A DNA stretch of 64,000 nucleotides, from the NCBI RefSeq assembly GCF_009720675.1, contig NZ_WNJO01000007.1, forward strand, positions 62,001-126,000, read 5' to 3'. This DNA comes from Secundilactobacillus folii. Lineage in GTDB: Bacteria; Bacillota; Bacilli; Lactobacillales; Lactobacillaceae. The position numbers were made by a program, and so were the translations under genes. Each line of letters starts with the position of its first letter. Within the stretch, counting starts at the first letter, position 1. The notes beneath the pieces are model-generated. The model had not been told where the DNA came from. It searched no databases and saw only the letters and a program-made list of their open reading frames with translations. Positions 1-64,000 of this stretch are shown here, piece after piece.

Positions 1-318
1 GCTATTTTACGGCGAATGCTTAATCGGCAGCCAATTTCACACGCGGATAAGCACCATCTGCACCACCGGTTGATGCAGATGGGCTTGACTCACCGTCAAA
101 CGGTGCTTGTTATCTATGGTATCGCGCTGATTTTTGCCTTTATCTCACTGCTTTATCCAATTTCACCAACCTGGGGCGCAATCTGTTTGACAATTGCTAG
201 TCTAGTTGGTTTGGAGCTATTTGTGGAGGCCATTGGGCTGGTTGGCAGTCACCGTCAACCGTTACTTAACTGGATCAAAAAATTGGTTAAGGGTACGACG
301 TCAAAGAGTTCCCGATAA
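1..318 (+). CDS. C-terminal part of TagO/WecA-type undecaprenyl-phosphate sugar-1-phosphate transferase (5' truncated by window)
   Basis: The reading frame is open from the first base of the window and stops with TAA at 316-318, so the ATG at 16 is an internal Met and the gene begins outside the window. The visible 105 residues contain HADKHHLHHRL, which matches the cytoplasmic His-rich loop near the C-terminus of the MraY/WecA/TagO family. At least two hydrophobic membrane segments and a basic tail follow. Family members transfer a HexNAc-1-phosphate (GlcNAc-1-P in TagO) from the UDP-sugar to undecaprenyl phosphate, the first step of wall teichoic acid or polysaccharide synthesis at the membrane. 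The call rests on the C-terminus only, so the exact sugar specificity is open. Confidence 0.8.
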   Translation, partial: AILRRMLNRQPISHADKHHLHHRLMQMGLTHRQTVLVIYGIALIFAFISLLYPISPTWGAICLTIASLVGLELFVEAIGLVGSHRQPLLNWIKKLVKGTTSKSSR

Positions 319-417
319 CTAAAACTGCATTTTAAAATTGTTAAAACTAAGTGCTATTCACTTGGTCAGCAATCGAGACGGTGACAATACTCAGCGATTA
401 ATAAAGTGGGCACTAAT

Positions 418-551
418 TTCTAGATTACTCAATCGAGGCTAAACAGATTTAGATCACCGCCATATAGCGATACTTAAAGTGGGTTCCCTAAACTTTTGGG
501 AACCCATTTTTGATTTTGCGACATTCTGTGACCTAAACGTGTTCTACCACC
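418..551. repeat. Palindromic repeat family 1, copy 1, with terminator-like central hairpin
   Basis: This roughly 134-bp element fills the gap between the tagO-like gene and the convergent yigZ-like gene. It starts at a CTAG (420-423). The central stem pairs GGGTTCCC (481-488) with GGGAACCC (498-505) and is followed by a T-run, so it could end transcription. The outer arms are also complementary: the stretch near 435-470 resembles the reverse complement of 515-548, including the words TTTAGATCAC and GTGACCTAAA. Related copies lie near 27581, 34459 and 51945. Nothing coding is visible in the gap. Confidence 0.7.
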
Positions 552-587
552 TTTGCTACTTTGCGGGTCATCGAAGGTAGCCCTTCC

Positions 588-1238
588 TTAGGATTCGCCG
601 TAAACTGGAACATCCACTTCGTGATAAGATTCGGTGCCGACGTCAAAGGTCGTTTGTCCTGATAGTAAGTTCATGACATCGTTTTTCAAGGCTTCCAAAT
701 CAGGTGTGTCGACTGCCACTTCGACTTTGACCTGTGCCGTGTACGCTGTGTCTTCAATCGCAATTTTTTGCTGTTCTAAAAAGTAACCTAGTTTTTCAAA
801 GTTGGAGTAACTTACAGTCATCGTGACGCTGGTCTGCAAAACTAATTTGACGAGGCCGACACTCTCAATTGCGCGAGATGTGGCATTGCTGTAGGCACGG
901 ATCAAACCGCCTGCACCTAATTTAATACCCCCAAAATACCGTGTCACCACAGCGACTAAGTTATGTAAATTCATTTTTTTTAAAACTTCAAGGATTGGGA
1001 CACCGGCTGTACCAGAAGGCTCTCCGTCATCTGATTCTCGCTGGATCTCATTATGCTCACCAATCATATAGGCAAAGCAGTTATGGTTAGCCTTGGTATT
1101 TTGGTGCCGAATCGTTTCGATAAAAGCATCGGCATCTTCCTTGGTTGTGACCCGCTGTAAATGGCAGATGAACTGTGATTTTTTGATATCCAATTCATGA
1201 CTGCCAGACGTTTTAATTGTTAAATAATTTTCTGGCAT
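588..1238 (-). CDS. YigZ/IMPACT family protein
   Basis: This 216-residue protein has the two-domain architecture of the YigZ/YvyE/IMPACT family. The N-terminal UPF0029 domain carries DDGEPSGTAG at about residues 70-79 and YFGGIKLGAGGL at about 101-112, the two family signatures. The C-terminal part (about 140-210) fits the ferredoxin-like DUF1949 domain. The biochemical role in bacteria is not settled; the eukaryotic relative IMPACT is linked to translation control. The ATG start is preceded by an AAGGAGA site on the minus strand with about 10 bases of spacing. The gene diverges from comFA, with 51 bp between the chosen starts. Confidence 0.9.
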   Translation of the reverse strand: MPENYLTIKTSGSHELDIKKSQFICHLQRVTTKEDADAFIETIRHQNTKANHNCFAYMIGEHNEIQRESDDGEPSGTAGVPILEVLKKMNLHNLVAVVTRYFGGIKLGAGGLIRAYSNATSRAIESVGLVKLVLQTSVTMTVSYSNFEKLGYFLEQQKIAIEDTAYTAQVKVEVAVDTPDLEALKNDVMNLLSGQTTFDVGTESYHEVDVPVYGES

Positions 1239-1289
1239 ATAAACATTGTCTCCTTTTCTGACGTAGTTAGTTGAGAAGGGATGATGAAA

Positions 1290-2633
1290 ATGATTGATGC
1301 AGAACAGTTATACGGTCGTCAAATTTTGGCTGATGAGGTTCACTTAAATAACGCACAAGGCGTTCAACTGATTCGACGCCCTGCACTGGCAATTCAAGAC
1401 CGTTGGGTACTTTGTCAGCGGTGCGGTCAACGAACGTTAAAAAAAGAAGTCCGGTTACCTGGAAATAAATTTTATTGCCCCCATTGCTTCCAACTGGGTC
1501 GGGTGACCTCTGATCAATGGCTGTGGTCGTTAGCCGAGCCTAACTTGTTCATGCCTATTGCAAGCTCACCGTTATCTTGGCGTGGTAAATTGACACCCGC
1601 ACAGGCCAGCTGCAGTCAACAAGTTCGTCAATACTTTGCAGCCGGTCGGACGCACTTGCTTTGGGCAGTAACTGGAGCCGGTAAAACTGAAATGTTATTT
1701 CCGGGGATCCAATGGGCATTGTCGCATGGTCTGCGAGTTGGCATTGCGTCGCCTCGAGTCGATGTTTGTCTCGAACTGGCACCCAGATTTGAAGCGGCTT
1801 TCAAAAGCATTCCTCAAATTGTCCTGTATGGCGATATGAGTGGCACTTATGAATACCGCCAACTAACGATTTGCACCACTCATCAACTACTCCGATTTTA
1901 CCATGCTTTTGATGTTTTAGTGATCGATGAGGTGGATGCTTTTCCATTTGCTGCTGACCCAGGATTAAGCTTTGCGGCTGAACAGGCCAAAAAAGAGAGT
2001 GGGGCCCTACTGTACTTAACCGCCACTCCCAGTCGAGAATTACAACGTCAAGAAAAGCAAAATAGATTGACGGTTAGCTATCTGCCTGCCCGCTACCATG
2101 GTCACGCCCTGCCGGAAATCAAAGTCAAGACGACTGGTAACTGGCGGAAAAGACTTAACCAGAACCACTTGCCTGGAAAGGTAAACCGAACACTTAGTCA
2201 ATTGATCATGAAACAAAGACGATTTTTAATTTTTGTGCCACACGTTAATGACTTGCCAAGGGTTGAGACGGCGTTAAAAAAGCAGTTTCCTCCTTTAAAG
2301 TTGGCGACTGTCCATGCGACTGATCCGCAACGCCACGAAAAAGTGCAGTGGATGCGGGATCAACAGATCGATTGCTTGATCACCACGACAATTTTAGAAC
2401 GGGGAGTGACTTTCTCTGACATTGACGTTATTGTGATTGGTGCAGATGACCAGGTTTTTTCGACTGCTGCACTGGTTCAAATCGCGGGTCGCGTTGGCCG
2501 TAAAGCTGACTTTCCCAGTGGATTAGTTCAATTCTTTGCTGATAGCCAGACTAAGGTGATTCGTGAAGCGCGCAGGCAGATCCGGTTTGTGAATCGCAAA
2601 GCCCGACAAGAAAAATTGATTGGTGATGTGTAA
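1290..2633 (+). CDS. comFA: ComFA, late competence DNA-uptake helicase
   Basis: ComFA is the membrane-associated ATP-dependent DEAD-like helicase/translocase that helps pull single-stranded DNA into competent cells. A four-cysteine zinc site (CQRC at 42-45 and CPHC at 63-66) precedes the helicase core. Walker A is AVTGAGKTEM (about 126-135), Walker B is DEVD (about 213-216), and a motif-VI-like QIAGRVGRK lies near the C-terminus. ATG codons occur at 1281, 1284 and 1290. The GAAGGG ribosome site ends at 1280, so the ATG at 1290 has the best spacing and gives 447 residues. The stop abuts the ATG of comFC, indicating one operon. Both genes look intact, but whether the strain is naturally competent cannot be told from this. 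Confidence 0.92.
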   Translation: MIDAEQLYGRQILADEVHLNNAQGVQLIRRPALAIQDRWVLCQRCGQRTLKKEVRLPGNKFYCPHCFQLGRVTSDQWLWSLAEPNLFMPIASSPLSWRGKLTPAQASCSQQVRQYFAAGRTHLLWAVTGAGKTEMLFPGIQWALSHGLRVGIASPRVDVCLELAPRFEAAFKSIPQIVLYGDMSGTYEYRQLTICTTHQLLRFYHAFDVLVIDEVDAFPFAADPGLSFAAEQAKKESGALLYLTATPSRELQRQEKQNRLTVSYLPARYHGHALPEIKVKTTGNWRKRLNQNHLPGKVNRTLSQLIMKQRRFLIFVPHVNDLPRVETALKKQFPPLKLATVHATDPQRHEKVQWMRDQQIDCLITTTILERGVTFSDIDVIVIGADDQVFSTAALVQIAGRVGRKADFPSGLVQFFADSQTKVIREARRQIRFVNRKARQEKLIGDV

Positions 2634-3314
2634 ATGCAAACTTGCTTACTCTGCCACCGTGAAAACTTATATCAGCCGACCCTTTGGCAGCTACTCAATT
2701 TTCAAACCGTTTCACAATCTCCCGTCTGCACCGGCTGCTGGCAGACCTTTGAGCCGATACCGGCTGATCAGGCTTGTCAGGGGTGTGGACGACGAAGCGC
2801 AGAGAAAAAATGCCCGGATTGTCAAAAATGGCAAGCAGATTCCTCGTTTTCAAACCGTGCCCTTTACACCTACAACGCCCCTTTAAAACGCTATATGTCA
2901 CAGTATAAATTTAACGGTGATTACCGGCTGAGACGGGTGTTTCAAGGTCAGTTCCAGCAAGCAGTGAAAACGCTTCAGGCTGATTTGATCGTGCCGATTC
3001 CGATTAATCAATCAACCCGAAAACAACGGGGCTTTAATCAGGTCCTGGGCTTTTTGGAAGGGGTCGAGACTCTGGCTGGATTAGCTACTGTACAGTCAGA
3101 TAAATCTGTCCCGCAATCGGCCAAGACACGGCAACAACGTCTGCTAACTGCGCAGCCGTTTAAATTGAACGTTGATGAGGAAGTATTTCGTAAAAAACGG
3201 GTTTTGCTTGTTGATGATATTTATACGACGGGCCGGACAATTCGACATGCTGCTGAGTTATTGATCGGGGCTGGTGCCCGTGAAGTTATTGGCCTTACAC
3301 TCGCCCACGGTTAA
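2634..3314 (+). CDS. comFC: ComFC, phosphoribosyltransferase-like competence protein
   Basis: The ATG directly follows the TAA of comFA, a translationally coupled arrangement. Eight cysteines in four CxxC pairs (residues 4/7, 32/35, 48/51, 60/63) form the N-terminal zinc-binding region. The C-terminal half is a type I phosphoribosyltransferase fold with the PRPP-binding loop VLLVDDIYTTGRT at 190-202. ComFC (226 residues) is required with ComFA for DNA transport across the membrane; the substrate of its PRTase-like domain is not established. No convincing terminator follows, and hpf has its own promoter. Confidence 0.92.
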   Translation: MQTCLLCHRENLYQPTLWQLLNFQTVSQSPVCTGCWQTFEPIPADQACQGCGRRSAEKKCPDCQKWQADSSFSNRALYTYNAPLKRYMSQYKFNGDYRLRRVFQGQFQQAVKTLQADLIVPIPINQSTRKQRGFNQVLGFLEGVETLAGLATVQSDKSVPQSAKTRQQRLLTAQPFKLNVDEEVFRKKRVLLVDDIYTTGRTIRHAAELLIGAGAREVIGLTLAHG

Positions 3315-3357
3315 GCTCTTTTCAGACATTTTAATGAGGCTTCTCTGCCCTAAACTA

Positions 3358-3386
3358 TTGTGTATTGTAGCGCTTTCTATTATAAT
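3358..3386 (+). promoter_or_regulatory. Promoter of hpf
   Basis: TTGTGT (3358-3363) and TATAAT (3381-3386) are separated by 17 bases. The spacer contains AGCGCTTTC, which resembles half of a catabolite responsive element, but the other half does not match, so control by CcpA is only a possibility. Confidence 0.65.
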
Positions 3387-3473
3387 TGGTTTATAAACAA
3401 AACAAATATTTAGGCACGCTTTTCAACCACGCTTAAATCAACTTTTGTTTGTTGTGGAAGGGAGAGAAGTTCT

Positions 3474-4034
3474 ATGCTCACATTCAATATTCGTGGTGAA
3501 AACATTGAGGTCACTCAGGCAATTAGAGACTACGTACAAAAGCGGATCAGTAAGCTTGAGAAGTATTTTGAGCAAAGCGTCGATTCAACTGCGCACGTTA
3601 ATTTAAAGGTTTACCAAAATAAGGATTCAAAGGTGGAAGTAACCATTCCGCTTCCTTATTTAACCCTTCGTGCTGAAGAGACGTCACCAGATCTTTACGC
3701 AAGTATTGATTTGGTTACGGATAAGCTAGAGCGTCAGATCCGCAAGTACAAGACAAAGATCAACCGTAAGTCACGTGAAAAAGGCTTCAAGAACCTTGAG
3801 TTTACACCTGAGGACGCAGAACCTGCTGACACAGATAATGATTCATCGAAGTTAGAAGTTGTTCGTACGAAGCGGGTATCTTTGAAACCCATGGACAATG
3901 AAGAAGCAATTCTACAAATGGATATGCTAGGGCACGACTTCTTTATCTATGAGGACGCTGAAACAGACGGCGTCAATATTGTATACCGTCGTAATGACGG
4001 TCGCTATGGTTTAATTGAAGCCGGCGAAGAATAA
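3474..4034 (+). CDS. hpf: Ribosome hibernation promoting factor, long form
   Basis: The 186 residues match long HPF (YvyD/RaiA type). The N-terminal domain (about 1-110) binds the 30S decoding region, and a C-terminal domain (about 125-186, with the KRVSLKPMDNEEA segment) dimerises to join two 70S ribosomes into 100S particles in stationary phase or stress. The start has a GGAAGGGAGAGAAG ribosome site. A terminator follows, so the gene is a single transcription unit between comF and secA, the order known from Bacillus and lactobacilli. Confidence 0.94.
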   Translation: MLTFNIRGENIEVTQAIRDYVQKRISKLEKYFEQSVDSTAHVNLKVYQNKDSKVEVTIPLPYLTLRAEETSPDLYASIDLVTDKLERQIRKYKTKINRKSREKGFKNLEFTPEDAEPADTDNDSSKLEVVRTKRVSLKPMDNEEAILQMDMLGHDFFIYEDAETDGVNIVYRRNDGRYGLIEAGEE

Positions 4035-4053
4035 ATTTAAGAATTTAACAGTG

Positions 4054-4095
4054 AAAGGGTCGAAGCCGTATGCAGAGAGGCTTCGGTCCTTTTGT
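4054..4095 (+). terminator. Rho-independent terminator after hpf
   Basis: AAAGGGTCGAAGCC (4054-4067) pairs with GGCTTCGGTCCTTT (from 4079) across an 11-base loop and runs into a T-rich tail. Confidence 0.85.
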
Positions 4096-4105
4096 TTATA
4101 CTGAG

Positions 4106-4119
4106 TGAAAACGTTGTCA
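4106..4119 (+). promoter_or_regulatory. Catabolite responsive element (cre) upstream of secA
   Basis: TGAAAACGTTGTCA matches the consensus TGWNANCGNTNWCA at every position. It lies between the hpf terminator and secA, about 127 bp before the ATG. A weak possible promoter (TTTCAA near 4152, TAGACT near 4175, spacing 17) would place it upstream of the -35, where CcpA usually activates. The motif is seen; its function is inferred. Confidence 0.5.
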
Positions 4120-4245
4120 GAATATTTTTTGCATTATCAGCTCTCGATTAGTTTCAAAACCCTGTCATAAATGTTAGACTAATTGTTGGTATGCAATCAA
4201 AATGAATGAGTTAATTGAGAACACATAAACAGAAGGGAATCAAGT

Positions 4246-6609
4246 ATGGCCAACATTTTAAGACGCTGGGTCGAAAGTGACAAACGTGAACTTCGACGAA
4301 TCAGCAAACTTGCAGATAAAGTAAATGCGTATTCAAAAGAGTACGAGGCTTTATCCGATGACGAATTAAAAGCAAAAACGCCAGAATTTAAAAAACGATA
4401 TCAAGATGGTGAAACCCTGGATGATCTATTACCTGAGGCGTTTGCCGTTGCACGTGAAGGCGCCAAGCGAGTCCTTGGTTTATACCCGTTCCACGTCCAA
4501 ATTATGGGTGGAATCGTGCTGCATGAAGGAAACATTGCCGAAATGAAAACTGGTGAAGGTAAGACGTTGACAGCAACGATGCCCGTTTATTTGAATGCCC
4601 TGGCTGGCAAGGGCGTCCACGTGGTTACGGTCAACGAATACCTATCGTCTCGTGATGCTTCCGAAATGGGTGAGCTATACAATTGGTTAGGTTTGAGCGT
4701 TGGCTTGAATTTAACTGAAAAATCACCTGAAGAAAAGCGGGCAGCTTATAACGCTGACATCACTTATTCTACCAACTCAGAAATTGGGTTCGATTATCTT
4801 CGTGATAACATGGTAGTTTATAAGGAAGACATGGTTCAACGACCGCTGAACTTTGCAATCGTCGATGAAGTTGATTCAATTTTAATCGATGAAGCTCGGA
4901 CACCGTTGATCATTTCTGGTCAGTCTGAAGGTACGTCGCAGTTGTATCAACGAACCGATCGTTTCGCCAAGACGCTGACTGAAGATACTGATTTCAAGAT
5001 CGATTTGGAATCAAAGAGTGTGTCGCTGACGGAAGATGGAATTGCTAAGGCCGAGAAGTACTTCAATCTGAAGAACCTTTATGATACTGACAACACGGCT
5101 TTAACCCACCATTTAGACCAAGCGCTACGGGCGAACTTCATCATGCTGCGTGATAAGGATTACGTGGTAAGTAATGGTGAAGTTTTGATCGTTGATTCAT
5201 TTACCGGCCGTGTTATGGAAGGCCGACGTTATTCTGACGGCCTGCACCAAGCGATTGAAGCTAAGGAAGGTGTGGACATCCAAGAAGAGTCTAAGACCAT
5301 GGCTAATATCACTTATCAAAACATGTTTCGGATGTATGATAAGCTAGCTGGTATGACTGGTACGGCTCGGACTGAAATTGAAGAATTCCGTGAAATTTAC
5401 AATATGGAAGTGATTTCAGTACCAACTAACAAACCGGTAATTCGTTTAGACGAACCTGATGTGCTTTACCCAACGTTGGAAGCTAAATTCAATGCTGTGC
5501 GTGACCGCATTAAGGAGCTTCACGAAAAGGGTCAACCAATGTTGATTGGTACTGTGGCGGTTGAAACCTCAGAATATTTATCTCAACTTCTGGATGAAGC
5601 TAATATTCCACACGTTGTTTTAAACGCTAAGAATCACGCCAAGGAAGCCGATATCATCATGAACGCTGGTCAGCGAGGTGCCGTGACCATTGCCACCAAC
5701 ATGGCTGGTCGTGGGACGGATATTAAGCTTGGACCTGGTGTCCGTGAACTTGGTGGTCTAGTTGTTTTAGGTACTGAACGGCATGAATCACGGCGAATCG
5801 ATAATCAGCTTCGTGGTCGTTCTGGGCGTCAAGGTGACCCTGGTCTGACTCAATTCTATTTGTCGCTGGAAGACGATTTAATGCGGCGGTTTGGGACTGA
5901 CCGGGTCAAAGCTTTCTTGGAACGGATGAACGTTGAAGGCGAAGATGCTGTGATTAAGAGTCGCATGATCAGTCGTCAGGTTGAATCTGCTCAAAAGCGG
6001 GTTGAAGGAAATAACTATGACTCACGGAAGAACGTTTTGCAGTATGATGATGTTATGCGTGCACAACGTGAAGTGATTTATGGTCAGCGAAACCAAGTCA
6101 TTAACGAGGATAAGTCCTTGCGGTGGGTTATTATGCCAATGATCAAACGAACTATTGACCGTGTGGTTAACCTGCACACTCAAGGTGAACAGAAAGATTG
6201 GGATTTAAGCACAATTTTAGATTTCGCAATCTCAGCGTTGGTTAGTCCTGATAAGGTTAGCTTAGATGACTTTAAGGATAAGGATGCTGACCAGATCAAA
6301 GCCTTCTTGTTGAGCCTTGCTGAGAGCGTTTATAAAGAAAAGCAAAAGCAGCTTTACGATCCGGCTCAAATGTTGGAATTTGAAAAGGTCGTTATCTTAA
6401 GAGTTGTTGACTCTCATTGGACAGACCATATTGACGTCATGGATCAATTGAGAACTTCAATTGGTTTGCGTGGGTATGGGCAATTGAATCCATTAGTTGA
6501 ATATCAACAAGACGGTTATCGGATGTTTGAAGAAATGATTGCTGATATTGATTACGATGCGACTCGACTGTTTATGAAGTCAGAAATTCGGCAAAATATT
6601 ACACGTTAA
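4246..6609 (+). CDS. secA: Preprotein translocase ATPase SecA
   Basis: SecA drives proteins through SecYEG by ATP hydrolysis. Walker A TGEGKT lies at about residues 100-106 and the Walker B/DEAD-like region [12 protein letters not shown] at about 206-217. The preprotein cross-linking domain, the second nucleotide-binding fold ([14 protein letters not shown]) and the helical scaffold with the [14 protein letters not shown] stretch follow in order. At 787 residues it ends at QNITR and lacks the Cys-rich zinc-binding tail found in many SecA proteins, as is usual in lactobacilli. The ribosome site is AGAAGGGA. secG is also in this window, near 44.3 kb. Confidence 0.97.
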
Positions 6610-6620
6610 ACAAGCTGAAA

Positions 6621-6656
6621 GTCTGCATAGTCGCTGCTGGCTATGCAGATTTTTAC
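6621..6656 (+). terminator. Terminator after secA
   Basis: TCTGCATAG (6622-6630) pairs perfectly with CTATGCAGA (6641-6649), followed by five T. It lies before the prfB start at 6696. Confidence 0.85.
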
Positions 6657-6695
6657 TGTCGAGACAGACATCATTAGTCAGATGGAGGGAAAATC

Positions 6696-7812
6696 ATGGA
6701 ATTAAGTGATATTAAAAGAGACTTAAAAGCAATGTCGGCAGAGATCGATGGCTTTGGGAGGTCTCTTTGACTTAGATGCTTTAAACGAAAGCATAGCCAT
6801 TAACGAGTCAAAGATGGCGGAACCTGGTTTTTGGGATAATCAAGCCAGAGCTCAAAAGTTGATTGACGAAACTAATCAGTTAAAAGCCAAATCAGAATCT
6901 TATAGCGACCTGAAGAGTCAACTAGATGACGTTCAAGTTGCTGTGGAATTACTAGAAGAGGAGCCAGACGCCGAAGTTCAAAAAGAATTAGAGACTAATT
7001 TAGCAACTTTAAAACAGAATCTACAGCAATATCGGTTAAACTTACTGCTGAATGGTCAATATGATGCCAATAATGCGATTTTAGAAATTCACCCTGGTGC
7101 AGGTGGAACAGAATCTCAAGACTGGGGATCAATGCTGTTGCGGATGTACACCCGCTGGGCAGAACAACACGGCTTTAAAGTGGACACTCTTGATTATCAA
7201 GCCGGTGATGTTGCCGGCATTAATTCGGTCACATTGTTGATATCTGGGCATAATGCGTACGGCTATCTGCGTTCTGAAAAGGGTGTTCACCGCCTCGTTA
7301 GAATCTCGCCGTTTGATTCTGCGGGTCGTCGGCATACTTCTTTTGCGTCTGTCGACGTCTTGCCAGAACTAGACGATTCCGTTAATATTGACATTAACCC
7401 AGCCGATTTAAAGGTCGATGTCTACCGGGCAAGTGGTGCCGGTGGACAACACGTTAACAAAACCTCTTCGGCGGTTCGAATTACCCATGAACCAACGGGT
7501 ATTGTTGTGGCCAGTCAGGCTCAGCGTTCACAACTTCAAAACCGGCAAACGGCAATGAACATGTTGAAAGCTAAGTTATATGAGCGCGAAGAAGAGAAAA
7601 AAGCGCAGCAGAAGGCGGCTATTGAAGGTGAACAGTTGGACATTGGCTGGGGTTCACAGATCCGCTCGTACGTTTTCCATCCTTATACAATGGTAAAGGA
7701 CCACCGAACAAACTACGAAACAGGTAATGGTCAAGCTGTGATGGACGGTGACCTTGACCCGTTCATCAACGCTTATTTACAATATCAATTAGAGCAGTCA
7801 AACCCTGATTAA
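6696..7812 (+). CDS. prfB: Peptide chain release factor 2, with programmed +1 frameshift
   Basis: RF2 reads UAA and UGA stop codons and triggers peptide release. Translation starts at ATG 6696 behind a GATGGAGGGA site. Codon 25 is an in-frame TGA (6768-6770), preceded by a Shine-Dalgarno-like GGGAGG (6756-6761) and the slippery CTT (6765-6767) followed by TGAC. This is the classical autoregulatory frameshift site. Shifting +1 after CTT joins the long frame (GAC at 6769) and gives about 371 residues. The SPF stop-recognition tripeptide lies near residue 203 and the catalytic GGQ near 248-250. The ATG at 6748 is inside the frameshift region and is not a real start. A strong terminator follows. 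Confidence 0.96.
6756..6771 (+). promoter_or_regulatory. prfB programmed +1 frameshift signal
   Basis: The site consists of GGGAGG, TCT, CTT, TGA, C. Compared with the usual AGGGGG-TAT-CTT-TGA-C, the internal SD-like hexamer and the codon before CTT differ, but the spacing is kept. When RF2 is scarce the ribosome pauses at TGA and slips forward by one base, restoring RF2 synthesis. Confidence 0.95.
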
Positions 7813-7819
7813 CGACGGC

Positions 7820-7866
7820 AGCGCCTGACAAATCGCAAACACGACACGTTGGGCGTTTTCCTTTTT
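7820..7866 (+). terminator. Terminator after prfB
   Basis: AGCGCCTGAC (7820-7829) pairs with GTTGGGCGTT (7848-7857), including G-U pairs, and is followed by a T-rich tail. Confidence 0.7.
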
Positions 7867-7963
7867 ATAAAAGATAGTTAAGCCCCTATATCATATAATC
7901 TATGAACGGACGATAAACTATTCGATCCGGTTTCCAGTGAGTGGGCAAGCTGCGGCTGGTTTA

Positions 7964-7972
7964 TGCTATACT
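7964..7972 (+). promoter_or_regulatory. Extended -10 promoter of the PDZ gene
   Basis: TGCTATACT is an extended -10 element (TGnTATAMT type). No good -35 hexamer is present. Its position downstream of a possible in-frame start at 7941 argues for the later start at 8010. Confidence 0.5.
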
Positions 7973-8009
7973 GCTTTTAGGTACAGATAATGAAAAGCTG
8001 GGAGTAATG

Positions 8010-9167
8010 ATGACAATGGGATTATTGATTTTAACTTTGGTTGTACAGCCGGTTTGGTGGATTGCTTTAATTCGTGAGTGGCGCACGGCTGATCGACGGA
8101 TTGTCCGGGAACGGCGAGCGTTTGAAAGTGCAGTTTACACGGATAAATTCGAAGTTCGACACTTTATCCTATTAAGTTTACTGTTTGGACTGGGACTTTC
8201 CGTCGTCTCATTGTTAGCCGGACTAACGGTGCCTGTTGGCTGGTACCTCTGTTACAGTGCAGGGGCCTTAATTGCCGTAGTAATTATCCCAGTTGCGGGG
8301 CTCCCAATGACCATTTTTATCGGATCCGTGGTATTGTATGTCTGGGTCAAACAAATGGGTTGGGCTAGCAAACTAACTCGGCCTGTGACTCAGCGTTTTG
8401 GCCTGACTAATGAATCTGTAAATATGGCGAATTTGGTTATTTTACTGGCAGCGTTATTAATCGTTTTGGGTTTTTGGTTGCACCGCACTGGTGGCCGATT
8501 TGCCTCGCCGCGAATCTTTGCTCAGCAACGTGGTAAATTGATTGCGGGTTATCCATTTAATGAATTATTAGTGATCCCAACGTTAGTCTTAGTTCCAGGA
8601 AACTGGCTGACCAGTCACTTAGCATTTTGGCCAGTTCTTTCAGTTGGCGGAATGTCTTTTACACCACTTTTTCTACCGCTATTGATTGGACTTAAAATGA
8701 CTGTTTTCAAGCAAAATCCACGAACTGCTTTAACTAGGTTAGCAACGATGATCCTTCGGCTAGGGATTGTAGTCTTGATTGCCGGAATCGTTAGTTTATT
8801 CTTTAAAATGGCGGTACTGCCAATTTTAGGATTGGCATACGTTTGCTACCTTGGCTGTCTGATTCATGCCCGACTTAAGGACCATCACCAGTCATTTTGG
8901 TTTTCAAAGGTTGATCACGGTGTTCGAGTTTTGGGCATTAAACCGGAAACGCCGGCTGCAAAGATGGACGTTCAGGTAGGCGATATCATGGTTCAGTGCA
9001 ATGGACAGTCCATTTATTCTGAGAAGAGTTTTTATGAAGCGTTAATGTTAGATCCAACTTATTGTCATTTGAAGATCAGGACCCCAAAGGGTGATTTAAA
9101 GGTAACTGAAACTGCCATCTTTGATGGTGCACCACACGAAATTGGCATTGTCGTTTTTAAAGATTAG
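8010..9167 (+). CDS. Polytopic membrane protein with C-terminal PDZ domain (MinJ-like)
   Basis: The protein (385 residues from the chosen start) has about eight hydrophobic segments over its first 290 residues, then a soluble PDZ domain covering roughly the last 85 (GVRVLGIKPETPAAK, VGDIMVQCNG, LKIRTPKGDL). There is no protease domain. This architecture matches MinJ/YvjD of Bacillus subtilis, which links DivIVA to MinD at division sites; yvjD also lies in the secA-prfB neighbourhood there. That identity is inferred from topology and location, not from strong sequence recall. GGGAG at 8000-8004 best serves the ATG at 8010; the ATG at 8007 is too close. The gene ends 10 bases before the response regulator, so they may be cotranscribed. 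Confidence 0.6.
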   Translation: MTMGLLILTLVVQPVWWIALIREWRTADRRIVRERRAFESAVYTDKFEVRHFILLSLLFGLGLSVVSLLAGLTVPVGWYLCYSAGALIAVVIIPVAGLPMTIFIGSVVLYVWVKQMGWASKLTRPVTQRFGLTNESVNMANLVILLAALLIVLGFWLHRTGGRFASPRIFAQQRGKLIAGYPFNELLVIPTLVLVPGNWLTSHLAFWPVLSVGGMSFTPLFLPLLIGLKMTVFKQNPRTALTRLATMILRLGIVVLIAGIVSLFFKMAVLPILGLAYVCYLGCLIHARLKDHHQSFWFSKVDHGVRVLGIKPETPAAKMDVQVGDIMVQCNGQSIYSEKSFYEALMLDPTYCHLKIRTPKGDLKVTETAIFDGAPHEIGIVVFKD

Positions 9168-9177
9168 GGAGGGCCTT

Positions 9178-9888
9178 ATGCAACGAGTTTTAGTTGTTGA
9201 TGATGAACCGGCAATTGTAACACTTTTGACGTATAACCTTGAGAAATCTAATTATGAAGTTGAGACTGCCATTAACGGGCGTGAGGCTGTTCAGCTGGCA
9301 ACCGACAAACACTTTGATGCCATTCTTTTGGACCTTATGCTTCCAGGTATAGACGGTGTTGAAGTCACTAAAAAGTTGCGCCAAGAAAAAATTGAGACGC
9401 CCATTATTATGATTACAGCCAAAACGGATGAATTCGACAAAGTTTTTGGACTTGAACTAGGAGCCGATGATTATATTACGAAACCCTTTAGTCCGCGGGA
9501 AGTTTTAGCACGACTTAAGGCTGTGTTAAGACGCTCTCAAAGTAATGCTGATCATGAATCGGATCTTAATGACGGGCAGCAACTGCACGTTGGTGACATA
9601 TTAATTGACCAGTCCACAGTCAGCGTGATGATTCGTGGTCAAAAGGTAAAATTGACCCCCAAAGAATTTGAATTGCTGGTTTACCTCGTTAAGCGTCCCA
9701 ACCAAGTGTTAAAGCGAGATCAGTTACTAGAGGGCGTCTGGGGTTTTGACTATGCCGGTCAAACACGGATGGTGGACATTCATATTTCACATTTGAGGGA
9801 TAAAATCGAAACGGATCCGAAACACCCAGCGTACTTGAAAACGGTGCGGGGATTTGGTTACCGTTTTGAGGAAGCTCAACATGACTAA
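9178..9888 (+). CDS. phoP: OmpR/PhoB-family response regulator (phosphate regulon type)
   Basis: The 236-residue protein has a receiver domain with acidic pair D9/D10, phosphoacceptor D52 (ILLDLMLPG), Thr near 82 and the KPF switch lysine, followed by a winged-helix DNA-binding domain (KLTPKEFELL to TVRGFGYRF). The ATG at 9178 has GGGAGGG 6 bases upstream; longer in-frame starts overlap the PDZ gene and lack a ribosome site. It overlaps the kinase gene by 8 bases, and the pst operon follows, so it most likely activates pst under phosphate limitation. The symbol is given by analogy to Bacillus PhoP. Confidence 0.88.
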   Translation: MQRVLVVDDEPAIVTLLTYNLEKSNYEVETAINGREAVQLATDKHFDAILLDLMLPGIDGVEVTKKLRQEKIETPIIMITAKTDEFDKVFGLELGADDYITKPFSPREVLARLKAVLRRSQSNADHESDLNDGQQLHVGDILIDQSTVSVMIRGQKVKLTPKEFELLVYLVKRPNQVLKRDQLLEGVWGFDYAGQTRMVDIHISHLRDKIETDPKHPAYLKTVRGFGYRFEEAQHD

Positions 9889-11263
9889 ACGGCTGGGCAT
9901 TCAATATTTGATAGCGTTAATCGTAAACATGTTTGTTTTTATTTTAGTCGCCCGTTTAATTGCTGATCAACTGGTGGTAAGCCAAATGATTTTACGCTTG
10001 CTGGGTCTTAATGCAATCGTCTCTGCAGTTGAAGTGGCCCTATTTACCTTTGCCACTCGACATCGGCAACAGCCGGTTAAAGCCATGACTCACAAAGTTG
10101 AAGGGATGCTTAAGGATGAAGAACCAGCCCACATCCTACTGCGTCATGACGACGATTATTATGAGCTGGCCATGGCTATTAATCGGCTGCAGACCCACCA
10201 GCAAAAACTACTCCGAGATAAAAATCAACAAAGCGAAGAGTTGCGAATGTTGCTGGCTTACCTGCCAATTGGGGTGATGGTGATTGACCGTTATCGTAAA
10301 GTTGAAATGGCTAATCCGGCAATGGCGGAGTTTTTACAGACTGAGATTAAATCTCGGCGTCACCCCTACACGCAAGATATTCACCAATTCGAATTAGTGG
10401 CCATGATTGGTCAAGTAATCAGCACTAAAGCGTCAAAACGAAAAGTGATCACGTTACCGGGTGTGCCGACCGAAAAACGGGTTGAAGCGTCCGTCATTTA
10501 CACCTCAACAACCGAAGATTTTTTCCAAATTTTGGTGCTGCTATATGATGTGACTGAGATCTACGCGGTTGAAAAGATGCAAATGGACTTTATTTCTAAC
10601 GCGTCACACGAACTAAAAACACCGGTAACGGCAATTGCAGGTTTTGCGGAAACGCTGTTATCAGGAGCTAAAGATGACCCGAAAACACTGAATGAATTCT
10701 TAGAGATCATTCAGCGGGAAAGCAAGCGTTTAACGGAATTGATTCAAGACGTTCTATCAATTTCTCGCATCGAGTCACAATCACTCTCAGATCAGCATTT
10801 AAGTTCAATTGAACTTTCGAGCATGATTGATGAGCAGATCAGCGTTCTTCGGCAGATTGCTTCAATGAAAAACGTCTCGTTGATCAATAATGTGCCGAAA
10901 AATACCGTTCAGAAATCTGATGAAAGTAAGTTAGTTGAAGTTCTGAAAAATTTGATGTCTAATGCGATTAAATACAATCGTGAAGGCGGTCAAGTTGAAG
11001 TTAGTTACCAATCTGGTGAACAAAATTGGTCACTTCAAGTAACTGATACCGGTATTGGCATCGCTAAAAATGAACAGTCCCGGATTTTTGAACGCTTTTA
11101 CCGGGTCGATGCTTCTCGGACTCAGCAAGTAGTGAGTGGGACGGGCTTAGGATTGGCGATCGTCTCGGAATTGGTCAAGTCACTTCATGGTCAAATTAGC
11201 GTTACCAGTCAACGCGGCGTGGGCAGTACTTTTACAGTGACATTTCCTACCCAAAGTAAATAA
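9881..11263 (+). CDS. phoR: PhoR-like sensor histidine kinase
   Basis: The 460-residue kinase has two N-terminal membrane helices (about 9-30 and 35-58) with almost no extracellular loop, then a HAMP-like/PAS region (about 75-225) and a HisKA domain with phosphorylated His at about 243 (SNASHELKTPVTA). The ATPase core shows the N box (LMSNAIKYN), G1 (DTGIGIA) and G2 (GTGLGLAIV). The missing external domain suggests that it senses Pst/PhoU status from inside or within the membrane rather than phosphate directly. GAGGAAG (9868-9874) precedes ATG 9881, which overlaps the end of the regulator gene. Confidence 0.88.
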   Translation: MTKRLGIQYLIALIVNMFVFILVARLIADQLVVSQMILRLLGLNAIVSAVEVALFTFATRHRQQPVKAMTHKVEGMLKDEEPAHILLRHDDDYYELAMAINRLQTHQQKLLRDKNQQSEELRMLLAYLPIGVMVIDRYRKVEMANPAMAEFLQTEIKSRRHPYTQDIHQFELVAMIGQVISTKASKRKVITLPGVPTEKRVEASVIYTSTTEDFFQILVLLYDVTEIYAVEKMQMDFISNASHELKTPVTAIAGFAETLLSGAKDDPKTLNEFLEIIQRESKRLTELIQDVLSISRIESQSLSDQHLSSIELSSMIDEQISVLRQIASMKNVSLINNVPKNTVQKSDESKLVEVLKNLMSNAIKYNREGGQVEVSYQSGEQNWSLQVTDTGIGIAKNEQSRIFERFYRVDASRTQQVVSGTGLGLAIVSELVKSLHGQISVTSQRGVGSTFTVTFPTQSK

Positions 11264-11278
11264 GTTAACGATATGTAT

Positions 11279-11322
11279 GGATCCTCGATATTCAGCAAAG
11301 TGAGTATCAGGGGATCCTTTTT
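11279..11322 (+). terminator. Terminator after phoR
   Basis: GGATCCTCGATATTC and GAGTATCAGGGGATCC form a long stem with a few mismatches, followed by TTTTTG. Confidence 0.8.
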
Positions 11323-11360
11323 GTTTAAAACGAGTCTGTGGTAGTTGATAATGTAAAACA

Positions 11361-11415
11361 TTTACAAAACATTTACAAAAATATGTATTTTAGATTTACA
11401 ATGCTTCGATATACT
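11361..11415 (+). promoter_or_regulatory. Pho-box-like operator and promoter of the pst operon
   Basis: TTTACA occurs at 11361 and 11372 (11-bp phase), a weaker ATGTAT at 11383, and TTTACA again at 11395. A -10 element TATACT (11410-11415) lies 9 bp after the last repeat, and there is no good -35. Direct repeats with an 11-bp period next to an isolated -10 are the layout of PhoB/PhoP-activated promoters. The binding protein is inferred to be the adjacent PhoP. Confidence 0.7.
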
Positions 11416-11446
11416 AGGCTTCGAAAGATGGAATGGAGGATTGAAC

Positions 11447-12334
11447 ATGCGAAAATCGCGTTGGATCGAAGGCTTGCTTCTGGTAGGCCTGATAATTTTA
11501 GGCGGCTGGGCATACCAGACTCGGCAAGTGAATCATTCCAATATGACTATAACCGCAGTTGGTTCAACTGCTCTTCAGCCACTCGTTGAAGCCGCTGGTG
11601 AAGACTATTCAACACAGCACCTTGGCACGTTTATCAACGTCCAGGGCGGCGGATCCGGAACCGGCCTTAGTCAGGTTCAGGAGGGTGCCGTTGATATTGG
11701 CAACGCCGATGTTTTTGCGGAAGAGCAAAATGGTATCAACGCCAACCGGCTGAAAGACCACCGGGTTGCCGTCGTTGGCATCACACCAATTGTTAATCGC
11801 ACGGCTGGTGTTCACCGCTTAACCTCGGCTCAGTTAATTGGCATTTTCACGGGGAAAGTACTTAATTGGTCGCAAGTTGGCGGCCGTAATCAAAAAATTG
11901 TCATCTTAAATCGAGCCCAAGGTAGTGGCACGCGGGCAACGTTTGAACGATACGGGCTTGAAGGTCACCGTAGTTTGGCAGCTCAGGAGCAAGATTCTTC
12001 AGGAATGGTTCGGCAAATTGTCGCGACCACTCCGGGTGCCATCAGCTACGTTGGTTTTTCCTACGTTGATAAAACTGTTCAAGCGGTCAGCCTCAATGGT
12101 GTTAAACCAACTAATCAAAATGTAACCAATAATCGGTGGCCAATTTGGTCGTATGAGCACATGTATACTGGTCAAAAGCCACAACCATTGGCCACTGAAT
12201 TCATTCACTATATTCAATCAAAGAAAATTCAAAATACCCTTGTCCGACGGCTTGGATATATTAGCATGGCGGATATGAAAGTTGCTCGTAATGGTCAAGG
12301 ACAGATTCATAAGGTGGTGAAAGGGCATGAATAG
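11447..12334 (+). CDS. pstS: Phosphate ABC transporter substrate-binding protein PstS
   Basis: The 295-residue PstS binds phosphate outside the membrane and delivers it to PstCA. Phosphate-contacting loops are recognisable: VGSTAL at the N-lobe start, GGGSGTGL, DIGNADV and AQGSGTRATF. The N-terminus is a short basic stretch followed by a hydrophobic helix, but there is no cysteine anywhere in the protein. It therefore cannot be a lipoprotein and is probably held by an uncleaved helix. GGAGG (11435-11439) supports ATG 11447. The end overlaps pstC by 8 bases. Confidence 0.92.
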   Translation: MRKSRWIEGLLLVGLIILGGWAYQTRQVNHSNMTITAVGSTALQPLVEAAGEDYSTQHLGTFINVQGGGSGTGLSQVQEGAVDIGNADVFAEEQNGINANRLKDHRVAVVGITPIVNRTAGVHRLTSAQLIGIFTGKVLNWSQVGGRNQKIVILNRAQGSGTRATFERYGLEGHRSLAAQEQDSSGMVRQIVATTPGAISYVGFSYVDKTVQAVSLNGVKPTNQNVTNNRWPIWSYEHMYTGQKPQPLATEFIHYIQSKKIQNTLVRRLGYISMADMKVARNGQGQIHKVVKGHE

Positions 12335-13253
12335 TAAACTTCAAAAGCAGCTTCTCAAACGTTCAAAAGCTGCTAAAATCGAACGTTTAGGAAAGGGTGT
12401 GAGCTTTCTAGCCCTAATGTTGATCGTTTTGACCGTTTTTGCAATCATCATCTTTGTGACCTCAAAAGGGTTATCAACCTTCTTCAGTAACCACGTCAAC
12501 GTGATTGATTTTTTAACTGGTAAGAATTGGAATCCCAATGTGACAAACGCCAAGGGTCAGCCTGAAGTCGGGGCTCTCCCAATGATCACGGGCTCGTTTG
12601 TTGTGACGATCCTGTCCGCTTTACTAGCGACACCCTTTGCGATTGGCACAGCAATTTTTATGACGGAAATCTCCCCCCAAAGAGGGGCTAGAATTTTACA
12701 ACCCGTGACTGAGCTGTTGGTTGGTATCCCATCAGTAGTGTACGGCTTCATTGGTTTAACCGTAGTAGTTCCTGCCGTGCGAGCGGTCTTTGGCGGCAGT
12801 GGTTTTGGGATTCTTTCTGGAACCTTCGTTCTCTTTGTCATGATTTTGCCAACCGTCACTTCAATGAGTGTTGATGCCTTGCATTCCGTTCCGCGTTATT
12901 ACCGCGAAGCTGCACTAGCACTTGGGGCAACCCAGTGGCAAACTATTTATAAAGTTGTTTTACGAGCGGCGACCCCTGGGATGCTGACGGCCATCGTCTT
13001 CGGGATGGCACGGGCGTTTGGGGAGGCATTAGCAGTTCAAATGGTGATTGGAAATGCCGCACTGTTACCAACCAGCCTTGTCTCACCAGCATCTACCTTG
13101 ACCTCGGTCCTGACGACTGGCATCGGTAACACTGTGATGGGTTCGATGCAAAATAACGCACTTTGGTCACTCGCCCTTGTACTCCTTATCATGTCACTAA
13201 TTTTTAATCTGATTATCCGTTTGATTGGACGAAGGGGGGCAATCACCAAATGA
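12327..13253 (+). CDS. pstC: Phosphate ABC transporter permease PstC
   Basis: This 308-residue permease has an N-terminal membrane helix, an extracytoplasmic stretch, and then a binding-protein-dependent transport domain. The EAA-type loop that contacts the ATPase reads EAALALGATQWQT. It forms the membrane channel with PstA. The start overlaps the pstS stop, and its own stop overlaps the pstA start (ATGA), so all three are translationally coupled. Confidence 0.94.
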   Translation: MNSKLQKQLLKRSKAAKIERLGKGVSFLALMLIVLTVFAIIIFVTSKGLSTFFSNHVNVIDFLTGKNWNPNVTNAKGQPEVGALPMITGSFVVTILSALLATPFAIGTAIFMTEISPQRGARILQPVTELLVGIPSVVYGFIGLTVVVPAVRAVFGGSGFGILSGTFVLFVMILPTVTSMSVDALHSVPRYYREAALALGATQWQTIYKVVLRAATPGMLTAIVFGMARAFGEALAVQMVIGNAALLPTSLVSPASTLTSVLTTGIGNTVMGSMQNNALWSLALVLLIMSLIFNLIIRLIGRRGAITK

Positions 13254-14134
13254 ATCCGAAGCTCAGTAACCGTATTGCGATTACAACACTGTATGTGATT
13301 GCCAGTCTGATTGTCCTGATTCTGGCTGCCTTACTTGGTTATATCATTATTAGCGGGCTACCGGCTTTAAGCTGGCATTTCTTAACTTCACCAGCGCGTG
13401 CCTTTACAAGTGGTGGTGGTATCGGGATTCAACTTTTTAATTCGTTTTATTTACTGATTTTAACGATGTTGATCTCCTTTCCAATCGCTTTGGGGGCCGG
13501 TATTTTCTTAAATGAATATGCCAAACAAAACTGGGTCACCTCATTAGTCAGGACATCCATTGAGATTCTGAGCTCCTTGCCATCCGTAGTTGTTGGGTTG
13601 TTTGGGTTTTTAATCTTTGTGGTTCGATTCAATTTTGGCTTTTCCATTTTATCGGGAGCATTTGCCCTGACGTTTTTCAACTTGCCGTTACTAACCCGAA
13701 GTATTGAGGAAGCACTGGCTGCTGTCCCTGATGAACAGCGTGAAGGTGGCCTGGCACTTGGGCTTTCAAAGTGGGAAACAGTGACCCACATCATTGTCCC
13801 CGCAGCGTTACCAACCATTTTAACCGGGGTAATTTTAAGCGCCGGCCGAATCTTCGGCGAAGCTGCCGCGTTGATCTTTACCGCTGGGCAAAGTGCACCG
13901 GCGTTGGACTTTGGTGATTGGAACCCGTTTAATATTTCTAGTCCGTTGAACCCCATGCGGCCGGCTGAAACGCTTGCTGTCCATATCTGGAAGATCAATT
14001 CGGAAGGTATCATGCCCGACGCCAAGGCAATTTCTTCTGGGGCATCGGCTGTCCTAGTCATTTCAGTTCTCGCGTTTAATTTACTGGCACGGTTTATTGG
14101 CCGACGTTTGTTTAAGCGATTCACGGCTGGATAA
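13250..14134 (+). CDS. pstA: Phosphate ABC transporter permease PstA
   Basis: The 294-residue second permease subunit has about six membrane helices and an ATPase-contact loop EGGLALGLSKWET. The segment LSSLPSVVVGLFG is typical of PstA/PstC permeases. It is coupled to pstC by an ATGA overlap. The long antisense open frame across this gene is a shadow caused by codon bias. Confidence 0.94.
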   Translation: MNPKLSNRIAITTLYVIASLIVLILAALLGYIIISGLPALSWHFLTSPARAFTSGGGIGIQLFNSFYLLILTMLISFPIALGAGIFLNEYAKQNWVTSLVRTSIEILSSLPSVVVGLFGFLIFVVRFNFGFSILSGAFALTFFNLPLLTRSIEEALAAVPDEQREGGLALGLSKWETVTHIIVPAALPTILTGVILSAGRIFGEAAALIFTAGQSAPALDFGDWNPFNISSPLNPMRPAETLAVHIWKINSEGIMPDAKAISSGASAVLVISVLAFNLLARFIGRRLFKRFTAG

Positions 14135-14164
14135 GATCGATGATTAACCATAGGAGGAACTCAG

Positions 14165-14995
14165 ATGTTAATTAATCCTGCAAGCACACATCAAGACGAC
14201 TTATGGTTGGAACGGCACATTGTCGATCCCAGCCAAGATAATCGTCAACCAATCATCCTAGAAACTAAACAGTTGCACGTTTACTATGGTGATAATGAAG
14301 CAATCTACGAAGGGGATCTTAAATTTGCCGAACATCAAATATCTGCATTGATTGGGCCTTCCGGATCTGGTAAATCAACATTTCTTCGATCGCTTAACCG
14401 GATGAATGATGGTGTTGCCCGCGTTGCAGGCCAGATTTTATACCGTGGTGTTGATATTAACCGTCCTGAAATTGACGTTTATGAGATGCGGCGCCGAATC
14501 GGTATGGTGTTTCAGCGGCCGAATCCGTTTTCAAAATCGATATACGATAACATTACCTTTGCGCTTAAACGACGTGGCGTCACGGATAAAAAAACTTTGG
14601 ATGAGGTCGTCGAAACCAGTCTTAAACAAGCTGCAATCTGGGATGAGGTCAAAGATCAGCTAAATAAAAGTGCGCTGGCTTTATCTGGTGGGCAGCAGCA
14701 ACGTTTATGCATTGCTCGTGCAATCGCCGTGAAACCCGATATTCTATTACTTGATGAGCCAGCCAGTGCATTGGACCCCGTTTCCACTGGTAAATTAGAG
14801 GAAACGTTAACGGCTCTAAAATCTAATTACACGATTATTATCGTGACTCACAATATGCAGCAGGCGGCACGAATCAGTGATTATACGGCCTTCTTTAACA
14901 TGGGGCGAGCACTTGAATATGATAAGACTTCACAAATCTTTACGTCGCCAAAAGTTCAGTTGACTAATAACTATGTTGCCGGTGACTTTGGCTAA
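14165..14995 (+). CDS. pstB1: Phosphate ABC transporter ATP-binding protein PstB (copy 1)
   Basis: The 276-residue ATPase has Walker A GPSGSGKST (64-72), signature LSGGQQQRL, Walker B ILLLDEPAS and the H-loop VTHNMQQ. An N-terminal extension of about 30 residues precedes the ABC core. The ribosome site is TAGGAGGA. It is followed closely by a second pstB, as in many lactic acid bacteria. All catalytic motifs are intact here, in contrast to copy 2. Confidence 0.95.
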   Translation: MLINPASTHQDDLWLERHIVDPSQDNRQPIILETKQLHVYYGDNEAIYEGDLKFAEHQISALIGPSGSGKSTFLRSLNRMNDGVARVAGQILYRGVDINRPEIDVYEMRRRIGMVFQRPNPFSKSIYDNITFALKRRGVTDKKTLDEVVETSLKQAAIWDEVKDQLNKSALALSGGQQQRLCIARAIAVKPDILLLDEPASALDPVSTGKLEETLTALKSNYTIIIVTHNMQQAARISDYTAFFNMGRALEYDKTSQIFTSPKVQLTNNYVAGDFG

Positions 14996-15007
14996 GGAGG
15001 GTGTCAC

Positions 15008-15763
15008 ATGAGTGCAATATTAGAGACTCACGATTTACATGTGTATTATGGCAAAAAAGAGGCCCTCAAAGGAATCGATCTGTCCTTCAATGAGGGTGGA
15101 ATCACCGCATTAATTGGACCTTCTGGGTCAAGTAAATCAACTTATCTCAGGACTTTAAACCGGATGAATGATCTGATTCCAGATGTCACGGTAACTGGAG
15201 ACACCCTGTTTCGCGGTCAAAATATTTATTCACCACAAATTGATTTGGTCACGTTACGTAAGGAGATTGGCATGGTGTTCCAGCAGCCCAATCCCTTTCC
15301 CTTTTCAATTTACGATAACGTTGCGTTTGGACTAAAATTGGCTGGTAATCAAAACCGTGAGTATTTGGATCAAGTCGTTGAGACCAGCCTGAAACAGGCC
15401 GCAGTCTGGGATGAAGTTAAGGACCATTTGCATGATAGTGCTTTATCACTTTCTGGTGGGCAACAGCAACGGGTCTGCATTGCGCGAGTTCTCGCTGTTT
15501 CACCGGATATTATTTTACTGGATGAACCCACTAGTGCCTTGGATCCAATTTCAAGTAGCCAAATTGAATCGACTTTGTTAAAATTAAGAGCTGATTACAC
15601 TATCATTATTGTCACGCATAACCTGCAACAGGCGTCTCGAATCGCTGATCGGACAGCTTTTTTTATGAATGGTGAAGTGGTTGAGATCGATGAAACTAAG
15701 AAGATTTTTATGAATCCAGCTAAGAAAGCAACTGAGGATTACATTAGTGGGCGCTTTGGCTAG
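15008..15763 (+). CDS. pstB2: Phosphate ABC transporter ATP-binding protein PstB (copy 2), altered Walker A
   Basis: The 251-residue protein is clearly PstB: signature LSGGQQQRV, Walker [10 protein letters not shown] and H-loop VTHNLQQ are present. Its Walker A reads GPSGSSKST (37-45), with Ser42 (AGT, 15131-15133) where the invariant glycine before the catalytic lysine should be. The change could come from one base (GGT to AGT). It may lower ATP binding or hydrolysis and make this the degenerate partner of a PstB1/PstB2 heterodimer, or be a strain-level mutation. An AAGGAGGG site precedes the ATG. Confidence 0.93.
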
Positions 15764-15793
15764 TACTTAGCATCACGCAGAAGGAGGGTATCA

Positions 15794-16456
15794 ATGAGAC
15801 GCTTATTTGATGAAGAATTAGATGAATTGGACAATGGTTTTACCGAAATGGGGATTTTGGTAAGTAATGTGGTTCAGCAGTCAGTTGACGCCTTTATTAA
15901 CCATGATCGGCAGGCTGCACAAAACATCATTGACCATGATCACGATATCAACGAACGTGAGATTCAATTGGAATCAAAATCCTTTGAAATTATCGCTTTA
16001 TATCAACCAGTCACCACGGATCTAAGGGAAGTGGTCACAATTTTAAAGGCCGTCTCGGATTTAGAGCGAGCGGGTGACCATGCTCGTAATATTGCGTACT
16101 CTACGATTGATGTTAAGGGTAATACTCGGGTGGCTGAAATTGAGACTGAGCTTGCCGAGATGGGTCAACTGACAACCAAGATGGTTAAACAGGCCATTCA
16201 GGCATACGTTGATAAGGATGAAGAAGCCGCCAAAACACTAGTTGAGGTGAATGAACAATTAACGGCTTTTCACGACCAAATACTGCGGGCGAGTTATGAC
16301 AATATTGCTAAAGACACGGGTGTGCTGATTGCAGCAATGAATTATAATAAAGTTGCTGATGACCTGATTCGCATTGCGGACTATTTAATTAACGTTGGTG
16401 AGTGGATCGTATACCTAAAGACGGGACAAATTGTTGAATTAAAGCTAATGAAGTAG
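15794..16456 (+). CDS. phoU: Phosphate transport system regulator PhoU
   Basis: The 220-residue all-helical protein contains two PhoU three-helix repeats, each with the metal-binding E/DxxxD pattern (DLERAGDHARNIA at about 90-102 and KVADDLIRIAD at about 193-203). PhoU dampens Pst transport and signals phosphate sufficiency to the PhoR kinase. It is the last gene of the pst operon, with an AAGGAGGG ribosome site and a terminator directly after. Confidence 0.95.
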   Translation: MRRLFDEELDELDNGFTEMGILVSNVVQQSVDAFINHDRQAAQNIIDHDHDINEREIQLESKSFEIIALYQPVTTDLREVVTILKAVSDLERAGDHARNIAYSTIDVKGNTRVAEIETELAEMGQLTTKMVKQAIQAYVDKDEEAAKTLVEVNEQLTAFHDQILRASYDNIAKDTGVLIAAMNYNKVADDLIRIADYLINVGEWIVYLKTGQIVELKLMK

Positions 16457-16464
16457 TATAAATG

Positions 16465-16506
16465 AGGCCAACTATCGTTTTTTAAATAACGATTGCTTGG
16501 CCTTTT
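16465..16506 (+). terminator. Terminator of the pst-phoU operon
   Basis: AGGCCAA (16465-16471) pairs with TTGGCCT (16497-16503), with an inner ATCGTT/AACGAT stem, then a short T-run. Confidence 0.85.
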
Positions 16507-16577
16507 ATCGAATGATCATAGGTTAGCCGTAAATCCCAGAATTTCTGTTAAGATTCTGATTGAAATTAGTTTTGGGC

Positions 16578-16606
16578 TTGCTTTCAACGGCTACTTTCTC
16601 TATTCT
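16578..16606 (+). promoter_or_regulatory. Promoter of the pspC-like operon
   Basis: TTGCTT (16578-16583) and TATTCT (16601-16606) are 17 bp apart and precede the gene by a suitable distance. Confidence 0.5.
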
Positions 16607-16639
16607 GTAATTGGTAACTAGAAATGAGGTGATTTTTTG

Positions 16640-16933
16640 ATGAATAGTAAGCGGCGCCTTACGCGCTCATCAAACCGGATTTTAACGGGCGTTCTCGGTG
16701 GCCTAGCTGAATACTTTGGCATTCGACCTTTATGGGTTCGTATTGTCTTTGCGATTCTAACGATTTTCCCAGGTCACCTAGTGTTTGGGTTGTTAGTTTA
16801 TTTACTACTCACCGTCCTGATTCCTGAAGATACAGGAACTTCGAAGCATTCTTCTATGTGGACAAACAGTCAGCAATCACACTCACGCAAAGTGTTACAT
16901 GATGTGACCGAAGAAGATACTGATAAGAAGTGA
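16640..16933 (+). CDS. PspC domain membrane protein
   Basis: This 97-residue protein begins with a basic segment and the PspC signature (RILTGVLGGLAEYFGI, VRIVFAIL), then two hydrophobic segments and a polar tail. PspC-domain proteins act in envelope stress sensing in several bacteria; in lactobacilli the role is not defined. GAGGTGA (16626-16632) favours ATG 16640 over the TTG three bases earlier. It lies 12 bp upstream of a YvlD-like gene; pspC/yvlD pairing is common in Firmicutes. Confidence 0.8.
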   Translation: MNSKRRLTRSSNRILTGVLGGLAEYFGIRPLWVRIVFAILTIFPGHLVFGLLVYLLLTVLIPEDTGTSKHSSMWTNSQQSHSRKVLHDVTEEDTDKK

Positions 16934-16945
16934 GTTGCTTAAGAG

Positions 16946-17302
16946 ATGAAATTTTGGATGCGAATCATAGTTAACGCCGTTTTATTTATGGCACTGGCTG
17001 GATTTTTAAAAGCGGACTTTTACGTTGCTAGTCCCTGGATCGCCATACTGGCAAGCTTGATTTTAGCTGTTCTAAATGCATTAGTTAAACCGTTTTTGGT
17101 GTTGCTGTCATTGCCAATCACGGTGGTGACCCTCGGCCTGTTCAGTATTGTAATCAACGGGTTCATGCTGCAAATGACGTCAGCTTTAGTCGGCAATGAC
17201 TTTCATTTTAGTTCGTTTGGCATTGCGCTGTTGGTGGCGATTTTGATGTCGATATGTAACACAATCATTTCCAGCTATATTGGCCGAAATCGCCATGACT
17301 GA
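16946..17302 (+). CDS. YvlD-like/phage holin superfamily IV membrane protein
   Basis: The 118-residue protein has four hydrophobic segments and the family core LNALVKPFLVLLSLPITVVTLGLF. It belongs to the small four-helix membrane family (YvlD, 'mycobacterial phage holin superfamily IV') that accompanies PspC-type genes. Despite the domain name nothing suggests a phage. Its molecular role is unknown; envelope stress is inferred from context. Confidence 0.75.
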   Translation: MKFWMRIIVNAVLFMALAGFLKADFYVASPWIAILASLILAVLNALVKPFLVLLSLPITVVTLGLFSIVINGFMLQMTSALVGNDFHFSSFGIALLVAILMSICNTIISSYIGRNRHD

Positions 17303-17446
17303 GAGTCGTAGAGAATTTGAAAATATAATTTTTACCTATATTAATACCATGACTAGACTTAAAAAGAAGGGGAGGCCGCTACTGGTCAATGTTAACCAAT
17401 TCGGTGATGGTATTGTGGGTGGGATGTCTTCCCCCAGGTTAACGGG

Positions 17447-17476
17447 GCGCTTTAAAGTGATAGCGCTTTAGTGATA
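17447..17476 (+). promoter_or_regulatory. Tandem GCGCTTTA repeat with cre-like core at the hprK start
   Basis: GCGCTTTAAAGTGATA (17447-17462) is followed at once by GCGCTTTAGTGATA (17463-17476), whose last base is the A of the hprK ATG. The window 17458-17471, TGATAGCGCTTTAG, matches the palindromic cre form TGAAAGCGCTTTCA except at the end. No clear Shine-Dalgarno lies between it and the ATG. A role in CcpA or translational control of hprK is possible. Confidence 0.4.
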
Positions 17477-18438
17477 TGAAACCAGTAGTGGACGAAAATT
17501 TGGCAGATAGTGTAACAGTGGCAGATTTAGTTAAAAATATTCGCTTAGATATCATCTATGGCGACGATTTGTTAGAGGATAGGAGGATCACCACCAGTGA
17601 TATTTCCCGGCCTGGGCTTGAGTTGACCGGTTATTTTAATTATTATCCAGCCAAGCGAGTCCAGCTTTTAGGTATCACAGAAACCTCCTTTGCTAAGGGA
17701 ATGAGTCACGAGGACCTTTTGAACGTGATGCGCCAAATGTGTCAACCAGAGACGCCGGCCTTTGTCATTTCAACTCAGTTAGAGCCGCCTGAAGAATTGG
17801 TTCAAGCAGCCAAGGAGACCCGAATCCCAATTTTAGGGACAAAGATGACGACTTCTCGAGTTCTCAGTAATATGACTAACTATCTAGAAGGTAAGCTGGC
17901 GGAACGACAGTCGTTACATGGCGTGCTGGTTGATATTTACGGTGTTGGTGTGTTGATCACCGGTGATTCAGGTGTTGGTAAAAGTGAAACCGCGCTGGAA
18001 TTGGTTAAGCGTGGTCACCGCTTGATTGCTGACGACCGGGTGGAAGTTTATCAACAAGACGAACAAACCTTAGTCGGGTCAGCACCAGCAATCCTATCCC
18101 ATCTACTTGAAATTCGTGGAATCGGTATTATTGATGTGATGAATCTGTTTGGTGCCGGCGCTGTTCGAAGTGAGGCCGACATTGAGTTCATCGTGCACCT
18201 AGAAGCCTACTCAACTGACAAGAAGTTTGACCGTTTGGGAAATGGTGATGAGACGCAAAAAATCTTTGATGTGGAAATTCCCAAAATTTCTATTCCGGTC
18301 AAAACGGGCCGTAATTTGGCCATTATTATTGAAGCAGCAGCCATGAACTTTCGGGCCCGTTCCATGGGTTACGATGCAACTAAAGTTTTCGATCGTAACT
18401 TGAACCGATTGATCAAAGAAAATTCTAAGAAGAACTAA
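17476..18438 (+). CDS. hprK: HPr kinase/phosphorylase
   Basis: HprK phosphorylates Ser46 of HPr when glycolytic intermediates are high, and removes the phosphate when inorganic phosphate is high. P-Ser-HPr is the CcpA corepressor, so this is the sensor of carbon catabolite repression. The 320-residue protein has an N-terminal MurE-like domain, then the P-loop GDSGVGKS (about 163-170) and the family signature around LEIRGIGIIDVMNLFG. The ATG at 17476 has no obvious ribosome site, and a TTG at 17500 is an alternative start. lgt and gpsA follow, the usual lactobacillar order. Confidence 0.93.
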   Translation: MKPVVDENLADSVTVADLVKNIRLDIIYGDDLLEDRRITTSDISRPGLELTGYFNYYPAKRVQLLGITETSFAKGMSHEDLLNVMRQMCQPETPAFVISTQLEPPEELVQAAKETRIPILGTKMTTSRVLSNMTNYLEGKLAERQSLHGVLVDIYGVGVLITGDSGVGKSETALELVKRGHRLIADDRVEVYQQDEQTLVGSAPAILSHLLEIRGIGIIDVMNLFGAGAVRSEADIEFIVHLEAYSTDKKFDRLGNGDETQKIFDVEIPKISIPVKTGRNLAIIIEAAAMNFRARSMGYDATKVFDRNLNRLIKENSKKN

Positions 18439-18472
18439 GTTAATTAATCTGTAGAGTAGAGAGGTGTCATTC

Positions 18473-19327
18473 TTGCGGGGAATAACTGCAGCACTTAACC
18501 CCATTGCGTTTAATTTAGGCCCGATCGAGGTTCACTGGTACGGCATCATCATTGCCAGTGCAGTCATTATCGCGGTCACTTTGGCCGTTCGTGAAGGTGG
18601 CCGCAGAAACGTTAATGCAGACGATATTTATGATATGATTTTATGGGCATTGCCCGCAGCAATTATTGCCGCTAGAATATACTACGTGGCTTTTGAATGG
18701 TCGTATTATTCTCAACATCCTGCGGAAATCATTCGAATCTGGGATGGCGGTATCGCCGTGTACGGCTCACTGATTGGAGCCGGCTTGGTCGTTTTTTTCT
18801 TCTGCCGTTCACGGTTCATTCCGGTTTGGCTAATGTTAGATATTGCAGCGCCGACGGTTATTATGGCTCAAGGGATTGGTCGTTGGGGTAATTTTATGAA
18901 CCAGGAAGCCTTTGGCCAAATCACTAGTCTTAGCTTCTTACAAGGTTTACATCTACCGCACTTTATCATTTCTCAAATGTTCATTCAAGGTGCGTATAGG
19001 CAACCAACCTTTCTGTATGAATCAGTCTGGGATATTCTGGGCTTTATCGTGTTGATGAGTTTGCGTCATCGTAAAGGTTTATTTAAACAGGGTGAAGTCT
19101 TTTTAGGTTACGTCATGTGGTATTCATTTGGCCGGTTCTTTACCGAAGGCATGAGGACGGATAGTTTAATGTTATTTAATTCGATTCGGGTCTCGCAATT
19201 GTTATCTGTGATATTATTTATTGGAGCGATTGGGTTGATTATTTATCGTCGGCGTTTGGGGACACAAGTGCCGATGTATCTGGACGGCAACCCATTTTCA
19301 AAAAAAGCCCAGCAGGCTAAAAATTAA
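18473..19327 (+). CDS. lgt: Prolipoprotein diacylglyceryl transferase
   Basis: Lgt moves a diacylglyceryl group from phosphatidylglycerol to the lipobox cysteine of prolipoproteins. The protein (284 residues from TTG 18473) has about seven membrane helices, the early HWYGIII motif, the family signature [13 protein letters not shown] (about 140-152) and RTDSLM near the end. GAGAGGTG (18459-18466) is best placed for the TTG at 18473; the GTG at 18464 lies inside that site. The gene is 25 bp after hprK and 12 bp before gpsA. Confidence 0.94.
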
Positions 19328-19339
19328 GGAGAAATCGTT

Positions 19340-20353
19340 ATGTCTGAAAAAATTGCAGTATTAGGTGCAGGTTCATGGGGCAGTATTTTAGCTAATTTAT
19401 TAGATGAAAACGGCAATGATGTGTCGCTTTGGTCTTATAATCCGGATCAGGTCAACGAGCTTAACCAGCACCACACCAATACGGCTTACATTAAGGATTT
19501 TACCTATTCCGAAACCTTAGTGGCCTATTCTGATATGAAACAAGCGTTGGATGGCGCAACTACCGTTCTGTTTGTTGTCCCAACTAAGGCCGTTCGCTCG
19601 GTGGCCCAGCAAGCTAAAGCCGCTTTAGCTGATTTAAACACTAAGCCGGCCTTAATTCATGCCAGTAAAGGTATCGAACAGGGCACCTATAAACGAATCT
19701 CTGAAATTTTAGCTGAAGAAATTCCTGCTGATCTGCGTTCTTCAATTACGGTTTTATCAGGGCCCAGTCACGCTGAAGACGTTGCCAAGCGTGACATTAC
19801 CTTAGTCACTGCTGCTAGTGCTGACCTGAGCGCTGCCGAACACGTCCAAAAGTTATTCATGAACCGTTACTTCCGGGTATACACTAATTCTGATGTGATC
19901 GGGGTTGAAATTGCCGCCGCTTTGAAAAATATTATTGCACTCGGTACGGGTGCTTTAAACGGTTTAGGTTATGGCGACAACGCAAAAGCAGCTCTGATGA
20001 CCCGTGGACTGGCTGAGATCTCTCGTCTTGGGGCTTCTTTTGGTGCTAATCCGTTAACCTTTATTGGTTTAGCAGGCGTTGGTGACATTATCGTCACGGG
20101 GACCAGTAAGAATTCACGTAATTACCGTGCCGGTGATGAACTGGGTCGTGGTCAGTCGTTAGATGAAGTTATCGATACAATGGGAATGGTTATCGAAGGG
20201 GTTGCAACAACTAAGTCTGCTTACGAACTTTCGAAGCAGCGCGGAGTTGAAATGCCAATTACAGAGGCAATTTACCAAGTCCTTTACGAGGGTAAAGATA
20301 TTCGTCAAGCCATCTCTGATTTAATGATGCGTGAGGGTCGTTCGGAATTTTAA
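19340..20353 (+). CDS. gpsA: NAD(P)H-dependent glycerol-3-phosphate dehydrogenase
   Basis: GpsA reduces dihydroxyacetone phosphate to sn-glycerol-3-phosphate for phospholipid and lipoteichoic acid synthesis. The 337 residues begin with the dinucleotide-binding GAGSWGS. The catalytic lysine lies in EIAAALKNIIALGTG, and the substrate-binding stretch GDIIVTGTSKNSRN follows. AAGGAGA precedes the ATG. Grouping with lgt is logical because both serve membrane lipid metabolism. Confidence 0.95.
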   Translation: MSEKIAVLGAGSWGSILANLLDENGNDVSLWSYNPDQVNELNQHHTNTAYIKDFTYSETLVAYSDMKQALDGATTVLFVVPTKAVRSVAQQAKAALADLNTKPALIHASKGIEQGTYKRISEILAEEIPADLRSSITVLSGPSHAEDVAKRDITLVTAASADLSAAEHVQKLFMNRYFRVYTNSDVIGVEIAAALKNIIALGTGALNGLGYGDNAKAALMTRGLAEISRLGASFGANPLTFIGLAGVGDIIVTGTSKNSRNYRAGDELGRGQSLDEVIDTMGMVIEGVATTKSAYELSKQRGVEMPITEAIYQVLYEGKDIRQAISDLMMREGRSEF

Positions 20354-20442
20354 GTATTTTAAAAATCAACCTAATCTCGCAGACTTTGGGAGACTCGTCG
20401 GTATTTCAAGAATTGGCAATTTAAAGCAGAAAATGTTTATGC

Positions 20443-20471
20443 TCGACAAACTTACAAAAAGATAGTAAACT
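20443..20471 (+). promoter_or_regulatory. Promoter of trxB
   Basis: TCGACA (20443-20448) and TAAACT (20466-20471) are 17 bp apart, about 70 bp before the trxB ATG. Confidence 0.6.
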
Positions 20472-20541
20472 GGGCTTCGTTATCAAATTTACCGAAAAAT
20501 CAAGAAATGTCGCATTCGTTGCGCATGAAAGGGGAAGTCAT

Positions 20542-21486
20542 ATGGCAAAACAGTATGATGTAATTGTAATTGGTGCTGGACCTGGCGGCATGACCGCTGC
20601 GCTTTACGCGTCTCGTGCCAACTTATCCGTGCTCATGTTAGACCGCGGAATTTATGGCGGCCAGATGAACAACACTGCGGCAATTGAAAATTATCCGGGC
20701 TTTTCATCAGTTATGGGACCAGATTTAGCAGAAAATATGTACAAGGGTGCTACTCAGTTTGGTGCTGAATATGCATATGGCAACGTTGAAGGGGTCGAAG
20801 ATCATGGCGCGACAAAAGTGGTCAAGACTGATACTGATACGTTTGAAGCTAAAGCGGTGATCATTGCTTCGGGTTCTGAATACCGTAAATTAGGTGTGCC
20901 CGGTGAAGAAGCCTATGGTGGCCGGGGTGTTTCCTACTGTGCGGTATGTGATGGTGCCTTCTTTAAGGGGCGTGAAGTCATTGTCGTTGGTGGCGGTGAC
21001 TCAGCCGTTGAAGAAGGACTTTACCTTACTCAGTTAGCTTCTAAAGTGACTGTTATTCACCGACGTGACCAGTTACGAGCTCAGAAAATTCTCCAGGATC
21101 GAGCCTTTGCTAACGACAAGATGAACTTTATCTGGAACAGTAATGTTGAAGAGATTCTTGGCGACGATCAGAAGGTTACTGGCGTTAAACTTGTCAATAA
21201 CCAAACCGGCGAAGAAACAACTCTGGATGCTAGCGGGGTCTTCATTTACGTTGGTATCTTACCTAAGACTGAGCAATTTTCAGACTTAGGCATTACCGAT
21301 GACATGGGCTGGATCGAAACTAACGATCACATGGAGACCAAGGTTGACGGTATTTATGCCATTGGTGACGTACGCGTCAAAGACTTACGTCAGATTACAA
21401 CTGCTGTTGGTGACGGTGGCATTGCTGGTCAACAAGTCTTCAAGTACATTGAGTCGTTGGCGGATCAGAGTGCAGCTGTTAAGTAA
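20542..21486 (+). CDS. trxB: Thioredoxin reductase
   Basis: TrxB passes electrons from NADPH through FAD to thioredoxin. The 314-residue protein shows the FAD-binding GAGPGGMTAALYA at the N-terminus, the redox disulfide CAVC in SYCAVCDGAFF (about residues 133-136), the NADPH-binding GGGDSAVEE and the second FAD motif YAIGDVR. The ATG follows AAAGGGGAAG. A terminator directly after makes it monocistronic. Confidence 0.95.
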   Translation: MAKQYDVIVIGAGPGGMTAALYASRANLSVLMLDRGIYGGQMNNTAAIENYPGFSSVMGPDLAENMYKGATQFGAEYAYGNVEGVEDHGATKVVKTDTDTFEAKAVIIASGSEYRKLGVPGEEAYGGRGVSYCAVCDGAFFKGREVIVVGGGDSAVEEGLYLTQLASKVTVIHRRDQLRAQKILQDRAFANDKMNFIWNSNVEEILGDDQKVTGVKLVNNQTGEETTLDASGVFIYVGILPKTEQFSDLGITDDMGWIETNDHMETKVDGIYAIGDVRVKDLRQITTAVGDGGIAGQQVFKYIESLADQSAAVK

Positions 21487-21531
21487 ATAAATTTAAAATA
21501 CAGTGTGATACGTTGTCTGTATTTGAGTGTG

Positions 21532-21560
21532 AGGGATAGTCAAATGGCTGTCCCTTTTTT
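21532..21560 (+). terminator. Terminator after trxB
   Basis: AGGGATAG (21532-21539) pairs with CTGTCCCT (21548-21555) with one G-U pair, then a run of six T. Confidence 0.85.
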
Positions 21561-21647
21561 GTTGAAGAATGAATCCAGTGGCAAAATTTTTTTGGCTAAT
21601 TAAGATATAATAGGTGTTAATAAAGGAACGGAAATGGAGAAAATAGT

Positions 21648-22172
21648 ATGCAAACATTGGTGGAACAACTGGCAAAACGGCTCCCGTATGAAATTCGAGT
21701 GTTAACGCATGATGACGAAGATCAAATCTATGGGTTACAGCAGAAGCACCAGTCGTTTTTTAATTTATTTCTAGACCATAAACTAACTCGGCGAGAAGCG
21801 GTTGCTGATTTAGACGAAGTCGCTAGTGAGGCTGCTGCAGCTCAAAAATATTACCTCGGTCTGTTTAGCCACGGCACACTAATAGCTACATTGGACTTGA
21901 CGGTTGATTACCCGTTACCACAATTAGTTTGGCTGGGACAATATTTTGTTGATGGGGACGCTATTTCTGAAGAACAGCGGGCTCAAATTTTAACTGCTGT
22001 ATTGGCAACTTTAAAAGACCTAACAGCAGTCCAAGTTCAACTCCTAGTTTTAAAAGCCGATACTGACAGTCAGCACTTTTATCAAAGCGTACAGTTTGAA
22101 GAAGTTAGTGCGACACGCTCACGGGTTGGTGACCAGTTTGTTGATGTGTTCGTTTATCAGCGAAATTTGTAA
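21648..22172 (+). CDS. Divergent GNAT-like acetyltransferase family protein
   Basis: The 174-residue protein has a plausible GNAT alpha/beta pattern: QKYYLGLFSHGTLIATLDLTV resembles the central strands, VWLGQYFVDG the acceptor strand, and a C-terminal half with HFYQSVQFEEV resembles the usual 'xFYxxxGFxxx' ending. A clear acetyl-CoA loop (Q/RxxGxG/A) is not visible, so activity is uncertain. The ATG lies about 10 bases after GGAGA. The palindromic repeats follow it. Confidence 0.5.
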   Translation: MQTLVEQLAKRLPYEIRVLTHDDEDQIYGLQQKHQSFFNLFLDHKLTRREAVADLDEVASEAAAAQKYYLGLFSHGTLIATLDLTVDYPLPQLVWLGQYFVDGDAISEEQRAQILTAVLATLKDLTAVQVQLLVLKADTDSQHFYQSVQFEEVSATRSRVGDQFVDVFVYQRNL

Positions 22173-22210
22173 GTAGCCTGAAGATACCTTAAGAATACTT
22201 GATCTATTAT

Positions 22211-22345
22211 CTAGCCTAATCGGGCTCACCAAGGCCAGGACTTGCACCTAAGACAACTTCACCACAATTCACGGCCAAGCCCGCCGTAAATTCTGCCAAA
22301 GTTGCCTTAGACTCCAGTCCTAAACGCCTTGGTTCGCACCTTGTT
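22211..22345. repeat. Palindromic repeat family 2, tandem copy A (135 bp)
   Basis: This unit begins with CTAGCCTAATCGGGCTCACC and ends at CCTTGTT. It is almost identical to the unit at 22389-22523; I count two differences in 135 bases. The two ends are imperfect reverse complements (ACCAAGGC, AGGACT and TAAG.CAACTT recur on the other strand), with a centre ACGGC/GCCGT around CAAGCCC, so the whole unit can fold into one long hairpin. It has no coding capacity. Confidence 0.85.
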
Positions 22346-22388
22346 GCAAGTAACATTTCTCATTTTTGATTTAACTTTTTTCTTTTAA

Positions 22389-22523
22389 CTAGCCTAATCG
22401 GGCTCACCAAGGCCAGAACTTGCACCTAAGACAACTTCACCACAATTCACGGCCAAGCCCGCCGTAAATTCTGCCAAAGTTGCCTTAGGCTCCAGTCCTA
22501 AACGCCTTGGTTCGCACCTTGTT
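22389..22523. repeat. Palindromic repeat family 2, tandem copy B (135 bp)
   Basis: This is the second unit of the direct tandem pair, 178 bp downstream of copy A, separated from it by 43 AT-rich bases. It starts at CTAG (22389), and another CTAG sits 8 bases after its end. Near identity of the copies points to recent duplication or gene conversion. It ends just before the LexA box and promoter of uvrBA. Confidence 0.85.
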
Positions 22524-22534
22524 CTTCTTACTAG

Positions 22535-22560
22535 CGAAAATACGTTCCCTATGGTAAAAT
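22535..22560 (+). promoter_or_regulatory. LexA/DinR (SOS) box and promoter of uvrBA
   Basis: CGAAAATACGTTCC (22535-22548) matches the Gram-positive SOS box CGAACRNRYGTTYC at 13 of 14 positions. It sits directly upstream of an extended -10 (TGG then TAAAAT at 22555-22560). LexA bound here would block polymerase. The operator is seen by motif; DNA-damage induction of uvrBA is established in relatives. Confidence 0.75.
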
Positions 22561-22575
22561 AGACGGACGCATGTG

Positions 22576-22599
22576 GGAAGGCCCCGGCTTTCCTATTTT
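22576..22599 (+). terminator. Terminator-like hairpin in the uvrB leader
   Basis: GGAAGGCC (22576-22583) can pair with GGCTTTCC (22586-22593) and is followed by TATTTTT. It lies between the uvrBA promoter and the uvrB ATG, so it could attenuate transcription. The loop is very short. Confidence 0.35.
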
Positions 22600-22632
22600 T
22601 AACGTGTACTGAAATTAAGGGGGTCGCCATCC

Positions 22633-24639
22633 ATGATTGAACGGCAAGAAAATCGTAAGTTTGATCTGGTTTCTAAGTATCAGCCCACCGGAGATCAGCC
22701 CGCTGCCATCAAACAACTGACAGACGGTATCGAAGCTGGCAAAAAAGCCCAGGTGCTACTGGGTGCTACTGGAACCGGGAAAACTTTTACTATTTCTAAC
22801 GTGATTAAAAACGTTAATAAACCAACGTTGATCCTGTCCCACAACAAGACACTAGTCGGACAGCTTTACGGCGAATTCAAGGAATTTTTCCCCAATAACG
22901 CGGTTGAATACTTTGTTAGTTATTATGACTATTATCAACCCGAAGCTTACGTACCATCAAGTGATACCTATATTGAAAAAGATTCCTCAATTAATGATGA
23001 AATTGATAAATTACGGCACTCTGCCACTAGTTCTTTGCTTGAACGTAACGATGTGATCGTTGTTGCCTCGGTTTCTTCGATCTTTGGGTTAGGGGATCCA
23101 ACCGAATATAAAAATCACACCGTTTCTCTGCGAGTTGGGCAACAAATCGAGCGTAATGATTTAATGCGCAAATTAATCGATATTCAATTTGAACGCAATG
23201 ATATTGATTTTCAACGTGGCCGTTTCCGAGTTCACGGTGACGTTGTTGAGATTTTCCCAGCGTCGCGTGATGAACACGCCTTTAGAGTGGAATTCTTCGG
23301 TGATGAAATTGACCGGATTCGTGAAGTCGACGCTTTAACCGGCGAGATCGTCGGTGATCGTGACCACGTTGCCATTTTCCCAGCGACCCACTTTATGACT
23401 AACGACGATATTATGGATCATGCGATTTCTGGTATTGAAGACGAACTTAAAGACCGGCTAGCCTACTTTGAATCAGAAGGTAAGTTGCTTGAAGCGCAAC
23501 GACTTAAACAGCGAACTACGTATGATATTGAGATGCTGCGCGAAATGGGTTATACCAGCGGGATCGAAAACTATTCCCGGTTCATGGACGGTCGAAAGCC
23601 AGGGGAACCGCCATTCACACTACTGGATTTCTTCCCCAAAGACTTTTTGTTGGTCGTCGATGAATCCCACGTGACGATGCCTCAGGTTCGGGGAATGTAC
23701 AATGGTGACCGGTCTCGAAAGCAGCAATTAGTTGACTACGGATTCCGTTTACCGAGTGCTCTGGATAATCGCCCACTGAAATTGGACGAGTTCGAAAAGC
23801 ACGTTAACCAGGTTGTTTACATGTCGGCCACGCCAGGCGACTATGAAATGGATCAGACAGATACAGTCGTCGAACAGATCATTCGACCGACCGGCTTACT
23901 GGACCCGACAGTTGATGTCCGGCCAATTATGGGCCAGATGGATGATTTAGTCGGTGAAATCAACAAGCGAATCGATGCCAATGAGCGGGTATTTGTGACG
24001 ACACTGACTAAAAAAATGGCTGAAGACCTAAGCGATTATTTGAAGGACTTGGGTATCAAGGTGGCTTATTTGCACAGTGATATTAAGACGTTGGAACGGA
24101 CGCAGATCATTCGTGATCTGCGGTTAGGCAAATACGATGTGCTAGTTGGTATCAACCTATTGCGTGAAGGTATCGATGTTCCTGAAGTCTCACTGGTTGC
24201 AATTCTCGATGCTGATAAGGAAGGCTTTTTGCGGAATGAACGTTCGCTAATTCAAACCATGGGACGGGCTGCTCGAAATGTTCACGGGTCGGTCATTATG
24301 TATGCTGACACCGTGACGGATTCAATGAAAAAAGCGATGGACGAAACTGCCCGCCGTCGGAAAATTCAAATTGCTTATAATAAGAAGCATCATATTACAC
24401 CAACGACCATCGTTAAGCCAATTCGGGATCTGATCAGTGTCACGAAACCGGATACCGATACAGGAGAAAAGGATGACTTTGTTGAAAATGACTTTGAATC
24501 GATGACCCATGAACAGCAAATGGATATGATCAGTCGACTTGAAGATGAAATGCGCAGTGCTGCCAAGAAGCTTGACTTTGAGCATGCTGCAACGTTGCGT
24601 GACACTGTGCTTGAATTAAAAGCTGAAGTAGATGCGTAA
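22633..24639 (+). CDS. uvrB: Excinuclease ABC subunit B
   Basis: UvrB is the damage-verifying helicase-like subunit of nucleotide excision repair. The 668-residue protein has Walker A GATGTGKT (about 44-51), the beta-hairpin region [12 protein letters not shown] (about 97-108), DESHVTMPQ, the [10 protein letters not shown] motif and the C-terminal UVR motif (about 625-660) that contacts UvrC/UvrA. AAGGGGG precedes the ATG. uvrA follows after 17 bp in the same operon. Confidence 0.97.
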
Positions 24640-24656
24640 TAAGGGGGACGTTATTT

Positions 24657-27524
24657 TTGGCAAACGATTATATTGATATCCATGGGGCTCGTGCTCACAA
24701 CTTGAAGAACATCAACGTGAAAATTCCAAAGAACAAACTCGTTGTGGTGACTGGGCTCTCTGGTTCTGGCAAGAGTTCGCTTGCATTTGACACCCTTTAC
24801 GCAGAAGGGCAACGCCGCTACGTGCAGAGCTTGTCAGCCTACGCCCGGCAATTTTTGGGTCAAATGGATAAGCCTGACGTGGACTCGATCGATGGTCTGT
24901 CGCCGGCGATTTCAATTGACCAAAAAACAACTTCCAAGAACCCACGGTCGACCGTTGGAACCGTAACGGAAATAAACGACTATCTACGTTTGTTATGGGC
25001 GCGGGTCGGCACGCCAATCTGTCCAAACGATGGAACTGAAATTACGAGTCAATCGGTTGAACAAATGGTTGATAAAGTACTGTCGCTGCCTGAACGAACT
25101 AAGTTACAGATTCTTTCACCAATTGTTCGCGAAAAAAAGGGCCAGCATAAAAAGGTGTTTGCCAAAATTAAGCGCGAAGGCTTTGTACGAGTTCGAATCG
25201 ATGGTGAGGTTCATGATGTTGATGAAGAAATTGATTTGAATAAAAATCAGATGCATTCCATTGATATTGTTGTGGACCGGATCGTGGTTAAGGATGGCAT
25301 TCGTTCACGGCTGTTTGATTCTTTTGAGGCAGCTTTACGTCTCAGTGGTGGTTATGCTGTGGCGGATCTGATCGATGGCGAACCAATCATGTTTTCTGAG
25401 CACTATGCTTGTCCCATCTGTGGGTTTACGGTTGGTGAACTGGAACCACGTCTATTCTCATTCAACGCCCCATTTGGTGCTTGCCCGGACTGTGATGGCT
25501 TAGGGATGAAGATGGAGATCGATCCCGACCTGATCGTACCGGACCCAAGTAAGACCCTGCGTCAGGGTGCGCTGGCACCGTGGGATTCGAGTTCTAAGTA
25601 CTATCCCGAGATGCTTCGCCAAGCTTGCGAACAGGTTGGCATTGACATGAATACACCATGGGAAAAGCTGCCTGAAAAAGATCAGCAGTTCCTTTTGTAT
25701 GGTTCTAAGGGCAAAGCCTACCACTTTGTTTTAGACAGTGATTTTGGCGGTGTTCGCGAAACGGATGCACCATTCGAAGGCGTCATTAATAATGTGAACC
25801 GTCGTTATCACAATGGTTCCGACTTTACTCAGGGTCAGATGCAGCAGTATTTTCGTGAATTAACCTGCCAGACCTGTCATGGGTATCGTTTAAACCGAAA
25901 AGCCTTAGCGGTTAAGATCGATGGTCAGCATATTGGTCAAGTGTCCGACTTAGCCATTGGTAAGGAACTACCATTTTTTGAGAAATTAAAATTCAGCGAG
26001 CAAAACGAAAAAATTGCCAAACCAATTCTAAAAGAGATTCGCGACCGCCTCACGTTCCTGGAAAACGTTGGTTTGGATTACTTAACGCTCAGCCGGGCAG
26101 CCCGTACATTATCTGGCGGTGAAGCGCAACGGATTCGGTTGGCAACTCAGATCGGTTCTAACCTGTCCGGAGTGCTCTACATTCTTGATGAGCCTTCAAT
26201 TGGGCTGCATCAGCGCGATAATGATCGTTTGATCTCCTCACTTAAAAAGATGCGTGACCTAGGTAACACGTTGATTGTTGTTGAACATGACGAGGATACG
26301 ATGCTGGCCGCTGACTACCTAATTGATATCGGTCCCGGAGCTGGCGAACACGGTGGTGAAGTCATGGCTGCCGGCACCCCTAAACAGGTGCGCAATACCA
26401 AGAAGTCACTGACTGGGCAGTACCTTTCTGGGCGTAAATTTGTGCCGGTACCCACTAAGCGGCGAAAGGGTAATGGGAAGAAAATTCGCATTACTGGCGC
26501 TGCCGAAAACAACTTAAAAGATATTACGGTTGATTTTCCGCTTGGTGAATTTACCGTGGTCACTGGAGTTTCGGGCTCTGGTAAATCGACACTGGTTAAT
26601 ACGATTTTAAAACGAGTACTGGCACAAAAAATTAACCGAAATTCTGAAAAACCGGGAAAATACAAGTCGGTTTCTGGCATTAAAAACATCGAAAAAGTAA
26701 TCGACATTGATCAAAGTCCGATTGGGCGGACACCACGTAGTAATCCAGCTACCTATACCGGTGTTTTCAACGATATCCGAGCATTATTTGCTCAGACAAC
26801 TGAAGCGAAGTTGCGCGGTTATACTCAGGGTCGGTTTAGTTTTAATATTAAGGGTGGCCGCTGTGAAGCTTGCCACGGTGACGGGATCTTGAAAATTGAA
26901 ATGAACTTTTTGCCTGACGTTTATGTGCCATGCGAAGTTTGTCATGGTAGTCGTTACAACTCAGAAACTTTGGAAGTTGAGTACAAGGGCAAAAACATTG
27001 CTCAAGTCCTAAATATGACGGTTGATCAAGCGCTTGATTTCTTCAGCGCCATTCCCAAGATCACTCGCAAACTTCAAACGATTCATGATGTTGGCCTGGG
27101 CTACGTGACTTTAGGACAGTCAGCGACGACCTTGTCTGGTGGTGAAGCACAACGGATGAAACTGGCTTCAGAACTGCAAAAGAAGTCTGATGGTAAGAAT
27201 TTCTACATTCTAGACGAACCCACGACTGGGTTACACACAGATGACATTAAACGTTTGTTGGAAGTACTCCATCGTTTAGTTGATAATGGCAATACCGTTT
27301 TGATTATCGAACATAACCTTGATGTCATTAAGACTGCAGACCATTTGATTGATCTTGGGCCTGAAGGCGGTGACGGTGGCGGTCGAGTTGTTGCTACCGG
27401 GACACCGGAAGAAATCGCTCAGGTCAAAGAAAGTTACACCGGCCAATATCTTGGACCAATTTTGGAACGGGATAAAAAGCGAATGGCAGAAGTTGAAGCC
27501 AAGGAAAAAGTTAAAAGTAAATAG
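24657..27524 (+). CDS. uvrA: Excinuclease ABC subunit A
   Basis: UvrA is the damage-scanning ABC ATPase dimer of excision repair. The 955 residues contain two ABC modules with Walker [10 protein letters not shown] (about 34-42) and GVSGSGKST (about 640), two LSGGEAQR signatures, and zinc-finger cysteines (CPIC...CPDC and CEAC...CEVC). The TTG start at 24657 is supported by AAGGGGG with 9 bases of spacing and by the usual N-terminal sequence [12 protein letters not shown] family-1 palindromic repeat after it can serve as terminator. Confidence 0.97.
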
Positions 27525-27580
27525 TAGCAGTGCAAAAGAGTTGTGACGAAACTTTACTCTTGAAAAAATGCGACTAATAA

Positions 27581-27717
27581 CTAGATTGCTATCTTGCTTA
27601 AATCGGTGCCAAGACTCAGGATACGGCTGTATAGTGATACAAAAATTGGGTTCCCTGAACTATTGGGAACCCAATTTTTGTATTGCTATATTTTGTGATC
27701 TAAACGAGTTTTGTCAC
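27581..27717. repeat. Palindromic repeat family 1, copy 2, with terminator hairpin
   Basis: It starts with CTAGATT and ends near TTTTGTCACA. The core pairs AAATTGGGTTCCC with GGGAACCCAATTT (27643-27677) and has a T-run on either strand, so it can terminate both uvrA and the convergent yeiH-like gene. Flanking words shared with other copies include TATAGTGATAC before the core and GTGATCTAAACGAGTTTTGT after it. Confidence 0.75.
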
Positions 27718-27740
27718 ATTTTTGCATGTCGCTCATTGCT

Positions 27741-28748
27741 TTAAAGTAACACGGTGATTAAAATCAGGGCACTAACTACCTGAACAATCAAAATGCTGCT
27801 TCCATAAAGCGCAAGTTTCTTGCCAGCTTTGACGAACGCGGCAAAATTCAAACGGAGCCCGATTGCCGCTAATGCGGTGACTTCACACCACCCGGAAAGG
27901 CCATGGGCGATACCAGAAATGGTGCCATTAAAATGAAACCAAGAATTCAGTGCGCAAAGAATAATGAAGCCCACAACGTACCAGGGCAAAGCACGTCGCC
28001 AACTGTTTTCAACGGTTGATTCAATCCCTTTAGCGGACTGATGATGCTGGTGCAGTTGACTGAAGATCAAGACAACCACCACTAACATGATGATTCGTAA
28101 AATTTTAAAAAGCGTTGCGTATGTGGTTGTTGCCTGATTTACCATGGTGGCACTGGCAATCACTTGACCCACTGACTGCACGGTTCCGCCAATGATTGCG
28201 CCGCGTAAGAAGTTATTATGGTGAAAAGCTAACAGGCTGATGATGGGGAGTGTCAGCATTAGAACTGTTCCCATCAGGTTGACTAGGGTGACTGCCAACC
28301 GCTTGTCTTCATCACGGGCTTCAATAACGGGGCTGATGGCAGCAATTGCCGATGACCCACAGACGGCATTCCCACCGGCCATTAGCAGGGTCATTCCTTC
28401 TGAAAAATGCAGTAGTTTGCCCAGTAGCATTGCTCCGCAGATCGTTATCGCCATTTGCATGACGATAAAGACGATTCCAGTTAATCGTAATTCCTGAATG
28501 GTTTGAAAGGTAATGGTGGCGCCTAACAATAATACGGAATATTCTAACAATCGTTTTTCGGACCAAGCAGTTCCACTTTGCCACTTTGGCTGTCGAATAA
28601 TGGTGTTCCCTAATAAAATGCCAATCAGTAAGGCAACCGTTGGGGCACCAATACCCTTGATCAAATAGGAGTTGATCAACTGACTAATAATGGCAATCAC
28701 AAAACTTAAACTTAAACCTGGTAAAACCGCTCGTTCTGGCTTCATCAA
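27741..28748 (-). CDS. YeiH family (UPF0324) putative sulfate exporter/transporter
   Basis: The 335-residue protein has about ten hydrophobic segments and the UPF0324 core (GNAVCGSSAIAAISPVI, GGTVQSVGQVIASA, LPWYVVGF). The family is annotated as putative sulfate exporters because some members cluster with sulfur metabolism; substrate evidence is weak. The gene is transcribed divergently from a LysR regulator 113 bp away, the usual YeiH/YeiE-like arrangement, so that regulator probably controls it. The start is the ATG at 28748 with a GAGAGGAAG site upstream on the minus strand. Confidence 0.85.
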   Translation of the reverse strand: MMKPERAVLPGLSLSFVIAIISQLINSYLIKGIGAPTVALLIGILLGNTIIRQPKWQSGTAWSEKRLLEYSVLLLGATITFQTIQELRLTGIVFIVMQMAITICGAMLLGKLLHFSEGMTLLMAGGNAVCGSSAIAAISPVIEARDEDKRLAVTLVNLMGTVLMLTLPIISLLAFHHNNFLRGAIIGGTVQSVGQVIASATMVNQATTTYATLFKILRIIMLVVVVLIFSQLHQHHQSAKGIESTVENSWRRALPWYVVGFIILCALNSWFHFNGTISGIAHGLSGWCEVTALAAIGLRLNFAAFVKAGKKLALYGSSILIVQVVSALILITVLL

Positions 28749-28861
28749 TTCGCTTCCTCTCTGTCTTAATACCTGTTGTAGTATACAGATTTGATTGCCA
28801 TTACTGAAATATCAAATTATAATAGGTTCAATTAAGATTTTTAATAGATGGAGGGAAAACG

Positions 28862-29686
28862 GTGGAAAAACTATTAGCCGCATTCATGGCGGTGTATGAA
28901 ACCCGCAATTTTTCGTTAGCGGCCAAGCAGCTTTTTATTTCTCAGCCAAGTGTATCCGTGCAAATCAATCAACTTGAGGAGCGGTTAGGAGTCAGTTTAT
29001 TTGATCGGAGTGGCCACCGACAAGTTCAGCCCACACCGGCAGCGTTTCAACTGTACCAAACCGCTGAAAAACTGCAGCAGACCTGGCAAACGGGGTTTGA
29101 ACGGTTGCAACAAACGGCTGAAAAGCCACGGATCAAGGCAGTTCTAGGATTCTCTCAAACCACCTCCGTTGAACTATTGCCTCGGGTAATTAAAACTTTA
29201 CTAAGGGACGAGCGATTTCAGTTTGAAGTTGAGACGATGAATTCAGAGGCAATTTTGAAGGCCGTTGTTGACCGTCAAATTGCATACGGCATTATCGAAA
29301 AACCAATCGTGGCTGATTACGTTCAGCAAACTGAAGTTTCTGGTGATCAGTTAGTCTTAGCAGGTCGGCAGAATGAGAAATTATGGCTGTTTAGAGAACC
29401 AGGATCTGGTGTTCGCCATTACACGGATGCCTACTTACATGAACAGGGCATTGTTCCCCAGCGTACATTGGTGGTTGATAGCAATCAGGCCATCATTGGA
29501 CTACTTGATCAAGGGATTGGCAAAACGTTAATGTCAGTTGGCGTTTTACCCACTCAGGTACCGAGAACAATACTTTCTGAGCAGTATCGCCGGCACTTTT
29601 ATTTGATTGGTTTGGATCAGCAGCCTAACTCACAGTTAGCCGATTTAAGGCGGTCCTTAGTAACGTCTATGCGGATGAAATCGTGA
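28862..29686 (+). CDS. LysR family transcriptional regulator
   Basis: The 274-residue protein begins with a LysR winged helix-turn-helix (residues about 1-60: FMAVYETRNFSLAAKQL, ISQPSVSVQINQLEE), followed by a substrate-binding domain in which VLGFSQTTSVELLP begins the effector fold. It resembles CysL/YeiE-type regulators. The start is GTG 28862 behind GGAGGG. A TATAAT-like box lies about 45 bp upstream. Its likely targets are itself and the divergent YeiH-type transporter. Confidence 0.85.
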   Translation: MEKLLAAFMAVYETRNFSLAAKQLFISQPSVSVQINQLEERLGVSLFDRSGHRQVQPTPAAFQLYQTAEKLQQTWQTGFERLQQTAEKPRIKAVLGFSQTTSVELLPRVIKTLLRDERFQFEVETMNSEAILKAVVDRQIAYGIIEKPIVADYVQQTEVSGDQLVLAGRQNEKLWLFREPGSGVRHYTDAYLHEQGIVPQRTLVVDSNQAIIGLLDQGIGKTLMSVGVLPTQVPRTILSEQYRRHFYLIGLDQQPNSQLADLRRSLVTSMRMKS

Positions 29687-29733
29687 ATTTAACTGACGAA
29701 TTGTTAACCCAAGCGCAACTTTCTATGGAAAAC

Positions 29734-29762
29734 TTGCCCTTATATCTCACAATCGTTATGAT
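29734..29762 (+). promoter_or_regulatory. Promoter of the DUF308 gene
   Basis: TTGCCC (29734-29739) and TATGAT (29757-29762) are 17 bp apart, about 45 bp before the ATG. Confidence 0.6.
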
Positions 29763-29806
29763 GGCAATAGGAAAAATATTTGATAACAGACTAGGAGTGA
29801 GGGATT

Positions 29807-30343
29807 ATGTTTAGTATGAGGCCACGTTGGGGATTCGATTGGCACGAACTGATCACTGGCGTTTTGAGCTTGATTGCGGCTTACATCGTCGTTGGGATGC
29901 CCCGTGTCAGCCTAACAGCAATGTCAATTGTTTTCGGTTTCTTAGCCGTCTTAAGTGGTTTAACCACGTTATCTGGCTACACTAAGTTACGCGATTTCGT
30001 TGGTAACTGGGCAGTTGCTGCACTAATTTTTGCCATTATTGATTTATTGATCGGGGTCTTTTTCATTGTTGATCCGAGCAGCGGCATTGTCGTCATGGGT
30101 TACATGGTCGCTTTTTGGTTTTTGCTGGATGCAATTGAACGTTTGATGGTCGTTGGTCATCTGCGTGAATTTGGTACTGGATATTTCATTGCTTCAATCA
30201 TTTTGGATATTTTATCCTTGCTGATTGGTTTAATGTTGTTGATCAACCCAGTAGTGGCTTCGATTTCGATCACATGGCTGATTAGTTTTTACCTAATTGT
30301 TTTTGGTGTGAACGCCATTATTCTAGCTTTCGCAAGACGGTAA
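29807..30343 (+). CDS. DUF308 (HdeD-like) membrane protein
   Basis: The 178 residues form six hydrophobic segments in three similar pairs, as in HdeD/DUF308 proteins. The repeated pattern is a helix, a short loop with Gly/Pro, and a second helix. HdeD of Escherichia coli is linked to acid resistance at high cell density; a similar role in this organism would only be a guess. The gene has its own promoter, a GGAGTGAGGG ribosome site and a downstream terminator. Confidence 0.75.
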   Translation: MFSMRPRWGFDWHELITGVLSLIAAYIVVGMPRVSLTAMSIVFGFLAVLSGLTTLSGYTKLRDFVGNWAVAALIFAIIDLLIGVFFIVDPSSGIVVMGYMVAFWFLLDAIERLMVVGHLREFGTGYFIASIILDILSLLIGLMLLINPVVASISITWLISFYLIVFGVNAIILAFARR

Positions 30344-30423
30344 AGGCAGTAATGAACTTGACCAAGTTTGATCAATTCTGATGCCAAAAGTTTTTTCAAA
30401 ATTGTAATTTGATTATCTTAATC

Positions 30424-30472
30424 GAGCAGTGATGAATTTCGTTAATAACGAAAGCAGTGCTGCTTGTTTTTT
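30424..30472 (+). terminator. Terminator after the DUF308 gene
   Basis: An outer AGCAG/CTGCT and an inner TTTCGTT/AACGAAA stem are followed by six T (30467-30472). Confidence 0.7.
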
Positions 30473-30592
30473 ATTCTAAACGCCACTTAAAAAGTGTTGG
30501 AAATAAAAAACACCCGGCTAAAATTAGTAATGAAACGCCAGGTGTGTTACACTGTTGAAATGGATTGTAATGGAACGAATGGAGATCATAGG

Positions 30593-31471
30593 ATGAATAA
30601 CGATGTGCAATTAGTAATTATTTCTGGCATGAGTGGTGCTGGTAAGACTGTTGCCATGCAAGCCTTTGAAGATTTGGGCTATTTTTGCATTGATAATATG
30701 CCACCGTCTTTGATGAGTAAATTCTGGGAGTTAGTTCAGGAGACGGGTAAAATCAAGAAAGTGGCCGTCGTCATCGATCTGCGTTCGAAGGCTTTTTACG
30801 ATGAGATCGTGCAGATGACCACTGATATTTCTGATTTAAATCGTTCGGATATGGCTCAAATTGTATTTTTAGATGCCGATGACGAGACGTTGGTATCCCG
30901 ATACAAGGAAACCCGTCGTTCCCATCCCTTGGCTCGAAATGGCCGGGTGATCGACGGGATTAAGGACGAGCGTAAAATACTGGCGCCCTTGAAGCAAGCA
31001 GCTCAGCTGGTCATTAACACGACATCGTTAACACCCCGAAAACTGCGGGAAGAAATTTTCCACAATTTTGAATCCCGAGAGAATCAGACCTTCCACATTG
31101 AAATCATGTCGTTTGGGTTCAAATACGGGCTGCCCATTGATGCTGACATTGTTATGGATGTCCGATTTTTGCCAAATCCGTACTACTTACCGGAACTGAG
31201 AAATCAGACTGGGTTGGACGAACCGGTTTACGATTACGTGATGAAACAGCCTGAAACAGAAGACTTTTACCATCAGTTTTTGAGCCTGTTGCAGACCACT
31301 GTGCCGGGGTACAAACGGGAGGGTAAAACCAACTTGACGATTGCGATCGGGTGTACTGGCGGTCAACACCGTTCAGTTGCACTGGCTGAACGAATCGGCA
31401 ACGAACTGGGTGAAAAGTATCCGGTTCACATTTCGCACCGAGATATTAACAAACGAAAGGAAAACAACTAA
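30593..31471 (+). CDS. rapZ: RNase adapter/nucleotide-binding protein RapZ (YvcJ)
   Basis: The 292-residue protein has the Walker A GMSGAGKT at the N-terminus and the conserved C-terminal stretch [19 protein letters not shown]. YvcJ hydrolyses GTP; in enterobacteria RapZ controls GlmS synthesis through sRNA decay, while in Firmicutes the role is linked to competence and cell envelope. ATG 30593 is chosen because GGAG (30581-30584) precedes it and the family N-terminus starts here; an upstream in-frame start covers promoter sequence. It is the first gene of rapZ-yvcK-whiA. Confidence 0.94.
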
Positions 31472-31473
31472 TT

Positions 31474-32484
31474 ATGATCGAAGAACGACGGCGACCAAAG
31501 ATTGTCGTAATGGGTGGTGGCACTGGGCTACCGGTCATTTTGCGCAATCTAAAGGGTCGCGATGTAGACATCACCGCTGTTGTCACAGTCGCGGATGACG
31601 GCGGATCGTCAGGCATTATTCGGGATTATGTCAACGTGGTGCCACCTGGCGATATTCGTAATGTGGTGGTCTCACTATCCCAACTGTCACCAATCATTCT
31701 GCAACTTTTTCAATATCGATTTGATAGTAACGATCAATTTTTTGCCGGTCATGCGCTGGGTAATCTGGTGATTGCTGCGTTATCAGAAATGAAAAACGGC
31801 ATTTTTGAAGCGGTTCAAGAACTGTCCGACATTATGCAAGTTGACGGCCACATTTATCCGGTGGCTAATGAACCTTTGGAACTTAACGCTGAATTTACTG
31901 ACGGTACTAAGTTGACAGGCGAATCAGAAATTACCGCGGCTCATAAGCTGATCAAACACGTTTGGGTGACTTCTAGTCAACACCATGATGTGGCACCTAA
32001 AGCGGTTGATGAAGTGATCGAAGCGATAATGGATGCTGATCAAATCGTGCTGGGTCCCGGGAGCCTGTTCACCAGTATTTTGCCAAATCTGATGATCAGT
32101 AATGTTGGTGAGGCGTTGCGGGAGACCACTGCAGAAGTTGTCTATATTTGCAATATTATGACGCAGAAGGGCGAAACGGAGAAATTCACGGATGCTGATC
32201 ACGTCAGAGTTTTGAACCAGCATTTGCAACAAAACGTGATCGACACGGTGTTAGTGAATACTAAAAAAGTGCCAGATGAATACATTGATTACCAGCGCTG
32301 GAACGAAATGTCGCGTCAGGTGGTTCATGATTTTGCCGGTTTGCGCCAACAGGGCTGTCGTGTCATTTCTGCTGATTTCTTGAAGCTGCGAGATAACGGC
32401 GCTTTCCACAACGGCGAATTGGTCGTTAACGAATTAATGAACCTGCTGGGACAGGTCAATATGAAGCAGTTCGAGGGGAGATAG
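31474..32484 (+). CDS. yvcK: YvcK/GlmR gluconeogenesis factor
   Basis: The 336-residue protein is a CofD-like UPF0052 member with [11 protein letters not shown] at the N-terminus, [10 protein letters not shown] and the ending-domain motif [14 protein letters not shown]. In Bacillus, YvcK (GlmR) binds UDP-GlcNAc and stimulates GlmS, steering carbon into wall precursor synthesis. It starts two bases after rapZ. glmS and glmM are also in this window, near 60 kb. Confidence 0.94.
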
Positions 32485-32489
32485 TAACT

Positions 32490-33428
32490 TTGTCATATGC
32501 AAGTGAAGTGAAAAAGGAATTGACTACGCTTGAAGTTCATCGTGAAAATGCGAAGGCCGAACTGATTGCTTTGATCCGAATGAACGGGTCAATGGCAATT
32601 GCTAACCACCATTTTGTGCTGAATATTCAAACGGAGAACCCCGCGATTGCCCGGCGGATATACCGGTTATTAAAACAATTCTACGACGTCGAAAGTGAAT
32701 TGATCGTTCGTCGTAAGATGAAACTCAAGAAGAACAATCTCTATATTGTGCGGGTCAATGAAGGTACAGACAAAGTGTTATCTGACCTGGGAATCTTCAA
32801 AGATGGCCAGTTGATCGAACAAGTGCCACCCGAGCTGTTGCAAAATGACGCTCAGGTGCGTTCATACTTAAGGGGTGCTTTTTTAGCCGGCGGATCTGTC
32901 AATAATCCAGAGACCTCACGCTATCATTTGGAAATCTACTCCGTTTATGAAGACCATAATCAAATGATTGCTGATATGATCAATCACTATGATTTGAATG
33001 CCCGGACAACACCAAGGCGAGGTGGCTTTATCACCTATCTTAAAGAGGGCGAGCGAATTGCCGATTTTCTTTCATTAATTGGTGCAAGCAGCGCTATGTT
33101 GAAATTTGAAGACGTGCGGATCATGCGTGATATGCGTAATTCGGTCAACCGATTGGTAAACTGTGAAAACGCCAATATGGACAAGGTTGCTAACGCATCG
33201 AGCAAACAAATCCAAAACATTGAATTTATTCGCTCAACAGTGGGCTTAGCTCAGTTGCCTCCCAAGCTACGGGAAGTTGCTGAAGTCCGGTTAGCTAATC
33301 GTGAAGTCAGCCTTAAGGAACTTGGCGCGATGATTCCGAGTGGGGCAATCTCTAAATCGGGAATCAATCACCGCTTAAGAAAAATCGGTGAATTTGCTGA
33401 TAGCTTACGAGGAGCAAAAGCCGTTTAA
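32490..33428 (+). CDS. whiA: DNA-binding protein WhiA
   Basis: WhiA has an N-terminal LAGLIDADG-like fold (with [16 protein letters not shown] at about 130-145) and a C-terminal helix-turn-helix (about 225-305). It affects cell division and chromosome segregation in Firmicutes. The TTG at 32490 follows GAGGGGAG and gives the conserved N-terminus [10 protein letters not shown]; total length 312. It closes the rapZ-yvcK-whiA operon. Confidence 0.95.
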
Positions 33429-33459
33429 TTAGCAACTCGAGCAACATTAACCGACACAA

Positions 33460-33496
33460 AAAGGGCGTCACCTCTTATGAAGTGACGTCCTTTATT
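33460..33496. terminator. Bidirectional terminator between whiA and clpP
   Basis: AAAGGGCGTCAC (33460-33471) pairs with GTGACGTCCTTT (33482-33493) through 12 bp with one G-U. A- and T-runs on the two sides serve both convergent genes. Confidence 0.85.
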
Positions 33497-33508
33497 TGTA
33501 AAACAAGC

Positions 33509-34102
33509 TTACTTACGATCTTTGGTACTCGTCATGATTGAATCAAGCAAACCATAATCGACGGCTTCCTGAGCGGTCAAGTAGTTATCACGTTCAGTAT
33601 CCTTATTGATGCGATCAATTGGCTGACCAGAATTTTCAGCCAAGATCTCGTTGATCATCTTACGAGCCTTTAAAATTTCTGTGGCCGCAATTTCAATTTC
33701 AGTTTGTTGACCTTGAGCACCACCAGAAGGTTGGTGAATCAAGACTTGTGAGTGTGGCAATGCGAAACGTTTGCCCTTGGTACCTGACGATGCCAGGACG
33801 CTGGCCATTGAAGCGGCCATACCAATAACGATAGTTTGAACGTCAGATTGAATAAAGTTCATCGTGTCGTAAATTGCCATTCCTGAAGTGATGACACCAC
33901 CTGGTGAATTGATGTAAAGGTAGATATCCTTTGTTGAATCCTGCGCATCCAAGAACAAAAGTTGGGCGATGATGGCATTAGCCATGTCGTCTTCAATTGG
34001 ACCGGAAAGCATGATGATTCTGTCCTTTAATAGGCGAGAGTAAATATCATAAGCACGTTCGCCACGGGAAGATTGTTCAATAACCGTTGGGACTAAGTTC
34101 AT
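33509..34102 (-). CDS. clpP: ATP-dependent Clp protease proteolytic subunit
   Basis: ClpP is the serine protease core that works with ClpX/ClpC/ClpE in protein quality control. The 197-residue protein has catalytic Ser98 in GMAASMAS and His123 in LIHQPSGG. The tetradecamer contact region and the conserved N-terminus [19 protein letters not shown] are present. The start has an AAGGAGG site on the minus strand. A CtsR box overlaps its promoter, so it is expected to be heat- and stress-induced. Confidence 0.97.
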
Positions 34103-34163
34103 AGCTTTGCAGCCTCCTTATGATCAATAGTTTATTAGTCTGTTTTGACTAACTGATTTGTAG

Positions 34164-34191
34164 TTTAACCTAAAGGTCAACAAAGGTCAAA
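34164..34191 (-). promoter_or_regulatory. CtsR operator overlapping the clpP promoter
   Basis: GGTCAACAAAGGTCAAA (34175-34191, plus-strand reading) matches the CtsR heptad repeat RGTCAAANANRGTCAAA at all but one position. On the minus strand TTGACC (-35) and TAAACT (-10) are 17 bp apart, with the -35 inside the operator. Repression by CtsR is established for clpP in relatives. Confidence 0.8.
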
Positions 34192-34199
34192 CAAAACAA

Positions 34200-34440
34200 C
34201 TTCGTTTTACCGTTGTCGTGCAAATCAGCTTTGTACCAGACGGTAGCATAACATATTTTGCGCTATTTGGCTGTTAAATGCCTCTCAGTTGAGTATCGCA
34301 TTCAAATAGTGACTGGCAGTGAGAATTAGTATGACGGTCAATGCTTCAAACACGCTTTTTTGCTAGCGGTGGACTAGTTTAATAATCCAAATCTCAATCG
34401 AGTTAAAAAGGTTGAAGCTTGTCAAAGATTTCGCTATTAA
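34200..34440. other. Non-coding stretch of about 240 bp with no identified feature
   Basis: Between the clpP regulatory region and repeat copy 3 I see no convincing reading frame, RNA gene or strong hairpin. The word CTCAATCGAG near 34392 also occurs close to repeat copy 1 (TACTCAATCGAGG), so part of it may be a decayed flank of the same repeat family. Confidence 0.5.
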
Positions 34441-34458
34441 CAACAATGGCACTGTTTT

Positions 34459-34596
34459 CTAGCGCTTCCCTGACTTAAAATGATGTCAGCACTTGAATCG
34501 CAGTTGTCGAGTGATACAAAAAGTGAGTTCCCCCAAAGTTCAGGGAACCCACATTCTGAATCAATTTATTCTGTCATCTAAACGGGTTTTGTTACA
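34459..34596. repeat. Palindromic repeat family 1, copy 3
   Basis: It starts at CTAGCG and ends near GTTTTGTTACA. The core pairs GTGAGTTCCC (34523-34532) with GGGAACCCAC (34543-34552), with one mismatch. It shares GTGATACAAAAA before the core and TCATCTAAACGGGTTTTGT after it with copy 2. It lies 3' of the minus-strand tRNA gene. Confidence 0.7.
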
Positions 34597-34620
34597 GGTG
34601 AACCGCTTAGATACTCATTA

Positions 34621-34692
34621 TGCGCCCGGAGGGAATCGAACCCCCATTTCAAGAACCGGAATCTTACGTGCGATCCATTACACTACGGGCGC
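34621..34692 (-). tRNA. tRNA-Arg (anticodon CCG)
   Basis: The minus strand folds as a 72-nt cloverleaf. The acceptor stem is GCGCCCG/CGGGCGC with discriminator A, the D-stem GTGT/GCAC, the anticodon stem TAAGA/TCTTG with loop TTCCGGT (anticodon CCG), and the T-arm GGGGG-TTCGATT-CCCTC. The CCA end is not encoded. It decodes the CGG codon. Confidence 0.93.
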
Positions 34693-34780
34693 ATTTCAAC
34701 ACTAGAATACTATACCCGAAATTGCATATAAATACAAGGGGTAATTGGTGAGATGAACTTGAATAGGTTCTCACGGATAT

Positions 34781-34809
34781 TTGCATTTCTTATTTGTCGC
34801 TGTTATAAT
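34781..34809 (+). promoter_or_regulatory. Promoter of the cggR-gap glycolytic operon
   Basis: TTGCAT (34781-34786) and a perfect TATAAT (34804-34809) are 17 bp apart. The expected start of transcription falls next to an inverted repeat, TGGGTA/TACCCA, at about 34818-34836. Confidence 0.75.
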
Positions 34810-34855
34810 TCAGTTTGTGGGTAGGAATTAGTACCCATTAATTTTTGACCTATAT

Positions 34856-34891
34856 GGGTCGCATTACGTCACTATGGGACATGAATTGTCC
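34856..34891 (+). promoter_or_regulatory. CggR operator
   Basis: GGGACATGAATTGTCC (34876-34891) fits the CggR half-site pattern GGGAC-N6-TGTCC exactly. A degenerate second half, GGGTC-N6-CGTCA, starts 20 bp upstream (34856-34871), reproducing the tandem layout of the Bacillus operator. It lies between promoter and start codon, where bound CggR would act as a roadblock relieved by fructose-1,6-bisphosphate. Confidence 0.75.
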
Positions 34892-34921
34892 CATGACGTG
34901 ATAGAGAGTTGGTTTTGTCTT

Positions 34922-35950
34922 ATGGACTTAGAGTGGAAATGGGTGAACGCGGTTGTACCGAAGATGACCCAGAAGCTACTCAGACGCTACTCACTGTTAC
35001 TGATGATCCGTCAGATGCAACCGGTCGGTAGGCGCTCCTTAGCAGAGACGCTGGAGCTCACTGAGCGGACGGTGCGAACGGATCTTGATAGCCTACTTGA
35101 TAATGGTTTGATTTCAATGCAGGCGAAGGGGGTTTGGCTAACGGATGACGGCCAAAAAGCCGTTAAGAACTTGCAACCGTTAGTTGAAAACCTGGCTGGC
35201 ATTCGTAAGAAGGAGTCCTTGTTGAAAGCGCGCCTTGGTCTTCGTGGCTGTCAAATCGTTCCGGGTGATTGTGATGATCGACCGGACGTTAAGACTTCAA
35301 TGGGTAAGGCCACGGATGAATTGCTCCGTCAGCAACTCCCAGCAGGCGAAAGCATCGTTGCCGTGATGGGTGGCACCACAATGGCTGCCGTTGCAGGCAC
35401 GCTTAGTGAAACATTAGCTGATAACCGTCAGCTAACGTTTGTACCAGCTCGTGGCGGTATGGGAGAGTCACCGGCAATTCAGGCAAATACGGTCTGTGCC
35501 AGAATGGCAGAAGTGACTGATAGCCATTATCAGGCGCTGTATTTACCAGAGCTTAGCTCAGAGTCAACGTCTAGTTCTTTACGCCGTGAACCAATGATTG
35601 CTAAGACACTAAACATGATCGATCACGCAAACGTGGCAATTCACTGTGTGGCGGATGCAATGGCAATGGCAAAACGGCGTCAGATGCCCGACGAAGATAC
35701 TGCTGTTTTAGAGCAGCGACATGCCGTGGGAGAAGCGTTTGGTGATTTCTTTGATCAGGATGGTCAAATTGTTTACCGCGTTCCCAAGTTAGGCTTGTCG
35801 ATTGCCGATTTAGATCGAATGGATCTAGTGGTTGCAGTAGCTGGCGGTCACAGTAAGGCTGCCGCTGTCGAGGCATATTTTCAAATTCCTCCGGCCGAAA
35901 GTTTTTTGGTTACGGACGAGGGATTAGCTGACACGATTTTAAAGAAGTGA
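34922..35950 (+). CDS. cggR: Central glycolytic genes regulator CggR (SorC family)
   Basis: CggR represses its own operon when fructose-1,6-bisphosphate is low. The protein (342 residues from ATG 34922) has an N-terminal winged helix (about 30-85: GRRSLAETLELTERTVRTDL) and a C-terminal sugar-phosphate-binding SorC domain with VAVMGGTTMAAVA and VVAVAGGHSKAAAVEAYF. The ATG at 34874 lies inside the operator, so it is unlikely; the start at 34922 yields the MDLEWKWVN beginning seen in relatives, although only a weak AGAGAG precedes it. gap follows 66 bp later. Confidence 0.9.
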   Translation: MDLEWKWVNAVVPKMTQKLLRRYSLLLMIRQMQPVGRRSLAETLELTERTVRTDLDSLLDNGLISMQAKGVWLTDDGQKAVKNLQPLVENLAGIRKKESLLKARLGLRGCQIVPGDCDDRPDVKTSMGKATDELLRQQLPAGESIVAVMGGTTMAAVAGTLSETLADNRQLTFVPARGGMGESPAIQANTVCARMAEVTDSHYQALYLPELSSESTSSSLRREPMIAKTLNMIDHANVAIHCVADAMAMAKRRQMPDEDTAVLEQRHAVGEAFGDFFDQDGQIVYRVPKLGLSIADLDRMDLVVAVAGGHSKAAAVEAYFQIPPAESFLVTDEGLADTILKK

Positions 35951-36016
35951 TACTATATATTAGTGTTACTTTTTAAAATAATTATTTTTAACTTCCTAAA
36001 GGAGGAAAACACAGTT

Positions 36017-37027
36017 ATGACTGTAAAAATTGGTATTAATGGTTTCGGCCGTATTGGTCGTTTAGCATTCAAGCGGATTCATGAACTTCATTCTGACGAC
36101 ATCGAAGTGGCAGCAATCAATGATTTGACTACCCCTTCAATGTTGGCCTACCTGCTAAAATATGATTCAACACATGGTCGTTTCCCTGGTGAAGTTTCAG
36201 CAACTGATAAGGGTATCGTTGTTGATGGCAAGGAAATCCCTGTATACGCAGAACCTAAGGCACAAAACATTCCTTGGGTTAAGAACGATGGCGTTGACTT
36301 CGTTCTTGAATGTACTGGTTTTTACACTTCAGAAGAAAAGTCACAAGCTCACTTGGACGCCGGCGCAAAGCGGGTCTTAGTTTCAGCTCCTGCAGGTGAC
36401 GTTCGGACTGTTGTTCCAGGTGTTAACTTGGATACATTACAAGCTAGCGACAAGATCGTTTCTGCTGGTTCATGCACGACTAACTGCCTAGCACCATTGG
36501 CTTACTTCATGAACGAAGAATTCGGTATCAAGGCTGGTACAATGACTACTGTCCACGCCTTCACCGCTACTCAACAAATTCTTGATGGCCCTCGCGGTAA
36601 GAAGATGCGTAACAACCGTACTGCAAGCATTAACACGATTCCTCACTCAACTGGTGCAGCCAAGGCGATTGGTTTGGTTATCCCAGAATTGAATGGTAAG
36701 CTTCAAGGTCACGCACAACGGGTTGCCGTTGTTGATGGATCATTGACTGAATTAGTCACTGTCCTTGACAAGAAGGTTACTGCTGACCAAGTTAACGAAG
36801 CTATCAAGAAGCACACTGTTAACAACGATGCATTTGGTTACAACGATGATGAAATCGTCTCAACTGATGTTATTGACGATCCTCATGGTTCAGTATTTGA
36901 CCCAACTCAAACTGAAGTTACAACTGCCGGTGACACTCAATTAGTTAAGACTGTTGCATGGTACGATAACGAATGGGGCTTCACTTGCAACATGGTTCGT
37001 ACTTTGTTGCACTTCGCTTCACTTTAA
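36017..37027 (+). CDS. gap: Glyceraldehyde-3-phosphate dehydrogenase
   Basis: GapA oxidises glyceraldehyde-3-phosphate with NAD+ and phosphate to 1,3-bisphosphoglycerate. The 336 residues begin with the NAD-binding [10 protein letters not shown]. The active site [13 protein letters not shown] carries the catalytic cysteine (about 153), and AWYDNEWGF is near the end. ATG 36017 has a strong AAAGGAGGAAAA site; a longer in-frame start reads through non-coding leader. Codon choice is strongly biased, as expected for a very highly expressed gene. A terminator follows. Confidence 0.97.
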
Positions 37028-37047
37028 TATTAAATAAGCGTAAATTT

Positions 37048-37083
37048 AAAAGGCGGAGGAGGAAACTTTCTCCGCCTTTTATA
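37048..37083 (+). terminator. Terminator after gap
   Basis: AAAAGGCGGAG (37048-37058) pairs perfectly with CTCCGCCTTTT (37070-37080). It probably sets the ratio of gap to downstream pgk mRNA. Confidence 0.9.
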
Positions 37084-37144
37084 GCAAATGACTTGTACCA
37101 ATGGTCACAATGATTAATTCGATTTCAATCAGGAGGGCTACAAA

Positions 37145-38347
37145 TTGGCTAAATTAACAGTTTCAGATTTAGATTTAAAGGGTAAAAAAGTCTTAATGCG
37201 CGTGGACTTCAACGTCCCAATTAAAGATGGTGTGATCGGGAATGATAACCGTATCGTGGCTGCATTACCAACCATAAACTACGTCATTGATCATGGTGGT
37301 AAGGCAATTTTGCTTTCCCACTTAGGTCGGATCAAGTCCGAAGATGACAAACCTGGCTTATCAATGCGTCCGGTGGCTGAACGGCTTTCAAACTTGCTGA
37401 ATAAGCCGGTCACCTTTGTGCCAACGACTGAAGGTCCACAGCTTGAAGACGCCATCAATAAGATGAGCGATGGTCAAGTTCTAGTGATGGAAAACACTCG
37501 TTATGAAGACGTGAAAAACGGTGAACAAGTTAAACGTGAATCAAAGAATGACCCATCATTGGGTAAGTACTGGGCATCCCTTGGTGATGTGTTCATTAAC
37601 GATGCATTTGGTACCGCACACCGTCAACACGCTTCAAACGTTGGGATCGCTTCAAACATGCCACAAACCGCTGCCGGTTTCTTAATGGAAAAGGAAATTA
37701 AGTTTATCGGTGGTGCCGTTTCTAATCCAGCTCACCCATTTGTTGCCATTTTAGGTGGTGCTAAGGTTTCTGACAAGATCGGTGTGATTGACAACTTGTT
37801 GGATAAAGCTGACAAGGTGATTATCGGTGGTGGTATGACGTACACCTTCTACGCTGCAAAGGGTATGAAGATCGGTAATTCATTAGTCGAAAAGGATAAG
37901 ATCGATTTAGCAAAATCGATTATGGATAAGGCTGGCGACAAGTTAGTATTACCTGTCGACTCAGTGGTTGCTGAAAAGTTTGATAATGATGCACCTCACA
38001 AGACTGTTGAGGGTGACATTCCTGATGGCTACATGGCATTAGACATTGGCCCGAAGTCAGTTGCTGCATTTGAAGATGTTTTAAAGCCAGCCAAATTGGT
38101 TGTTTGGAATGGCCCAATGGGGGTCTTCGAAATGAGTAACTATGCTCAAGGAACGCTTGAAATTGGTAAGTACCTTGGTACTTTATCAGATGCGACGACC
38201 ATTGTTGGTGGTGGTGACTCAACAGCCGCCGTTCAACAACTTGGTGTTGCTGACAAGTTGACCCACATTTCAACCGGTGGTGGTGCATCACTTGAATACC
38301 TTGAAGGTAAGACCTTGCCTGGTATCGCTGCTATCAGTGAAAAGTAA
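37145..38347 (+). CDS. pgk: Phosphoglycerate kinase
   Basis: Pgk transfers phosphate from 1,3-bisphosphoglycerate to ADP. The 400-residue protein shows the N-domain [11 protein letters not shown], the substrate-binding arginine region [14 protein letters not shown] and the nucleotide-binding GGGDSTAAV. The TTG start at 37145 follows CAGGAGGG. It lies in the gap-pgk-tpi-eno order and is followed by a terminator. Confidence 0.97.
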
Positions 38348-38354
38348 ACAATTT

Positions 38355-38385
38355 AAGAAGCCGGGATGATGTCCTGGCTTCTTTG
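38355..38385 (+). terminator. Terminator after pgk
   Basis: AAGAAGCCGGGA (38355-38366) pairs with TCCTGGCTTCTT (38372-38383), with a five-base loop and short T-run. Confidence 0.85.
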
Positions 38386-38504
38386 CTAGAAAGCCTTTTG
38401 GGGTCTCCTAGAAAATTGATGATCAACATGACTGGCTAAACCGTTTTCATTTCGATAAAATAGGGTTGTTACTATAAAAAGATTGAGCAAAAGGAGCGTT
38501 TACT

Positions 38505-39260
38505 GTGCGGATACCATTAATTGCGGGTAATTGGAAGATGAATAAGTCGATCGAAGATGCCCGTTCGTTTATGCAAGCTGTGTCAGATCGATTACCTGAA
38601 CCAGCTCAAATTGAAACGGCAATTGCCGCTCCAGCGATTCTATTGGAAACCATGCTCGAAATGAATTCGGCGAACCACCTTCGAATCGGTGCGGAAAATT
38701 GTTACTATGAAGATTCTGGTGCCTTTACCGGTGAAACTTCACCACTGGCACTTTCGGAAATGGGTATTCCCTACGTCATTGTAGGTCACTCAGAACGGCG
38801 GAGTTATTTTAACGAAACCGATGATATTATTAACCGAAAAGTGCATGCGGTTTATCGCAATCACATGACACCGATTCTTTGCTGTGATGAAACAATGGGT
38901 CGGTTGGAAGCCGGTGAGAAGATTCACTGGGTCGTAAGTCAGGTGACGGGTGCCTTAAAAGACATTAGTGACGATTTAGCTCGTCAGTTGGTCATCGCTT
39001 ATGAGCCAAGCTGGGCAATTGGTAGCGGTAAATCTGCTTCGGCCGATCAAGCTGAAGAGGGTTGCTATCTGATTCGCCAAACGATCGCTGATATTTACGG
39101 TGATGACGTCGCTAACCAGATGAGAGTTTTATATGGTGGCAGCGTGAACCCAGATAATATTTCTGAAATCATGGCCAAGCCAAATATTGATGGTGTTTTA
39201 GCGGGTGGCGCAAGCCTAGATGCCAAAACCTTCCTTCAATTAGTCAACTACCAAAAATAA
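38505..39260 (+). CDS. tpiA: Triosephosphate isomerase
   Basis: TpiA interconverts dihydroxyacetone phosphate and glyceraldehyde-3-phosphate. The 251 residues include NWKMNKS with the active-site Asn/Lys, VGHSERR with the catalytic His, [11 protein letters not shown] with the catalytic Glu, and the phosphate loop YGGSVNPDN. The start is GTG 38505 after AAAAGGAGC. Confidence 0.97.
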
Positions 39261-39345
39261 ACTCAAATAGTAATTGCAAGTTCAAGGTTAAACTAATAGA
39301 ATAGACTGCGGGGAATTGTTTCCCGCTAGGTTAAACTTTCATTAA

Positions 39346-40677
<1,332 letters not shown>

Positions 40678-40710
40678 TTTAACGCTAGAAATTTGTTAAT
40701 GATTCACTAA

Positions 40711-40746
40711 AAAGGCTGCTGAATTTATTCAGTGGCCTTTTTTGAT
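40711..40746 (+). terminator. Terminator after eno
   Basis: AAAGGC-TG-CTGAAT pairs with ATTCAG-TG-GCCTTT (40711-40740), then a T-run. Confidence 0.88.
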
Positions 40747-40820
40747 TTGCAAATCAGAATTTTAGCCAAAATCGACCTTTTTTGGCGTAGTTAACTCTGT
40801 ACAAAGAAAGGAGAGTTAAT

Positions 40821-42524
40821 ATGCAAATCAAAATGAGTCGATTATTGCTATGTCTGGGGGTGACCTTAGGGGTATTTGCTAACAGTGTCAGTGCTAGTGC
40901 AGCCACTGAAAGTTTCGAACCGTACACCATTGAATATAACTATACCAAGTTAGTTATTGACGCTGGTGCACTTACTAGACGACCAATTTCGGGCACCACG
41001 ACGTATCGGGTTGAAGCTGGCGGTCAATTTGCAAAATATCAAAGTATTTCTGCTGATGGAAAGCGAATCTTTAATTTTGCGCCCCTATATCCAAATTATG
41101 ATTGGAGCACGCAACAACCGGTAGTGATTTCTAAGCTGGAGGATAACCGGACATTTTTTGTCTCTCAAACTCTTGTTGCTAAGAAAGCTTTAGTTCATTT
41201 GAATTATAAGCTTAAAAATCCTGACGGGCAGATCAGTAAGAAGAAATTTCAGAACTATGATTATCAGACGGGTACTCTTGAGGGAAAATGTGTACCGATT
41301 TTGACGGAAGCACTCGGCTCTTGTTATGAGCTAGAGGATCCTAAAGAGTCCCTAATTGAAGCTGACGGTCAAAGTTTTGATACCATCATTCACCGTCGTC
41401 AAATTGATTTTACTATCGATTATAAGGTTGTTTCTGACCAGCAAATTTCCACAGCACATTTACCGGATAAAATGGAAGCCAATTTTAAGGACGTCAAAGA
41501 TAAGCTATCAGAATTAGACCAGCAAGTTAAGCAAGCTGGTTATCGTATTCTTTCAAATCAAGTTACGTATAATCTTGAAGGTTATGGTCACGTGACGTTT
41601 AATTTAAAGACCAATAATGTCAGTGGGTCTGTTTCTAATCCTGGAGAGTCCGTTGAGAAGCCGAGGCCGACGCCAGAAACCAAGCCAGAAATCGTTCCCG
41701 AGGCAAAACCAGAAGTGAAACCAGAGACTGAGCCGGATGAAGGGCAAGAGATGATTCCTGCCCCGAAACCTGACGTAACTCCAGAGGTTGAACCAGAGGC
41801 GAAACCAAGTGAAAAACCTCAGGTGACACCCGATTTTAACCCTGAGGAAAAGCCAGAGGGTACTCCTGATATTAAACCTGATGTCACCCCAGAAATTAAA
41901 TCAGAAGAGAAGCCAGAAGTGGCACCGGACACAAAGCCTGACCAGAGACCAGAGGGAAATTCTGATACTAAACCAGAAACAACTCCAGAAACTAAACCGG
42001 AAAACAAACCGGAAGTCACCCCAGAGATCAAACCCGATGAAAAACCTGATGTGACGCCGGAGACCAAGCCAGAGGAAAAACCAGATCAGATTTCAGAACC
42101 GGATGCAGGGGATAAAACGGGGACCGATCCTGAAGTCAAGCCAAATGAAAGGCCTGTTCCGAATCCTGATTTTTCTTTAAAACCGCAGCCTGATAATAAT
42201 CAAATAAGTGAAAATGATTTAAAGAAACCAGAGATAGTCGCTGATAATCAGCATTATGACGATTTAATGTATCAATTAGCCAAGATTATACAACGATTGG
42301 ATAAAATTTTATGCCAACTACGGATCCAACACCCAGTTCGTCCACATCATCGAGCACCTAAGTCACATTTGAAGCATTCAAACAATAAGCGCCATCATGC
42401 GAGTCATCAGTCCCATCATAAAAAGCCTCACTCAAAACATGCAAGACATAAGAAGCATTTTTCTCATCGACGTCATCATCATTTAAAGCAGCGCCTACAT
42501 CCGGGGCTAAATCAGCGTCACTAA
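40821..42524 (+). CDS. Secreted protein with Pro/Glu/Lys repeat spacer and His-rich basic tail
   Basis: I do not recognise a family for this 567-residue protein. A signal peptide (about 1-28, ending SVSASAA) is followed by a globular N-terminal region (about 29-275) with two cysteines, predicted mostly as beta strands. Residues about 278-455 are degenerate repeats with the pattern P-E/D-x-K-P and T/V-P-E/D. A short amphipathic helix (about 478-500) precedes a 65-residue tail with roughly 20 His plus many Lys/Arg and almost no acidic residues. There is no LPxTG, LysM, SH3b or membrane anchor. The spacer suggests wall crossing, and the basic tail could bind teichoic acids or metals; both are inferences. 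AAAGGAGAG precedes the ATG. Confidence 0.8.
   Translation: MQIKMSRLLLCLGVTLGVFANSVSASAATESFEPYTIEYNYTKLVIDAGALTRRPISGTTTYRVEAGGQFAKYQSISADGKRIFNFAPLYPNYDWSTQQPVVISKLEDNRTFFVSQTLVAKKALVHLNYKLKNPDGQISKKKFQNYDYQTGTLEGKCVPILTEALGSCYELEDPKESLIEADGQSFDTIIHRRQIDFTIDYKVVSDQQISTAHLPDKMEANFKDVKDKLSELDQQVKQAGYRILSNQVTYNLEGYGHVTFNLKTNNVSGSVSNPGESVEKPRPTPETKPEIVPEAKPEVKPETEPDEGQEMIPAPKPDVTPEVEPEAKPSEKPQVTPDFNPEEKPEGTPDIKPDVTPEIKSEEKPEVAPDTKPDQRPEGNSDTKPETTPETKPENKPEVTPEIKPDEKPDVTPETKPEEKPDQISEPDAGDKTGTDPEVKPNERPVPNPDFSLKPQPDNNQISENDLKKPEIVADNQHYDDLMYQLAKIIQRLDKILCQLRIQHPVRPHHRAPKSHLKHSNNKRHHASHQSHHKKPHSKHARHKKHFSHRRHHHLKQRLHPGLNQRH
41653..42190 (+). repeat. Coding repeat region (Pro-Glu-x-Lys-Pro type)
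   Basis: Within the secreted protein gene, degenerate 15- to 30-bp units encode x-K-P-E/D-x-x-P-E motifs, for example KPEVTPEIKPDEKPD and KPDVTPETKPEEKPD. Such units expand and contract by recombination, so length may vary between strains. Antisense open frames here are shadows of the repeat. Confidence 0.8.
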
Positions 42525-42600
42525 AATTTCTAGCTTGATGTTATGTCAGGCTAGGCCATACATATGATAGAATGGATTGCGTACATTAACTTAGGAGTGC

Positions 42601-44148
42601 ATGATTGAAATGAATGTGTTAAGACATAAAAAATGGGATTTCACCCGAATTAACGCGGTGCTGCAAGGAATCCTAATTGGATTGATCGCCGGTTTCATCG
42701 TGAGCACCTTTCGCTTATTGATCAGTCATGGTTTGAAACTTGTCCAATGGTTTTTCCACCTGGCTAAGGGGAATCTATGGTTGCTACTGATCTGGGTGGT
42801 CTTCAGTGTCATCTTGACACTGCTGATCGGACGCTGGCTGAAAACGACGCCAGAGATTACAGGTTCCGGTATTCCGCAGGTTGAAGGGCAATTAATGGGT
42901 GAGGTTGAATACCACTGGTGGCCTGTCTTATGGAAGAAATTTGTTGGCGGTGTGCTGGCCATTGGCAGTGGGCTTTTTCTTGGTCGGGAAGGGCCTTCTA
43001 TTCAGCTTGGAGCAACGGTTGGGCAAGGATTTGCGGAGTCCCGTAAAATTACCGGTAATAAACGGCGAACCTTAATTGCTAGTGGCGCCTCGGCTGGTTT
43101 ATCTGCTGCGTTCAATGCCCCGATCGCCAGTTCGCTCTTTATTTTGGAAGAAGTGTATCATAATTTTTCGACCATGATTTGGATCACCGCATTAGCAAGC
43201 GCAATCGCAGCCGACTTTGTTTCAACGTTTTTCTTTGGTTTGACACCTGTTTTACATATTACTTATGTCCATCCTTTACCCTTAACGCAGTATGGCTGGT
43301 TGGTTATTTTGGGGCTTCTACTGGGTCTATTTGGGCGGCTGTATCAGGTGGTCGTTTTACGGGTCGGCGAGTGGTATCACCGTATCAAGTGGCTGCCAGA
43401 TCAGTACAATAGTCTCATTGCGTTTTTATTGTTGATTCCGGTTGGCCTGTTTATTCCCCAAATTCTCGGTGGGGGTAATCAGTTGATCGTTTCGATCGGT
43501 GGCAATGCACCTACGGCAATGATTCTCCTGGTCGTCTTTATCGTTCGGTTTGTCTATTCGATGATTTCATATGGGACCGGATTACCCGGCGGTATTTTTC
43601 TGCCTATCTTGACTTTAGGCGCTGTTTTAGGAGCCCTGTTTGGACAATTATTAGTGAGCTGGCACTTGGCCAGCCCGGCAGTGGTGCCAATTTTTACGAT
43701 TGCTGCCATGGCTGGATACTTTGCTGGCATTAGCAAGGCACCATTTACGGCTATTTTACTGATTACTGAAATGGTTGGGACACTTCAGCATCTTATGCCG
43801 TTAGCATTAGTCTCGTTAATTGCCTATTTGACGGTAGATGTTCTCGGTGGTGCGCCAGTGTACGCAGCCATGCTTGAAAAATTTCTTCAGAAGTCCCATA
43901 CTGGACAGACTGTACCAGTGACACAATTGGAGTTCCCAGTGTTTGAAAATGCCGTTTTAGACGGAAAGCAAGTTCGTGATGTTGACTGGCCAGATGGTGC
44001 TTTACTGGTTGAAATCAAACGTGGTGAAAAAATCATTGTGCCACATGGTGACACAGAGATCCGGTTAGGTGATACACTATTATTGAGTGTCCCACAGAAG
44101 TATTTGATTCATGTTCGTCACGTGATGATGCACTTATCTGGCAATTGA
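42601..44148 (+). CDS. clcA: CLC-type chloride/proton antiporter with C-terminal TrkA-C domain
   Basis: The 515-residue protein has the CLC selectivity motifs GSGIPQVEG, GREGPSIQLG (with the gating glutamate, typical of H+/Cl- exchangers) and GLPGGIFLP. About ten or more membrane helices occupy residues 20-425, and a soluble TrkA-C-like domain (about 440-510) may sense ligands. In acid-producing bacteria such proteins can assist in acid stress. AGGAG lies just before ATG 42601. A possible extended -10 (TGATAGAAT) ends at 42573. Confidence 0.92.
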   Translation: MIEMNVLRHKKWDFTRINAVLQGILIGLIAGFIVSTFRLLISHGLKLVQWFFHLAKGNLWLLLIWVVFSVILTLLIGRWLKTTPEITGSGIPQVEGQLMGEVEYHWWPVLWKKFVGGVLAIGSGLFLGREGPSIQLGATVGQGFAESRKITGNKRRTLIASGASAGLSAAFNAPIASSLFILEEVYHNFSTMIWITALASAIAADFVSTFFFGLTPVLHITYVHPLPLTQYGWLVILGLLLGLFGRLYQVVVLRVGEWYHRIKWLPDQYNSLIAFLLLIPVGLFIPQILGGGNQLIVSIGGNAPTAMILLVVFIVRFVYSMISYGTGLPGGIFLPILTLGAVLGALFGQLLVSWHLASPAVVPIFTIAAMAGYFAGISKAPFTAILLITEMVGTLQHLMPLALVSLIAYLTVDVLGGAPVYAAMLEKFLQKSHTGQTVPVTQLEFPVFENAVLDGKQVRDVDWPDGALLVEIKRGEKIIVPHGDTEIRLGDTLLLSVPQKYLIHVRHVMMHLSGN

Positions 44149-44267
44149 TCTTTGGGGTATTAGCCTAGTAGAATTTGAGCTGGACACTAGTATTCTGTTT
44201 GGTTTTATGATAGATTGTATAAAGGTATTGTCAGTGAGACGGTGCAACATATCTAGGAGGCAAGCTC

Positions 44268-44504
44268 TTGTATAATTTACTATTAACAGGATTGATGATT
44301 GATAGCGTACTTATTATTATCGCAGTGTTAATGCAACCCGCAAAGCAAGACGATGCAATGTCTGCTTTAAGTGGCGGCGGTACAGACTTATTCTCCCGTC
44401 AAAAAGCTCGGGGCTTTGAAGCATTTATGCAAAAGGTTACGGTCGTTTTGGGAGTTATTTTCTTTGTGCTGGCGTTAGCATTAGCTTATCTATCTTCACA
44501 CTAG
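44268..44504 (+). CDS. secG: Preprotein translocase subunit SecG
   Basis: The 78-residue SecG has two membrane helices separated by a Gly-rich loop (GGGTDLFSRQKARGFE, about 36-51), which is the family hallmark. It assists SecA cycling at the SecYEG channel. The TTG start at 44268 has AGGAGG 7 bases upstream. A terminator follows, but est, rnr and smpB lie downstream in the usual lactobacillar order. Confidence 0.93.
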   Translation: MYNLLLTGLMIDSVLIIIAVLMQPAKQDDAMSALSGGGTDLFSRQKARGFEAFMQKVTVVLGVIFFVLALALAYLSSH

Positions 44505-44511
44505 CAATTAG

Positions 44512-44542
44512 ATCCTCCTGTGAACCATGCAGGGGGATTTTT
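44512..44542 (+). terminator. Terminator after secG
   Basis: ATCCTCCTG (44512-44520) pairs with CAGGGGGAT (44530-44538), followed by T. Confidence 0.75.
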
Positions 44543-44581
44543 CGTTCTATAATCGTCAGGTCTCAGTGAGGTGAACAAACG

Positions 44582-45325
44582 ATGATTCAGATGCCAAAAC
44601 CATTTTATTTTGAAGGTGGCAGTCGGGCGATCGTTCTACTGCATGCGTATGCTAGCAGTGCCAATGACGTTCGAATGTTGGGACGCTATTTGCAAAAACG
44701 GCAATACACAGTCTTAGCGCCGATGTTTACGGGCCACGCAACGGGTGACCCAGCGGATATTTTGACGCAGGGTTCACCAGCGGCTTGGTGGTCTGACACT
44801 CAACGAGCAATTCAAAATCTGCGTGACAAGCATTTTAAACAAATCAGTATTTTTGGCTTGTCGCTGGGCGGTATTTTTGCTATGAAAGCCTTAGAGGAAT
44901 ATCCTGACTTGATCGGTGGCGGTTCGTTTAGTTCCCCCGTGGTCATGCGCGGTAAAAATAACCTGGTGCCGGAGTTTTTACGACTGGCTAAAGCAACGTA
45001 TCGGGCCACCAACGTCACGGGCGATGACGAGCAACGACGTCTTGACTGGCTTGAAGCAAAGGTCCCTGATCAGTTATCACTGATCACCCAGTTTGCTGCA
45101 ACGGTCGCAGACCAATTAAGTGCAATCAAGCAGCCAACGTTTGTAGCACAGGGTGGTCAAGACGAACTGATCGACGCGCAAAATGTGTACCAACTTCGTG
45201 ATTCGCTCACTAGTAGCCAAGTTGATTTTCACTTTTATCAAGATGCGGGTCATGTGATTACCGTCAATCAAGCCCATCATCAACTTGAGCAGGACTTAGT
45301 AGCCTACCTAGAAAAAAATTTATAA
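44582..45325 (+). CDS. est: Alpha/beta-hydrolase carboxylesterase (Est30 type)
   Basis: The 247-residue enzyme has an oxyanion HAYASS near residue 21, the nucleophile Ser94 in GLSLGG, the acid in GGQDELID and the His in DAGHVIT, a complete triad. It resembles the thermostable monoacylglycerol/carboxylesterase Est found beside secG and rnr in many Firmicutes. The physiological ester is not known. It lies 18 bp before rnr, so they are probably cotranscribed. Confidence 0.88.
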   Translation: MIQMPKPFYFEGGSRAIVLLHAYASSANDVRMLGRYLQKRQYTVLAPMFTGHATGDPADILTQGSPAAWWSDTQRAIQNLRDKHFKQISIFGLSLGGIFAMKALEEYPDLIGGGSFSSPVVMRGKNNLVPEFLRLAKATYRATNVTGDDEQRRLDWLEAKVPDQLSLITQFAATVADQLSAIKQPTFVAQGGQDELIDAQNVYQLRDSLTSSQVDFHFYQDAGHVITVNQAHHQLEQDLVAYLEKNL

Positions 45326-45343
45326 ATAATGAGGAATTAAATC

Positions 45344-47683
45344 GTGGAAGATAACAATTTAAAGCAACAAATTTCGGAAATACTTCGTGCCAATCCATCT
45401 AAGCGTTTTCGGGTCGAAGACGTTTCGGACGCGCTTGGCTATCACGGCTCAGCTGCATTTAAACTGATCGTGCAGGAATTGGCACAGCTGGAGCGCGAAA
45501 AAATCGCCGTGGTGACTACTGATGGCGAATTTCAACTCAATGAAAAGGCCCGTCAACTGACTGGCATATTTCACGCAAACGATAAGGGCTTCGGCTTTGT
45601 CGCTTACGATGACGAATTACCAGACGCTTTTATCGCGCCAGACGACACCATGATGGCGTTAAACGGTGATGAAGTTGATATGGAGATCGTGCGGGCAGCG
45701 GATCCCCATTCTGACAGGGGTCCAGTGGGTAAGGTTACTGGGATCGAAGAACATCACTACACCCACGTTGTTGGGGACTTTATCCAAACTAATGATGATA
45801 TGGGTTATTACGGGCAGGTTCGTCTAACTGACAAAAAGCTCTCCCGCTATAAGTTTTACGTGGTTGATACTGGTTTAAAGCCAACCCCAGGCGAAGTGGT
45901 GACAGCAGAGATCACTGAATTTCCAAACAGCGATCACCCGCTGGCAATGGTGGGTATTGCTAAGCAGGTTATCGGTAGTGTGGACGATCCCGGTATTGAT
46001 ATTTTACAGATCGTGTATGCTCATGATATTCCTGCTGAATTCCCTGAGGACGTTTTGCAGGAAGCGGATGCCATTCCAGATCACGTCACCGAAAATGAAC
46101 TAGTTGGCCGTGAAGACATTACGGATCAAGACCTAGTGACCATTGATGGCGAGTCTTCTAAAGACTTGGATGATGCGGTCACAGTGTGGAAACTCGACAA
46201 TGGTAACTATCATCTGGGTGTTCATATTGCGGACGTGTCACACTATGTAAAGGAAGGTTCACTGCTGGATCAGGAAGCCTATAAGCGGGGCACCAGTGTC
46301 TATTTGACGGACCGCGTCATTCCAATGTTGCCACGACGGCTCTCAAATGGCATCTGTTCACTTAATGAGGGTGTTTTACGGCTGTGTATGAGCTGTGAAA
46401 TGGAAATCGATTCTGAAGGTAACGTGGTCAAGCATCGGATTCACCCAAGCGTGATGAAGTCTGCGGCGCGGATGACTTACACGGATGTTAACAAGATCTT
46501 GGAAGCTCACGATACTAAAACGCGGGAAAAATACGATCGGTTAGTGCCCATGTTTGAGGACATGTCAGAACTGCACAAAATTTTGTACAAGCATCGTAAG
46601 CGCCGTGGTGCCATTGATTTTGACGACCGGGAAGCTGAAATCATCGTGGATGATAAAGGGCATGCTATCGATATTCAATTACGAGTTCGCGGTTTAGCCG
46701 AAAAGATGATTGAATCGTTCATGTTGGCGGCTAACGAAACCGTGGCTGAACACTATAATAAAAAACGGGTACCATTTATTTACCGTGTTCATGAAACTCC
46801 AGATGGCGAACGGGTAAAAAACTTCTTCGAATTTCTGACGGCGTTTGGTGTGAACGTTAAGGGTGATCCCGATCATTTACGGCCTAAGATGCTCCAAAAC
46901 GTCTTAAAATCAGTTGCTGGCAAGCCTGAAGAAGCGGTGGTTTCCGTCATGATGTTACGGAGCCTTAAACAGGCACGGTATACTGACCAGTCGCTGGGAC
47001 ACTTTGGCCTGGCTGCTAAGTACTATACCCACTTCACATCACCGATTCGCCGTTATCCTGATACCATGGTGCATCGTTTGATTCACTATTATGAAGATCA
47101 CGGTATTAACGATAAGAGCAAGGAACGCTATGCTGACTTACTGGAAGAAATTGGCGTGCACTCTTCTGAAATGGAACGTCGAGCAATTGACGCCGAACGT
47201 GACACTGACTCAATGAAGAAAGCTGAATACATGGCTGATCACATTGGTGAAAAGTTTGATGCCACCGTTAGTTCTGTCATGAAGTTTGGTATGTTTATTG
47301 AATTGCCGAACACTGTAGAAGGTTTGATCCACATTAGCCGTTTGACGGATGACTATTACGAGTACGTTGAAAAATATCTTGCCTTAGTGGGCACTAAGAC
47401 CCACCGGACATACCGAATCGGGCAATCAGTGAAAGTTAAAGTCGTTCACGTCGATAAGGAGCAGAGTCAAATTGATTTTGAACTGGTCGACCCATCAGCT
47501 GCTCCGGTAACGGATCTGTTACCGAAGCGCGAACACCGGTCATACAATGGCAGTCGGAACCGGCGGCCTGGTGATCATCGACGGCCACAAAGCAATAATA
47601 ACCAAAGTGGACGCAATAAGGTGCACCACACCCGTAATCAGACGCAGTCAAGAAATCGTCAGAACCATAAACCAAATCATTAA
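45344..47683 (+). CDS. rnr: Ribonuclease R
   Basis: RNase R is a 3'-5' exoribonuclease that degrades structured RNA and cooperates with tmRNA-SmpB in trans-translation. The 779 residues contain an N-terminal winged helix (about 1-65), cold-shock domains, the RNB catalytic core with the Asp cluster in DGESSKDLDDAV (about 265-276) and an S1 domain (about 625-710). The last 60 residues are rich in Arg, Asn and His and are likely RNA-binding. smpB is next, as often. Confidence 0.96.
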   Translation: MEDNNLKQQISEILRANPSKRFRVEDVSDALGYHGSAAFKLIVQELAQLEREKIAVVTTDGEFQLNEKARQLTGIFHANDKGFGFVAYDDELPDAFIAPDDTMMALNGDEVDMEIVRAADPHSDRGPVGKVTGIEEHHYTHVVGDFIQTNDDMGYYGQVRLTDKKLSRYKFYVVDTGLKPTPGEVVTAEITEFPNSDHPLAMVGIAKQVIGSVDDPGIDILQIVYAHDIPAEFPEDVLQEADAIPDHVTENELVGREDITDQDLVTIDGESSKDLDDAVTVWKLDNGNYHLGVHIADVSHYVKEGSLLDQEAYKRGTSVYLTDRVIPMLPRRLSNGICSLNEGVLRLCMSCEMEIDSEGNVVKHRIHPSVMKSAARMTYTDVNKILEAHDTKTREKYDRLVPMFEDMSELHKILYKHRKRRGAIDFDDREAEIIVDDKGHAIDIQLRVRGLAEKMIESFMLAANETVAEHYNKKRVPFIYRVHETPDGERVKNFFEFLTAFGVNVKGDPDHLRPKMLQNVLKSVAGKPEEAVVSVMMLRSLKQARYTDQSLGHFGLAAKYYTHFTSPIRRYPDTMVHRLIHYYEDHGINDKSKERYADLLEEIGVHSSEMERRAIDAERDTDSMKKAEYMADHIGEKFDATVSSVMKFGMFIELPNTVEGLIHISRLTDDYYEYVEKYLALVGTKTHRTYRIGQSVKVKVVHVDKEQSQIDFELVDPSAAPVTDLLPKREHRSYNGSRNRRPGDHRRPQSNNNQSGRNKVHHTRNQTQSRNRQNHKPNH

Positions 47684-47707
47684 TATTTAAAAGTGAGGTG
47701 AGGACTG

Positions 47708-48178
47708 TTGGCAAAGAAGAAAAAGCCGACCGATAAGAATGTCATGGCACAGAATAAAAAGGCCCGGCATGACTATACGATCCTCAACACTTATGAGGCT
47801 GGAATCGCGCTGACGGGAACTGAGATCAAGTCGATCCGGGAACGTCGTGTGAATTTAACTGATGGATTTGCTCAAATCCGTAATGGAGAAGCTTGGCTGA
47901 TGAATATTCACATTAGCGAGTATACTCAAGGAAACCGATTCAACCACGACCCTTTACGCAACCGTAAGTTGCTGCTGCATAAAAAGGAGATCACGCGTTT
48001 ACAAAATGAGACCCAGGACAAGGGTATCACGATTGTCCCCCTGAGGATCTACATTAAAAATGGATTTGCGAAGGTCCTGCTTGGTGTGGCTAAGGGTAAA
48101 CACGAGTATGATAAGCGAGAAACGTTAAAGCGCCGTGACCAGAAACGGCAGATTGAGCGTGTCTTGAAACACTATTGA
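47708..48178 (+). CDS. smpB: SsrA-binding protein SmpB
   Basis: SmpB binds tmRNA and brings it to stalled ribosomes. The 156-residue protein has the oligonucleotide-binding barrel with [14 protein letters not shown] and a basic C-terminal tail (about 130-156). The TTG start at 47708 follows GTGAGGTGAGG. It lies 24 bp after rnr. Confidence 0.96.
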
Positions 48179-48205
48179 TCAAAACAGTCAAAATAGATTG
48201 AAACG

Positions 48206-48237
48206 AAAAGAGCCCCAGTTTTGACTGAGGCTCTTTT
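48206..48237. terminator. Bidirectional terminator between smpB and the LURP-one-like gene
   Basis: AAAAGAGCCCCAG pairs with CTGAGGCTCTTTT (48206-48237), with one mismatch and A/T runs on both sides. Confidence 0.85.
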
Positions 48238-48250
48238 GGTGTGCTGTCGT

Positions 48251-48814
48251 TTAATTTTTAGACTGTTTATTGGCATAATGCCAGGCACGGTTCCCTGGTA
48301 GCCCCATTGGGACGTTGAATTCAGCGTGCCACGCTTTTGAAGGAAACTTGATTTTTGAGCGCCGATTAGCCCAGTGATCTAAGGTTGCCGCGATACAGAT
48401 GCAGATTGGTTCAAGCTTGCGATTAGCAATTTGCATGGCGCGCAGGTCACCGTCACCCTGGGAACTCATGATTGTCGTCGTCCCGTGAAATACCTTATAA
48501 TTACCGGTATTCAAATTACCCACAATAATCCAGTGGAGGTTACTGATGTATATCATTTCGTTAAAGAAGCCTAAGCGCTTCGAAATCGCCCCAACTTTTT
48601 TGCCCTGATAATAGATGTCGAAGCGGGGGAGGAGCCCCAGAGAGGTTTGCTTGAGCTCTGCCAGCAGATCACCACTGATCTGGTACAGGGAAAGCGCGTC
48701 TTGATGGCGCCCCCACTTCCCAATCAACAGGTAAACAGAACGTTTATTCACGTCGCGGACGACACTGGCCCCCTTAGCAGCTAAACTGTCCTGACGAATA
48801 TACAGTGTGCGCAT
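48251..48814 (-). CDS. LURP-one-related/Tubby-like (YxjI type) protein
   Basis: The 187-residue protein has the beta-barrel pattern of the LURP-one-related/YxjI family: RTLYIRQDSLA at the N-terminus, then alternating strands with conserved Gly/Trp (YLLIGKWGR, IISNLHWIIVGNL). Family members resemble Tubby C-terminal domains and phospholipid scramblases; bacterial function is unknown. The ATG at 48814 has GGAGGGGC just upstream on the minus strand. A longer in-frame start at 48862 lacks a ribosome site. Confidence 0.6.
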   Translation of the reverse strand: MRTLYIRQDSLAAKGASVVRDVNKRSVYLLIGKWGRHQDALSLYQISGDLLAELKQTSLGLLPRFDIYYQGKKVGAISKRLGFFNEMIYISNLHWIIVGNLNTGNYKVFHGTTTIMSSQGDGDLRAMQIANRKLEPICICIAATLDHWANRRSKIKFPSKAWHAEFNVPMGLPGNRAWHYANKQSKN

Positions 48815-49068
48815 GGAAGCCCCTCCATTCAATCGAGTATTAAGTGGACTCAATCCACCCAATCATATTATGTTTCATTTTAACATGAATGACAGAAAAT
48901 GTGAGCCAGACTACCATTTGTTTTTATATTCTGAATTAAGCTAGGTTTACAAATTTCTAAGTCGCTGCCATTTTGGCAATCGAATGTGACTTTGCCTGGC
49001 CTTAATTTTCTGCTTACTACTAATAATTTGTGAAAATCTATGATAGAATGAACGTTGAGGTGTTGGGA
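48815..49068. other. Divergent intergenic region upstream of ung
   Basis: No gene is supported here. An extended -10, TGATAGAAT (49041-49049), sits 20 bp before the ung start and is the likely ung promoter. No clear operator is visible. Confidence 0.45.
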
Positions 49069-49782
49069 ATGAAACCGTTTATTCATAATGATTGGTGGCC
49101 GGTTTTGGAGCCTGAGTTTAAGAAGGCTTATTACCAAAATCTGCGAGTCTTTCTTGTTCATGAGTACCAGACGCAAAACATCCATCCGGATATGTTTCAT
49201 ATTTTTGAAGCGTTTGAGTGGACGCCATTTTCACAAGTTAAAGTTGTGATTTTAGGACAGGATCCTTATCATGAACCAAATCAAGCTCACGGACTGAGTT
49301 TTTCCGTCTTGCCTGGTGTTCAGATTCCGCCCAGTCTGCGTAACATCTATAAGGAATTACAGTCGGATCTTGGCATTAAGCCTGTGAATCATGGGTATTT
49401 GGAAAAATGGGCAAAGCAGGGTGTGCTGCTTTTGAATTCCGTACTGACAGTGCGAAACGGCCAGGCCTTTTCCCACAAAGGGAAGGGTTGGGAACAGTTG
49501 ACGGATGCGGCGATTCATAAGTTATCTGAACGGCCGATGCCAGTGGTCTTTATTCTTTGGGGTCGCGCAGCGCAGTCGAAGATCAGTTTGATCGATACAA
49601 AATCAAACATTGTGATCCAGTCCGCGCATCCTAGTCCGTTGTCCGCCAATCGAGGTTTCTTTGGATCAAAGCCGTTTTCGAAAACCAACATCGCATTAAA
49701 GTCGCTTGGTGAAGAGCCAATCGATTGGCAGTTACCAGAGCATGTTGATGCCCCGGAGCAGACGCCACAGCATGAGGCATAG
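49069..49782 (+). CDS. ung: Uracil-DNA glycosylase
   Basis: Ung removes uracil from DNA as the first step of base excision repair. The 237-residue protein has the catalytic water-activating motif [17 protein letters not shown] (Asp in GQDPYH) and the DNA-intercalation motif HPSPLSA near the C-terminus. ATG 49069 follows GAGGTG; the earlier in-frame start at 49030 overlaps the promoter. pta follows after 45 bp. Confidence 0.95.
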
Positions 49783-49827
49783 AGAGAGTTGACTAGTCGG
49801 AATTTCAAACATCTGGAGGTCTAGATT

Positions 49828-50802
49828 GTGGAACTTTTTGATAGTTTAAAGCAAAAGATTAGTGGTTTGAACAAAACGGTGGTTTTCCCAGAAGGGGAAG
49901 ATGTCCGCATCATTGGAGCAGCTACTAGATTAGCTAAGGATAACTTGGTTAAGCCCGTTTTACTTGGAAATACAGATAAGATCAAAGCAACTGCCAGTGA
50001 GAAGGGCTTCGATTTAGGTGACATTCAAATTGAAAATCCAGCTAACGCATCTGGTGATGAGCATAAGAAAATGCTGGATGCTTTAGTTGAACGTCGGAAG
50101 GGTAAGAATACGCCTGAACAAGCAGCTAAGATGCTGGAAGATCCAAACTACTGGGGGACGATGATGGTTTATCTGGGTGAAGCTGACGCCATGGTCTCAG
50201 GCGCCATTCACCCAACTGGTGACACGGTGCGTCCGGCACTGCAAATCATCAAAACTAAGCCAGGGGTTAAACGCATCAGTGGTTACTTCATTTTGTTAAA
50301 GGGTGAGGAACGCTTATTGTTTGCTGACTGTGCGATCAACATTGATTTGGATGCTGACGCGATGGCAGAAGTGGCAGTTGAAAGTGCGCTTACCGCCAAG
50401 AAGTATGACATTGATCCTAAAGTTGCGATGTTGAGTTTTTCGACTAAGGGTTCAGCCAAGGCTGATCAAGTGACCAAGGTTCAAGAAGCGACCAAGTTGG
50501 CTCAAGAAAAGGCACCTGATATTCCAATTGATGGTGAATTACAATTTGACGCCGCTGTCGTGCCAGAAGTCGCTGCTGCCAAAGCACCAGGTTCGAACGT
50601 CGCTGGCCACGCCAACGTGTTCATTTTCCCAGAGCTTGAAGCTGGTAATATTGGTTACAAGATTGCGCAACGACTTGGGGGCTACGAGGCCATTGGTCCG
50701 CTGCTTCAAGGCCTAAACGCACCTGTTTCTGACTTATCTCGTGGTGCTAATGAAGAAGACGTTTACAAGGTCGCTATCATCACTGCGGCTCAAGCGGTTT
50801 AA
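49828..50802 (+). CDS. pta: Phosphate acetyltransferase
   Basis: Pta interconverts acetyl-CoA and acetyl phosphate, feeding ATP production through acetate kinase or, in heterofermenters, reduction of acetyl phosphate to ethanol. The 324-residue short form has VFPEGEDVRIIGAA at the N-terminus, the conserved GAIHPTGDTVRPALQ and GHANVFIFPELEAGNIGYK. The GTG start follows TGGAGG. A terminator follows. Confidence 0.95.
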   Translation: MELFDSLKQKISGLNKTVVFPEGEDVRIIGAATRLAKDNLVKPVLLGNTDKIKATASEKGFDLGDIQIENPANASGDEHKKMLDALVERRKGKNTPEQAAKMLEDPNYWGTMMVYLGEADAMVSGAIHPTGDTVRPALQIIKTKPGVKRISGYFILLKGEERLLFADCAINIDLDADAMAEVAVESALTAKKYDIDPKVAMLSFSTKGSAKADQVTKVQEATKLAQEKAPDIPIDGELQFDAAVVPEVAAAKAPGSNVAGHANVFIFPELEAGNIGYKIAQRLGGYEAIGPLLQGLNAPVSDLSRGANEEDVYKVAIITAAQAV

Positions 50803-50823
50803 TATCACTGAGAATAAAAATCT

Positions 50824-50858
50824 TGGAGCTGCCGGCAGTTGTTGCCCCAGCTCCTTTT
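50824..50858 (+). terminator. Terminator after pta
   Basis: GGAGCTG (50825-50831) pairs with CAGCTCC (50848-50854), then TTTT. Confidence 0.7.
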
Positions 50859-50875
50859 GAGTTAAAGAGGTTATT

Positions 50876-51358
50876 ATGGCACTAACAATGAAAGTTTCTA
50901 CACCAGAAGAAACAATGGCAATCGGCCAGCGGTTGGCACCAATGCTGGCCGCTAAAGATATTATTTTACTGGATGGTGATCTGGGTGCTGGTAAGACGAC
51001 CTTCACTAAGGGTCTAGCCCTTGGACTTGGTATTAAACGAAACGTTAAGAGTCCGACTTTTACAATAATTCGTGAATATCAGGATGGCCGTTTGCCACTC
51101 TATCATATGGATGTCTACCGCCTGGAAGATGGCAGTGGTGATGAGCTTGGACTTGATGAATACTTTGATGGCGATGGTGTCAGCGTTGTCGAATGGTCCC
51201 AATTTGTCGCGGATGAATTACCTGATAGTTATCTGCGAATTGCTTTTAAACGCCTGGATGATCAGGGAGAAAACGTTCGAGAACTGCATTTTGAACCCCA
51301 TGGTCAGCGGTTTATTACAATGGTTCAGCAACTGGAGGATGGCCAAAATGGCAAATGA
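50876..51358 (+). CDS. tsaE: tRNA t6A threonylcarbamoylation ATPase TsaE
   Basis: TsaE is the small ATPase of the TsaBDE complex that makes t6A at position 37 of ANN-decoding tRNAs. The 160-residue protein has Walker A GDLGAGKTTFTKG (about 34-46), the SPTFTIIREY stretch with the switch Thr, and VVEWSQFV. A following GNAT gene overlaps it by 11 bases, so the two are coexpressed. Confidence 0.94.
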   Translation: MALTMKVSTPEETMAIGQRLAPMLAAKDIILLDGDLGAGKTTFTKGLALGLGIKRNVKSPTFTIIREYQDGRLPLYHMDVYRLEDGSGDELGLDEYFDGDGVSVVEWSQFVADELPDSYLRIAFKRLDDQGENVRELHFEPHGQRFITMVQQLEDGQNGK

Positions 51359-51854
51359 TGATGCGTTGGTGATTCGCCAAGCTACATCTCAAGACGCAGT
51401 TGGGCTGCTGGCACTTTTAAAGCAGTTAAAAACTGAATCAACAACCTTTGAGGATACCAGTGACCACCAAATTGGGGTAACCACGCAAGCACAACAAATC
51501 GAAGCTATCGGCAGTTCACTGCAACAGTTATTGCTGGTTGCCTTGATTGATGACCATCCCGTTGGCTTGGCAACGGTGCTGCCCACTAATGAGCAGCAAA
51601 TTGGTGAGATTGGTGTTGCCGTACTCAAAAAATACTGGCAGCAAGGAATTGGTCGGGAACTGATGCTCAGTGGCCTTGACTGGGCAGCACTGCAAAGTCA
51701 ATTTGCCATCATTACTCTGACTGTGCAAACTGTCAATCAGCGCGCTGTGAAACTGTATACCGATATTGGGTTTGAAACTGTGCGTGAACTACAGGTGACA
51801 AATTCAAAGGGACAACGGGTGGCGGCGATTGAGATGCAGTTGGCAGTGAAGTAA
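51348..51854 (+). CDS. GNAT family N-acetyltransferase
   Basis: The 168-residue protein has a typical GNAT fold. LVALIDDHPVGLATV gives the central strands, IGVAVLKKYWQQGIGRELM contains the acetyl-CoA pyrophosphate loop (QQGIGR), and NQRAVKLYTDIGFETV is the C-terminal motif. The substrate is unknown. ATG 51348 overlaps the tsaE end and is served by GGAGG at 51334-51338; longer frames starting further upstream are shadows of tsaE. Confidence 0.85.
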   Translation: MANDDALVIRQATSQDAVGLLALLKQLKTESTTFEDTSDHQIGVTTQAQQIEAIGSSLQQLLLVALIDDHPVGLATVLPTNEQQIGEIGVAVLKKYWQQGIGRELMLSGLDWAALQSQFAIITLTVQTVNQRAVKLYTDIGFETVRELQVTNSKGQRVAAIEMQLAVK

Positions 51855-51944
51855 AAAGCTTCAGTGACCAAATGACGGTTAATAATATGAGTGGTTTCAT
51901 GCACAACAATCAATCTTGATTCGCCACCATTTCAAAACTGTTAT

Positions 51945-52075
51945 CTAGCGTAAACCGTGTTAAAACTCAGATTCTAGCTCTATAGCGACAAAAAGGAAAA
52001 TTTCCTCCATTTGGGAAATTTTCCTTTTTGTCGCTATTCTTTGGTATTTAAGCGAGCTTTGTGATGCTCGTTTTT
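51945..52075. repeat. Palindromic repeat family 1, copy 4, with 23-bp perfect stem
   Basis: It starts at CTAGCG like copy 3. The core pairs 51983-52005 with 52014-52036, 23 bp without mismatch, around loop TCCATTTG. The stem sequence (AGGAAAATTTCC type) differs from the GGGTTCCC stems of the other copies, but flanks such as TATAGCGACAAAAA and ATTTAAGCGAGCTTTGTGA are shared. It can terminate both convergent neighbours. Confidence 0.75.
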
Positions 52076-52086
52076 TATTTTTAGAG

Positions 52087-52620
52087 CTAGGTTAATTTGA
52101 TGAAAGGTTTAATGGCATCCTGTCCAAATGTTTTAGCCTCTGTCAGTAAGATATTAGCGCAGGCTAAGCTGTCATCCAGGGCATTATGATGATGTTCCAG
52201 TGCAATTCCGAGAGCGTCAGCCACGGTGTTTAACTTGTGGTTTACCAGCCGCGGTAAGAATTGCCGGCTGGTCTTCACCGTGTCTAAGGTTAAGTAAGCC
52301 GGAGATGGAATTCCATAATGATTCAAGGTCTGCCTTAAAACACCATTATCAAACTGGGCGTTATGGGCAATGACCAATTGATCAGGGGTGAAAAGTGACT
52401 GGATGTGCGGCCAAACGGTGGGAAAGTCTGGTGCATCGGCTACGTCAGCTTCGTGAATGCCGTGAATTTGGGTATTGCGCCAATAAAATGGGGTGTCTGG
52501 TTTGATCAAGGTGTAAAATTCATCAGCAACTTGGTTGTTGCGGACAATCGTCAACGCCAATGAACAAGCGGAGTAGCGCTTGCCACTAGCAGTTTCAAAG
52601 TCCATTGCGACAAAGTTCAT
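52087..52620 (-). CDS. DnaQ-like DEDDh 3'-5' exonuclease
   Basis: The 177-residue protein has the DEDDh motifs: ExoI in AMDFETA (about residues 5-11), ExoII in IAHNAQFDNGVL, and ExoIII in HHNALDDSLACANIL with the catalytic His and Asp. It resembles the proofreading epsilon fold but has no polymerase or helicase fused, so it may be a stand-alone exonuclease in repair or RNA turnover. The second Met (52620) is chosen because AGGAAGGGAG precedes it; the first Met at 52647 has no such site. The exoA gene lies upstream, so they may form an operon. Confidence 0.85.
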   Translation of the reverse strand: MNFVAMDFETASGKRYSACSLALTIVRNNQVADEFYTLIKPDTPFYWRNTQIHGIHEADVADAPDFPTVWPHIQSLFTPDQLVIAHNAQFDNGVLRQTLNHYGIPSPAYLTLDTVKTSRQFLPRLVNHKLNTVADALGIALEHHHNALDDSLACANILLTEAKTFGQDAIKPFIKLT

Positions 52621-52652
52621 CTTCGCCACTCCCTTCCTGTTATTCATAAAAA

Positions 52653-53417
52653 TTATACGTGAAGATCACTGGTTGTCAAGAATATTGGACAGTGGTCAGA
52701 ACCATAGATCTGGTCTTTGATTCCCGCGGACGCTAGTTTGGGACGTAAAGTGTCACTCGTGACAAAATAGTCGATTCGCCAGCCAGCGTTCCGGTCCCGC
52801 GCGTTAAACCGGTAACTCCACCACGAATACTTGTCCGTTGCGTCCGGGTAGAAGTAGCGGAAGGTATCCGTGTAACCGCGTTTCAACAAATGAGTGAACT
52901 GCTCACGTTCCTGGTCGGTGAAACCAGCATTTTTATGATTGGTCTTGGGATTTCGGATATCAATTTCTTCGTGGGCCACGTTCAAGTCGCCACATAAGAT
53001 GACTGGTTTTTTAGCATTAAGTGCATCCAGATAATCCTGGAAAGCAGCTTCCCAGCCCATGCGAAAGTCCAGCCGTTTTAGACCCGTACCAGAATTAGGC
53101 GTGTAGCAAGTTACCAGGAAGAAGTCTTGATATTCCAGGGTGATTACCCGGCCTTCGTGGTCAAAATCGCTGACACCAATATCGTAGGTCACGTTGAGTG
53201 GCTTGTATTTTGTAAATACCGCAGTGCCAGAATATCCCTTGCGCTCGGCGGAGTTAAAATACTGTTGATAACCAGGCAGGTCCAACGTTAACTGATCTGG
53301 CTGCATCTTGGTTTCTTGGACGCAGAAAAAATCGGCATTGAGGTCTTTAAAAGTGGTCATAAAGTCGTGTCTGACAGCGGCACGAAGGCCATTGACGTTC
53401 CAACTAATAAATTTCAC
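52653..53417 (-). CDS. exoA: Exodeoxyribonuclease III/AP endonuclease
   Basis: The 254-residue enzyme cuts DNA at abasic sites. It starts with KFISWNVNGLRA and contains the metal-binding Glu in FFCVQETKM, the DLNVAHEEID stretch and the C-terminal SDHCPI with catalytic Asp-His. GTG 53417 is the likely start: GGGAGG lies 9 bases upstream, whereas the ATG between them is too close. It complements ung, located 4 kb away, in base excision repair. Confidence 0.94.
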   Translation of the reverse strand: MKFISWNVNGLRAAVRHDFMTTFKDLNADFFCVQETKMQPDQLTLDLPGYQQYFNSAERKGYSGTAVFTKYKPLNVTYDIGVSDFDHEGRVITLEYQDFFLVTCYTPNSGTGLKRLDFRMGWEAAFQDYLDALNAKKPVILCGDLNVAHEEIDIRNPKTNHKNAGFTDQEREQFTHLLKRGYTDTFRYFYPDATDKYSWWSYRFNARDRNAGWRIDYFVTSDTLRPKLASAGIKDQIYGSDHCPIFLTTSDLHV

Positions 53418-53573
53418 GAATAACATCCTCCCATTAATCGATTGCTTACTACTTAGTTTATCATTTTTTAAAGCCGTTTGGTTGTGCTCACTCAAAATGA
53501 TGTCTAGGTAAGCAGACGGTGGCTATAACTGTGACGTTGCGAATCGTCAACCGTTTCTTTAACCAGTGTCACA

Positions 53574-53582
53574 TGTTATCAT
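53574..53582 (+). promoter_or_regulatory. Extended -10 promoter of murB
   Basis: TGTTATCAT is a TGnTATnnT element about 50 bp before the murB ATG. No strong -35 is present. Confidence 0.45.
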
Positions 53583-53631
53583 ATTAATAAGCAACAGCGC
53601 GTGGAGCGTAGGAAACGAAAGGAACCTGAAC

Positions 53632-54534
53632 ATGACGTCAAATATCGTGGCAGCTTTTCCAAAGGTTAAGCTACTGGAAAACGAAGCTTTATCAAAGTAC
53701 ACGCATACCAAAACTGGTGGTCGAGCTGATTACCTGGCTTTTCCTAAGAATTTAGATGAGATCCAGTCACTCATGGTCTATGCCAACGAACGAGAGCTAC
53801 CGATTACCACCATTGGTAATGCCAGTAATTTAATCGTTAAAGATGGTGGCATTCGTGGGTTAGTGATGATCTTGACCGAGATGAAAGACATTGAAGTAGA
53901 CGGTGATCTAGTGGTCGCGGATGCTGGTGCTTCCTTGATTCAAACCACTAAAGTGGCACAGTCTGTGGGTCTTAGCGGTCTCGAGTTTGCAGCTGGGATC
54001 CCAGGCAGTGTTGGTGGTGCTATTTTTATGAATGCCGGCGCTTACGGAGGCGAAATCAGTATGGTTGCCGATTCGATTTTAGTTTTGACACCGCAAGCTG
54101 AGATCAAAACGATTCAACGCTCAGATATGGATTTTTCCTACCGTCACAGTCGGGTTCAAGACGAACACGATGTCGTTGTTAGCGCGACATTTAAACTGCA
54201 GTCTGGTGACCGGCACGAGATTCAGGCTAAAATGGATGATTTTAACGCTCGTCGTGCTGCCAAGCAGCCACTTGAGCTGCCTTCATGTGGCAGTGTCTTC
54301 AAGCGGCCAACAGGGTATTATGCGGGCAAACTGATTCATGATGCTGGCTTGCAGGGGTACCAGTATGGTGGTGCGCAAGTGTCCACTAAGCACGCCGGCT
54401 TTATCGTGAACGTTGATCACGCCACAGCATCAGACTATTTGGCTGTGATTGCCCACGTTCAAGCAACGGTACTCAAAGAGGCGGGCGTCCAGCTTGAAAC
54501 TGAAGTTCGCATTATTGGCGAAGATCCGAAGTAG
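53632..54534 (+). CDS. murB: UDP-N-acetylenolpyruvoylglucosamine reductase
   Basis: MurB makes UDP-MurNAc with NADPH and FAD. The 300-residue protein has the FAD-binding [10 protein letters not shown] and [19 protein letters not shown], the catalytic region SCGSVFKRP, and the type II MurB ending without the extra loop. ATG 53632 follows GAAAGGAA; an earlier in-frame start lies in the promoter. The CPA1 antiporter gene starts 23 bp later. Confidence 0.95.
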
Positions 54535-54557
54535 TCCTTACGAAAGGGGTTATCTAG

Positions 54558-56678
54558 TTGTCGATCGTAGAAGCCGTTATTTTACTTGCTGTCCTGGTAT
54601 TAATTTCCAACGTCGTCAGCCACTACCTCACTTTTATTCCCGTTAGTTTGATTCAGATTGGTCTTGGGTTAGTCATGGCCCTCTTTTGGGAAATTGAGAT
54701 TCCACTCGATACCGACTGGTTCTTGCTGCTATTTATTGCGCCGCTGCTATTTAATGATGGCCGGCGCTTTCCCAATCGTGAACTCTGGCAACTGCGGGGA
54801 CCAATTTTTGCAAATTCAATTTTATTAGTGTTTTTAACGACCATCGTGGGTGGTTATTTCATTTATTTAATGGTGCCCAAATTGTCACTGTCAGTGAGTT
54901 TTGCGCTGGCTGCCATCTTGTCACCCACAGATCCGGTGGCTGTTCAATCGATTTCAAAGCGGGTGAAGTTACCTGATCGCATCATGCATCTGGTTAGTGG
55001 TGAGAGCCTGATCAACGACGCCTCAGGTTTAATTGCGTTTAAATACGCTGTGGCAGCCACGGTAACCGGCGTATTTTCTTTTGGTAAAGCTGTTGGTGAC
55101 TTTTTTTACATTAGTTTAGTTGGTTTACTGGCCGGATTTATTTTGATGTCCCTAATTGAATTTCTTCGCGATATTTTGCGCCGGCAGGGGATCAATGACG
55201 TGGTGTTCAATACGGTGTTACAGATTATGACGCCGTTTGTGATTTACGTTGTTGCTGAAGAGTTACTTCACGCTTCTGGAGTGATTGCGGTGGTGACCGC
55301 TGGTGCGCTTTCACACGTTCAGAATTCACGGTTGATTGAAGATTCCCCAGAGCTGAAATTAGTAACTGAAAAAACTTGGGACATCATTGTGTACCTCTTA
55401 AATGGAATCGTGTTCCTGATTTTAGGCGATGAACTGCCGATTGCCACGTCTAAAATCATTAATGATGTGCATTTTAACACCTTTCAAGCGATCGGTTACG
55501 CGTTTGGGGCCTGGTTGATCATCTTAGTGATTCGGGTTGTTTGGATCTATCTTTATTCAGGGATTACAAAACCCAATCGACCTAATTTGCGGGTGGCCTT
55601 GTTAGCTGGTTTATCCGGGGTGCGGGGTGCGGTCACTATGGCCGGTGTGCTGTCGCTGCCATTGGTGACCGCTACTGGACACGCGTTTCCGCAACGGGCG
55701 TTGGTCCTATTCGTTGCGGCTGGGGTGATTATCATCAGTCTGGTGGCAGCCGTGATCACGTTGCCGTTAGTGGCTCCGGACAATTCAGTTCCGTTGCAGA
55801 CTCGAGCAAGTATTGGCGAGGAAACTGATGAGGAGTTTGAGGTTTCAGAAGAGTCTAACGACGCGGAGAAACAATCCGAAAATACTCACCACTTAAGCGA
55901 AGCGCAAGCCAGAATATATATCATGAGGCTCGCGATCAATGCAATCGAAGAACATCGTCGTTTAGAGAATCAGCGTGCTGCCTACGACCTGATTCTTGAT
56001 TATCAATTCATTATTCGACGCCTAGAAATGCAGATTCGTGATGATGCTGAGATGCAGCGGGTAATCGATGATGAACTGGTTTTGCGCCAGGTTGGTCTTG
56101 ATGGGGAGCAGTCAGCATTAGACCGGCTGCATACTCAACACCAAATTTCGAACGCCGCCTATAAATCAGCCAGTAAGCACCTTGCCCGCACGCTTAAACG
56201 GGTTACACAACCAGTGGGGCGCTCAAATTCAACGTTGATTCGAAACTGGACCGGGATCTTTCACCGAATCAGGTTATGGATTCGCGGGACTATTTTCAAG
56301 CGGCAAACAAAAACGATCGATAACGATTGGCAAATGATCGACCGTGAAAGTTCCAAAGCAGCGATAAAGGCCTTGTCGAAATATCTAGCAAAGGACGACG
56401 TTGATTCACAGGTGTTAGACAGGCAGGCAATTTATCACCTTGTTGTTTACTACCGTAACCGAATTGAACGAGCTCGTGAAGACCGCGTTGTTTCCCGCCA
56501 GACGTACGCCAAACAACTCAATCAGCTCAGAGCGGTGGCGCTAGGTGCTGAACGGACGGGCGTGCAAACCTTACTAGAATCTGGAAATATCAGCTGGCAA
56601 ATGGCTGGACGTTTGCGCCAGTACATCAATTATTCCGAAAATGTGTTGATGATGGCGGTCAATGATGAGGTTGAGTAA
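54558..56678 (+). CDS. CPA1 family Na+(K+)/H+ antiporter with long cytoplasmic C-terminus
   Basis: The 706-residue protein has about 12 membrane helices in its first 410 residues with the CPA1 motifs LSPTDPVAVQSI and GESLINDASGL (the ND pair needed for exchange). The C-terminal 290 residues are soluble, charged and largely helical, longer than in simple NhaP proteins, and may be regulatory. It exchanges monovalent cations for protons for pH and sodium homeostasis. The TTG start at 54558 follows AAAGGGG. A strong terminator separates it from the convergent DUF1361 gene. Confidence 0.88.
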   Translation: MSIVEAVILLAVLVLISNVVSHYLTFIPVSLIQIGLGLVMALFWEIEIPLDTDWFLLLFIAPLLFNDGRRFPNRELWQLRGPIFANSILLVFLTTIVGGYFIYLMVPKLSLSVSFALAAILSPTDPVAVQSISKRVKLPDRIMHLVSGESLINDASGLIAFKYAVAATVTGVFSFGKAVGDFFYISLVGLLAGFILMSLIEFLRDILRRQGINDVVFNTVLQIMTPFVIYVVAEELLHASGVIAVVTAGALSHVQNSRLIEDSPELKLVTEKTWDIIVYLLNGIVFLILGDELPIATSKIINDVHFNTFQAIGYAFGAWLIILVIRVVWIYLYSGITKPNRPNLRVALLAGLSGVRGAVTMAGVLSLPLVTATGHAFPQRALVLFVAAGVIIISLVAAVITLPLVAPDNSVPLQTRASIGEETDEEFEVSEESNDAEKQSENTHHLSEAQARIYIMRLAINAIEEHRRLENQRAAYDLILDYQFIIRRLEMQIRDDAEMQRVIDDELVLRQVGLDGEQSALDRLHTQHQISNAAYKSASKHLARTLKRVTQPVGRSNSTLIRNWTGIFHRIRLWIRGTIFKRQTKTIDNDWQMIDRESSKAAIKALSKYLAKDDVDSQVLDRQAIYHLVVYYRNRIERAREDRVVSRQTYAKQLNQLRAVALGAERTGVQTLLESGNISWQMAGRLRQYINYSENVLMMAVNDEVE

Positions 56679-56736
56679 TCATTTTGTTAAGAACATTAAT
56701 GCTGTAAATATTAAAAGTAGTAGAAAAACGTATTAG

Positions 56737-56787
56737 ATAACAAAAGACAGATTTCTATTTTTTGAAATCTGTCTTTTGTTATTTTTG
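56737..56787. terminator. Bidirectional terminator, 19-bp perfect stem
   Basis: The arms 56737-56755 and 56764-56782 are exact reverse complements (core AAAAGACAGATTTC), followed by TTTTT. It serves the antiporter gene and the convergent DUF1361 gene. Confidence 0.88.
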
Positions 56788-56815
56788 AATGATAAAGAGT
56801 GTTCAGGTCATTTAC

Positions 56816-57496
56816 TCAATTTTTTGATTGAGAGCCCGTATTATCGACAACAAGTCGGTCATGAAAGGCTAGGTAGACTAACCAGTAAGCAATCAGCTGA
56901 ATCAGAGTCATTAACCCGACGAAGACTAGCATGGTTGGCGTCCACATGTGCAGCAGTCGACTGATGATCAATTCTGGTGAAATAAACAGGTAGACGGTAT
57001 GAATTCGGAGGAAGCGTCCAACGTAAATACCGACTGACGATAGAAACGTTAACACCAAAACAAGGATCATTTGTAACCAGACACTACCGTGCAAAAAGCG
57101 TTTTGTGATGATGCTAGCGACGTAATTTAAACTCCAAAAGCCGAGTATGACGCAGAACAAAACGCTGATTAGTTCGTAGGTGAAATAGATCCAAACGTGA
57201 AGGTCCAATCTCAGTAAACCATCGACACCATATGGATTAAGTAACGACAGGTGGAACAGGTCTGTCAACAGATAGGGTGCGTTGGGGTAAAAAACTAGCC
57301 AGAGCAATACCAGCAGCCAAAAAGCGAGTCGGTTTCGAGGCCGTTGAGCGGTGAGATGAAAGCTGATCTCGATGGGCAGATAGCCCAAAAAAGTATTTAA
57401 AATCAAAAAGGTAAATGGTTCGTGTGCGAACCGCCATAAAAATATTAGCCATAACACTAGGAACGCACGAATTTGCCAGCGTGCATGACCTGCCAA
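56816..57496 (-). CDS. DUF1361 family membrane protein
   Basis: The 226-residue protein has six or seven hydrophobic segments and the DUF1361 core: WLVFYPNAPYLLTDLFHL with the conserved N-x-PY motif, and RFLRIH-like residues in a later loop. No function is established for the family. The likely start is TTG 57496, with GAGGAAGTGAT upstream on the minus strand. It is divergent from cdaA. Confidence 0.78.
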   Translation of the reverse strand: MAGHARWQIRAFLVLWLIFLWRFAHEPFTFLILNTFLGYLPIEISFHLTAQRPRNRLAFWLLVLLWLVFYPNAPYLLTDLFHLSLLNPYGVDGLLRLDLHVWIYFTYELISVLFCVILGFWSLNYVASIITKRFLHGSVWLQMILVLVLTFLSSVGIYVGRFLRIHTVYLFISPELIISRLLHMWTPTMLVFVGLMTLIQLIAYWLVYLAFHDRLVVDNTGSQSKN

Positions 57497-57650
57497 TTTA
57501 TCACTTCCTCACTCGATACTCACTATTTAAATAGTAACAGATTCCTTATGAGGTCGCATGAAATTTAACGTTGTTTATGAAATTTTATCAAACCAATTAT
57601 TGAGGCCGGCCATAAATCTAGTGGGCTAACCCATATTATCGGTCTTGGCG

Positions 57651-57659
57651 TGCTATAAT
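57651..57659 (+). promoter_or_regulatory. Extended -10 promoter of cdaA
   Basis: TGCTATAAT carries a perfect -10 hexamer (57654-57659) with the TGn extension, 36 bp before the cdaA ATG. The -35 region is weak. Confidence 0.65.
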
Positions 57660-57694
57660 GTTACCTGAATAGATTTTTGGAGGGAAATTATCAA

Positions 57695-58549
57695 ATGAAT
57701 CTTGATTGGAGTAGCTTTTTGACGTGGCACAACATCGTTAACCTCCTCGATATTCTCGTCGTTTGGTTTGTGTTCTATGAACTGATCATGTTGCTACGTG
57801 GCACCAAAGCCGTTCAACTTTTACGCGGCATAGTTGTGATCGTTTTGATCAAGATCATCGCGGTTTATGTCGGGTTTGTGACGGTATCTTGGTTGATGGA
57901 TCAAGTGATTAATTGGGGCGTCATTGCCATGATCATTATTTTCCAACCCGAGATTCGTCGTGGGCTGGAACATTTAGGCCGTGGCTCGATCTTCGTTCGT
58001 AATCGGCAGGTCAATGAGGCCGAAAAACAAATGATCAGTGCGCTGGATAAGGCGATCCAGTATATGTCGAAACGTCGGATCGGTGCTTTAATGACGATTC
58101 AAATGGATACTGGCCTGGAAGATTACATTGAAACCGGAATCGAGTTGGATGCTAAGATCACGGGCGAACTTTTGATCAACATTTTTATTCCGAATACACC
58201 GTTGCACGATGGGGCGGTGATTATCAAGGATAATAAAGTTGCGGTTGCCGCAGCTTACCTACCGCTTTCGGAGAGTAACTTAATTCCCAAAGAACTAGGG
58301 ACCAGGCACCGGGCAGCAGTTGGTATTTCGGAAGTGACGGATGCCTTGACGATTGTGATCTCTGAAGAAACTGGAGAAGTCTCCATTACGAAGAATAATG
58401 AACTTTTGCGCAATATGGATCAAAATGATTATCTCAAATTTCTGCAGAATGAACTGATTCAAGATCAAGAACCTGAACAGTCCAAGAACCCACTGGAGAG
58501 GCTGGTTGACTCCGTCAATCAGCTGTTTAAAGGGGGAAACCAGAAATGA
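57695..58549 (+). CDS. cdaA: Diadenylate cyclase CdaA
   Basis: CdaA makes cyclic di-AMP, which controls potassium uptake, osmotic balance and wall homeostasis. The 284-residue protein has three N-terminal membrane helices and a DAC domain with the catalytic DGA (in LHDGAVII, about 171-173) and RHR (in GTRHRAAVG, about 203-205). ATG 57695 follows GGAGGG. The stop overlaps the cdaR start (ATGA). Confidence 0.95.
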   Translation: MNLDWSSFLTWHNIVNLLDILVVWFVFYELIMLLRGTKAVQLLRGIVVIVLIKIIAVYVGFVTVSWLMDQVINWGVIAMIIIFQPEIRRGLEHLGRGSIFVRNRQVNEAEKQMISALDKAIQYMSKRRIGALMTIQMDTGLEDYIETGIELDAKITGELLINIFIPNTPLHDGAVIIKDNKVAVAAAYLPLSESNLIPKELGTRHRAAVGISEVTDALTIVISEETGEVSITKNNELLRNMDQNDYLKFLQNELIQDQEPEQSKNPLERLVDSVNQLFKGGNQK

Positions 58550-59517
58550 AAAATATTTTCAACAGTCGGTGGACCTACCGGCTGCTTTCCCTGTTTTTAG
58601 CAGTCATGTTATTTTTATACGTCAACAGTCTTAAGACGACCACGACTCAGCAAACAACGGGTTCGGGCGATAATTCAACCACTTTGACCGCCACCGAGCA
58701 CAAGACCGTTTCGGTTCAATTGAGGTTGAATGTGAACTCCGACAAGTATTTTGTGACTGGTTATCCAGAAATGGTCAAAGTCCGTTTGAGCGGACCCGCA
58801 GCACTGATTACGGCGACTGCTAACACGCAGAACTTTCGGGTTTTCGCCAATCTGAACGGATTGAAACCTGGTCAGCACAATGTCACTTTAAAACAGGATG
58901 GATTGAACCGTTCAATCAATTATGAAATTATTCCGTCAACGATTAAAGTTAACATTCAACCGCGGCAGACGGTTTCGTTCCCCGTGACCGTTCAGTATGA
59001 TAAGTCACAGATTGCCAAGAATTACATTGCAGGTACAGCTACAACCGATGTCACGAGTGTCAAAGCCACTGGGCCTGAAAGCGAGATTGACCGTATTCAG
59101 AAGGTTGTCGCGCAATTGAACTTACCGCAAGACGTTAATAAATCCGTCAATAGCGAAGCCGTGATTGAAGCTTTAGATAACCAAGGCAAGACCGTTAACG
59201 TGATTTTGACGCCGTCAACGACGCAGGTCAATTTGCCAATTACGGCTAAAGGGCACTCAAAGAAAGTGCCGTTGAAATTTAAGGCCAAAAATGCCAATAC
59301 TGATCAAACCTATTCGTTTAACAGTGCGACGACTTCCGTCCGGGTCTTTGGTTCGGAGTCTGAGTTGAATAACATCTCGTCATTTACCGCTGACGTTGAT
59401 GTTAGCGACGTAAAGGATAAGAAGACCAAAACGATTAGTTTGGATGCTAACGCTAATAAAGTTACAGGTACCGATCCAAGTAATGTGAAAGTAACCGTTA
59501 CAACTGAATCTAAATGA
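58546..59517 (+). CDS. cdaR: CdaA regulatory protein CdaR (YbbR domains)
   Basis: CdaR is a membrane-anchored extracytoplasmic protein that regulates CdaA. The 323 residues comprise one N-terminal membrane helix (about 9-25) followed by three or so YbbR repeats, recognisable by recurring segments such as VSVQLRLN, VKVRLSGPAALI, VKATGPESEID and VRVFGSESELN. It is coupled to cdaA by ATGA overlap and is followed by glmM after 26 bp. Confidence 0.93.
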   Translation: MKNIFNSRWTYRLLSLFLAVMLFLYVNSLKTTTTQQTTGSGDNSTTLTATEHKTVSVQLRLNVNSDKYFVTGYPEMVKVRLSGPAALITATANTQNFRVFANLNGLKPGQHNVTLKQDGLNRSINYEIIPSTIKVNIQPRQTVSFPVTVQYDKSQIAKNYIAGTATTDVTSVKATGPESEIDRIQKVVAQLNLPQDVNKSVNSEAVIEALDNQGKTVNVILTPSTTQVNLPITAKGHSKKVPLKFKAKNANTDQTYSFNSATTSVRVFGSESELNNISSFTADVDVSDVKDKKTKTISLDANANKVTGTDPSNVKVTVTTESK

Positions 59518-59543
59518 TAATCTGGAAATGAGGAAAATTTAAT

Positions 59544-60893
59544 ATGAAGTATTTTGGAACTGATGGTGTACGTGGAATTGCGAATAAAGAATTAACCCCA
59601 GAACTTGCTTTTCGATTAGGTCGTGCGGGTGGATATGTATTGACCGAGCACGCTACTGAACGTGAACAGCCACAGGTGCTGGTTGCCCATGACACCAGGA
59701 TTTCAGGTCAAATGTTGGAAGAAGCTTTAGTCGCCGGCCTTTTGTCAGTTGGCATCGAAGTGTTACGGCTGGGGGTTATTACCACCCCAGCGGTTGCATA
59801 TCTGGTTCGAACGCAGGGTGCTGATGCCGGCGTCATGCTGACGGCTTCACATAATCCCGTAGAAGATAATGGGATTAAATTTTTCGGGGCAGACGGTTAT
59901 AAGCTGTCAGATGACCTTGAAGAAGAAATTGAAAAATTGCTGGATCAAAAAGATAATTTACCACGGCCAGCTGCAAAGGGCTTAGGCACGGTTGAGGACT
60001 ATCAAGAAGGCAGTCAAAAGTACATTCAGTTTCTAGAACAGACCATTGCCGATGACCTGTCAGGCATGCACATTGCGGTTGATTCCGCTAACGGGGCTAC
60101 TAGTAACTTAGTATCACGTTTGTATGCCGACCTCGGAGCTGAATTTGACACCATTGCCACCACGCCAAACGGCTTAAATATCAACGATCAGGTGGGGTCC
60201 ACTCATCCTGAACAGCTGCAAAAGTTTACGGTTGATAAGGGTGCCCAAGTTGGCTTAGCTTTTGATGGTGACGGTGACCGTTGTATCGCAGTTGATGAAA
60301 ATGGTCAGCTCGTGAACGGTGACAAGATCATGTATATTTGTGGCAAATACATGTCAGAACACGGTCGCCTCAAAAAGGATACAATCGTCACCACGGTGAT
60401 GAGTAATCTAGGGATGTATAAGGCCATGGAAGCCCATGGTATGACCAGCGTGAAAACTAAAGTTGGGGACCGTTACGTTGTTGAAGAAATGCTTGCAAAT
60501 GGCTATAACTTAGGTGGCGAGCAGTCCGGACACATCGTCTTTTTGGACTTCAACACGACTGGTGATGGGATGCTGACGAGTCTTCAACTATTACACATTA
60601 TGAAAGAAACTGGCAAGAAACTGTCTGAACTAGCAGCCGACGTAAAGGATTATCCGCAAAAATTGGTAAACGTTAAAGTTGCAGACAAAAAGGCAGCCCT
60701 TAATAATGAAGCTATCAAGGGCATCATTGATACCGTCGAAAAAGAAATGTCAGGCGATGGTCGGGTCTTGGTTCGGCCTAGCGGAACGGAGCCACTGCTT
60801 CGGGTGATGGCTGAAGCGCCAACTAAAGAAGCGGTTGAAGGCTATGTTAACCGAATCGTTGAAGTGGTAAAACGAGAAGTGGGAATCGAATAG
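59544..60893 (+). CDS. glmM: Phosphoglucosamine mutase
   Basis: GlmM converts glucosamine-6-phosphate to glucosamine-1-phosphate for UDP-GlcNAc synthesis. The 449-residue protein starts with YFGTDGVRG and has the phosphoserine loop TASHNP (Ser about 101), the metal-binding DGDGDR and the phosphate-binding RPSGTEP. In Firmicutes it is inhibited by, and forms a complex with, CdaA, and the cdaA-cdaR-glmM order supports this link. Confidence 0.97.
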
Positions 60894-60907
60894 TTCAGTG
60901 AAAAATT

Positions 60908-60952
60908 AAAAGCGGTTTTCAAACAATTGGGTTTGAAAACCGCTTTTATGTC
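60908..60952 (+). terminator. Terminator after glmM
   Basis: AAAAGCGGTTTTCAAAC (60908-60924) pairs perfectly over 17 bp with 60931-60947, with a short T-run within the arm. Confidence 0.88.
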
Positions 60953-60982
60953 TAAACAGCCTTTTTAAACTCGTTTTCAAGA

Positions 60983-60991
60983 TATACCAAT
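60983..60991. promoter_or_regulatory. NagR-like half operator upstream of the glmS promoter
   Basis: TATACCAAT (reverse complement ATTGGTATA) lies 15 bp before the -35 box and repeats the word found at 61071-61079. See the downstream site. Confidence 0.4.
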
Positions 60992-61005
60992 TTATTAGTA
61001 AATTG

Positions 61006-61034
61006 TTGACACTTAGTTGTGAACGCTGTAAAGT
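61006..61034 (+). promoter_or_regulatory. Promoter of glmS
   Basis: A perfect TTGACA (61006-61011) and TAAAGT (61029-61034) are 17 bp apart. The leader to the ATG at 61113 is about 70 bases, too short for a glmS ribozyme. Confidence 0.8.
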
Positions 61035-61063
61035 ATACATGTTCAAAAAAATAACAAGTTTAA

Positions 61064-61079
61064 TTAAGTCTATACCAAT
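61064..61079 (-). promoter_or_regulatory. NagR/GntR-like operator in the glmS leader
   Basis: On the minus strand the site reads ATTGGTATAGACTTAA, close to the ATTGGTATAGACAA(A)T form reported for amino-sugar GntR-family regulators (NagR) of lactic acid bacteria. It lies between promoter and start codon, where binding would block elongation. The regulator gene is not in this window. Confidence 0.5.
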
Positions 61080-61112
61080 CTAAATATTATGAAAACTAGA
61101 GGATGAAATATT

Positions 61113-62930
61113 ATGTGTGGAATTGTTGGTGTTACAGGTAGTGATAACGCGGTTAAAATCTTACTGGATGGCCTAGAAAAGCTGGAGTATCGTGGTTACG
61201 ATTCTGCCGGCATTTATGTAAACGCCCAAAATGGTAAGGATTACCTCGTGAAAGAAAAGGGACGGATCTCTGACCTGAAACGTGAAATTGGGCCTGATGT
61301 GCACGGATCCACGGGGATTGGTCACACTCGCTGGGCAACTCACGGTGTTGTGAGCGTCGCTAATGCACACCCACAAGTTTCTCAAGATAACCGGTTCTAT
61401 TTGGTTCATAACGGTGTGATCGATAATTTTCAAGAACTGAAAAGTGATTACCTAAGTGATGTACCATTTACTAGTCAGACTGATACTGAAGTTGTGGTTC
61501 AATTGATCGATAAGATTGCAGTTGATGAAGGCCTGAACGCTCATGATGCATTTGTCAAAACCCTTAGTTTACTTAAGGGGTCTTCCTACGCCTTCTTGTT
61601 AATGGACCGTGAAGATCCTAAAACACTCTATGTTGCAAAGAATAAGAGCCCATTGCTGATTGGTGTGGGTGACGGCTTTAACGTCGTTTGCTCTGATGCA
61701 CTGGCAATGCTGCGTGAGACACATGACTTTTTGGAATTGATGGATGGTGAAGTGGTCACCATTACGCCTGACAAGGTCAAGATTGAAGACCGTGATGGTA
61801 ACCCGGTTGAGCGCGACACGTTCCATGTCGATATGGATGCTGGTGAGACTGACAAGGGAACCTACCCATTCTACATGTTAAAAGAAATCGACGAGCAACC
61901 AAACGTTATGCGCCGTTTGGCCCAGGTTTATCTGTCTGAAACCGGTGAACCAGTTATTAGCAATAAGCTGTTAAATTCAATGAAGCAGGCTGATCGAATC
62001 TACATCGTTGGTGCTGGAACTAGTTACCATGCCGGTTTGGTTGGGAAGCGGTTATTTGAAAGCCTCACCCAGACACCTACTGAAGTTCATATTTCATCAG
62101 AATTTGCGTATGAGCAACCGATTTTGTCACAGAAACCATTCTTCATCTTTCTGTCGCAAAGTGGTGAAACCGCTGATTCACGTGAAGTGCTGGTCAACGT
62201 TAATGCGGCCGGTTACGAAAGTTTGACGATCACTAACGTTCAAAATTCAACGCTGTCTCGTGAAGCCACTTATACGATGTTACTTCACGCGGGTCCTGAA
62301 ATCGCCGTTGCTTCGACGAAGGCTTATACCGCACAAATCGCTAGTGAGGCCATTTTAGCCAAGGCGTTAGGAGAGGCCGACAATCAGATCGTGGCACAAC
62401 GTTTCGACGTCCGTCATCAACTGGGACTTGTTGCTACCGGCATTCAGGCTATCGTTGATGAAAAGGGTAAATTAGAAGAGTTAGCAAAGTCTGAATTTTT
62501 GCACACGCCAAATGCATTTTACATTGGCCGTGGTATTGACTGGAGCGTATCACTTGAAGCTGCTTTGAAGCTGAAAGAAATTTCTTACGTTCAAGCTGAG
62601 GGTTTTGCCTCTGGTGAATTGAAGCACGGCACGATTGCCTTGATTGAAAAGGGAACGCCGGTTATCGGCATTATTACCCAGGCTAAAACGGCTGGTTTAA
62701 CGCGTTCAAACCTGCAGGAAACACTCGCTCGTGGTGCGCATATCTTGACCATTGCTTCCAAGAGCTTGGCAAAGCCGGAGGACAACATTATTTTGCCAGA
62801 TGTTGACCCACTGATGTCGCCGTTACTGAGTGTTGTTCCGACTCAATTGATTGCATACTATACCAGTTTGCACAAGGGCTTAGATGTTGATAAACCACGT
62901 AATTTGGCTAAGAGCGTCACCGTTGAATAG
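61113..62930 (+). CDS. glmS: Glutamine-fructose-6-phosphate aminotransferase (isomerizing)
   Basis: GlmS makes glucosamine-6-phosphate from fructose-6-phosphate and glutamine, the entry to amino-sugar synthesis. The 605 residues start with the catalytic Cys (MCGIVGV) of the Ntn glutaminase domain (HTRWATHG and NGVIDNF motifs). Two SIS sugar isomerase domains follow (GAGTSYHAG, SQSGETADS, STKAYTAQ), ending in PRNLAKSVTVE. A long hairpin terminator follows. Confidence 0.97.
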   Translation: MCGIVGVTGSDNAVKILLDGLEKLEYRGYDSAGIYVNAQNGKDYLVKEKGRISDLKREIGPDVHGSTGIGHTRWATHGVVSVANAHPQVSQDNRFYLVHNGVIDNFQELKSDYLSDVPFTSQTDTEVVVQLIDKIAVDEGLNAHDAFVKTLSLLKGSSYAFLLMDREDPKTLYVAKNKSPLLIGVGDGFNVVCSDALAMLRETHDFLELMDGEVVTITPDKVKIEDRDGNPVERDTFHVDMDAGETDKGTYPFYMLKEIDEQPNVMRRLAQVYLSETGEPVISNKLLNSMKQADRIYIVGAGTSYHAGLVGKRLFESLTQTPTEVHISSEFAYEQPILSQKPFFIFLSQSGETADSREVLVNVNAAGYESLTITNVQNSTLSREATYTMLLHAGPEIAVASTKAYTAQIASEAILAKALGEADNQIVAQRFDVRHQLGLVATGIQAIVDEKGKLEELAKSEFLHTPNAFYIGRGIDWSVSLEAALKLKEISYVQAEGFASGELKHGTIALIEKGTPVIGIITQAKTAGLTRSNLQETLARGAHILTIASKSLAKPEDNIILPDVDPLMSPLLSVVPTQLIAYYTSLHKGLDVDKPRNLAKSVTVE

Positions 62931-62969
62931 TTGGTTTAACGGCCAATGTCGACGCTAAATTAAGTTCAT

Positions 62970-63030
62970 GATCACAAAACAGCGATGGGTTTTCGAAAAC
63001 ATTCGAAGCCCATCGCTGTTTTGTGATCTT
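62970..63030. terminator. Long hairpin terminator after glmS
   Basis: The 20-bp arms 62970-62989 and 63009-63028 are exact reverse complements (GATCACAAAACAGCG...), with an inner TTCGAA pairing. The right flank TTTTGTGATCTTAAC resembles the right flank of repeat family 1 (TTTTGTGATCTAAAC), so it may be a diverged fifth member. Confidence 0.75.
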
Positions 63031-63138
63031 AACTTTAGTTTTAAACAATTGGCCCTTTGTTCATCCTGAGGCAAAAGTGCCCATTATAGCTGTGTGCTTA
63101 AATTGCCTACTCAGTCGTTCATAATATCTAATCCCCAT

Positions 63139-63763
63139 CTAACGTGGCCGAATCATATCAAACAGACCGTCTAGTTTTCCGTAAGTGGGGCCGGCTAATC
63201 GCGCGAGGGGGTCAAAATCGATCGCATCAATGTGGAGGGTCTCAGGGTCTAAAACGGAGTCCGCAAAGAACATGTCAGTAACTTCAAGAAGAAATAGATC
63301 AGCGACTGGTCGGTCGTCTTTACCCTTGATTGGAACCGTACTGATAAAGTTTAGTCTCAAAACGGATCTTTGGTTCTAATAGCGATGGAACTGCTACAGA
63401 ACGACTGGGAATTGTTTTTTCTGGAATGAGATCCAGTTCACTTTTTCCCGGTGGCAATGATGCAGCGGTCTTATTCATATCCTGAGCTAGCGGTTGATCA
63501 ACAATGTGAATAACGGCTTCTTCGTTGTCTAACAAATTATTTGCAGTATCCTTTGGCTGGCCATTTTTTCGGCCAATTGCTAGGCTTAAAATTGGCAGGG
63601 CAGCGGGTAAGGCGGAGAAGAAGCTGAACGGTGCTAGGTTGATCACTGGGTCTGGCTGGGATCCTAAAGTCGTGACCCAAGCAATTGGCCGCGGAATCAG
63701 ACTACCAGAAATTAATTTGTAACGTTCTTGTGCTGATAGGGATTGGGAAGTATAATGACGCAT
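63139..63763 (-). pseudogene. Flavin reductase family protein (DIM6/NTAB type), disrupted by a frameshift
   Basis: Two adjacent minus-strand frames encode one protein. The N-terminal part (63763 down to about 63338) has the FMN-binding start SGSLIPRPIAWVTTLG and NLAPFSFFSALP. The C-terminal part (about 63336 to 63139) reads VPIKGKDDRPVADLFLLEVTD and PLARLAGPTYGKL. Removing one base of the CC doublet at 63336-63337 would join KLYQY to VPIKG and give a continuous protein of about 207 residues. The ribosome site (GGAGGCC) and the rest look intact, so the change is recent or a sequencing error. Confidence 0.85.
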
Positions 63764-63894
63764 TGTATCGGCCTCCTATTGAATTGATATTAATTGTATT
63801 ATAGTCCTAAAGCAAAGTATTACTGCTAAAGAGTTTTTCAAGACGCAATATTGTGAAACGTATTCTAATTAATATAAGTGTCATGCTTGGACGT

Positions 63895-63918
63895 AAAGAG
63901 CCGACCGTGATAGAATTT
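63895..63918 (+). promoter_or_regulatory. Possible promoter of the last gene
   Basis: A TTGGAC box beginning near 63888 and TAGAAT (63911-63916) are about 18 bp apart and precede the ATG at 63942. Confidence 0.4.
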
Positions 63919-63941
63919 CACAAGAGAGAAGGAATTGAATG

Positions 63942-64000
63942 ATGAAATATACTAAAAAGCGTAGTCAAAATAAACAGGCAGAAGCCAAACGAGATGCCAC
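63942..64000 (+). CDS. Start of an unidentified gene (3' truncated by window)
   Basis: An open frame starts at ATG 63942 (or 63939) after AGAGAAGGA and runs off the window. The 19 visible residues are strongly basic and hydrophilic (KYTKKRSQNKQAEAK). This is too short to assign a family. The ribosome site and upstream promoter support a real gene. Confidence 0.5.
   Translation, partial: MKYTKKRSQNKQAEAKRDA

Follow-up and report, generated by a model that had tools for sequence, protein, structure and literature searches.

The PrtP-type cell envelope proteases of lactobacilli have either an LPXTG signal or a lysine-rich, acid-poor, non-covalent anchoring domain, but not both (PMC10535647). 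PrtP has LPXTG, while PrtB, PrtL, and PrtH have SlpA domains; here the cationic anchor consists of PF03217 in tandem and is 114–136 amino acids long. Similarly, the C-terminal domain of the Lactobacillus S-layer protein SlpA is positively charged and binds (lipo)teichoic acid; it is folded and contains phosphate sites, and a motif has been proposed for it (PMC11181022). Enolase and GAPDH are also attached to lactobacillar walls, by ionic, lipoteichoic-acid-linked, and pH-dependent binding. According to a review (PMC4009768), they lack export and anchoring motifs, have isoelectric points of about 5, and detach at neutral or basic pH, while an S-layer protein with an isoelectric point of 10 is unaffected. 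So electrostatic anchoring is already known, and the anchor that we propose here is ordinary in kind.

We analyzed a stretch of 64,000 nucleotides from Secundilactobacillus folii (the window; positions 62,001 to 126,000 of contig NZ_WNJO01000007.1). Between eno and a chloride channel gene, in a position that we will call the slot, the open reading frame 40821-42524 (+ strand) encodes a protein of 567 amino acids. The frame is unbroken, and it is immediately preceded by AAAGGAGA, which resembles a ribosome binding site. The order of parts in the original prediction, which was made by reading the window's sequence, was borne out: a signal peptide, a globular region (residues 29 to ~270), a P-E-x-K-P spacer, a helix, and a tail (Table 1).

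Table 1. Features of the slot and of the protein that it encodes, in window coordinates.
Feature	Residues	Position	Strand	Evidence
eno, conserved left neighbor of the slot		39358..40677	+	
Hairpin and T-run after eno, intrinsic-terminator-like		40700..40752	+	fold −19.8 kcal/mol, z −4.5
Signal peptide	1-28	40821..40904	+	by eye; N-terminus aligned in 9 rows of A1
N-terminal globular part		40905..41351	+	hhalign A1 vs. A6, E 4.2e-6, 123 columns
C-terminal globular subdomain	167-237	41400..41612	+	AlphaFold2 model
Proline-rich P-E-x-K-P spacer, net acidic	~279-475	41655..42245	+	
Amphipathic heptad helix, candidate coiled coil	476-503	42246..42329	+	AlphaFold2, moment test
Cationic tail, proposed non-covalent wall anchor	504-567	42330..42521	+	
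ClC-type chloride channel gene (clc), right neighbor of the slot		42601..44148	+	Pfam PF00654, E 5e-99

The protein has no significant match in Pfam or NCBIfam. At E ≤ 1, Pfam gave two sub-threshold matches, neither of which is a LysM, WxL, choline-binding, GW, or SH3b domain, and PF03217 does not match the full-length protein at this level. MucBP (PF06458) is absent at E ≤ 1 from the window protein and from all 9 rows of the family profile described below (A1). A sortase signal (an LPxTG-like motif, a hydrophobic stretch, and a basic end) is also absent from the open reading frame, which agrees with the earlier claim that the protein has neither LPxTG nor wall-binding repeats. We found no relative of the protein in the genome_contigs collection or among PDB sequences, nor of its globular part in plasmids, nor of its helix and tail in phages. 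On the minus strand, antisense to the spacer, there is an 82-amino-acid open reading frame with LSGVTSGF-type repeats (41819-42067); these repeats are a by-product of the spacer's Pro-Glu-Lys codons.

The tail's 64 residues (504-567) include 20 His, 9 Lys, 8 Arg, and no Asp or Glu, so the original prediction was right about the roughly 20 His and many Lys or Arg in the last ~65 residues. Among the 55 stop-to-stop frames of at least 150 codons within the window, this is the most basic C-terminus: K+R+H minus D+E is 38 in the last 70 residues, and the next highest value is 14. AlphaFold2 leaves the tail unstructured and predicts a single 28-residue helix before it (476-503; the middle two blocks have pLDDT of 92 and 94). 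The helix moment is 1.45. Shuffled sequences averaged 0.65, and 1.5% of them were as high as the helix. By eye, the LL-x-x-L spacing of the helix is repeated in seven relatives.

We propose that the tail anchors the protein to the wall by binding polyanions, and that it took over from the sortase signal of a protein of MucBP-type lineage; we put the probability of this at about 0.7. The gene product would be secreted to the cell surface and would belong, though strongly diverged, to an adhesin-like lineage that is encoded right after eno. The proline-rich spacer would carry the globular part outward from the wall, the heptad helix would probably hold at least two chains together, and the disordered tails of Lys, Arg, and His would use their charge to grip polyanions in the wall (teichoic acids or another phosphate polymer). 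In Secundilactobacillus, the tail would have replaced an ancestral LPQTxE sortase signal. We infer the wall binding, the ligand, the oligomerization, the adhesin role, the direction of the change, and the pH tuning that is considered below.

The lysine-rich anchor that proteases have in place of LPXTG is the closest precedent, so a charge anchor has a published parallel, and the alternation between anchors is akin to what we find among the slot proteins. Unlike the tandem domain of the proteases, the candidate anchor here is a disordered tail of 54–69 residues behind a heptad helix, without a match to PF03217, and the tail is His-rich in most of the Secundilactobacillus copies. The window tail shares its Lys-rich, acid-depleted composition with the SlpA/SLAP anchor, but the SlpA domain is folded, the window protein has no Pfam match to it, and teichoic-acid binding by the tail is predicted. 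Several of the slot proteins are MucBP-type surface proteins, like the LPXTG adhesins of lactobacilli, but the window protein itself has neither a Pfam match to MucBP nor a sortase signal.

The comparison of slots among genomes supports our proposal. The globular region has homologs in 9 of the 15 Secundilactobacillus genomes, including the window's own (the other eight are 27–36% identical), and in no other of the 40 genera in our sample of 397 genomes from the family. The gene lies directly after eno in 8 of the 9 cases; in G010, the contig begins at the gene, and clc follows. All nine homologs end in a Lys/His-rich tail, which in G012 lies past an assembly gap in another frame and in G007 lies on a second contig, with the heptad helix missing (by eye). 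(The G007 tail was read by eye and is outside the counts of 13 terminal tails.) In the homolog search that had been suggested for the tail, the tail profile (A4) matched 8 of the 397 family genomes, all 8 of which are its own source rows. G007 and G013 escaped A4, and the second genus's slot proteins (below) escaped both A1 and A4; these came to light only when we read the slot.

In the other six Secundilactobacillus genomes, where we read the place that follows eno or precedes clc, the slot differs. In the early-branching genomes G004, G005, and G008 (3 of the 15), the slot protein has a sortase signal. G004 encodes an LPQTDE protein with P-E-E-K-P repeats, and G005 and G008 encode LPQTSE and LPQTDE proteins, with clc located elsewhere in the genome. 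In G013, the protein is split between frames and has a Lys-rich tail, a terminal helix-like stretch, and no match in Pfam. G002 and G009 have no gene in the slot between eno and clc. These two (L028, L029) are related genomes of 3.5–3.6 Mb, and the slot gene was apparently lost.

Of ten genera sampled, the one whose eno is nearest to the window's (the "second genus"; 24 genomes with eno 88–92% identical) has a secreted-looking slot protein in 23 genomes, and in the remaining one (G143) the contig ends. Of the 24, 17 end in a sortase signal (LPQTG, LPQTS, LPQTN, or LPKTG), while four have a Lys/Arg-rich tail without a sortase signal (G027, G253, G280, and G387). The other two are ambiguous: G371 has a split frame and a basic C-terminus without LPxTG, and G379 (L115) is split in two frames, with a long, charged, coiled-coil-like end that is neither LPxTG nor a cationic tail. 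(G379 is 86% complete and has no sortase match.) The splits of G013, G387, G335, and G371 over reading frames are perhaps assembly errors, and G387 and G013 were scored as cationic from a tail that was read in a second frame. Across the 39 genomes of the two genera, 20 slot proteins are of the sortase class, 14 are cationic without a sortase signal, 2 are absent, 2 are ambiguous, and 1 is at a contig end. In nine other genera, with one genome each, the first three listed open reading frames after eno include no obvious counterpart. In G017 (L075), which belongs to another genus, a different large secreted-looking protein (a 758-codon frame) lies right after eno.

Three proteins of the second genus (G335, G345, and G363; L108, L106, and L103) have a Lys/Arg(/His)-rich stretch at most ~80 residues before LPQTG. 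K+R+H minus D+E is 21–25 per 40 residues in these stretches, and the 13 terminal tails counted reach 20–28. It is plausible, from the sequences, that the stretch is an intermediate between the two anchor types. Since it coexists with LPQTG, it may serve another job there.

Are the proteins with the two types of C-termini related? We compared the profile of the window family (A1, 9 rows) to a profile of 14 slot proteins that were chosen by eye as alignable (A6). A6 has 12 rows from the second genus plus G005 and G008; 11 of the rows have sortase signals and 3 are cationic. Of the second genus's 23 proteins, A6 omits the near-copies G166, G206, and G292, as well as G280, G304, G315, G325, G345, G363, G371, and G379. 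At E ≤ 1, 11 of the 14 members match MucBP (best E 2.6e-8). hhalign matched A1 to A6 over 123 columns with a score of 44.5 (E 4.2e-6), as compared to at best 19.6 (E 0.039) for 200 column shuffles and 12.1 for the reversed profile. The match spans positions 27–175 of 276. Judging by these profiles, the globular region of the window protein is related, though diverged, to the region of the other slot proteins that contains MucBP. This profile test covered the A6 rows and the near-copies, 15 of the 23 proteins from the second genus; the cationic G280 is among the other 8. G013 is linked to A1 by the C-terminal subdomain (E 2e-4, which none of 100 shuffles equaled). G004, the closest Secundilactobacillus with a sortase signal, matches A1 weakly (E 0.06–0.1; 1 of 100 shuffles was as good, or 55 of 100 against A6), so what ties it to the family is its position and architecture. 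In the sole match to A1 from outside Secundilactobacillus, G253 (E 5.7e-4), only the first 81 positions, including the signal peptide, align with an unrelated-looking secreted protein, and we rejected it.

Structure prediction, which had been proposed as a check, gave a poor model of the globular region (pLDDT 47). In it, the C-terminal subdomain (block pLDDT of 48–83) has a predicted beta-beta-alpha-beta-beta arrangement, like that of protein L/G. Foldseek returned 183 matches for the globular model, none of them at E ≤ 0.001. The best Z scores from VIA were 6.7 (BamA) and 6.4 (protein L), which are below the level that shows kinship. As far as the model goes, the likeness to protein L or BamA is a common arrangement only. 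The A6 profile matched six PDB sequences, the best being 2kvz (E 3.4e-9, named IspE), followed by 2kt7 (an LPXTG protein, E 0.0014), 9qf8 (E 0.0064), and 4mt5 (mucus-binding, E 0.063).

To count the changes in anchor class, we used a tree of 38 genomes (eno, clc, est, and part of rnr; LG+G4, careful search). G005 and G008 (support 100/100) and then G004 (98/96), all of the sortase class, branch before the cationic Secundilactobacillus (92/92). The second genus's four cationic genomes group together in a clade of their own (100/99). A single clade of all 14 cationic genomes was rejected (p-AU 4.6e-6), and the minimum number of changes is 2 (bootstrap range 2–3). So there were at least two separate changes of anchor class. 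This two-state count leaves out G371, G379, G002, G009, and G143; scoring G371 as cationic gives 3 changes, and scoring G379 as cationic as well gives 4. A quick tree with four outgroup genomes agrees, with long branches flagged among the outgroups. The counts carry no direction, and the careful tree leaves the order in the second genus undecided. But because the earliest branches of Secundilactobacillus have sortase ends, a change from sortase to cationic is the shorter reading there, which suggests that direction. We also considered that a loss of sortase might have forced the change. We rejected this because every one of the 14 cationic genomes still has a match to sortase, as do 15 of 15 Secundilactobacillus and 23 of 24 second-genus genomes overall.

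The tail is under purifying selection. In two close pairs (53–64 tail codons), its dN/dS is 0.14 and 0.14, and there is no acidic residue in any of the 30 substitutions in the tail. In the same pairs, dN/dS is 0.34 and 0.40 for the globular part and 0.41 and 0.08 for the spacer; the helix has 0.65 and 0.14, from 7 and 5 changes. The idea that the tail evolves more slowly than the globular part is not supported: dN is comparable (0.12 and 0.17 for the tail versus 0.13 and 0.16), and the ratio is lower for the tail because its dS is higher (0.87 and 1.21 versus 0.39 and 0.40). We also considered that the tail might be a frameshifted sortase signal, but LPxTG is absent from all three frames of the tail and the downstream DNA, both in the window and in five relatives. 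Because all nine homologs end Lys/His-rich and the tail's dN/dS is 0.14, the tail is the product of neither chance nor a frameshift. Homologs with a sortase signal, which the original prediction had regarded as evidence against it, turned up only in other clades.

What would the tail bind? In the last 70 residues of seven relatives, Lys and Arg (25–27) outnumber His (11–15), so the dominance of His is peculiar to the window's copy. The number of His ranges from 3 (in G013) to 20 across the Secundilactobacillus tails counted, and from 2 to 6 in the second genus's four cationic tails. Unlike the number of His, a strong positive charge and a near-absence of acids are kept across the tails (0 or 1 acidic residues in each of the seven computed). 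The original prediction had noted that the tail could bind metal ions, and the tail might chiefly be a metallophore-like module or a buffer for Zn, Ni, or Cu, with attachment being secondary. The 20 His of the window tail and the 11–15 of its relatives would fit this. However, it is the charge and not the His content that persists, tail alignments from several species have no invariant His column, and His and Gln replace each other at three tail sites in the two close pairs. Given these sequences, we consider it improbable that the tail serves mainly to bind metal. Histatins are cationic antimicrobial peptides that are rich in Lys and His, and the tail resembles such peptides in its disordered, Lys/His-rich composition. 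So we also considered that proteolysis might free the tail as an antimicrobial or nucleic-acid-binding peptide, whose sequence would be kept by purifying selection. This seems very unlikely: by eye, the alignment has no obvious conserved cleavage site, and an antimicrobial would not explain why the tail stands in place of a wall-sorting signal.

Attachment by charge, as in the original prediction, is the reading that the sequences best support, because proteins in the same slot carry sortase signals and the tail takes that place. The protein could instead simply be secreted, with the tail binding polyanions of a host or plant, extracellular DNA, or neighboring cells, or cross-linking acidic spacers into a condensate. 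At pH 7, the computed net charge of the window copy is about −26 for the spacer and +19 for the tail, so self-association is conceivable. But the spacer's charge ranges from about 0 to −39 in the seven proteins computed, so the pairing of spacer and tail is no constant of the family, and we view this as unlikely. As for the dependence on pH that had been suggested, the modeled charge of the window tail falls from about +37 at pH 4 to +19 at pH 7 (using textbook pKa values), and six relatives have +24 to +26 at pH 7. Since the tail is still at +19 at pH 7, binding would weaken but not vanish, and full release is not expected; this is unlike enolase and GAPDH. Tuning by pH is plausible from this model. 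A more ambitious version is that the disordered Lys/His polycation and the coiled-coil helix form a new, convergent, pH-tuned wall anchor, in which the multiple tails of an oligomer hold on to teichoic acids; it grips more strongly upon acidification by the cell, is looser near neutral pH, and arises repeatedly as the basic stretch before LPQTG becomes terminal. We think that this is possible but doubtful.

Among the open-access literature matches listed, neither this protein nor this type of tail is described in the titles or the starts of abstracts. Nor do these matches mention that, at one locus, a disordered Lys-rich tail has repeatedly taken the place of a sortase signal, in Secundilactobacillus together with His and a heptad helix. 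The slot amounts to a natural experiment, with covalent, mixed (basic stretch plus LPQTG), and purely cationic C-termini in bacteria that kept sortase, and it makes it possible to test why a bacterium gives up a covalent anchor. The tail also offers a short display tag, defined by its composition, for acid-tolerant food lactobacilli.

The slot gene probably has a transcript of its own, as a terminator-like hairpin separates it from eno (Table 1); 0 of 200 shuffles were as stable. (A consensus scan, which was uninformative, listed neither this hairpin nor a promoter upstream of the gene.) That the slot gene shares its locus with eno may be a coincidence. On the other side, clc is the neighbor in most of the genomes that we read, but not in G005, G008, G027, G064, G166, or G354. 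In G005 and G008 (L058 and L059), the slot gene is followed by a small open reading frame that we presume to be SecG-like, and one is likewise found between clc and an esterase gene in G007 (L057).
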